DNA of 32,883 bases from Spirochaetales bacterium (GTDB taxonomy: Bacteria; Spirochaetota; Spirochaetia; Sphaerochaetales; Sphaerochaetaceae), in contig JAQYHB010000049.1 in assembly GCA_028722305.1 (NCBI GenBank), forward strand, positions 1-32,883, read 5' to 3'. The notes under the pieces are model-generated. The model was not told where the DNA came from. It worked only from the letters and a program-made list of their open reading frames with translations, and did no database searches. Made by a program: the position numbers and the translations under genes. Below, piece after piece: positions 1 to 32,883 of this stretch (the stretch's first letter is position 1; each line of letters opens with the position of its first letter).

Positions 1-1167
1 AGGCTTGGCCGTGAGGTGCTTTGACACGAACAGGCTCCTGCTGTCGCCCTTGGCATCAGCGACCATCCGTCTGGCGTCTCCGATGTTGGCGGCAACCTGG
101 ATCCCGCTCACGGGAAGGCCCATGAGCATCGAGCTCACCCATGCCTGCCCTGCGGCGGTGAGCGCCCTCTTGGCCGTGGCCTCGACGGTGTCCTCGGGCG
201 CATGCATGGCTTTCGCAACCTCGTCCTCTCTGGTCGTCAGCACGAGCTCCTGATAGGCGGTGTTCCCGTTCTCCGTCTTCCGGGCAAAACGGATGACCGC
301 ACGGGTGCCGTCCTGGCCGATGTCGGTGTCCATCGCCTCGCCGCGGAGCTGGGCGTATGCGGCTTCCAGGCCTTCCTTGTCCTGGAACACGAGGACATGC
401 CTGCCCTGCTTGTCCTCTCCGATGCCGGCCGCGCCCAATGCGGAACCGGCCTCCTCCGCAAACCGGGCGAAGGACTGCCTGCCTCCATCCGCAAGATTGG
501 CCAGCGGATTGCCGGATCCTTCGCGGTTGATGATGTTGACCCTGACGCCAGTCACGCCGTCGCGCTTCATGTCCCTGATGGCCTGCGCGTCTTCCTGATG
601 GATGGCATGAAGTCCGCCGTACTTGTCCTCGTAGACGTCGAAAGGCTTGCGCTTGCCGGGCTCATTGGAGGTGGCCGCTTGTCTGGATCCTTCAGCCTCT
701 TGGACTGCCGCGACATCCTTCCTGGTCGGGATCAGGCCGTAGGTGCCGATGGAATCGATGTTGGCCACATCGCCCGAGCGCTCGAAACGGCCGTTGGCAT
801 CGGAGACCATCTTCGCGTCGAGCGGCAGGCGCATGGCGAACGAGAGCCCCTGGCTGGCGAACATGTCGATGCCCATCGGAACCAGGGATGCCGTATAGTC
901 CTCAAGCGTCTGCTGGAAGATTTTCCCCACGTCGATCTTCGTGCCGAAGCTGGTGCCCTTCGTCTTGTCGCCCACCACGCGTGCCGCCTGCTTGACGAAC
1001 TCCGCCCATCCGCCTTGCAGGCCTTCCTCCAATGACTCGCCATGGATCTTCTGCGCAAGTTCGAGTGTGCCGCCACGCATTTCTTGCAGGACGTCGTGGA
1101 AAACAACCCCCAGGACACGCTGCTTTACTTTGGATGAATACTTCGTCGACGGATTGTTTTGTTGCAT
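1..1167 (-). CDS. Large hypothetical protein, N-terminal 389 residues (runs off the left edge)
   Basis: An uninterrupted reading frame runs from an ATG at 1167 to the first base of the window, so the C-terminus lies outside. I do not recognise the family. No signal peptide or membrane segment is visible. The visible part is soluble and mixed alpha/beta in character: a Lys/Gln-rich start (MQQNNPSTKYSSKVKQ), a helical stretch, then repeated charged segments such as KPFDVYEDKYGG and GRHVLVFQDKEG. Third-position GC is high, which supports this frame over the antisense frames. The ATG has no Shine-Dalgarno of its own and lies inside a short overlapping frame (1125-1211) that has a good one, so translation may be coupled. 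Going upstream in frame, a stop is reached before any other ATG/GTG/TTG. Large soluble proteins of this look are common in phages and conjugative elements, but that origin is a guess. Confidence 0.7.
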   Translation of the reverse strand, partial: MQQNNPSTKYSSKVKQRVLGVVFHDVLQEMRGGTLELAQKIHGESLEEGLQGGWAEFVKQAARVVGDKTKGTSFGTKIDVGKIFQQTLEDYTASLVPMGIDMFASQGLSFAMRLPLDAKMVSDANGRFERSGDVANIDSIGTYGLIPTRKDVAAVQEAEGSRQAATSNEPGKRKPFDVYEDKYGGLHAIHQEDAQAIRDMKRDGVTGVRVNIINREGSGNPLANLADGGRQSFARFAEEAGSALGAAGIGEDKQGRHVLVFQDKEGLEAAYAQLRGEAMDTDIGQDGTRAVIRFARKTENGNTAYQELVLTTREDEVAKAMHAPEDTVEATAKRALTAAGQAWVSSMLMGLPVSGIQVAANIGDARRMVADAKGDSRSLFVSKHLTAKP

Positions 1168-1211
1168 GTTAGATGAGGGAATTCTGTTGCGGGAGTAATG
1201 ACATCAGACAT
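1125..1211 (-). CDS. Possible 28-residue leader peptide overlapping the start of the 1-1167 gene
   Basis: An ATG at 1211 is preceded by GAGGAG (1218-1223) at a normal Shine-Dalgarno distance and opens a 28-codon frame (MSDVITPATEFPHL...). It ends at 1125, 42 bases beyond the ATG of the large gene at 1167 and in another frame. It is the only well-formed ribosome site near the large gene. It could therefore be a coupling peptide, or the true N-terminus of the large protein separated from it by a frameshift or sequencing error. The same frame stays open further upstream to about 1358. Confidence 0.3.
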   Translation of the reverse strand: MSDVITPATEFPHLTCNKTIRRRSIHPK

Positions 1212-1528
1212 CAATCTCTCCTCTTCGAATGGAGATCCCCTCGTAAGAAAGTATGCTTCTATTTCTTGGTTATCCAATAGATTAACGGCGTATCGGGAAT
1301 ATGTGAGAAGTTTGGAGAAGTAGTTTCTTTGTACAAAGACTGTATAGGTTCCGTACAACCTCTGACATCATCAACTTCTTTTTATACAAAGAATTATCAA
1401 TTTTTCTCTTGCCAAACCAACAGGTTGTCTGTAAACTGGTCGCATCATCAGGATTGAAAACGTATCCTCTGGTCATGCTTGCACTGGAAATTCCGGAAGC
1501 AATTGATAAGCGGGGAACAATCGAAAAG
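1212..1528. other. AT-rich spacer without a convincing gene
   Basis: This stretch is clearly richer in A+T than the flanking coding DNA. On the minus strand, two short frames (about 1282-1476 and 1212-1358) overlap out of phase. Neither has a Shine-Dalgarno or a recognisable product. They may be remnants of a decayed gene, or chance. It separates the tct operon from the unknown gene at the left edge and is a plausible boundary of an acquired segment. Confidence 0.4.
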
Positions 1529-1559
1529 GAGTCCGGAGTGCGGGAAACACTTCGGACTC
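1529..1559 (-). terminator. Intrinsic terminator after tctA
   Basis: The arms GAGTCCG (1529-1535) and CGGACTC (1553-1559) are perfectly complementary, and an inner AGTG/CACT pairing extends the stem. Read on the minus strand the hairpin is followed by CTTTTCG, a short U-run. It lies just beyond the tctA stop, as expected for the end of the tct transcript. Confidence 0.6.
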
Positions 1560-1575
1560 AATCTGTATCCAAGAA

Positions 1576-3084
1576 TCAGGTGGCATCGTCACTGGAGGTC
1601 CTCCCCTTCAGCTTTTTTCCGACCACCGGGATGTTCATCACGAGTGTCAGGATGGTCAGGGAGAGCAGGACCAAGGTAATCGGCCGTCCGAACAGGGCAG
1701 CCAGCTTGTCGCTCTCGCTCTCAGCCAGACTGATGGCGCGGCGGAAACTGGAATCCATGATTCCGCCAAGGACGATGGCGAGCACCATCGGAGCCACCGG
1801 GTAATCGTGGCGGCGCATGAGGAAACCGAGCACACCGAAACAGAACATCAGACCCACGTCAAAGAGACGGTTGTTGCATGCATAGGCGCCGATGATGCAG
1901 AGCACCGTGACAATCGGCAGCAGGATCCGCTTGGGAACCAGGATGACCTTGCTGATGCGGGGCGCGACGATCAAACCAAGCACCAACAGGCAGATGCAGC
2001 CGATGAAGCCTCCAGCCAGGATCGAGGCGAACATCTCCGGCTGCGTGCGGATGAACATCGGTCCCGGCTGCAATCCGTGGACGTAGAAGACCGAGAGGAT
2101 GACCGCCGTGACGGCGTCTCCAGGGACGGCAAGCGTCAGCATGGGAATCAGGGCTCCACCGATACAGGCATTGTTGCTGGTCTCGCTGGCGATGATGCCT
2201 TCCACGGCACCCTGTCCAAAGGGAACCGAAGGGTGCCTGACGATGCGCCTGCCCTCGCTGTAGGCGAGAAATGCCGCGACAGGCCCGCCGGCGCCAGGGA
2301 GCGCCCCGACCAAGGTGCCAATCAGACAATAGTAGAGCGCGTACAGCCAATTTCCCTTGAGCATCTCTTTCAAGGAAACCTTCTCCCGGGGAATCGAACT
2401 GACCTCGGCCTCCATCTTCCCGCTGGCTATGGCTGAAAGAACCTCCGCCATGCCGACCAATCCGACCAACGCCGGGACGGTGGATACTCCCGCCTGCAGG
2501 TTGCGGATGCCGAAGGTCATGCGGGGGGTGCCCATGACCGAGTCCAGGCCGATCATGCTGACACACAGGCCGAGCATGGCGCTGATAAGCCCTTTGCTGA
2601 AGGTCTTGCTCGTCAGGGAACCGACGGCGGAAAGGCCAAAGAGCGAGAGCAGGAAGTAGTCCATCGGCTGGAACTTCAAGGCGATCCGGCTAACCGGCTG
2701 GGCGACCAGCCAGAGTGCGGCAAGACTGAACACGCTGCCGATGAAGGAGTAGACCGTGGCATATTTCAGCGCGCGATAGGCCTGCCCCCTCTTGGCGAGC
2801 GGGTATCCGTCAAAGGTGGTGACGACACTCGAAGGAGCGCCCGGAATATTGATCAGGATCGCGCTGAGCGCACCGCTGAAAACACCGACGACATACAGGC
2901 CCATGATGGTGGCAAGCGCGTCGTTTGTCGACCACGTGTAGGTGATCGAGACCAAAAGCGCGGTCGCCATGGTGACGGAAAGCCCGGGGATGGCGCCAAC
3001 GAACAGGCCAAGCACCGAACCGGCGATGACAAGCAGGACGAAACGGGGCTGCGCGCAGAAGGAAAGAACGGAAGAGAACGGCAT
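1576..3084 (-). CDS. tctA: Tripartite tricarboxylate transporter, large membrane subunit (TctA)
   Basis: This 502-residue protein is the large permease of a TctABC secondary transporter, which moves citrate or other carboxylates delivered by a periplasmic binding protein. The length is normal for the family. Near the N-terminus is the conserved GAIPGLSVTMA segment (about residues 31-41), followed by many hydrophobic membrane segments and a second conserved loop, GALPGAGGPVAAFLAYSEG, roughly midway. The start is the ATG at 3084, with GAGG a few bases upstream, 9 bases after the tctB stop. It is the last gene of the operon and is followed by a terminator hairpin at 1529-1559. The substrate cannot be read from the sequence. 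Confidence 0.93.
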   Translation of the reverse strand: MPFSSVLSFCAQPRFVLLVIAGSVLGLFVGAIPGLSVTMATALLVSITYTWSTNDALATIMGLYVVGVFSGALSAILINIPGAPSSVVTTFDGYPLAKRGQAYRALKYATVYSFIGSVFSLAALWLVAQPVSRIALKFQPMDYFLLSLFGLSAVGSLTSKTFSKGLISAMLGLCVSMIGLDSVMGTPRMTFGIRNLQAGVSTVPALVGLVGMAEVLSAIASGKMEAEVSSIPREKVSLKEMLKGNWLYALYYCLIGTLVGALPGAGGPVAAFLAYSEGRRIVRHPSVPFGQGAVEGIIASETSNNACIGGALIPMLTLAVPGDAVTAVILSVFYVHGLQPGPMFIRTQPEMFASILAGGFIGCICLLVLGLIVAPRISKVILVPKRILLPIVTVLCIIGAYACNNRLFDVGLMFCFGVLGFLMRRHDYPVAPMVLAIVLGGIMDSSFRRAISLAESESDKLAALFGRPITLVLLSLTILTLVMNIPVVGKKLKGRTSSDDAT

Positions 3085-3093
3085 GGAGGTACC

Positions 3094-3561
3094 TCAGGGG
3101 AGCATCACGTGCAACAACACGTGGAACAGGTAATAGATGACAACGCTGGTCGCGACCGAAAGGGTTCCGACCACAAGCGGGCGCCGCTCACCAAGCAGCA
3201 GGAAGAGCAGCACGAGGAAAACGATCGTACTGAGGATAAAGCCGATATGGGGCATGGCGAAGTAATAGGCCAGACAGAAGGCAAGCGTCGCGAGGACGTT
3301 CCTCCACTCCGTCTTCGGGAAAGGCCGGCAAGACGCACCCTTCTGGTCCGACCTCACGCCCTCCGCGAACAAGCAGAAAGAAAGAATCAAGAGGAACAGG
3401 GAGACCAGCAGGGGGAACAGATAGGGAGACAGCTTCCAGGGAAGACTGATCTGCCTATGGCCAGCCAGCGAGTAGACCAGCAGGGAAACAGCCAGGACGA
3501 AGAAAAGCATGCTCTCGCGGACGACAGGCCTTTGCAAATAGGTTTTCAAACGATGGGACAT
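3094..3561 (-). CDS. tctB: Tripartite tricarboxylate transporter, small membrane subunit (TctB)
   Basis: This 155-residue protein has four predicted hydrophobic segments, the size and layout of TctB, the small membrane subunit that pairs with TctA. Sequence conservation in TctB is weak across the family, so the call rests largely on its place between tctC and tctA. It starts at ATG 3561 after AAGGAG at a slightly long spacing. It follows tctC by a 72-base gap holding a strong hairpin, and lies 9 bases before tctA. Confidence 0.88.
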   Translation of the reverse strand: MSHRLKTYLQRPVVRESMLFFVLAVSLLVYSLAGHRQISLPWKLSPYLFPLLVSLFLLILSFCLFAEGVRSDQKGASCRPFPKTEWRNVLATLAFCLAYYFAMPHIGFILSTIVFLVLLFLLLGERRPLVVGTLSVATSVVIYYLFHVLLHVMLP

Positions 3562-3589
3562 GACGGGGACTACTCCTTACGATACGCAA

Positions 3590-3617
3590 GGTCCGGGTCC
3601 CATACGAGGCCCGGACC
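3590..3617 (-). promoter_or_regulatory. Intercistronic hairpin between tctC and tctB
   Basis: The arms GGTCCGGG (3590-3597) and CCCGGACC (3610-3617) form a perfect 8-bp GC-rich stem with a 12-base loop, inside the 72-base tctC-tctB gap. No U-run follows, so it is not a full terminator. In transporter operons such hairpins commonly protect the upstream binding-protein mRNA from 3' decay or cause partial termination, so that binding protein exceeds permease. That role is inferred here. Confidence 0.55.
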
Positions 3618-3633
3618 ACAAGGACCAGATACT

Positions 3634-4662
3634 TCAGTTCTGTGGTTTTGGAATGCCGAATTTATCCGGAGCATATTTGGTCGCTCCGGCATCGTAGAGC
3701 ATCCAGCTGACCTGGGATTCCCAGGAGGCGTAGAAACGCTTGATATCTTCGATGGAAGGATACTCCTCGTAGAGCTTCTCAAGACAGTTCTTGTCGGCGA
3801 AGGAAACCCAGGCGGGATCCTGGACAACCTTCAGGCTGGCATCACGAAGCACCTTTTGGACGTCGGCCGGCACAGCTTTGGAAACCAGGAAATTCAGCGG
3901 GGTGAAGGCGTTCTTCATGTAGGGAGCGGCTTCGGGAACCACCTCCTCGAAAATCGGCACGTCGGGATAGGCGGCCAGATGGCGGTTGCTGCTGACGGCG
4001 AGCAGGCGCAGGTCTCCGCTCTGGATGTAGCCGGTGACCGTCGCGAAATTCGAGTTGGTGAAGTCGACCTCGCCGGAAAGGACAGCCAGGAAGCAGTCGT
4101 TGCCGCCTTTATAGGCGGTCATGGCGGGCTTGTAGCCCAGTTTTTCCATGATCAGACCTTGGATGTGTCCACTGCCGCCAGGACCGGTATAGCTCATCTT
4201 CACCTTGCCCGGGTTGGCTTTCATGGCATCCAGCAGGTCCTGGAAGGTCTGGTACTTCGAATCCTTCGCGACGACAATCACCTTCGGGTCGTTGACGACA
4301 GCCATAATCGGCGCGAAGTCCGCGTAACTCATGTCAGACAGGCCCATGACGCGCTGGGTCCCGAGACTTTCAGCGGTGAACAGGACGGTATAGCCATCCG
4401 GCTGGGCGTCAAGCGCGGCCTTGCAGCCGATCGAGCCGCTGGCTCCTCCCTGGTTGACGACAGTCACGCTTTGCCCGAGCTGCTTGGACAACAGGGCGGC
4501 GAACTGGCGGCCGGAGACATCCGCCGTGCCTCCCGCGCCGTACGGAACAATCATGGTAACCGGCTTGGCCGGATAGGGTGCCTTTCCCTCCTGCTGAGCC
4601 TGTCCAAAGAGCGACGCCGCCATCATGGCCATGGCGCCAAACAAAAGCATTGTTTTTTTCAT
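3634..4662 (-). CDS. tctC: Tripartite tricarboxylate transporter periplasmic substrate-binding protein (TctC)
   Basis: This 342-residue protein binds the substrate in the periplasm and hands it to TctAB. A signal peptide is clear (MKKTMLLFGAMAMMAASLFG, cleavage near residue 20-24). There is no lipobox cysteine, so it should be soluble rather than lipid-anchored. The mature start has the family hallmark VTMIVPYGAGGTADVSGRQF (about residues 35-53), and DGYTVLFTAES occurs later. I chose ATG 4662 over an in-frame ATG 72 bases upstream because AGAGGAAG lies just before it and the signal peptide then begins MKK. It is the first gene of the operon, so its position and the hairpin after it suggest high expression. 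The ligand is unknown. Confidence 0.93.
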   Translation of the reverse strand: MKKTMLLFGAMAMMAASLFGQAQQEGKAPYPAKPVTMIVPYGAGGTADVSGRQFAALLSKQLGQSVTVVNQGGASGSIGCKAALDAQPDGYTVLFTAESLGTQRVMGLSDMSYADFAPIMAVVNDPKVIVVAKDSKYQTFQDLLDAMKANPGKVKMSYTGPGGSGHIQGLIMEKLGYKPAMTAYKGGNDCFLAVLSGEVDFTNSNFATVTGYIQSGDLRLLAVSSNRHLAAYPDVPIFEEVVPEAAPYMKNAFTPLNFLVSKAVPADVQKVLRDASLKVVQDPAWVSFADKNCLEKLYEEYPSIEDIKRFYASWESQVSWMLYDAGATKYAPDKFGIPKPQN

Positions 4663-4693
4663 AGCACTTCCTCTCATCAACGCAACAATCGTG

Positions 4694-4730
4694 TCGAAAG
4701 TATTCGAACATTTCCAACGGTTAAAGTCAA
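4694..4730 (-). promoter_or_regulatory. Candidate tctC promoter with overlapping inverted repeat
   Basis: On the minus strand, TTGACT (4725-4730) is 17 bases from TCGAAT (4702-4707), a moderate sigma-70 match. An inverted repeat TCGAA-N4-TTCGA (4694-4707) covers the -10 and could be an operator for a tct regulator. No regulator gene is in the window. The -10 is weak and the arms are short, so this is tentative. Confidence 0.3.
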
Positions 4731-4823
4731 GCACAAGTTTACATTTTTATGTATAAATATGCACAAAACATTCACTTGGTTCCATTTTCAGCCCTGTTGC
4801 TGTACGCAAGCCGGACAAGGTGG

Positions 4824-4829
4824 TATGCT
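4824..4829 (+). promoter_or_regulatory. Candidate -10 element for a near-leaderless uppS transcript
   Basis: TATGCT ends 7 bases before the chosen uppS ATG (4837). No clear -35 lies at standard spacing; TTGCTG at 4797-4802 is 21 bases upstream. There is no Shine-Dalgarno correctly placed for ATG 4837. The same arrangement recurs upstream of trkA, metG and others in this window. Confidence 0.3.
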
Positions 4830-4836
4830 TGCCTCC

Positions 4837-5529
4837 ATGGAAAGTTCTATACCGACCCATGTCGGATTCATCATGGACGGCAACGGCCGCTGGGCAAAGA
4901 AGCGAGGTCTGCCCAGGGCGGCGGGACACATCGAGGGGCTGAAGTCCCTCAAGCGGGTCATCGTCAGCTGCCGCGACCACCATATTCCCTTCATCACCCT
5001 GTACGTCTTCTCCACCGAGAACTGGAAGCGCAGCCAGCAGGAGGTCAGCTATCTGATGCATCTGTTGGCCTGCAAGCTCCCCGGAGAAATCAATTTCTTT
5101 ACCCAGGAGCACGTGCGAATCCGCGTCCGTGGCGACGTTGCAGGGCTTCCCGAGGCCGTCCGCAAGGCGATTGGCGAGACCGAAGAGGCGACCAAAGCCG
5201 AGATCGGCATCACCTGTTGTCTCGCCATCAACTATGGCGGGCAGGATGAGATCGTACGTGCGGCCAACAAGGCAATCGCCGGCGGCAAGACAAGCCTCAC
5301 CGCCGAGGATATCCGGGGAAACTTGGACTTGTGTGACATCCCACCGGTGGATATGATAGTACGTAGTGCCGGAGAGCATCGGTTGAGCAACTTCCTGTTA
5401 TGGGACAGTGCCTACGCGGAACTCGCGTCTTATGAGAAACTCTGGCCGGATTGGGGCGATCGCGAGGTGGAACAGCTCTGTGAGGACTACCGTGGCCGTA
5501 CCCGGAAATTCGGAGGATTGAAAGGATGA
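4837..5529 (+). CDS. uppS: Isoprenyl transferase / undecaprenyl diphosphate synthase
   Basis: This 230-residue cis-prenyltransferase condenses isopentenyl diphosphate onto farnesyl diphosphate to make the C55 lipid carrier for envelope glycans. Seen are the catalytic MDGNGRWA (residues 13-20, Asp14), YVFSTENWKR (56-65), INYGG (131-135) and RSAGEHRLSNF (176-186), all in family order. Length is slightly short because the N-terminus is trimmed. An in-frame ATG at 4825 would add four residues, but it sits only 4 bases after AAGGTGGT. The frame stays open far upstream, antisense to tctC, but no homology extends there. The stop overlaps the cdsA start (ATGA). It is the first gene of the uppS-cdsA-dxr-rseP operon. 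Confidence 0.95.
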   Translation: MESSIPTHVGFIMDGNGRWAKKRGLPRAAGHIEGLKSLKRVIVSCRDHHIPFITLYVFSTENWKRSQQEVSYLMHLLACKLPGEINFFTQEHVRIRVRGDVAGLPEAVRKAIGETEEATKAEIGITCCLAINYGGQDEIVRAANKAIAGGKTSLTAEDIRGNLDLCDIPPVDMIVRSAGEHRLSNFLLWDSAYAELASYEKLWPDWGDREVEQLCEDYRGRTRKFGGLKG

Positions 5530-6362
5530 GTTCCTTGGCCAAACGTACGGCGACCACCCTGATCGGGGTTCCCGCCATATTCAGCTACATCTACTTTCTT
5601 CCCTACCTGCACCGTTTTGCCACTATGTTGCTGATTCTCGGGGCTTCGTTGATCGGCTCCTATGAAATCGCCCATCTTCTGGAGAAGGGCACCGGATACA
5701 AGCTCGCCCTTCCCTTCTGGGTTCCATCCCTGCTGGTCGCGGCCACCTGGGTGGAGAGTTTTTGGCCACAATGGCCGGTCACCCACTTCTCTATGGTCAT
5801 CCTCGCCCTGCTTGGCTTCGGAATCGAGATCTTCAACGGAGTCGGAGACAACTTCAAAGGATCCCTCTCCCGGATTCTCGGCTGGTCCTTCCTGCTGGTC
5901 TACCCCAACTACCTCTTCACCTTCCTGGTGAGGATCAGCCAGTTCGAGCACAGCGTGGTCCTGCTGATCCTCTATTTTTCCTTTGTCTTCGCCAACGACA
6001 TCTTCGCCTTCATCTTCGGCATGTGGCTTGGTGGCTCGAATAAAGGAATCCTGAAGGTCAGTCCCAACAAGAGCATCGCGGGATTCGTCGGCGGGCATGC
6101 CATGAGCATCATCTGGTGTGTCGCGACCTGTCTGATCGCCGCCAAATGGATACCGGTGTGGAAGGTGGTGCTGATGGGGGCTGTCTGTTCCACCACCGCC
6201 AACATCGGAGACCTGATCGAGAGCGTCATCAAACGTTCCGTCGGTGTCAAGGACAGCGGCAACGTCATTCCAGGACGCGGTGGCATTCTGGACTCGATTG
6301 ATTCCTTGCTCGCGACGGCACCGGTCTTCTGGTTGCTCTGCGAACTGCTCTCCCTGACATGA
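5526..6362 (+). CDS. cdsA: Phosphatidate cytidylyltransferase (CDP-diglyceride synthase)
   Basis: This 278-residue multi-spanning membrane enzyme makes CDP-diacylglycerol from phosphatidate and CTP, the branch point for phospholipids. The family signature near the C-terminus is visible as KDSGNVIPGRGGILDSID (roughly residues 240-258), preceded by SPNKSIAGFVGG in the cytoplasmic loop. Hydrophobic segments fill the rest. The start ATG (5526) overlaps the uppS stop, with GGAGG nine bases before it, and the stop overlaps the dxr ATG, so translation is probably coupled through the operon. Confidence 0.95.
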   Translation: MSSLAKRTATTLIGVPAIFSYIYFLPYLHRFATMLLILGASLIGSYEIAHLLEKGTGYKLALPFWVPSLLVAATWVESFWPQWPVTHFSMVILALLGFGIEIFNGVGDNFKGSLSRILGWSFLLVYPNYLFTFLVRISQFEHSVVLLILYFSFVFANDIFAFIFGMWLGGSNKGILKVSPNKSIAGFVGGHAMSIIWCVATCLIAAKWIPVWKVVLMGAVCSTTANIGDLIESVIKRSVGVKDSGNVIPGRGGILDSIDSLLATAPVFWLLCELLSLT

Positions 6363-7453
6363 GACGCGTCATCATCCTCGGGGCCACCGGATCAATCGGC
6401 ACCACCGCGCTTGACGCAATCAGGACCCATCATCTTCCGCTGAAGGTGGTGGGCCTTTCCGCGCATGCAAGAGAATCGCAGTTGAAGACGCTGGGAGAGG
6501 AGTTCGGTGCCCGTACCGTCCTCATCCCCGAGGGAGACTTCTCCGGCCTGAAGGCGATGCTGGAAAGCACGGAAGCCGATATCGTGCTGAATGGAATCAG
6601 CGGTTTCGCAGGCCTTTCCGCCAGCATGCTGGCCTTGGAAAGCGGCAAGGACCTCGCCTTGGCGAACAAGGAAAGCGTCGTCTGCGGCTCTTCCTTCCTT
6701 TTTTCGACCGCAAGACGCCTTGGCCGCACCATCATCCCGGTGGACAGCGAGCACAGCGCCATCTACGAGCTTCTGAGGAACCAGCCGGCCGGGCAAGTCG
6801 ACCATCTGGTCATCACCGCCAGCGGGGGGCCTTTCCGGAACACCCCCAAGCAGGAACTGGCACACGTGGACGTCGGGCGGGCGCTCCACCACCCCACCTG
6901 GAAGATGGGGCCGAAGATCACCATCGACAGCGCCACCCTCGCAAACAAGGCGATGGAGGTAATCGAGGCAAGCGGACTGTTCGGGTTCGCTCCGGAGAGA
7001 ATCGAGGTGGCCGTCCATCCGCAGAGCATCGTCCACTCGATGGTCCGCATGCACAGCGGTGCGGTCTACGCGCAGATGGGAAACCCGGACATGAGCCTTC
7101 CGATCATCAGCGCTCTGCTTCCCGGAACCACAGTCCCGCTGGTGAAGCCGCTGGATTTCAGCAATCTGACCCTGACCTTCGAGAAGCCGGACATGGACAA
7201 GTTCCCGCTTCTCGCCCTCGCCTGGGACATCCTCCGCGAAGGAGGCTCGAAGGCGATCGCCTTCAACGCCGCCGACGAAGTGGCGGTCTGGTCCTTTCTG
7301 CGGAAGGAAATCGGCTTTACCGATATCCAGAGGGTGGTCAGCGAGGTGGTTGCCCGCTCTGAGGATCCAGCCCCGAAGGACTTGGCCGAGGCCGTCGAGC
7401 TTGACGGCAGGCTGCGAAACCTTGCGAGGGAGTTATGCTCGCGCCCCTGCTAA
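6359..7453 (+). CDS. dxr: 1-deoxy-D-xylulose 5-phosphate reductoisomerase
   Basis: This 364-residue enzyme catalyses the second step of the MEP isoprenoid pathway, the NADPH-dependent rearrangement of DXP to MEP. The NADPH-binding GATGSIG is at residues 8-14, followed by ANKESVVCG, DSEHSAIYE (metal/substrate site), a GGPF loop, HPQSIVHSMV and a C-terminal NAADEVAV. All are in family order. It makes the isoprenoid precursors that UppS, two genes upstream, elongates. The ATG overlaps the cdsA stop (ATGA), and its last 19 bases overlap the rseP start. Confidence 0.96.
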   Translation: MRRVIILGATGSIGTTALDAIRTHHLPLKVVGLSAHARESQLKTLGEEFGARTVLIPEGDFSGLKAMLESTEADIVLNGISGFAGLSASMLALESGKDLALANKESVVCGSSFLFSTARRLGRTIIPVDSEHSAIYELLRNQPAGQVDHLVITASGGPFRNTPKQELAHVDVGRALHHPTWKMGPKITIDSATLANKAMEVIEASGLFGFAPERIEVAVHPQSIVHSMVRMHSGAVYAQMGNPDMSLPIISALLPGTTVPLVKPLDFSNLTLTFEKPDMDKFPLLALAWDILREGGSKAIAFNAADEVAVWSFLRKEIGFTDIQRVVSEVVARSEDPAPKDLAEAVELDGRLRNLARELCSRPC

Positions 7454-8772
7454 GGCTTGTCATCGGTCTCGTGGGTATCGGCTTCGTGGTGGTGGTCCAT
7501 GAGATCGGACACCTTGCCGCCGCCCGTGCCTCGGGCATCATCGTCGAGGTCTTTTCGATAGGCATGGGTCCCAGGCTGGCTGGATGGCAGGTCGGGAATA
7601 CCGAATTCCGCATCTCCCTGCTTCCCATCGGCGGCTACTGCCGCATGAAGGGCTCGGACGACCTTGCCCGAGCGCTGGAGATGCACCAAGCATCCTTCGA
7701 CAACGCCGAGGAGGGTTCCCTGTTCGCCGTCACGCCGATGAGGCGGGTAATCACCTATGCCGCAGGCCCGCTCTGCAACTTCCTTGCCGCCATCCTGATC
7801 TTCACCATCCTTGGCGCCATGCCGCAGCGCATCGTCAGCACCCCGAGCAGGGTGGTGACGGTCAACGACTATCCCTCGCTGTTCAGTCCCGCCACAAGCA
7901 GCGCCTTTGAGGCGGGGATCCACAGCGGGGACCTGGTCACCTCGTTTGACGGACAGCCGGTTGCCGACTGGCAACAGCTGGAGAAGATGCTCATGCAAGC
8001 GGAGAGGGGTCCCCACACCTTCGGCATCAGCAGGGATGGAACCCGACTGGACATCCAGGCATCGAGCGACGAGACGGGACGCTGGGGACTCGCGAACGAG
8101 ATAAGGCCGGTGGTCGGCTACGTGCAGACATCGAGCGACGAATACAAGGCGGGCTTGCGGGCGGGCGACCAGATTGTCATGGCAAGCGGCTACCCGGTGG
8201 AGAACAACTACGACCTGACCGAAATCCTTTCCAGGACCGATACCGCGCGCCTCGAGGTCATCCGCAAGGGCGGTCACCAGAGCATCTCGTTCCCTGCCCA
8301 GCCGGAAGGGGTCTACCACTTCTCGCTCGAGGGTGGGTACAAGATCCTGCCCGGACGTTTCTCCCTGCTCCAAGGGGTCGCCATGACATTCCAGCAGACC
8401 CGGGAAATGGTCTCCACGTTGCTTTCGATCGTCACCGGCAGGCGACGGGACGTGCGTCAGGAGCTGACCGGCATGGGACGCGCCGCGCTGATGATCGGGA
8501 CGATCACCGTCGAGGGATTGCAACAGCACGTGGACGTTGGACTGAAAGGATTCTGGTATTTGATGGCGATCGTGAGCCTTTCGCTAGCAATCAGCAACTT
8601 GTTTCCCCTTCCCGCCTTTGACGGCTCGCAAATCGTGATGGCGCTCTGGGAACAGTCCTCCGGCAGGCGCGTCAGTCCGCGCGTCTGGTGGTGCATCCAG
8701 CTGGCGGGATGGTTGATGGTCGGCGCCATCATGCTCGGCATGACGTTGCTCGACCTCAGGCACATGCTGTAG
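7435..8772 (+). CDS. rseP: RseP-type site-2 membrane metalloprotease with PDZ domain
   Basis: This 445-residue M50-family intramembrane zinc protease cleaves membrane-bound substrates within the bilayer (anti-sigma factors or signal-peptide remnants in relatives). The zinc site HEIGH is at residues 22-26 in the first membrane segment. The second metal-ligand motif near residue 392 reads FPLPAFDGSQ, where most relatives have LDGG; the aspartate is kept. Periplasmic PDZ-like sequence lies between (segments such as AGIHSGDLVTSFDGQPV and AGLRAGDQIVMASGYPV suggest two PDZ modules), and the C-terminus has further membrane segments. The start overlaps dxr by 19 bases, with GAGGGAG close to the ATG. 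The stop is 5 bases from the convergent dnaB stop, leaving no terminator. Confidence 0.93.
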   Translation: MLAPLLRLVIGLVGIGFVVVVHEIGHLAAARASGIIVEVFSIGMGPRLAGWQVGNTEFRISLLPIGGYCRMKGSDDLARALEMHQASFDNAEEGSLFAVTPMRRVITYAAGPLCNFLAAILIFTILGAMPQRIVSTPSRVVTVNDYPSLFSPATSSAFEAGIHSGDLVTSFDGQPVADWQQLEKMLMQAERGPHTFGISRDGTRLDIQASSDETGRWGLANEIRPVVGYVQTSSDEYKAGLRAGDQIVMASGYPVENNYDLTEILSRTDTARLEVIRKGGHQSISFPAQPEGVYHFSLEGGYKILPGRFSLLQGVAMTFQQTREMVSTLLSIVTGRRRDVRQELTGMGRAALMIGTITVEGLQQHVDVGLKGFWYLMAIVSLSLAISNLFPLPAFDGSQIVMALWEQSSGRRVSPRVWWCIQLAGWLMVGAIMLGMTLLDLRHML

Positions 8773-8777
8773 GCAAG

Positions 8778-10142
8778 CTAGGCGTTGTTGCTGTTGGCCG
8801 GCGTGTAGCTGCTTGCCTTCTCCAGGTTGTGGAATTTGACGATGGATCCCTCGAAGGCGATCTTGGTCACGCCCGTCTCTCCGTTACGGTTCTTGGCGAC
8901 AATCAGGGAAGTCTCTTCGATGGGTTTGCGCTGTTCCCCTTCCTTGGGGCGGGGGCGGTGAAGCAGCAAGACGACATCGGCGTCCTGCTCGATGGATCCG
9001 GAATCACGCAGGTTGGAAAGCTTCGGTTCCTGGTCCTCCGCCTCACGGCTGACCTGGCAGAGCACGACAATCGGGATATCCAGCTCACGGGCCAGTTGCT
9101 TGACCTGGCGGCTTACCTTGCTGATCCAGTTGAAGCGCTCGTCCGCCGCGTTCTGCTCATCCGGCTCAATCAAGCCCATGTAGTCGATGAAGATGATTTG
9201 CACATCGCTCTTCAGCTTCATCTGATGCGCCTGGGCCCGGAGGTCCATCAGCTTCATGTTGGCGACATCCTGGATGAAGAGCTGTTTGGTGTAGAGCTCG
9301 CCCATGGCATCGATGATGCGGCTGGACTCGTCGTTGGTGAAAGTGCGGCGCAAAATGTGGCTGAACGGCACTCCGCTGAGGGCTGAGAGCAGACGACAAC
9401 CGATGGAGCGGACCGGCATTTCCAAGGAGAAGAATCCCACCCGGATTCCGCTCATCGTCATGTTCAGGGCGACCGAGAGGGCGAAGGCGGTCTTGCCGAT
9501 GGATGGACGCGCGCCGATGACGGTCATTTCCTGCTTGCGGAAACCTCCGGTCACGTCATCCAAGTAGGTGAAGCCGCTCATCAGGCCGGTCTCCAGCGAC
9601 TGCTGGGGGTCGACCACCTTGTAGACCTCGTCCATCACCTGGCGCATGTCGCTGTACTGCGCGCCGGTACTGCCGTCGACGGCAAGGTTGCCGAGTTCGG
9701 TCTGGGCGTCATTCAGGATTGTCTGGATATCGGCAGAGTCGTCAAAGCACCTGTCCCGGAGCTTGCTGGCGAAACCAGTCGCCTTGCGACGGCGCGAGCA
9801 GTCCTTGATGGCTTTGGCGTAGAACTGGGCGTTGCCGCTCAACGCGGCCCGGTCGCCCGTGGAAAGCTCGGCAAGATAGGCCGCGCCCCCGCACTCCTCG
9901 ATCCGTCCATTCGAGAGAAGGAAGGTGATCAGGGATTGCAGGTCCAATGTGCGGTTTCGCTCTTGCTCCTTGAAATCGAGCATCGCGGTGTAGATGGCCC
10001 GGTTGCTCTTCTGATAGAAGTCATCGGCGTGAAGCACGGTGGAAATCTCATCAAGAAGAGACGACTCCATGATGAGAATGCCGAGAAGCGCTTTCTCGGC
10101 ATTCAAATCCTGGGGAGGTACCCGGCCAGCTACATCCGCCAT
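8778..10142 (-). CDS. dnaB: Replicative DNA helicase DnaB
   Basis: This 454-residue hexameric 5'-3' helicase unwinds DNA at the replication fork. The N-terminal helical domain starts PPQDLNAEKALLG (residues 9-21). The RecA-like domain has Walker A GARPSIGKT (210-218), Walker B IIFIDYMGL and the RDSGSIEQDADVV motif near the C-terminus. No intein is present. It is the last gene of the rpsF operon, 3 bases after the rplI stop. It has only a weak ribosome site, so its translation is probably coupled to rplI. Confidence 0.96.
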   Translation of the reverse strand: MADVAGRVPPQDLNAEKALLGILIMESSLLDEISTVLHADDFYQKSNRAIYTAMLDFKEQERNRTLDLQSLITFLLSNGRIEECGGAAYLAELSTGDRAALSGNAQFYAKAIKDCSRRRKATGFASKLRDRCFDDSADIQTILNDAQTELGNLAVDGSTGAQYSDMRQVMDEVYKVVDPQQSLETGLMSGFTYLDDVTGGFRKQEMTVIGARPSIGKTAFALSVALNMTMSGIRVGFFSLEMPVRSIGCRLLSALSGVPFSHILRRTFTNDESSRIIDAMGELYTKQLFIQDVANMKLMDLRAQAHQMKLKSDVQIIFIDYMGLIEPDEQNAADERFNWISKVSRQVKQLARELDIPIVVLCQVSREAEDQEPKLSNLRDSGSIEQDADVVLLLHRPRPKEGEQRKPIEETSLIVAKNRNGETGVTKIAFEGSIVKFHNLEKASSYTPANSNNA

Positions 10143-10145
10143 GGA

Positions 10146-10739
10146 TTAGTTCTCGGCAGGCTGCTCTTCGGCAGCGGAAGCGGCTTCCTCGGCCTTCGGA
10201 GCCTCAGCTGCGGCGGCCTCTTCGGCCTTCGCGGCCTCGGCGGCGGCTTTTGCGGCAGCCTCTTCAGCGGCCTTCTTCTCCGCCTTCAGCTCGGCCTCGC
10301 TCTTGACAAACAGGGTGACGATGCTGAAGTCGTTCTCGTACAGGTGGACACGGACCTCGTACTTGCCGGTCATCTTGATGGCATGGGTCGGAACCTCAAG
10401 CTTCTTGCGCTCGACGGTGATTCCCTGCTTTGCGAGAGCGTCCTGAACCATCTGGCTGGTGACGGAACCGAAAAGCTTGCCGCTCTCGCCGGCGGAGACG
10501 ATCAAAGTGATGCTCATGCCTTCCAGTTTCTCCTTCATGGAGGCGCTGGCGGCTCTCTTCTCTTCCTTGCGCTTCTCGATAGCGGCGGCGCGCGCCTTCA
10601 CGATGGCGAGGTTGCCAGGGGTGTAAGGCATTGCGGCCTTGGTCGGCAGCAGGTAGTTGCGGCCATAACCGTCTCTCACGGTCACGACATCTCCCTCTTC
10701 TCCGAGGTTGTTCACATCCTGATTCAGAATGATTTTCAT
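10146..10739 (-). CDS. rplI: 50S ribosomal protein bL9 with Ala/Glu-rich C-terminal tail
   Basis: This 197-residue protein carries the bL9 N-terminal rRNA-binding domain (start MKIILNQDV, then GDVVTVRDGYGRNYLLP at 16-32), a long connecting helix (about 45-75) and the C-terminal domain (to about 147). Standard bL9 is close to 150 residues. Here a tail of about 50 residues, made almost only of Ala, Glu, Lys and Pro, is added. The start is ATG 10739 with AAGGAG upstream, 5 bases after the DUF2232 stop. Confidence 0.95.
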   Translation of the reverse strand: MKIILNQDVNNLGEEGDVVTVRDGYGRNYLLPTKAAMPYTPGNLAIVKARAAAIEKRKEEKRAASASMKEKLEGMSITLIVSAGESGKLFGSVTSQMVQDALAKQGITVERKKLEVPTHAIKMTGKYEVRVHLYENDFSIVTLFVKSEAELKAEKKAAEEAAAKAAAEAAKAEEAAAAEAPKAEEAASAAEEQPAEN

Positions 10740-10744
10740 TTCAC

Positions 10745-11710
10745 TTACTCCTTAGGTTTACGATATTGTATCCATGTTTCGGTGACTCCCAACAAGGGAA
10801 TCACGCACATCAACAACGTGTTTACCAACGGTACCAACGCCATGATGATGAAGAGTCTCCAAAACAGACTCCCTGCACTGAGGGGACCACGCAGCCGGCT
10901 CCGGTAGAGCATGATCGCGAATCCCTGGATCCCGTAGACAAGCGTGACGCCACCTGCGAGATTGACAAGAATCGCCATCGCCAGGTAGGAGCCGTGGGCG
11001 AAATAGCCGAAGCAGACCGCAATCCAAAGCCCCAGGAAAACCCAGATGGCATCGTTCGCGAGGTGGAAACCGGCTATCCGCTCCGAAAGGGTATCATCCA
11101 GCCGTCTGACCATGGTGAGCGCGATGAACTCGTTCAGTCCGGCGAACAGCATGACCAGCGGGACAACCAGGCAACCCAAACCCATCACGACAGCGCGGTA
11201 GAACAGCGCCAGATGCTGGGTGAGTAGCTCCCCTTCCGCCCCATCCGCCAGCCCCAATTGGGAGAAGAGGGCGATGAACTGGTCCTGCATTGCCGCGTCG
11301 ACCTTCATCACAGCCTCCCCACCATGTGCCAGGTAGATGAGGAACCCCAGTGCCGCCAAAGCTCCCAAAGAAGCTCCGGCCAGGTATCGTCTCATCATCG
11401 ATTTTCCGCCCAACGACACCCAGACAAGGACGGAAATCCAAAGTACAGTCGGAAGAAACACCGAGATGCAAACCGCTATGATGCCCGCTTCGTTTACCAA
11501 GGCGTTTCTACCTTGATAGATGCCTGCGGCCACGGCGAGCAGGCCGGCGGCGACCACGGGAAAATAGCGTCTTGCACCATGATGAGGCTCACAGACCGCC
11601 AGGACCGGAACCAGATAGAATACGTTCAGGATGTCCAGCCGGGAAAAGAGGAATGAGACCCCTACCGCGAGCAGGCATTCCAGAACCGCCCGGTTCCGCA
11701 TGTCAGTCAT
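10745..11710 (-). CDS. DUF2232 / YybS-like multi-pass membrane protein
   Basis: This 321-residue protein has about eight hydrophobic segments and short loops. The position between rpsR and rplI is that of the YybS-like (DUF2232) membrane protein seen in other bacteria. Sequence similarity is hard to judge by eye, so the family name rests partly on context. The frame could also open at TTG 11722 or GTG 11719, directly after the rpsR stop. I prefer ATG 11710 because GGTGG lies 6 bases before it. Function is unknown. Confidence 0.7.
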   Translation of the reverse strand: MTDMRNRAVLECLLAVGVSFLFSRLDILNVFYLVPVLAVCEPHHGARRYFPVVAAGLLAVAAGIYQGRNALVNEAGIIAVCISVFLPTVLWISVLVWVSLGGKSMMRRYLAGASLGALAALGFLIYLAHGGEAVMKVDAAMQDQFIALFSQLGLADGAEGELLTQHLALFYRAVVMGLGCLVVPLVMLFAGLNEFIALTMVRRLDDTLSERIAGFHLANDAIWVFLGLWIAVCFGYFAHGSYLAMAILVNLAGGVTLVYGIQGFAIMLYRSRLRGPLSAGSLFWRLFIIMALVPLVNTLLMCVIPLLGVTETWIQYRKPKE

Positions 11711-11722
11711 GCGAGCCACCAA

Positions 11723-12037
11723 TCAAAACTGCTTCTCGAAGGGCAGGTAAGCCAGGACTCTGGCCCTCTTGATCTCCGCGGTCAGCTTTCTCTGGTGCTT
11801 CGCGCAGCAACCAGTGATTCTGGCCGGAAGGATCTTGCCTCTCTCGGTGGTGAAACGGCGAAGCTGATCCGGGTTCTTGTAGTCCGGCTCCTGATGCTGG
11901 GAGCAGAATCTGCAGACCTTTTTCTTGAACATCGGCTTGCCGCCACGAAGTCCGCCCTTGCGGTCGAACTTGCCGGCCTTGTCCATGCCTTCGTCCTTAT
12001 CTTCCATCATCTCATCTTTATCTTCATTCTCGTTCAT
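11723..12037 (-). CDS. rpsR: 30S ribosomal protein bS18 with acidic N-terminal extension
   Basis: This 104-residue bS18 binds with S6 to the 16S platform. The conserved core is clear: CRFC (42-45), [11 protein letters not shown] (52-62), [10 protein letters not shown] (67-76), [20 protein letters not shown] (81-100). The CxxC plus CC at 77-78 suggest the zinc-binding form. Typical bS18 is about 75 residues. The first 30 or so here are extra: an acidic Met/Glu/Asp/Lys repeat-like stretch, then a Gly/Lys stretch. AAGGAG precedes ATG 12037; the gene follows ssb by 19 bases. Confidence 0.95.
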
Positions 12038-12056
12038 GTGTTATCTATCTCCTTGC

Positions 12057-12551
12057 TTAGAATGGAATGTCGTCGTCATCGAACTGCTCGACACCCGGAG
12101 CCATCTGGGGCTGCGGCTGGGCTGGCGCCATGGGGGCGCTGGCCTGCTGCTGCGCATATGGCCTCTGCGGATAGCTCTGCGCGCCGGAATCTCCTTGCGC
12201 GGGAGCGCCACCGTCCTGGCGGCCGCCGACCAATTGGAGGGAATTCACTGCGATCTCCACCCTGTTGCGGGTCTGACCGTCCTGTCCATTCCAGCGATCC
12301 TGTCTCAGCTCGCCCTGGATGGCAACCTGTCTCCCCTTCTTCAGGTAGTTCGCCATGGTCTGGGCGCTTTTGCCGAACAGGGAGCAATCAAAAAAGTTCG
12401 CCTCGTCTTCCCAGTTGCCGTCCGCCGTCCTCTTTCTCCGGTTGACCGCAATCGAGAAACGCAAAATCCCGTTTCCGCTCTGCGTCATGCGCAGCTCGCT
12501 GTCACGAGTAAGGCGCCCTACCATCGCTACCATGTTCAAATCGCCTGCCAT
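12057..12551 (-). CDS. ssb: Single-stranded DNA-binding protein
   Basis: This 164-residue SSB has an N-terminal OB-fold (residues 1 to about 107, starting near LNMVAMVGRLTRDSELR), a Gln/Pro/Ala-rich linker and the acidic tip DDDDIPF, which docks replication and repair partners. It lies between rpsF and rpsR, the usual bacterial order. A ribosome site GGAAGGGGGA precedes ATG 12551. It follows rpsF by 31 bases. Confidence 0.96.
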   Translation of the reverse strand: MAGDLNMVAMVGRLTRDSELRMTQSGNGILRFSIAVNRRKRTADGNWEDEANFFDCSLFGKSAQTMANYLKKGRQVAIQGELRQDRWNGQDGQTRNRVEIAVNSLQLVGGRQDGGAPAQGDSGAQSYPQRPYAQQQASAPMAPAQPQPQMAPGVEQFDDDDIPF

Positions 12552-12582
12552 AGGATTCCCCCTTCCGATGATTTGGTCCCGC

Positions 12583-12864
12583 TTATTTGCTCTTGTTGAC
12601 GAACAGGTACTTCAGGACACTGTTGTGCAGGACCAGCTTGCGCTCCAAGCCCTGGATCTGGGCCGGATCGGCCTGCATCTCGAAATAGACGTAATGACCT
12701 TTGTCCTGTTTCTTGATGATATAGGCCAGCATCCTGACACCCATATCATCCTGTTTGGTGATTTCCGCCTTGGCGTCGGACAGCATGGCTGTCACGTCTT
12801 CCAGGCCTTTCTTGAACTTCTCTTCGTCTGCGTCGAAGATGACGGTGAACTCATAATTTCTCAT
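12583..12864 (-). CDS. rpsF: 30S ribosomal protein bS6
   Basis: This 93-residue bS6 starts MRNYEFTVIFDADEE and contains YIIKKQDKGHYVYFEMQ, the family beta strands; length is normal. It pairs with bS18 on the 30S platform. It is the first gene of a six-gene operon that ends with dnaB. AAGGAGG lies 5 bases before ATG 12864 but is predicted to be base-paired in the leader (12869-12912). Confidence 0.96.
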   Translation of the reverse strand: MRNYEFTVIFDADEEKFKKGLEDVTAMLSDAKAEITKQDDMGVRMLAYIIKKQDKGHYVYFEMQADPAQIQGLERKLVLHNSVLKYLFVNKSK

Positions 12865-12868
12865 GGTT

Positions 12869-12912
12869 CCTCCTTACGGACATAATGATCCACCCCAAGG
12901 TGGATAAAGAGG
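12869..12912 (-). promoter_or_regulatory. rpsF 5' leader: probable S6:S18-binding regulatory structure
   Basis: Read on the minus strand, CCUCUUU (12912-12906) can pair with AAGGAGG (12875-12869), which is the rpsF Shine-Dalgarno. Directly inside is a perfect hairpin AUCCACC-UUGG-GGUGGAU (12905-12888). The 3' side then has an unpaired 12-base segment containing CCG (12879-12877) just before the closing stem. A stem with a bulged CCG next to a second helix is the known S6:S18 leader motif, which mimics the complex's 16S rRNA site. Binding would stabilise the stem and block the ribosome site. The fold is by eye and was not computed. Confidence 0.6.
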
Positions 12913-12921
12913 TTTTATGCC

Positions 12922-12951
12922 AATATAGCATGTGGCCGGAAAAAAGGTCAA
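12922..12951 (-). promoter_or_regulatory. Promoter of the rpsF-dnaB operon
   Basis: Minus-strand TTGACC (12951-12946), 18-base spacer, TATATT (12927-12922). Transcription would start near 12915, just upstream of the leader stem, so the whole regulatory structure would be on the RNA. It is a strong sigma-70-type match. Confidence 0.7.
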
Positions 12952-12965
12952 CGAGTCCCGCAGAC

Positions 12966-12999
12966 AAACAAAAAACCACCGGTCAAGCCGATGGTTTTT
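12966..12999 (-). terminator. Intrinsic terminator after the 29-residue ribosomal gene
   Basis: A 9-bp stem, AACCATCGG/CCGGTGGTT on the minus strand (arms 12988-12996 and 12974-12982, one G-U pair), has a 5-base loop and is followed by TTTTGTTTG. It separates this gene from the rpsF promoter. A T-run also follows on the plus strand, so it could work in both directions. Confidence 0.8.
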
Positions 13000-13023
13000 A
13001 GCAATTCGATTGAACAGCAGAAG

Positions 13024-13113
13024 TTATTTTGCCTTGTGTCTCATCATTCGAAGGCGTTTCTTCCGCTTGTGCGTTGCAATCTTATGCTTTTTTCTTTTTC
13101 TTCCGCAAGGCAT
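13024..13113 (-). CDS. AURKAIP1/COX24-domain (mS38/bS22-type) small basic ribosomal protein, 29 residues
   Basis: This very short frame reads MPCGRKRKKHKIATHKRK and continues KRLRMMRHKAK. It is almost entirely Lys, Arg and His. The KRKKHKIATHKRKKRLR core matches bacterial AURKAIP1/COX24-domain proteins, relatives of the mitochondrial small-subunit protein mS38. AAGGAG lies 8 bases before the ATG, a consensus promoter (13173-13201) lies upstream and an intrinsic terminator follows, so it is a complete single-gene unit. It probably binds 16S rRNA near the decoding-centre helices; that role is by analogy. It sits directly upstream of the rpsF operon. Confidence 0.88.
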   Translation of the reverse strand: MPCGRKRKKHKIATHKRKKRLRMMRHKAK

Positions 13114-13172
13114 AGACGAACTCCTTTGTCTTTGGCTGCCGCAAGGGCCTCCGTAGACGTAATTACCCGACT

Positions 13173-13201
13173 ATTATGCAGATTCCGAAACGTATGGTCA
13201 A
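13173..13201 (-). promoter_or_regulatory. Promoter of the 29-residue ribosomal gene
   Basis: Minus-strand TTGACC (13201-13196), a 17-base spacer and CATAAT (13178-13173). Transcription would start near 13166, giving a leader of about 50 bases. The promoter lies between the lipoprotein stop (13232) and the small gene. Its -35 is identical to that of the rpsF operon. Confidence 0.7.
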
Positions 13202-13231
13202 GTAGAAAACGGAGACCCTGGAAAGACTGCC

Positions 13232-14275
13232 TCAAATGGACGAAATCATATTCCGGAGTTCGGCGACATCAATCTTCGTCCAGTAGACCGTATCGTTGAT
13301 GAGACTCGATGCGCTCACGGTCGCATTGGTGTCCAGACTATTCAGCAACAATGCGGCAGGAGTCACTTTTATATCGCCGGCAACGTCATCCAGAGCATCA
13401 TTCGAATCGAGGATGAATATGACGATCAGTTTCTTCAACTCCTCCTTGCCAATTGCGAAGGAACTGCAGGAAACCGACACCTGGTTGAACTTATCAAGGT
13501 CCCCTTCCTCATTCAGTCCGATGGCCGCGAACCGCAGATTCAGCGCGTCATCCAGCGAAAGACTGGTCCCATCATAGGAGAAGGAACCATTCATCTCGGT
13601 CTGATAGACCAGTTTGGACGGATCGGAAGCGGATGAGGGGCCGGACAGGTCAGCCTCAAGGTCCCAGGACAGGGAGAACTTGCCGGAGAGAGAGTCCAGC
13701 AGGGTGCCGGCATACGTGTCTGCCGCTTTTTGCAACGTGGCTTTGGCCGTAGCCACAGAATCCTCCATTCCGCTTTTTTTGGCAGCCGCAAAGGTAGCGA
13801 TGGCGTCGGCCAGATGAGAAGATTGGTCGGCAAACGTGAACAGCTGGCGGATGTCGGCGCCCGCGGTCAGGTCGAAGGAATGGATGGTGAACGATCCCGT
13901 ATCATACACATCGGACGACCATCCCTCTGGCGTGGAGGTCTCGTCACGGATATGCAGGGCAAAACCAGTAGAGAGGGACTTTGTGGTGACGCTGAAGATG
14001 GATTCGAGCGCGTTCGCAAACCCATTCCCCGCAATCATGGAGTATCTCGTGAAGGCAAAATAGCTGTCGTCTATCGTCTGCGACGCGTTCGCTCGCTCTG
14101 CCTCATCTGAGGAAAAGACGCTGACCTCCGCCGAATCCTTCTGGGCGACCAGCTCGGAACCCGACAATCCCTCGTAATAGGTTGCGGGATCAGCACTGGA
14201 AATGCCGTTATCACACCCGGTAAACACCATGAGCGAGGTTCCAGCGAGTAACAACATTGTACAAAGTTTCTTCAT
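13232..14275 (-). CDS. Putative lipoprotein of unknown function
   Basis: This 347-residue protein begins with a lipoprotein signal: MKKLCTMLLLAGTSLMVFTG followed by Cys21 (FTGC). I do not recognise the rest. It is polar, rich in Ser, Asp and Ala, with alternating strand-like and helical parts (for example residues about 160-200 are helical, ATFAAAKKSG...). Third positions are less GC-rich than in the ribosomal neighbours. I chose ATG 14275 over an in-frame ATG 30 bases upstream because GAGGA lies just before it and the lipobox distance is right. It has its own promoter and stands alone. It is probably anchored in the outer or inner membrane, facing the periplasm. Confidence 0.85.
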   Translation of the reverse strand: MKKLCTMLLLAGTSLMVFTGCDNGISSADPATYYEGLSGSELVAQKDSAEVSVFSSDEAERANASQTIDDSYFAFTRYSMIAGNGFANALESIFSVTTKSLSTGFALHIRDETSTPEGWSSDVYDTGSFTIHSFDLTAGADIRQLFTFADQSSHLADAIATFAAAKKSGMEDSVATAKATLQKAADTYAGTLLDSLSGKFSLSWDLEADLSGPSSASDPSKLVYQTEMNGSFSYDGTSLSLDDALNLRFAAIGLNEEGDLDKFNQVSVSCSSFAIGKEELKKLIVIFILDSNDALDDVAGDIKVTPAALLLNSLDTNATVSASSLINDTVYWTKIDVAELRNMISSI

Positions 14276-14318
14276 CAAATCCTCATTTTTATTGCATAAA
14301 AGCATAATTCATGGAATG

Positions 14319-14348
14319 AATGTACTGGACAACACCATACTTTGTCAA
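14319..14348 (-). promoter_or_regulatory. Promoter of the lipoprotein gene
   Basis: A consensus TTGACA -35 (14348-14343, minus strand) is followed after 18 bases by TACATT (14324-14319). The surrounding 14276-14412 region is AT-rich. The predicted leader is about 40 bases and has a Shine-Dalgarno. Confidence 0.55.
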
Positions 14349-14414
14349 ATTTTATGTCACAAGTATGAAAAAATCTTATACAAATAAAATCCTGTTCTTG
14401 TATAGGTCCCGCAC

Positions 14415-14444
14415 TTGTTCCTCTCGAGAGGCTCTTGGTATGAT
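14415..14444 (+). promoter_or_regulatory. Promoter of murD
   Basis: TTGTTC (14415-14420), 18-base spacer, TATGAT (14439-14444). A start near 14451 gives a short leader containing GGGAGAA before ATG 14463. Confidence 0.5.
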
Positions 14445-14462
14445 TGGGCAGGGAGAAAAGCG

Positions 14463-15785
14463 ATGAAGGTATTGGTGTTCGGTCTCGGGGTGCATGGCGG
14501 TGGCTATGCCGCAGCGAGATATTACCTCGCCCATGGCGACGAGGTCCGGATCACCGACCTGAAAGGTGCGGAAGCGCTGAAGGACTCCCTGGCGCCGCTC
14601 GTCGAGCGAGGAGCCACCTGCATTACCGGAGAGCACCGCAAGGAAGACTTCCTCTGGGCCGACATTGTGGTGAAGAACCCGTCGATCCCGTTGACCAATC
14701 CCTACCTTGCCTACGCGAGGAAAGTGGTCAGCGATTTCTCCGTCCTTCTCTCCTCCCCGTATATCAGGAAAACCCATTTCATCGCCATCACCGGTACCAA
14801 GGGGAAGACCACCACAGCCTACGCGACAGCCCATGTCCTGGAAACACTCGGCCATACGGTCAGGCTATGCGGCAACATGGGAATCAGCTGCTACACCGTC
14901 CTGGAGGAATGGGAACAGGGAGAACCGGTGCCTGAATACCTGGTGGCGGAGATGTCCTCCTGGCAGATCCGCGACGCCTCGTATGCGCTTGGAGGGAAAT
15001 TTCCTACCGAATCGATCGCCGTCATCACCAATTTCTATCCCGACCACCAGAACAGCTACGCGAGCTTGGACGATTACCTGAGGGACAAGCTGAAGCTGTT
15101 CGGAAGGTGGACGAAAAGCGCCATCGTCCCCGACTTCCTTGTGGAACAGATCCGCAAGCAGACCCACCTGGGGCACAGGCAGGTCTGGGGAATTGACCGG
15201 ACCACCAGGAGGTCGCGAAAGCAGATCCAGTACGAGAGCGCGTACGCGATCCTGATCGCGCTGGGATTCAAACCGAAGGCGGTCTTCCAAGGCCTTGCTT
15301 CCTTCCAAGGTGTGCCCCACCGCCATGAGATCGTAGCTATTCGTGGCAACCTGGTCATCGTCAACGATAGCGCCGCCACCATTCCAGAGGCGGTCTCCTT
15401 CACCTGCTCCCTTTTCGATACGCTTCCAATCCACCTGATCACGGGAGGGACGGACAAGAAGGTTGGGGCTGACGCCATGGAAGATGTCTTCCACCAGGTG
15501 CGGAGCGTCACGCTGTTGGACGGCAGCTTCACCAGGCTCTACCTGTTGCCGATGCTCAAACGTCTGAGGATTCCCTATCATGGCCCATACAAGACGATGC
15601 ACGCCGCCTGGCGTCATGCCAAGATGCAGGCAGACGCCTACATGGCCGCCCACCCGGGCGTCAGGAATGTGCTCCTGCTTTCTCCCGGAGCGGCTTCGTT
15701 CGAGTACTTCGTCAATGAATTCGATCGCGGAGACCAGTTCAGAAGCCTCGCGATAAGCGATAACGCAGAAACTCCGCAAGAGTGA
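14463..15785 (+). CDS. murD: UDP-N-acetylmuramoylalanine--D-glutamate ligase-like Mur ligase (MurD)
   Basis: This 440-residue ATP-dependent ligase adds D-glutamate to UDP-MurNAc-L-Ala in peptidoglycan precursor synthesis. Seen are the N-terminal Rossmann loop GLGVHGGG (7-14), the ATP loop ITGTKGKTTT (109-118), AEMSSWQI (equivalent of the MurD SSFQL region), FYPDHQNSY, NDSAATIPEA and LLSPGAASFEYF near the C-terminus. Length fits. I chose ATG 14463 over an upstream ATG at 14415 because GGGAGAA precedes it and the Rossmann fold starts at once. The last 47 bases overlap the 3' end of a convergent gene. MurD is favoured over other Mur ligases by NDSAAT and SPGAASF. Confidence 0.88.
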   Translation: MKVLVFGLGVHGGGYAAARYYLAHGDEVRITDLKGAEALKDSLAPLVERGATCITGEHRKEDFLWADIVVKNPSIPLTNPYLAYARKVVSDFSVLLSSPYIRKTHFIAITGTKGKTTTAYATAHVLETLGHTVRLCGNMGISCYTVLEEWEQGEPVPEYLVAEMSSWQIRDASYALGGKFPTESIAVITNFYPDHQNSYASLDDYLRDKLKLFGRWTKSAIVPDFLVEQIRKQTHLGHRQVWGIDRTTRRSRKQIQYESAYAILIALGFKPKAVFQGLASFQGVPHRHEIVAIRGNLVIVNDSAATIPEAVSFTCSLFDTLPIHLITGGTDKKVGADAMEDVFHQVRSVTLLDGSFTRLYLLPMLKRLRIPYHGPYKTMHAAWRHAKMQADAYMAAHPGVRNVLLLSPGAASFEYFVNEFDRGDQFRSLAISDNAETPQE

Positions 15786-16686
15786 AACAGCGATACATCA
15801 AGGGAGAAAGGGGCCAGTCCATCGTCGGCCTGCGGGAGACCACGCTTCCTCCGAACGAGGTCTTGAACATGTCAAGGCTTTTCAGGTGGGCTCCCCTTCC
15901 GTCCTTCCCGCTGACCCCGAACAGGTCGTAGCGGGGAATCTTGTTGTCGCAGGAAAAATGGATCATCGCGTCCTGCAGGGCATGGCTTGCCGTGCAGTCC
16001 CGCATCCTGGCGGAGGCTCCGAACAGGTAGACTGCCTCCTGCGGCCCGTACAGCAGGATCGTGCCCCCCACCATCTGCCGGTTTCTCCAGGCAAGGAAGA
16101 GTTTGGTTTTCGTCTGACCTGACGGACCGTGCAGCACATCCCACAGATAGTCCCGGCTGCGGGTGGAGAAACCGTCCCTTCGTCCGGTTTGCTCGTACAG
16201 GCTGAAGAAGAGGTTGAACTGGCGTTCGCTGCCGTCCCACTCCCGGACTTCCACGATCCCCTGGCTCTGCTTCAACTGCCGTTTGGCGCGATCCCGGTAT
16301 TCCCTGGATACCGCCCCATAGCCTTTTTCGAGGGGAATGACCACCGTGGCGTCGGGCTGGACCGAATCCCGCTGGACAATCGCTCCATTGGTATCCAGCT
16401 CCATGCCGAAGGGCAAATCGTACCGTATGGCAAAGGTACCTTTCGGAAGATACTTCTTCAGGGCGAGGGACAGATCCTTCAGGCTCACCGGCTGCTGGGG
16501 GCCAAAGGGGACATAGGCAAGGGTCATGCACCGGAAAAAAGTCCTGGTAAGCACCAGAAGCGTGGAATGGGAAAGATGGAAGGCAAAGACGTTCCACCCG
16601 TGCTTTTGCTTCAACGCCGCCCAGTAGGGGCTCTGCATGCAAAGGGCGGAGGACAACTCCTCCGCCCGTATTTGCGCGAGAAACAT
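15739..16686 (-). CDS. FemAB-like GNAT-fold acyl/aminoacyltransferase
   Basis: This 315-residue protein resembles FemA/FemB/FemX proteins, which add amino acids from aminoacyl-tRNA to peptidoglycan precursors, and related acetyltransferases. Visible are a YRDRAKRQLKQS helix (about residues 128-139), YLFGASARMRD, ALQDAMIHFSCD, RYDLFGVSG and FKTSFGG, the order seen in the C-terminal half of the family. The two-GNAT layout is compatible with the length. The ATG at 16686 shares one base with the metG stop (TGATG), so it is translated with metG, the gene that charges tRNA. That is suggestive but not proof of aminoacyl-tRNA use. Its 3' end overlaps murD on the other strand. Confidence 0.78.
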   Translation of the reverse strand: MFLAQIRAEELSSALCMQSPYWAALKQKHGWNVFAFHLSHSTLLVLTRTFFRCMTLAYVPFGPQQPVSLKDLSLALKKYLPKGTFAIRYDLPFGMELDTNGAIVQRDSVQPDATVVIPLEKGYGAVSREYRDRAKRQLKQSQGIVEVREWDGSERQFNLFFSLYEQTGRRDGFSTRSRDYLWDVLHGPSGQTKTKLFLAWRNRQMVGGTILLYGPQEAVYLFGASARMRDCTASHALQDAMIHFSCDNKIPRYDLFGVSGKDGRGAHLKSLDMFKTSFGGSVVSRRPTMDWPLSPLMYRCFTLAEFLRYRLSRGF

Positions 16687-18941
16687 CAGCCTACGTTGCC
16701 GTTCACGTACGTGTGCGCGTGAACTTCCTTTCCATCGGCGCTGACAATCTTCTTGCCGTCGACCATCAGGACGCCATCCTTGGTGGTCATCGGCATCGCG
16801 AAGAACGGCTCGGGCTTCACGTAGCAGTAGTCCTCGGTCGGCGCGCTGAACCCTTCGGGCTCCAGCACGGTACCGGCCGGGATGTCGTCCGGGAAAAGCA
16901 CCTCGCAGGTATCGTGCGGGTTGGGCGCGGTCGGGTCGCTGGCGGCCAGCAGCATGCCATAGCTCTTGACGCCACGGAAGTTCGCCGGTTTCAGGTTGCT
17001 GACCAGGACGATATGACGGCCCTGCAATTCCTCCGCCTTGTAGAAAGGAACGATCGAGCTGACGATGGTGCGCGGGTTCGGGCTGCCGTCGTTCAGCGTC
17101 AGGATGTAGAGCTTGTCCCCTTCGGGGTGCTTCACCACGTTGGTAATCTCGGCGACTTTCAGGATGACATGCTTCTGGAAGTTCTCTGCAATCGTCAAAT
17201 TCGGATCCAATGCGCCCATATTGTGCTTGTTCGCTCCTTCTTTCTGTTTCTTCTGCTCTTGCTTCGGAGCGGCCTCCCGGGCCTTCTCCTCGCGCTCCTT
17301 CTGGCTCCCGCTGAAGCGCTCGCGGAGCGCGGCGATACGGTCATCCTCCAAGCGCTGGAAGAGCAGCTCGACATCGCCGATGCGGATATCCCCGTCCCAG
17401 CTCCCCAGTTCCTTCCAGGTCCGCTTTTCGATTCCGAAGAATCCAAGCAGCTTGGCGCTGGTGGCCGGCATGAAAGGCTCGATCAGGACAGCCAGGTCCT
17501 CGATCAGGAAGCAGAGGGTGCGCAGCACCTTCTTGGTCGCCTCCATGTCGGTATTCTTGGTTTTCCAAGGCTCGGCATCCTGGAACATCTTGTTGCCTGC
17601 TGAGGAGAGGGCAAGGATGGCGCGAAGCGCCTCCCGCTCGTCCGCCCGCTCCATCAGGGCGTCGATCTTGCTCTCGTACTGGAGGACAAGCTTCCGGAAC
17701 TCCTCGTCCACCGGGCCGGATTCGAGATACCCCTCCGACACCTTCTTGGTAAAGGTGACGGTTCGGTTGACCAGGTTGGAAAGGTTCCCGATCAGTTCCT
17801 TGTTGACCTTCTCCTGGAAATCAGCCCAGGTGAAGGTGAAGTCGCTGGTTTCCGGACGGTTGTAATACAGGTAGAATCTCCAGACATCGGCTGGAATCCC
17901 GGTAGACTCGACATCGTTGCCGAAGATGCCGATTCCCTGGCTCTTGCTGAACTTGCCCCCCTCATAGTTGAGGTACTCGGTCGAGCTCATGTGATGGAGC
18001 ATGGTCCAGTTGTCGCCGGTCGCTAGCTGGGTCGCGGGGAAGATGACGGTATGGAAGGGAATGTTGTCCTTGCCGATGAACTGGAAGAGCTCGGTGTGTT
18101 CGGGATCGAACCACCAATCCTTCCAATTCTCCGTCGCGTACGCGCTGATCGACACGTAGCCGATGCAGGCGTCGAACCAGACATAGAAGACCTTGTCCTC
18201 GAAGCCCTCCAGGGGAACGGGGATGCCCCACTTCAGGTCGCGGGTGATGGCGCGGTCCTTCAGGCCGTCGCGGATCCAGCTCTTGGTGATCTGGATGGCG
18301 TTGTTGGCCCAGAACCCCTCGACCGAGGCCTTGTCCATCCACTTCTCCAGCATGGGGAGCGCCTTGGGCAGGTCCAGGTAGAGGTGCTTGGTCTTCTTCA
18401 GCACGGGGGTGGTGCCGCAGACGGAGCATTTCGGTTCCTTCAGCTCGGTCGGGTCAAGCAGCGTGCCGCAATGCTCGCACTGGTCTCCGCGCGCTTTCTC
18501 ATACCCGCAGTGGGGGCAGGTGCCGGTCACGAAGCGGTCGGCGAGGAAGCGTCCGCAGTGGGGGCAGTAGAGCTGCTCCTCCTCGTGGACGGTGATGTAG
18601 CCGGCGTCATAGACCTGCCTGAAGATGTGCTGGACAATTTCCGTCTGCTTGGGAGTGCTGGTACGACCAAAATAGTCGAAGCTGATGTTGAACCACTTGT
18701 AGATTTCCTTGTGGATTGCATGGTAATGGTCGCAGAGCTCGCGGGGGCTCATGTGCTCCTGCAGCGCGCGGGTCTCCGTCGCGGTGCCATACTCGTCGGT
18801 ACCACAGACATACAGGGTCTCATAGCCCTTGGAACGGCAGAAGCGTGCGAACACGTCCGCGGAAAGTACCTGCAACAGGTTCCCCAGGTGGGGAACGTTG
18901 TTCACGTACGGCAAAGCAGAGGTAATCAGTCGTTTTTTCAT
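16686..18941 (-). CDS. metG: Methionine--tRNA ligase with C-terminal tRNA-binding domain
   Basis: This 751-residue class I synthetase charges tRNA-Met. HIGH equivalent is HLGN (18-21). The connective insertion has four Cys pairs (C126/129, C142/145, C155/158, C172/175), giving the two-zinc-knuckle form. KFSKS is at 330-334. An anticodon-binding helical domain follows, then a charged Glu/Lys/Gln linker (about 545-575) and an EMAPII/Trbp111-like OB domain (from about 600; HPEGDKLYILTLNDG, NLKPANFRGVKSYGM). About 80 further residues follow the OB core. The ATG has no Shine-Dalgarno, and a good promoter -10 ends 8 bases before it, so the mRNA may be leaderless. Confidence 0.96.
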   Translation of the reverse strand: MKKRLITSALPYVNNVPHLGNLLQVLSADVFARFCRSKGYETLYVCGTDEYGTATETRALQEHMSPRELCDHYHAIHKEIYKWFNISFDYFGRTSTPKQTEIVQHIFRQVYDAGYITVHEEEQLYCPHCGRFLADRFVTGTCPHCGYEKARGDQCEHCGTLLDPTELKEPKCSVCGTTPVLKKTKHLYLDLPKALPMLEKWMDKASVEGFWANNAIQITKSWIRDGLKDRAITRDLKWGIPVPLEGFEDKVFYVWFDACIGYVSISAYATENWKDWWFDPEHTELFQFIGKDNIPFHTVIFPATQLATGDNWTMLHHMSSTEYLNYEGGKFSKSQGIGIFGNDVESTGIPADVWRFYLYYNRPETSDFTFTWADFQEKVNKELIGNLSNLVNRTVTFTKKVSEGYLESGPVDEEFRKLVLQYESKIDALMERADEREALRAILALSSAGNKMFQDAEPWKTKNTDMEATKKVLRTLCFLIEDLAVLIEPFMPATSAKLLGFFGIEKRTWKELGSWDGDIRIGDVELLFQRLEDDRIAALRERFSGSQKEREEKAREAAPKQEQKKQKEGANKHNMGALDPNLTIAENFQKHVILKVAEITNVVKHPEGDKLYILTLNDGSPNPRTIVSSIVPFYKAEELQGRHIVLVSNLKPANFRGVKSYGMLLAASDPTAPNPHDTCEVLFPDDIPAGTVLEPEGFSAPTEDYCYVKPEPFFAMPMTTKDGVLMVDGKKIVSADGKEVHAHTYVNGNVG

Positions 18942-18949
18942 AGTCCCAA

Positions 18950-18978
18950 ACTATAATCCTAATAGCCGCTCTCTGCAA
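18950..18978 (-). promoter_or_regulatory. Promoter of metG, placed for a leaderless or near-leaderless mRNA
   Basis: Minus-strand TTGCAG (18978-18973), exact 17-base spacer, TATAGT (18955-18950). Only 8 bases separate the -10 from the metG ATG at 18941. A start at the usual distance gives a leader of 0 to 2 bases. Confidence 0.6.
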
Positions 18979-19134
18979 GCGAAGGCGCTTGGACGTTTCT
19001 TTCGCCCTCCCCCGTCTGGGGAAATCGACGGACATCCCGCTTCGCGTGTACCGGAATGGCAAATCCCTCCTGCGGTTCCACCATGCTTTCCGCAATTTTC
19101 ATGGGCTTTGCGCGGTACGTTGCATTTTAGGGAG

Positions 19135-19163
19135 TTGAGCGTTCCTTTTCCCTTTGATAAAGT
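19135..19163 (+). promoter_or_regulatory. Promoter of trkA, placed for a leaderless mRNA
   Basis: TTGAGC (19135-19140), 17-base spacer, TAAAGT (19158-19163), then GGAACC and the ATG at 19170. The usual start, 7 bases after the -10, is the A of the ATG. Confidence 0.6.
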
Positions 19164-19169
19164 GGAACC

Positions 19170-20516
19170 ATGCTTGTTGTAATTCTTGGTGCCGGCCACC
19201 GTGGCCTGCACCTCGCGAAGCTCCTGATTGGAGAAAAGAAAGACATCACCTTCATCGACTCGGACCCGGAACAGTGCGACTTGGTCGCGCAGAAGCTCGA
19301 CTGCATGGCTGTCAACGGCAGCGGTACCGACCCCCAGGTGCTGGACGAGGCCGGGTGCAGGAATGCCGATATCTTCATCGCCATCACCAACAGCGACGAG
19401 GTCAACCTCGTCTCCTGCGCCCTTGTCTCCAGCAAGTTCAAGACACCCCGGACCATCGCAGTCATCCGGTCGATGAGCTACACCGGCAGCGAGATGAACG
19501 TCCCGCTCTTGGGAGTCGACATCATCGTCAACCCGTCTGAAGAGGTGTCCAAACAGGTCTATGACATCATCATGAACGGCCTCTACCAGGGAGCCATGAC
19601 CTTCCCCCACACGCCGTTCATCCTCTGCAACCTTTCCATTTCCTATGCCAGCCCGCTGAGGGACATGCCTCTTTCCAAGGTCAGGCCGCTGATCAAGACC
19701 CCCTTCGTCCTGGCCGCCATCCAGCGGGGAAGGCAGACGTTGCTCCCCTCAGGATCGACGGTGCTGCAGAAGGGCGACACGCTGGCGCTGATTACCTTCA
19801 AGGAGCAGATGACCGAGATGCTCGGCGAGTTTGACGCGTCGATCAGCTCGCCCAGGCATATCTGCCTGGTGGGGGCCGGACGGATCAGCCGCTATCTGCT
19901 CAGCAAGTTCTCCCCCTCCAGACGCAAATGGATCACCGTGGTCGACATCGACGAGGCGAAGTGCGAGCAGTTCAGCGAGATGTACCCGGAGACGCTGGTC
20001 ATCAAGGGGGATATCACCGACCAGAGCGTCTGGGACGACGAGTCTCTCGACGACTATGACTTGATGGTGGCAATCACAGACAAGGACGAGCTGAACATCA
20101 TCATCAGCGCCTATGCCAAGCGCATGGGCATCGCCCACACGATCGCGCTGGTCAAGACCAACCCCAACTACGCCATGCTTGCCCGCCACCTGGACATCGA
20201 CACCGTCATCAGCTCCACCGAGTCGACGGTCGACAGCCTGCTGCGCTATATCAGGGGCGAGAACATCACCTCCATCCACTCGATCTTTGGAGGTTCCATC
20301 GAGGTGGCGGAATACAAGCTCACCGCGACCAACAAGCTGCTCGGGCAGAAGCTGAAGGATGTCCCGCTTGCCGGCAAGGTGATCATCACGGGTGTCACCG
20401 ACAAGGACAAGAACAGCATCCTCGCTAATGGCAACTATACCTTCACGGAGGGGGACACCATTCTGGTCGCGGTCCCCCACGGCAGGGTCGATTACGCGAC
20501 GAGGCTCTTCTCATGA
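19170..20516 (+). CDS. trkA: Trk potassium uptake regulatory subunit TrkA
   Basis: This 448-residue cytoplasmic protein gates the TrkH channel according to bound nucleotide. It is a tandem duplication. The first RCK half has a Rossmann motif GAGHRG (7-12), the acidic FIDSDPE at the second strand and a TrkA-C part. The second half repeats it from about residue 230 (CLVGAGRISRYLL, VVDIDEAKC, MVAITDKDELN), with a second TrkA-C at the end. Length is right for full TrkA rather than single-domain KtrA. Its stop overlaps the trkH start (ATGA). Confidence 0.95.
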   Translation: MLVVILGAGHRGLHLAKLLIGEKKDITFIDSDPEQCDLVAQKLDCMAVNGSGTDPQVLDEAGCRNADIFIAITNSDEVNLVSCALVSSKFKTPRTIAVIRSMSYTGSEMNVPLLGVDIIVNPSEEVSKQVYDIIMNGLYQGAMTFPHTPFILCNLSISYASPLRDMPLSKVRPLIKTPFVLAAIQRGRQTLLPSGSTVLQKGDTLALITFKEQMTEMLGEFDASISSPRHICLVGAGRISRYLLSKFSPSRRKWITVVDIDEAKCEQFSEMYPETLVIKGDITDQSVWDDESLDDYDLMVAITDKDELNIIISAYAKRMGIAHTIALVKTNPNYAMLARHLDIDTVISSTESTVDSLLRYIRGENITSIHSIFGGSIEVAEYKLTATNKLLGQKLKDVPLAGKVIITGVTDKDKNSILANGNYTFTEGDTILVAVPHGRVDYATRLFS

Positions 20517-22084
20517 ACCTGAAACAGGATTTCCGCCTGCTTGCCCTGATCCAGATTTTCATCGGGCTTTTCATGGGCATCCCCGCCATCATCGCCTATT
20601 GCTGGAACGAGGAGGCGGCTCTGCGCTCTTTTCTGCTGACCATGGGCTTGGTTGCCCTGTTCGGTTTCCTGGTCCTGTTCCTCTGCCGCAACCGCAAGAA
20701 CGAGCGAATGAGCCCTGCCGATGGATTTTTGTTCGTCACCCTGACCTGGGTGCTGGCGACGGCCTTCGGCGCCCTGCCCCTCGTGCTCTCCGGGACGATG
20801 GACAGCTATTCCGCGGCATATTTCGAGATCATGAGCGGCTTCACCACCACCGGGGCGAGCGCGATGACCTCGATCGAGGACAAGGCACGCTCCATCCTTT
20901 TCTGGCGCAGCGAGACCAACTGGCTGGGAGGTATGGGAATCGTCGTCCTCTTTGTCGCCTTCCTTCCGATGCTCGGCGTCAAGGGGACGATGCTCTATGG
21001 CAGCGAGTCGGCGGGCCCGACCAAGGACAAACTGACCCCGAAGACCGGAGGCACCGCTGGCGCGCTCTGGACGATCTATCTGGGCATTTCCGCCCTGCAG
21101 GTGGTGGTGCTGATGCTGGGCAAGCTCTCCTGGTACGACGCGGTCACCATCACCTTCAGCACGATGAGCGCCGCGGGCTTCTGCGTCCGCAACAGTTCGA
21201 TCGGCTCCTTCCAGAGTCCCTTTGTCGATACCGTCTGCATTTGCTTTATGTTCCTTTCCGGCGTCAACTTCTCCCTCTATTTCAAGATGCTCAGCGGAAG
21301 GGCGAAGCAAGCGTTGCGCGATGGGGAGCTCAGGGCCTATACCCACATCGTCCTGGCATTCTCCTTCCTGATTGCCCTGAGCTTGTCCTTCAGCGGACTC
21401 TACACGAACTTCCTCACTTCCCTGCGCTACGCCTTCTTCCAGGTAGTCAGCATCCTGACCACCACGGGGTTCGCCACGGCCGACTTCACCCGTTGGCCGG
21501 TCTTCTGCCAGATGCTCCTGTTCGCCCTTTTCTTCATCGGCGGGTGCGCCGGATCGGCTGGCGGCGGCATCAAGGTGGTCCGCGTCGTCGCCCTGGTAAA
21601 CCTAGGCAGGAACACGCTCCACAAGAGGCTTCACCCCAGCGCAGTCTGCAAGAACCGAGTCGGAAGCGACGTGGTGGATACCGACGTCATGCTGGGCATC
21701 GCCGGTTTCGTCGGCCTCTATCTGACCACAGGCATCATCGGGGCGGTCGTCATCTCCCTTGCGGGCCAGGACCTGGTCACCACCTTCTCCGCGGCCTTCC
21801 TCGCCCTCGGGAACATCGGCATCGGATTCGGCAACATCGGACCGACGGGCAACTTCAGCGTCTTTCCCTCCTGGTGCCAGTGGATATTTTCTTTCCTGAT
21901 GCTTGCCGGTCGTCTCGAGCTTGTCACCGTCTACGCCCTCTTCTCCCGTTCCTTCTGGAGGGACCAGTCGGCGTGGCAGGCAAGCAGGAACGAGAAACGC
22001 AGGCTTGTCCGGGAAAAGGAGTATTACAAGCAGCACCGCCAGACACAGATGCTGGAGAAGATCGCCAACCAGGACGAAGGTTAG
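20513..22084 (+). CDS. trkH: Trk potassium uptake channel TrkH
   Basis: This 523-residue membrane protein conducts K+ across the inner membrane. Four pore-loop regions can be recognised, each with a filter glycine: SGFTTTGASAM, STMSAAGFCVRNSS, LTTTGFATADF and ALGNIGIGFGNIGP. The protein ends with a charged cytoplasmic tail (KRRLVREKEYYKQHRQ). The start overlaps trkA by 4 bases. The stop TAG overlaps the stop of the convergent small gene at 22081. Confidence 0.95.
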   Translation: MNLKQDFRLLALIQIFIGLFMGIPAIIAYCWNEEAALRSFLLTMGLVALFGFLVLFLCRNRKNERMSPADGFLFVTLTWVLATAFGALPLVLSGTMDSYSAAYFEIMSGFTTTGASAMTSIEDKARSILFWRSETNWLGGMGIVVLFVAFLPMLGVKGTMLYGSESAGPTKDKLTPKTGGTAGALWTIYLGISALQVVVLMLGKLSWYDAVTITFSTMSAAGFCVRNSSIGSFQSPFVDTVCICFMFLSGVNFSLYFKMLSGRAKQALRDGELRAYTHIVLAFSFLIALSLSFSGLYTNFLTSLRYAFFQVVSILTTTGFATADFTRWPVFCQMLLFALFFIGGCAGSAGGGIKVVRVVALVNLGRNTLHKRLHPSAVCKNRVGSDVVDTDVMLGIAGFVGLYLTTGIIGAVVISLAGQDLVTTFSAAFLALGNIGIGFGNIGPTGNFSVFPSWCQWIFSFLMLAGRLELVTVYALFSRSFWRDQSAWQASRNEKRRLVREKEYYKQHRQTQMLEKIANQDEG

Positions 22085-22482
22085 GAACCGAAGGAAAGGC
22101 TGACGAGCAGGTTGTCCCTCATGCAGAGGGTGAGGTAGGTGCCGTCCGGCAGGCGCACCGGAACCAAGGTATAGGCTCCGCTCGGAATGGGTTTCCCGTA
22201 CAACGCCCCCATTGCCGGCAGCATGGCTGTCAGACGGTCTTGATAGACACGGGGAAAGGCGTTTCTCACCTCAGGGTCGACATAGGCTTCCAGCCAGTCC
22301 AACGTGTATGCATGCTCCAGCATGGCCCGCACCTGGGGCTCCGGCTCGGTGATGGCGCCAAGGGTCGCATCAGTGGCGGCGACAATCTCGCCCCGCTCGA
22401 TGGCAAGGCGCTGCTCGGTCTCCTTGGCGGAGAGAGGAATGGCGGAAAGAAGAGCCAGCAACAAAAGGTGGAAGTGCCGCAT
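22081..22482 (-). CDS. Small secreted protein of unknown function
   Basis: This 133-residue frame has a clear signal peptide (MRHFHLLLLALLSAIPLSA, cleavage near residue 19-20) and an unrecognised mature domain of about 114 residues with helical parts (VRAMLEHAYTLDWLEAYV) and a strand-rich end (YTLVPVRLPDGTYLTLCM). No lipobox. ATG 22482 is preferred over a frame start 18 bases upstream because the signal peptide then begins correctly. There is no Shine-Dalgarno; TACGAT lies 6 bases before the ATG. It converges on trkH with a 4-base stop overlap and diverges from the HD gene. Probably periplasmic or exported. Confidence 0.75.
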   Translation of the reverse strand: MRHFHLLLLALLSAIPLSAKETEQRLAIERGEIVAATDATLGAITEPEPQVRAMLEHAYTLDWLEAYVDPEVRNAFPRVYQDRLTAMLPAMGALYGKPIPSGAYTLVPVRLPDGTYLTLCMRDNLLVSLSFGS

Positions 22483-22537
22483 GGCCCCATCGTACCCCAA
22501 TCTTTCCTTTCAGTACAGTTCCGTTTACCATGGAGCC
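22483..22537. promoter_or_regulatory. Back-to-back promoters in a 55-base divergent gap
   Basis: Minus-strand TACGAT (22494-22489) and plus-strand TACCAT (22526-22531) each lie exactly 6 bases from the ATG they face, with matching GGGGCC and GGAGCC between. Any -35 boxes must overlap in the middle (TGTACT and TTTCCT at 17-base spacing, both weak). No Shine-Dalgarno is present on either side. Confidence 0.4.
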
Positions 22538-23791
22538 ATGAACCACAACGAAATGCTTTCCCTTTTGTATGACGGCCTGGAGATAACGGTGCGCGACGCG
22601 CTCTGGAAGGATATTCCGATGAGTCCGGAGCTTTTCCGGGTCATGCGATGCGGGTGCGTGCAGAAGCTCTCCCGCATCCAGCAGCTCGGACCTGCTTCCC
22701 TGGTCTACCCCTCGGCTGTCCATACCCGCCTCGACCACAGTCTCGGGGTCTACTACCTGTCCCTCTCCATCCTCCGATCCCTCGCCCACAAAAGCCGCGA
22801 GCCCCAGTTTACCACGCAGGGGGTCAGGAGTTTTTTGGCTGCGGCGCTGCTACATGATATCGGCCACTTTCCCTATGCCCACTCGCTGAAAGAGTTGCCG
22901 TTGAAGAGCCACGAGGCGCTGGCAGGGGAAATGATCATGAGCGACAAGGAGTTGAACCAGGCGCTCCTCGAAGCGGGGGTGGAACCAGCGATGGTCGCCG
23001 GCATCATCGACGACACGCTTCCCACCGACGACCAGGAGGTGGCCTGCTATCGGAAAATGCTCAGCGGCACACTGGATCCGGACAAACTGGACTACCTGAA
23101 CCGGGACGCGTGGTTCTGCGGTGTCCCGTATGGAAGTCAGGATGCCCCGTTCATCACCTCCCACATGGCGCTTTCCGACGGATTTCCCGCGTTGGAAGAG
23201 AAGGCGCTGGGCAATGTCGAGCACCTCTTGTTCGGCAAGTACCTGATGTACCGCTCGGTCTACTGGCATCCCTCGACCCGCTCCGCTACTGCGATGATCA
23301 AGAAGGCGTTGCTGACCGCCTTGGCCGACGGCGCGATCGAGGGAACCCAGCTGTACGGGCTCGACGACAGCCAGTTCTTCCGGCTTGCCGAGCGGGTCGG
23401 CCACCCTGCCTTCGAGAATATCCGCCAGGTGCATGACGGCCGTCTGTTTCCGGTCGCCTACGAGAGGGACTGGCGCGAGACCAGCCCCTTTGACCGCGAA
23501 GCGTCCAGCCTTGCGGGACGCGGCGCAATCGAGCGGAGGATCTTCGAACGGCTCTCGGCGTCCTATCCGACGCTGAAGCCGTGGCAGGTGGTCGTCGATA
23601 TCCCCGAACCGATTTCCTTTGAGGCCGATATTCCCATTCTGCTTTCCGATGGAAGGAAGGTGCCCTTCCTTGAGCGGGACCAGCTCTTCCAGTCCGACAT
23701 CAGCCAGGTATTCACCCGCTGCCTGCGCAAAACCCGCCTCTATCTGCCTGCCTTGGTTGATGGCAAGAACGTGCGGAATTTGCTAGAATGA
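22538..23791 (+). CDS. HD-domain phosphohydrolase (dNTPase / SAMHD1-like family)
   Basis: This 417-residue metal-dependent phosphohydrolase has the metal ligands in family order: HTRLDHSLGV (His62, His67), LLHDIGHFPYAH (His106-Asp107) and LDPDKLDYLNRD (about 175-190). This set is typical of HD proteins related to dGTP triphosphohydrolases and SAMHD1. The nucleotide specificity cannot be told by eye. The ATG at 22538 has no Shine-Dalgarno. It is the first gene of a plus-strand run that includes a TtcA-like protein 4 bases downstream. Confidence 0.88.
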   Translation: MNHNEMLSLLYDGLEITVRDALWKDIPMSPELFRVMRCGCVQKLSRIQQLGPASLVYPSAVHTRLDHSLGVYYLSLSILRSLAHKSREPQFTTQGVRSFLAAALLHDIGHFPYAHSLKELPLKSHEALAGEMIMSDKELNQALLEAGVEPAMVAGIIDDTLPTDDQEVACYRKMLSGTLDPDKLDYLNRDAWFCGVPYGSQDAPFITSHMALSDGFPALEEKALGNVEHLLFGKYLMYRSVYWHPSTRSATAMIKKALLTALADGAIEGTQLYGLDDSQFFRLAERVGHPAFENIRQVHDGRLFPVAYERDWRETSPFDREASSLAGRGAIERRIFERLSASYPTLKPWQVVVDIPEPISFEADIPILLSDGRKVPFLERDQLFQSDISQVFTRCLRKTRLYLPALVDGKNVRNLLE

Positions 23792-23795
23792 AGGC

Positions 23796-24551
23796 ATGCA
23801 GGCGCAAAGCGACAAATTGGATTACCGCAAGCTACTGTCCGGCGAGATCCCTCCCTGGGTCATGCGCTTTCTGAAGACCACGGGGAAAGCGGTCAGCGAA
23901 TACGGGATGTTCGGGGATGGGGACGACGTGCTGATCGCCGTCTCCGGCGGCAAGGACAGTCTTGCCTTGGCGCTGGCGCTTTCACTCCGCCAAAGGTGGC
24001 TTCCAATCCACTACCGCCTGCACGCCCTCCTGATCGACTGGCGGGAACACCCGGTTGGAGAGGAGCACAAAGCGCTGCTGCGCTCCTATTTCGAGGACCT
24101 CGGCATCGATTTGACGATTGTCCCGGAAGTGCAGCGCCACGAGGGGTTCAAGGGAGAGTTCAACTGCTATCTCTGCTCCCGGAACCGCAGGCGCATTTTC
24201 TTCCAGTTCCTCGAATCACATGGCTGGCATCTGGTCGCCGAGGGCCATCATCTCGACGACCTGGTCGAGACGACGATGATGAATCTCTTCTTCCGCGGCC
24301 GGTTCGAGACGATGAGCCCGGTGCAGGGCTTCTTCGGGGGGAAGATCAAGGTGATCAGGCCGATGATTGAGGTCCACGAGAAGGTGACCCGCCGTCTGGC
24401 GGAGACCTACAACATCCCCTGTATCAAGGCTGTCTGCCCCTTCGACCAGACCAATATCCGCTCCTCCCTGAAGCCGATCCTCGGGCAACTGACCCATATG
24501 GACAGGCTGGTCAGAGAGCATGTCTACGCGGCCCACGGGTTGCCTCGATGA
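23796..24551 (+). CDS. TtcA-like PP-loop tRNA thiolation protein
   Basis: This 251-residue ATP pyrophosphatase has the PP-loop SGGKDS (50-55), a CxxC (Cys124, Cys127 in CYLCSRNRRR) and further cysteines at 209 and 214 (IPCIKAVCPFDQTNIR). This is the TtcA layout, where a 4Fe-4S cluster helps 2-thiolate cytidine 32 of tRNA. Other members of the TtcA/TtuA group modify other bases, so the target is not certain. It starts 4 bases after the HD gene, with only AAGG very close to the ATG. The stop is 14 bases before the next gene. Confidence 0.85.
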   Translation: MQAQSDKLDYRKLLSGEIPPWVMRFLKTTGKAVSEYGMFGDGDDVLIAVSGGKDSLALALALSLRQRWLPIHYRLHALLIDWREHPVGEEHKALLRSYFEDLGIDLTIVPEVQRHEGFKGEFNCYLCSRNRRRIFFQFLESHGWHLVAEGHHLDDLVETTMMNLFFRGRFETMSPVQGFFGGKIKVIRPMIEVHEKVTRRLAETYNIPCIKAVCPFDQTNIRSSLKPILGQLTHMDRLVREHVYAAHGLPR

Positions 24552-24565
24552 GAAAGGAGCCGGTC

Positions 24566-26023
24566 ATGAAGAAACTGCTGCCCGCCTTGCTTGCGGCCCT
24601 TGCCATAGTCCTTCCGCTTTCCGCCGAGGATACCTCGGGCTCGATAGTCGCCACCAACGACGGCAATTTCCACTTTTCGCTGATGCCGACAGTGGAGATC
24701 GGCAAACTGGTGACCACCTTCAACTTCACGTTCTACGGGGAGTTCCAGTCGGATTACCCCTGGGTCTCCTTCGACTTTTCCAACTATCAGGTGCCGGAAA
24801 AGGGATCCATGTCCAAAGGCGAGTATCACAGGACCGTCGCCGAGCAGTACGCGGGTTTCATCTACTCGATGCACTATGGAGAGCGGTACGACTCCTTTTA
24901 TTTCCGTTACGGCAAGCTGGAGAACATCACCCTTGGGGACGGGGCTTTGCTTTCCTCCTACTACGACTACTCGGTCGGATATCTGGAAAGCAGGCCGGGC
25001 CTGAACCTGAAGCTGGGTCCTTGGGGACGTTTCGGGCAGGAGCTGGTCGTCGACGACCTCTTCCTTCCCTCGGTCTTCGGATGGCGTGCCTATATCCGGC
25101 CCTTCGCCAGCGAAAACGTGAGGCGGTTCAGAAGAATCCGGAACATGGAATGGGGAATGTCGATCCTCTTCGACCCGAGGGCAAAGGAAGACATGTTCAC
25201 CGAAGACCCGGATGACGGGCTGGTTGTCGACTATTCCTACCGGACCCTCTTCGAGACCGCCTTCGACGTGACGCAGCCCTTCTTCTCCGGAGACAACGGG
25301 CAGGTCATGCTGTTTGCCGACTACATCCTCCAGGGCCCCCACTCCTCGATCTGGAGCCAGAGCCAGGCATTCCGCCTTGGCATCGGCGGATATATCCCCA
25401 CAGGATTACTCTCCTTCAACGCCAGCATCACCACCCCCGTCAAAGGAACCTATTACGCCGACTACTTCACCACTGGCTACAACGATGTCGACAGCAACGA
25501 CTATGACAGCAAGGTGACCGACAGCGATGGCAACCCGGTGGACAAGGCAGGCATTCTCTCCGATTTCCAGGCCCACAGCGACAACCTGGAAAACACCTAT
25601 CTGGCGCGGCTGGGAAGGAACCATCCGCTGAAACCGGGCCAGGCTTGGCTGGACACTACTGTGGGGCTGGCAATGGACAACGAGCAGGTCTACGCGGGAC
25701 TCCGTTTCCGCGCCACGGTCGACGCCGATTCGGCGCGGCTGGGGGACCAGAGGATCAACCTGATCGTCAGAATCGACAAGTTGCTGTACAATTTCATTTC
25801 TCTAGACTTGAATTATGAAAAGAATTATCCTTCACTTACGAGTGGAGCGGATGAGGACTTTTTTCCGGGCCTTTCCACCCTGAAAAACGTGTATATCATG
25901 ATGCATGCGCAGATTAAATTCCGTGGGATCAAATGTATCCTTGGTGGCAAATGGCAGTTTGATTCCGAGGGTGCCTGCGATAATCCCGTGTTCGAGTCCT
26001 CCATGCAGATTGTGATCTTCTAG
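24566..26023 (+). CDS. Secreted outer-membrane beta-barrel-like protein
   Basis: This 485-residue protein has a signal peptide (MKKLLPALLAALAIVLPLSA) and a mature region rich in Tyr, Phe, Asp and Gly with alternating strands. It ends in MQIVIF, a terminal Phe typical of the last strand of barrels inserted by the BAM machinery. I do not recognise a named porin family. I chose ATG 24566 over an ATG 18 bases upstream because AAAGGAG precedes it and the signal peptide begins MKK. It lies between ttcA-like and the FecR-domain gene. The last 230 or so bases are AT-richer than the rest. Confidence 0.75.
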   Translation: MKKLLPALLAALAIVLPLSAEDTSGSIVATNDGNFHFSLMPTVEIGKLVTTFNFTFYGEFQSDYPWVSFDFSNYQVPEKGSMSKGEYHRTVAEQYAGFIYSMHYGERYDSFYFRYGKLENITLGDGALLSSYYDYSVGYLESRPGLNLKLGPWGRFGQELVVDDLFLPSVFGWRAYIRPFASENVRRFRRIRNMEWGMSILFDPRAKEDMFTEDPDDGLVVDYSYRTLFETAFDVTQPFFSGDNGQVMLFADYILQGPHSSIWSQSQAFRLGIGGYIPTGLLSFNASITTPVKGTYYADYFTTGYNDVDSNDYDSKVTDSDGNPVDKAGILSDFQAHSDNLENTYLARLGRNHPLKPGQAWLDTTVGLAMDNEQVYAGLRFRATVDADSARLGDQRINLIVRIDKLLYNFISLDLNYEKNYPSLTSGADEDFFPGLSTLKNVYIMMHAQIKFRGIKCILGGKWQFDSEGACDNPVFESSMQIVIF

Positions 26024-26034
26024 GAGGCTGCCAT

Positions 26035-28170
26035 ATGAAAAAACACTTGCTGGTCGCGACCCTTTTCTTCGCCGCCATGGCCTTGTCGGCCCAGGAGCCC
26101 TTCTCGGTCTCTTCAGGGGATTTGGCCTTGTACAACGAAAACGGCGAGCGTCTCGCCCTTGACGAGAACGCGGCGCGTACCGCCACCAACGGATGGGTCA
26201 TCCAGACGCAGGACCGGCCGGTCACCATCCAGACTCCGGTCGGCACCATCGGGCTCTCTTCCAACGCGACGCTGGTCACCGGAGACCTCTCCGAGACCCG
26301 TCCCTCCCTGTACCTCGTCGATGGCGAGGCTTCCTTCTCCACCGCGCAGAACTTCACAGGCCGCCTGACCGTCTCCACTCCGGTATCCCGCTATCGCGCC
26401 ACCGGATACAGCAGCATGAAAATCATCACCACCGACGGCGAGGAGTCGATCTCCATGTATGTCGGCAACGCGCAGTCGGTCAACGGGCTGACCCATAAGG
26501 CGACCCAGGTCAAGGCGATGGAGAAACTGGACCAGAAGACCGGACAGATCACCTTGCTGGATGCCGAAGACAAGGAGCCCATCACGCGTATTCCCGACGC
26601 GCCCACCTTCAGCGGCGTTGTCGTCACACCGTATCACGGCTCGATTCCAAGCCAGCCGCAGAACCTGACGGTTCTCCGCCTTCCTGCCGTTCCCGGCGGC
26701 ATGTCGGTCCAGGTCATCGAGGTCGCTCCCGTGCCCAGCCAGATTTCGGTCGGCTCGGAACCGGTCAAGGACGACGCTTTCCTCCCCGCCCCCACCCCGA
26801 GCCAGCTCGAGGAAGACTTGGCGGCCTCTCGGCCGGCTGAAAAGGCCCGGCAACCCAAGAAGCCGTCAGACACCCAATTGGGCGTGGTTGTCTCCTACGA
26901 GTACGACCGTGCAGGCAAGCACTTCTACACCAATGAGGACGACCGGATTTCCAAGAATCTGCACCAGTTCGACGTCAAGCCCTACTTCGAGTCGAAATAT
27001 TTCGGGCTGAAGCTGGACCTTTCCACGCAGACGCTGAACTATGATGACTGGGATAACGACTGGAGCTCCAATCTGACCCATTTCGACAGCGATGGATGGA
27101 AAGAAACGACCGGCAGCGTCATGAGCTACATCGATTCCTTCCATCTGGGAAGCAAATCCGGACATCTCTGGATGGCTGTCGACAAAGAGCCGCTGAACGA
27201 GGAAGGGAAGATCATGACCGGCTACCACGCGGTGCAGCCCGACTGGAAGAACCTGTCGCTCGGCATGCGCTTCGGCAGCGTCCGGATCAACGGAACCTTC
27301 GACGACGTCGAGCTCCACCATATGCGGGAAGAGGACAGGAGCCTGTACGGTTGGCAGTCCGGGAACCTCAGCCTGAGCCTGGTGGATGACGACCTTTCCT
27401 TTTTCAGCTTCGGCGCGGTATACGCACTGCACGGGGACAAGGCTGCGGCCTTCAGCACCGACAGCCAGAGGTACTCCGCCGTCAGCTATCCCTATGTGGA
27501 GGTCAACATTCCCGTGTTGGGCAACAAGCGCCAATACCACTTCAACCTGCTGGGAAGCGCCGCTACATACCTTCCGGTCTCCCCGGACATGGATTTCGAC
27601 TATATCTATGACAGCGACGAGAGCTCGTTCGACAACTTCCTGCTCCTCGGAGGTCTTTCCTTCGGAACCAAAGCATGGGACCTCCAGCTGACCGCGGGTC
27701 ACCACAAGGGCTTCATCAACCCCTACGCGCGGACCCCCTTCGTCCGTTCCGTCGGCCAGAACTACCTGCAGTACAAGTCGGACATGGATGCCCGGCTGCA
27801 GGCTACCTGCAAGGGAAGGTACTTCTCCTTCGGCGCCAGCTATACGTTGCCGTTTGACTTCGAAGAGGACGACAAGATTGCCCGTTTCTCCTCCGGCGTC
27901 GATACCGACCTGCATGCCGACATGCTCGCCATCGGACTTTCCGCCCAGCTGAAGGGCTTCACCTTGAGCGCTGGCTATGAGGTCTACGGCCTGAACGACA
28001 TGCACGGCCTGGATGACGCGAATGATTTGTCCACCATGCTGAAGGCGAGTCTCGCTTACGACTGGTCCTTCCTCCATCTCGAGGGGGGCGTGAAGCGCGA
28101 CATCGATTCCTCGACCAGCCCGCTCATCGGCTACGCCCTCTGCGAGCTGGACTTCCACAAGGGGTTCTGA
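26035..28170 (+). CDS. FecR-domain protein fused to a C-terminal beta-barrel-like region
   Basis: This 711-residue protein has a signal peptide (residues 1-19) and a FecR-like repeat domain (about 25-165), shown by VTIQTPVGTIGLSSNATL, LYLVDGEASF, LTVSTPVSRYRATG and SMYVGNAQSV. A Pro/Glu-rich linker follows (about 185-280) and then a long strand-rich Tyr/Phe/Asp/Gly region (281-711) that ends in a terminal Phe (ELDFHKGF). In classical FecR the domain is periplasmic on a membrane anchor. Here it is exported and joined to a probable outer-membrane domain. GGAGG precedes ATG 26035. It is 11 bases after the barrel gene and directly abuts mutL. Confidence 0.75.
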   Translation: MKKHLLVATLFFAAMALSAQEPFSVSSGDLALYNENGERLALDENAARTATNGWVIQTQDRPVTIQTPVGTIGLSSNATLVTGDLSETRPSLYLVDGEASFSTAQNFTGRLTVSTPVSRYRATGYSSMKIITTDGEESISMYVGNAQSVNGLTHKATQVKAMEKLDQKTGQITLLDAEDKEPITRIPDAPTFSGVVVTPYHGSIPSQPQNLTVLRLPAVPGGMSVQVIEVAPVPSQISVGSEPVKDDAFLPAPTPSQLEEDLAASRPAEKARQPKKPSDTQLGVVVSYEYDRAGKHFYTNEDDRISKNLHQFDVKPYFESKYFGLKLDLSTQTLNYDDWDNDWSSNLTHFDSDGWKETTGSVMSYIDSFHLGSKSGHLWMAVDKEPLNEEGKIMTGYHAVQPDWKNLSLGMRFGSVRINGTFDDVELHHMREEDRSLYGWQSGNLSLSLVDDDLSFFSFGAVYALHGDKAAAFSTDSQRYSAVSYPYVEVNIPVLGNKRQYHFNLLGSAATYLPVSPDMDFDYIYDSDESSFDNFLLLGGLSFGTKAWDLQLTAGHHKGFINPYARTPFVRSVGQNYLQYKSDMDARLQATCKGRYFSFGASYTLPFDFEEDDKIARFSSGVDTDLHADMLAIGLSAQLKGFTLSAGYEVYGLNDMHGLDDANDLSTMLKASLAYDWSFLHLEGGVKRDIDSSTSPLIGYALCELDFHKGF

Positions 28171-29994
28171 TTGGCACATATCGCTCGGCTTGATCCATTG
28201 GTAGCCCGGCGCATCGCCGCGGGCGAGGTCATCGACCGGCCCGCAAGTGTCGTGCGGGAGCTTGTCGACAACGCGATCGACGCCAACCCTACGACAATCA
28301 CCCTTTCCCTGGAGAACGGTGGCATCGACCTGGTCAGCGTGCTGGATGACGGTTCGGGAATCGCCCGAGAGGATCTCCCCCTGTGCTGCGAGAGCCATGC
28401 CACCAGCAAGGTACGCACCCTTGACGACCTGTACCATATCGACACGATGGGTTTCCGTGGAGAGGCCCTGTACTCGATCAGCGCCGTCAGCAAGACGACA
28501 ATCTCCAGCGTTACCGCGGGCAACGACCCCGCCACCATCATCGTCGACAACGGCAAGAGCGGAGAGGTGACCTCCGGTGGTCCAGACAAGGGGACCCGGG
28601 TCACCAGCGAGGGGCTTTTCCTGGAGATACCCGCCCGAAGGCAGTTCCTCAAGAGACCGGCTACCGAGACCCAACGTTGCAAGGAGGTGTTCCTAGAGAA
28701 GGCGCTCGCCTACCCGGATATCTCCTTCGTCATGATCGTTGACGGCAACACCCGCTTTACGCTGGCACGCGCTGACCGCATGAAGCGCGTGCTTGACGTC
28801 CTTTCCTTGGACAAGCCGGTGGTTCCGGCGGAAATGCATCGCCTGGCGCTGGAGGGGGGACGCTTCTCACTCGAGGCGATCTGCTCCTCCCCCGCCCTCT
28901 ACCGGAGCGACAAGAGCGGCATCCGCATCTTCGTCAACAACCGGCCGGTCGAAGAGTTCAGCATGGTCCAGGCTGTCACCTATGGCTATGGGGAGATGCT
29001 GCCGGGCGGTTCCTTCCCCTACTGTTATCTGTTCATCACCGACGATCCGACCTTGGTCGACTTCAACATCCACCCCACCAAACGAGAGGTGAAAATACGC
29101 AACAAGGCCGAAGTCCACCACGGGGTGACGACGATGTTCCACGAGCAACTGACCCGTACCATTCCCCGTCTGGTTCCCGTACCCCAAGAGGAAACCCTTC
29201 CCTTGGTGGCGGATATTCCTTCCGCTGACTCCGGTCGCCCGTACTCCACACCTCGGCAGGAGCCCCAATCGGTCCACTCCCATGGCGGCCCATACCATGC
29301 CATGGGGCCTTCCCGCGAGGAAAAGCCGATTGACCCGATGTGGTTCAGCAAGGCGCGCGAGATTCTCGGCCAGGAGAAGCGCAGCTCCAGCATGGAGACC
29401 GACCGGACGACCGACAGCGAGGATGTCTGGAAACAACAACACGAGCAGGGGGATGACTCGTTCGTCTACCTCGGACAGGCCTTCAACCTCTTTTTAGTCT
29501 GCCAGAAGGGTGACGACCTGTTTCTCGTCGACCAACACGCGGCCCATGAGAGGATCCTCTACAACGCGATCAAGCAAAAGAAGGACGTCCAGCCTCTGCT
29601 GGTCCCTGTCACCTTCGAGGTGGACCGCGATGTGGACGGATATCTTTCCAAGAACCTGGACATCTATCTGAACCTGGGAATCTCCCTGTCGCGCGCCGGT
29701 GACTGCCAGTGGGCGCTCGAGAGCGTCCCGTCGCTCTTCAAGAATATCGAGAAAGAGGTGGTCACCTTCATCCAGGAGGAGACCGGTGACGCCAACGAGG
29801 TCGAGAAGGGGCTGTACGCGGTGGTCGCCTGCCACAAGGCGATCAAGCAGGGAGACCCGTTGGACCGCACCACCGCGATCAACCTGCTCAAGCAGGTCTT
29901 CGAGCTGGACGATCCGGTTTGTCCCCACGGCCGAACGTTTGTGGTCCGGTTGCAGAAGAGGGAGTTGATGGAAGCGGTGGGCAGGATCGTCTAA
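28171..29994 (+). CDS. mutL: DNA mismatch repair protein MutL
   Basis: This 607-residue GHKL ATPase links MutS to strand removal in mismatch repair. The N-terminal motifs are intact: AGEVIDRPASVVRELVDNAIDA (general base Glu30, Asn34), DDGSG and GFRGEAL. The C-terminal domain has DQHAAHERILYN, ACHKAIKQGD and CPHGRTFVVRL, the segments of endonuclease-type MutL. However, the DQHAx2Ex4E motif ends in Asn rather than Glu. The start is TTG 28171, directly after the previous stop, with AAGGGG 7 bases upstream. No ATG gives a complete N-terminus. The stop overlaps the convergent lipoprotein stop by 4 bases. Confidence 0.95.
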   Translation: MAHIARLDPLVARRIAAGEVIDRPASVVRELVDNAIDANPTTITLSLENGGIDLVSVLDDGSGIAREDLPLCCESHATSKVRTLDDLYHIDTMGFRGEALYSISAVSKTTISSVTAGNDPATIIVDNGKSGEVTSGGPDKGTRVTSEGLFLEIPARRQFLKRPATETQRCKEVFLEKALAYPDISFVMIVDGNTRFTLARADRMKRVLDVLSLDKPVVPAEMHRLALEGGRFSLEAICSSPALYRSDKSGIRIFVNNRPVEEFSMVQAVTYGYGEMLPGGSFPYCYLFITDDPTLVDFNIHPTKREVKIRNKAEVHHGVTTMFHEQLTRTIPRLVPVPQEETLPLVADIPSADSGRPYSTPRQEPQSVHSHGGPYHAMGPSREEKPIDPMWFSKAREILGQEKRSSSMETDRTTDSEDVWKQQHEQGDDSFVYLGQAFNLFLVCQKGDDLFLVDQHAAHERILYNAIKQKKDVQPLLVPVTFEVDRDVDGYLSKNLDIYLNLGISLSRAGDCQWALESVPSLFKNIEKEVVTFIQEETGDANEVEKGLYAVVACHKAIKQGDPLDRTTAINLLKQVFELDDPVCPHGRTFVVRLQKRELMEAVGRIV

Positions 29995-30572
29995 TCGAGC
30001 TCGACGCTTTCCACCAGCGCTTTGCCCTCCGCGTACCAGGCGAAGGCAATCCGCCTCGCACTGGCCGGCGCGGTGACGTTTCCGGTGGCCACTCCACTTC
30101 CCACAATCGTGTCAGACGCGTCGTATGCCACCCAGGAAAGACTTTTTCCGTCATTCCAAGAGATGACACGGCCGGCGACAGAGAACGGGCCGATGCGCTC
30201 GTTTGCGGCACCGGAGGGCAACTGGAACTCCTGTTCGATTTTCTCTCCGTCGGAACGGGTCAATGAAAGGAGATAGGTGCCCTTTTCAGCGAGAGGAAGT
30301 TGCAGCGAGCTGGAACCATACCAGAGGATGTCTCCAGCGGTCACGGGCTCGGCACGGAACGTCCAGGAAAGCCCGCTCGGGCTCACCACTTCGGCTTCCA
30401 CCTGCATTCCCTCCCCCACGCCGCTGGGGCTTGCCCAGACCGCGAGATACTGCCGTCCATCCTCCTGGACGACAAAGGCGGAAAGATCTCCCGCCTCGAA
30501 GACGCCCGACGTGCAGGAAACAAGCAGGAGTCCTCCAGCGAGGACTCCCGTCAGTTTACTTCTCCAGCGCAC
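29991..30572 (-). CDS. Small putative lipoprotein of unknown function
   Basis: This 193-residue protein starts with MRWRSKLTGVLAGGLLLVS and lipobox Cys20 (LVSC). The mature part is strand-rich and unrecognised (about residues 45-193; VEAEVVSPSGLSW, YLLSLTRSDGEK), perhaps an Ig-like fold. The start is GTG 30572, which overlaps the end of the acyltransferase gene by 17 bases; no ATG gives the lipobox. No clear Shine-Dalgarno, so it is probably coupled. It is the last gene of a three-gene minus-strand unit. Confidence 0.72.
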   Translation of the reverse strand: MRWRSKLTGVLAGGLLLVSCTSGVFEAGDLSAFVVQEDGRQYLAVWASPSGVGEGMQVEAEVVSPSGLSWTFRAEPVTAGDILWYGSSSLQLPLAEKGTYLLSLTRSDGEKIEQEFQLPSGAANERIGPFSVAGRVISWNDGKSLSWVAYDASDTIVGSGVATGNVTAPASARRIAFAWYAEGKALVESVELD

Positions 30573-31683
30573 CGAGGTAAGACCTCACCGGGTTGGCGAA
30601 CATGTTGAGGATGAACGTGCGGACCTCCGGTCTCTGATCCTCGTAGCGCTTCAGGAAGGCGTCGCGGTCAAAGTCACGGTACTTGCCGGCGTAGCGGTTC
30701 CCGCCTTCAAGGTAGTCGTAGGCGAAGTAGTTGGTGTCGTACAGACGGTAGTTCAGGTGAATCTGCCTGTCGATTTCCTCCGCCACCTCCTTGGCGTCGG
30801 CATAGTCGTCGACCAGCGGTGTCCCGAAGCCGATATGGATGTGGCCCTTGTTGCGGGTAATTCCCCGGGCCATGCTGATCATGTCCTCGTAGTAGCGCTT
30901 CTGGTGGCTTCCGTTCTGGGCGATGTCCACCTCTTCACGGCCCTTGTTGATGTCGTTGGGGTCATACTGGTAGCTGACGGCCACCGGAACGATATGGCAA
31001 CTCCTGATCAGGTCGCTGAAGGAGACGCCGCTATGGCGTTTGGACAGGTAGAGCATCTTGATGATCGCAGGGTTGGTGTTGTCAATCCCGTCCTTGCTAC
31101 GGCCGCTCTTCTGGGCGCACCAGATCGAATGGTGCGCCTCGGTAATGATCTCGACGAAGTACTTGCTCAGACGGATCGACTCCATGTACTTCTCCCGCAA
31201 GGGAAGCGTGCGCTTGACGGTCACCCCTCCGTTGAGCTTGAACAGGTCCTTCACGAAACTGTTGTACAAGAGGTTGTCGCCAATCGCCATCTCGCACATG
31301 CCCATGCCCCCTTGGCCAAGGGCAAGGTCAATCAGGGCGCAGTCGAGGATGATGTCACGATGGTCGCTGATGAAGAAGTATGCCTCATCCGGCTTCAGGT
31401 TCTCCAAGCCGCTGACGGTAAAACCGGTGGCGCTGTTCTTCAAGATGGCTGGAAGGAAAAGTCCCGCGGTAATCAGTTTCTGGAAATCGTCATAGGACTT
31501 GACCTGGTCAAGCCGTCTCGACATCTCCCGGAACAATTCATCCGCCTTCTCCTCCTCGACGCCCCGAAAGGCGCCTCCAATCAACTGGGCGATCGCCCCG
31601 AAGTTCTCTTTGACGCGGTCAACCGCGTCCAACACCTGTTGCCCACGATAAGGGGCGATATCCGCATATTCAGAAAAGTCCAC
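30556..31683 (-). CDS. PlsC-like glycerolipid acyltransferase with altered catalytic motifs
   Basis: This 375-residue protein looks like the 1-acyl-glycerol-3-phosphate / glycerol-3-phosphate acyltransferase superfamily. The presumed catalytic site is FFISDHRDIILD (about residues 98-109), with His and Asp separated by five residues instead of the usual four. The second block is GGVTVKRTLPLREKYMESIR, and the third, usually FPEGTR, reads WCAQKSGRSKDG. I infer a member of a divergent branch that may use different residues. The start is GTG 31683 with AAGGAA before it. It follows the dehydrogenase-like gene by 10 bases. Confidence 0.7.
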   Translation of the reverse strand: MDFSEYADIAPYRGQQVLDAVDRVKENFGAIAQLIGGAFRGVEEEKADELFREMSRRLDQVKSYDDFQKLITAGLFLPAILKNSATGFTVSGLENLKPDEAYFFISDHRDIILDCALIDLALGQGGMGMCEMAIGDNLLYNSFVKDLFKLNGGVTVKRTLPLREKYMESIRLSKYFVEIITEAHHSIWCAQKSGRSKDGIDNTNPAIIKMLYLSKRHSGVSFSDLIRSCHIVPVAVSYQYDPNDINKGREEVDIAQNGSHQKRYYEDMISMARGITRNKGHIHIGFGTPLVDDYADAKEVAEEIDRQIHLNYRLYDTNYFAYDYLEGGNRYAGKYRDFDRDAFLKRYEDQRPEVRTFILNMFANPVRSYLGALEK

Positions 31684-31693
31684 GTCGGTTCCT

Positions 31694-32680
31694 TTACTTG
31701 CCGGACAGTGCCTTCATGTACTGCGAGCGCTCCCAAAGGGAGGGGTCGGACATGTGCTCCTGGGCGAGTTTTCCTTGAAACTCCTCAATGGTACCATAGC
31801 CATGGCTATCCATCCAAGCACCCACCACGTCCAGCATCTTCCCAATCACCTGCAGGCCGTCCCTCATTGCGGCGGAGCAGATGCTGACGGCTTTGGCGCC
31901 GGCAAGCAGTTCCTTGACAACCGTCTCTCCACTCCAGATGCCACAGGAGCCGCACAGGTCCAGCCTCTCCAGCTCGGCGCTCATCAGCGCGATCCAGCGC
32001 AGGCTGTTCAGGTAATCCTGCTCACCGGAAAGGGGCAGGCCCTGCTTCAGGGAAAGTTTGTCGATATCGATGTCGTTCTGGAAGTAGCGGTTGAAAAGGA
32101 CGGCTCCATTGACACCGGCATCCTCGAACGTGTGAAGCAGGTTGGCAAGCGATGTGTAGTTCGACCCAAGTTTCAACGACAACGGGAGGGAGACAGCCTT
32201 GCGGGTTTTCCTGACCATGCTGACGAACTCTTTCTCCATCTTCTCCCCGGTCACTTTGCCGTTGGCTCCGATGACGAAATAATTGATTTCCAACGCGTCG
32301 CAACCTGCCGAAGCAAAGCGTTTGGCATAGTCGATCCACGCACCATCGCTCTTTGCGTTGATTGAGGCGATGACGGGAATGCCGAGTGCCTGCTTGGCCT
32401 GGGCAATTAGCGAGAGGTAGTCGTCAACAGCCTTCTCCATGGTATGACCGGCGACGAAGGCCTCAGCATCGGCATGGGAAAGATATTCGTTCTGCTCCTC
32501 GACGGCTTTGGATCCTTGGCGCTCGATCTGCTCTTCGAAAATGGATTTGAGTACAACAGCTCCCGCGCCGGCGTCCTCGCATTTCTTCAGGCTATCAAGC
32601 GACGCGGTAAGCGGACCGCTACCGACGATAACCGGGTTACTGAGCCGTAATCCCATATAGGTTGTATGCAAATCGTACAT
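31694..32680 (-). CDS. Dihydroorotate dehydrogenase-like flavoprotein
   Basis: This 328-residue TIM-barrel protein resembles class 1 dihydroorotate dehydrogenases, FMN enzymes that oxidise dihydroorotate. The N-terminal LSNPVIVGSGPLT, IPVIASINAKSDG, SLPLSLKLGSNY, LFNRYF and GSCGIWSGETVVKEL match FMN-binding and barrel positions. The strand that should read ELNxSCPN is replaced by EINYFVIG, so it is probably a paralogous 'DHOD-like' protein and not PyrD itself. The start is ATG 32680 with GGAGGAAC upstream. A perfect TATAAT lies 36 bases before it. Confidence 0.8.
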   Translation of the reverse strand: MYDLHTTYMGLRLSNPVIVGSGPLTASLDSLKKCEDAGAGAVVLKSIFEEQIERQGSKAVEEQNEYLSHADAEAFVAGHTMEKAVDDYLSLIAQAKQALGIPVIASINAKSDGAWIDYAKRFASAGCDALEINYFVIGANGKVTGEKMEKEFVSMVRKTRKAVSLPLSLKLGSNYTSLANLLHTFEDAGVNGAVLFNRYFQNDIDIDKLSLKQGLPLSGEQDYLNSLRWIALMSAELERLDLCGSCGIWSGETVVKELLAGAKAVSICSAAMRDGLQVIGKMLDVVGAWMDSHGYGTIEEFQGKLAQEHMSDPSLWERSQYMKALSGK

Positions 32681-32715
32681 CTGTTCCGTTCCTCCATTGG
32701 CACACGTTATGAATA

Positions 32716-32721
32716 ATTATA
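32716..32721 (-). promoter_or_regulatory. -10 element of the DHOD-like gene
   Basis: A perfect TATAAT on the minus strand. The -35 at 17-base spacing is TTTCTT, inside the T-tract of the upstream rRNA terminator, so the promoter is partly built from it. The leader would be about 29 bases and has a good Shine-Dalgarno. Confidence 0.6.
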
Positions 32722-32741
32722 CCACGTAATGGCTAAAGAAG

Positions 32742-32768
32742 AAAAAAAAGCGTGCACAGAGGCACGCC
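32742..32768 (-). terminator. Intrinsic terminator after 5S rRNA
   Basis: Minus-strand GCGTGC (32767-32762) pairs with GCACGC (32755-32750), followed by eight T residues. It lies 22 bases beyond the 5S 3' end, as expected for the end of an rRNA operon. Confidence 0.75.
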
Positions 32769-32789
32769 CATGATGGGGGAAAAAGAAAG

Positions 32790-32883
32790 GGCCCGGCGGC
32801 TGCCTACTCTCCCGCGGGAAAACCGCAGTACCATCGGCGTGGGGGAGCTTGACTTCCGTGTTCGGGATGGGAACGGGTATGGC
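32790..32883 (-). rRNA. rrf: 5S rRNA, 3' part (5' end outside the window)
   Basis: The minus-strand sequence reads CCGTTCCCATCCCGAACACG (the conserved 5S arm with loop C), then GCCGATGGTACTGC and GGGAGAGTAGG, ending in the CCGCCGGGC acceptor stem half. About 94 bases are visible, and the first 20 or so lie beyond the right edge. The 3' end is estimated to within 2 bases. It implies a 23S and 16S further right. Confidence 0.93.

Follow-up and report, generated by a model that had tools for sequence, protein, structure and literature searches.

Several genes in the window, the 32,883-nucleotide stretch of DNA analysed here, start with an ATG that is preceded at a short, nearly fixed distance by the hexamer TANNNT. 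This raises the question of whether these hexamers are -10 boxes of promoters that abut the start codon, from which the genes would be transcribed without a leader. The window corresponds to contig C49 in the 56-contig draft genome (2.71 Mb) of a rumen-type spirochaete. Among named relatives, the closest is the uncultured Spirochaetaceae bacterium RUG023, which encodes a 98% identical TrkA and was the single relative recovered when TrkA was searched across genome contigs. Pfam names trkA (TrkA_N, TrkA_C), trkH, metG, an HD-domain gene and a PP-loop (ttcA-like) gene. A Pfam search gave no match for the product of a small minus-strand gene starting at position 22482 (hereafter the 22482 gene), which contains an N-terminal hydrophobic segment.

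Hexamers and genes in the window

The first-pass annotation had placed TANNNT exactly six bases before the ATG of trkA, the HD gene, the 22482 gene and the ttcA-like gene, and eight and seven bases before those of metG and uppS, respectively. All of these hexamers are present, as are the -35 boxes that it had described 17 bp further upstream at trkA and metG (Table 1). At trkA, the HD gene and the 22482 gene, the first T lies 12 bases upstream of the start codon, which is the position of a -10 box.

Table 1. Coordinates of the hexamers, -35-like boxes and genes discussed in the text (positions of the window).
Feature	Position	Strand	Remarks
trkA -35-like box TTGAGC	19135..19140	+	17 bp before the -10 box; present in RUG023 too
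trkA -10 box TAAAGT	19158..19163	+	6 bases before ATG 19170
trkA, TrkA_N/TrkA_C potassium uptake protein	19170..20516	+	Pfam; predicted leaderless
metG -35-like box TTGCAG	18973..18978	-	17 bp before TATAGT; 3 of 6 consensus letters
metG -10 box TATAGT	18950..18955	-	8 bases before ATG; 7 in most orthologues
metG, methionyl-tRNA synthetase	16686..18941	-	Pfam; predicted leaderless or nearly so
HD gene -10 box TACCAT	22526..22531	+	6 bases before ATG 22538
HD-domain protein gene	22538..23791	+	Pfam; predicted leaderless
22482 gene -10 box TACGAT	22489..22494	-	6 bases before ATG; kept in RUG023
22482 gene, small, divergent from the HD gene	22081..22482	-	Predicted leaderless, with weaker support
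uppS candidate hexamer TATGCT	4824..4829	+	7 bases before the likely start ATG 4837
ttcA-like gene hexamer TAGAAT	23784..23789	+	Overlaps the end of the HD gene; ATG 23796; judged a chance match

The trkA start is backed by the N-termini of its orthologues, and trkH follows trkA with an overlap of four bases. Individually, the -35 box is clear at trkA, partial at metG and weak at the HD and 22482 genes of this genome. Several HD orthologues contain TTTACA or GGACA boxes, and most metG orthologues in the family carry TTGAAA- or TTGCAG-like boxes at about the same spacing as here. The metG hexamer at spacing 8 is a better one than the metG match at spacing 6, and this wider spacing would allow a leader of one or two bases. 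All four starts (trkA, metG, HD and 22482) are divergent. Furthermore, the HD and 22482 genes diverge from 55 bp (window positions 22482-22538). As a -10 box abuts either ATG, the two promoters must overlap; in several other genera, weak relatives of the 22482 gene adjoin the HD gene. Another divergent pair, tctC/uppS, is located at window positions 4640-4837.

The leaderless reading was also considered for the ttcA-like gene, to which it probably does not apply. This gene follows the HD stop codon by four bases on the same strand, an adjacency that is kept co-directionally in most relatives, and does not stand with a promoter of its own at the head of a transcription unit. Because of this position, and because operon-internal genes show no excess of the hexamer (see below), TAGAAT is most likely a chance match.

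No Shine-Dalgarno site was detected by our scan at trkA, metG, the HD gene or the 22482 gene; a slightly wider scan flagged metG. The first-pass statement that these starts have no usable Shine-Dalgarno site is true but weak evidence, because any AT-type hexamer at this place displaces the site. Genes carrying the control hexamer AT...T also have a Shine-Dalgarno frequency of 5%, and depletion was therefore dropped as independent evidence, as matched hexamers show it equally.

Positional peak and promoter features

Genes were called with a coding-potential model blind to upstream motifs, and TANNNT was then tallied per distance from the start. The sample of the source genome combined the window with stretches totalling 390 kb (423 kb altogether, 16% of the genome), with whole-genome coverage confined to pattern counts. 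The gene caller misses uppS, where it calls a minus-strand ORF, and begins tctC a few codons downstream of its start, errors which would blur a peak rather than create one.

In the source genome, TANNNT was found 6-8 bases before genes outside tight operons in 30 cases versus 10.2 expected (p = 4e-7). Among 331 genes, spacings 6, 7 and 8 accounted for 17, 9 and 7 matches compared with 3.9 per position elsewhere, and the single match at spacings 5-8 among 105 operon-internal genes was that of the ttcA-like gene. A pooled set of ten spirochaete genomes (1046 non-operon genes) gave 140 matches at spacings 6-8 against 63.9 expected (p = 1e-16), spacing 6 being the commonest and spacings 7 and 8 contributing 45 and 28. 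One genome from another class (G083) was excluded after its own TANNNT profile proved peakless, so that most genomes behind the pooled ratio show the signal; the source-genome test and the whole-genome pattern counts are independent of this exclusion. Of the individual genomes, the source genome, a second species of its genus (G024), G022, G066, G106 and others show the peak, which is weak in G017 and G048. TANNNT at spacings 6-8 precedes 13% of non-operon gene starts compared with 2.5-3.5% of internal ATGs, and roughly one third to one half of single matches at these spacings are expected by chance.

The peak depends on both gene position and hexamer identity. Divergent genes have 45, 32 and 15 matches at spacings 6, 7 and 8 versus 11.6, and the peak is absent from 535 operon-internal genes. 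Permuted A/T-type hexamers (AT...T, TT...A, AA...T, TA...A and others) occur at 0.5-1.1 times background without a peak, and the remaining hexamers enriched at the same place are purine-rich, as Shine-Dalgarno sites predict.

Several further features accompany the hexamer. Exactly 17 bp farther upstream, the bases are T in 75%, T in 52% and G in 48% of the 67 genes that have spacing 6, which corresponds to a sigma-70-type -35 box at the group level. A pyrimidine occupies position -1 in 58 of these 67 genes compared with 559 of 909 others (p = 2e-5), so that the purine-then-C spacer described in the first-pass annotation generalizes to a G-leaning discriminator with a pyrimidine at -1. The start codon is ATG in 65/67 genes versus 757/909 others (p = 0.001), as a preference for AUG would predict. 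Annotation-free counts, whose codon and spacer comparisons omit G083, gave ATG 6, 7 and 8 bases downstream of TTG-N20-TANNNT in 59, 45 and 31 cases against 20.4. No comparable peak was observed for GTG, CTG, ATA, ATC or AAG; TTG reached 27 at spacing 7 versus 18.6. The ATG peak disappeared with -35 spacers of 11, 14, 16, 19, 21 and 24, and a spacer of 18 showed a slight rise at most. Together, the TTG at 17 bp, the pyrimidine at -1 and the near-exclusive ATG are those of predicted sigma-70-type promoters abutting start codons.

Across the whole source genome, TANNNT-N6-ATG by itself was counted 547 times and the reversed pattern 511 times, a comparison without information value, as the majority of these matches lie away from starts. 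The full pattern TTG-N20-TANNNT-N6-ATG occurs 59 times and its N7 version 43 times, compared with 11 for the N12 version, a stricter control adopted because the reversed pattern overstates the excess somewhat. The genome-wide excess that the first-pass annotation had proposed to count is thus present (30 versus 10.2 by position in the sample; 59 versus 11 by pattern). Sixteen of the 59 matches are starts of copies of one gene family (PF09820), and keeping one of these leaves 44 versus 11.

The source genome contains 25 matches to this multi-copy AAA-ATPase_like family including fragments, many of them at contig ends (e.g. L018 and L014; contigs C3, C4, C5, C8, C11, C16, C17, C25, C32, C37, C45, C51 and C55). 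The start regions of the 16 copies resemble one another (TTGCCA...GGCTGTGGTATCCTTGAGCCATG), and a leaderless-type promoter thus appears to have been copied along with the gene.

In the sample, the excess corresponds to 20-24 of 351 genes (about 6%). Extrapolated from the 16% sample to 2.71 Mb, approximately 130-150 such genes would be expected genome-wide, the lower figure using the distance background and the upper one the roughly 0.6-fold local depletion of other AT-rich hexamers.

Conservation within the family and the class

Within the family, TANNNT at spacings 5-9 is present in 22 of 29 trkA, 26 of 30 HD and 23 of 30 metG orthologues, where chance would give 6-10%. The binomial p values range from 2e-16 to 4e-28 and overstate significance, because the genomes were treated as independent. 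The flanks of the trkA, HD and metG orthologues have diverged, and the boxes and their spacing are retained. The motif of the 22482 gene is kept in 4/14 relatives. Outside the family, TANNNT is kept in 7 of 15 metG orthologues, and most metG orthologues without it carry a Shine-Dalgarno site instead (6/7 in the family, 6/8 outside). This replacement is less regular in family members lacking TANNNT at trkA (3/7) or the HD gene (3/4). In genus g3, trkA is preceded by an AAGGAG-like sequence and looks like a Shine-Dalgarno-led start inside an operon, the start assignment being uncertain. The retained boxes and the Shine-Dalgarno replacements resemble an inherited mode that was exchanged in single lineages.

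Among 197 genomes of the phylum, TTG-N20-TANNNT-N6-ATG reached at least twice the reversed control in 56 of the 59 class members outside family f5, compared with a ratio of 1.2 for f5 as a whole; other classes were mixed, with a ratio of 1.77 overall. Relative to the N12 control, 18 class genomes outside f5 gave 1265 (N6) and 852 (N7) versus 314 matches, and three f5 genomes gave 71 and 118 versus 105. We consider it somewhat more probable than the contrary that trkA, metG and the HD gene preserve an old mode common to the class Spirochaetia, from which single lineages swapped to Shine-Dalgarno sites and which was lost in f5.

Two deviations were observed among the genomes searched. The f5 genomes (G116, G140, G144 and others) show no excess of the pattern, unlike nearly all other class members, possibly as a lineage-specific loss in small genomes. 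The highest count was found in G172 (family f35), with 241 full-pattern matches versus 26 reversed; this genome may have an unusual abundance of leaderless starts, or of a repeat family.

Proposed initiation mode and relation to known systems

Very likely, each of trkA, metG and the HD gene is transcribed from a sigma-70-type promoter that abuts the ATG and gives rise to a leaderless mRNA, as probably is the 22482 gene, this being one of two standing modes of initiation in the source genome. The architecture and position of these promoters, their genome-wide excess and their conservation are direct observations. The exact 5' end, taken from the positions of the boxes, and the translation step are what we infer from them. 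With TTG..., a 17 bp spacer and TANNNT placed 6-8 bases before the ATG, the first base transcribed by RNA polymerase would be the A of this ATG or would lie a base or two away from it. The resulting mRNA would contain neither a leader nor a Shine-Dalgarno site, and ribosomes would engage its 5'-terminal AUG. The mode would be confined to first genes of transcription units, and many other genes would use Shine-Dalgarno sites. The first-pass proposal of leaderless transcription is thereby strongly supported, as a prediction, for trkA, the HD gene and metG by position, -35 box, initiator, start codon and cross-genus occurrence, but probably does not extend to the ttcA-like gene.

An alternative to which we assign a modest probability is that the promoters are real and close, but that transcription starts at -1 to -5 and leaves leaders of a few bases. 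This would agree with the 45 and 28 pooled genes at spacings 7 and 8, for which leaders of 0-2 bases may be expected, and with Leptospira, where many mapped starts lie at most 10 bases from the codon and not exactly at it (PMC5243855). However, the commonest spacing is 6, which combines a pyrimidine at -1 with A at +1, the usual start-site preference, and translation would be the same in kind, since 1-5 bases of leader leave no room for a Shine-Dalgarno site at a functional distance from the codon.

It appears very improbable that the genes have ordinary leaders from promoters farther upstream, with TANNNT at their starts reflecting chance or composition. TANNNT is admittedly a loose motif: TANNNT-N6-ATG occurs 12 times in the window versus 4.0 expected (none of 100 shuffles reached 12), and only five of these matches are at called starts (trkA, HD, 22482, ttcA-like and metG), among which the ttcA-like case fits this explanation. 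The sharp peak at 6-8 bases, its restriction to this hexamer among A/T-type ones, the matched -35 box at 17 bp and the conservation of trkA, HD and metG across genera all speak against it. A translation signal, e.g. an AU-rich S1-type site, would likewise account for a hexamer at the position of ribosome-binding elements, but we regard it as scarcely credible, as TA...T alone is enriched among AT-rich hexamers, is coupled to TTG at exactly 17 bp and is absent from operon-internal genes, which need translation signals too. A peak in divergent, first-in-unit genes and not in operon-internal ones, together with TTG at 17 bp, fits promoters at start codons rather than a translation signal or base composition.

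Leaderless genes of this kind are known, and the first-pass annotation was mistaken in assuming that there was no report of them as a common mode in spirochaetes. TANNNT approximately 12 bp upstream of the start has been described as a bacterial leaderless signal (Zheng et al., 2011; PMC3160421), and according to Table 2 of that study, 6 of 18 spirochaete genomes are predicted to contain leaderless genes, at a mean of 3.9% of genes (1.8-6.9). Motif and position agree with those described here; the portion of that study considered names no spirochaete species or genes, whereas the present analysis follows individual genes within one family and through the class. In Leptospira interrogans, differential RNA sequencing mapped transcription starts to the translational start for 184 and 170 genes at 30 and 37 °C, respectively, and to within 10 bases for about 440 genes (PMC5243855). 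This evidence, also from a spirochaete, is experimental, whereas the boxes considered here are read from sequence; no general -10/-35 consensus was recovered in L. interrogans, and our genomes mostly belong to another class. A literature search combining leaderless genes with Sphaerochaeta found no paper, and the family- and orthologue-level picture was not found described in the papers searched. In this lineage the leaderless mode had previously been noted only in passing and is here traced gene by gene.

Orthologues that switched between leaderless and Shine-Dalgarno-led starts constitute natural test pairs for how and why the mode of initiation changes. Furthermore, the motif can aid the setting of gene starts, as tools relying on Shine-Dalgarno sites may pick the wrong start in these genomes. 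In Deinococcus-Thermus, TANNNT adjoining the ORF has been shown experimentally to act as a -10 box (PMC12340547), and actinobacteria such as Mycobacterium tuberculosis also possess leaderless genes with a TANNNT -10 box by the ORF (PMC3898074). As in the spirochaete genomes, the hexamer lies a few bases before the ATG and alternates with GGAG-type sites within one genome. The source genome has, set against these groups, a -35 box at 17 bp at the group level, and its predicted share of leaderless genes is about 6%, compared with approximately 30% of ORFs in Deinococcus-Thermus. The present findings suggest that promoters at start codons are not peculiar to Deinococcus and actinobacteria, but are stable and conserved across most of a spirochaete class, also at central genes like metG.
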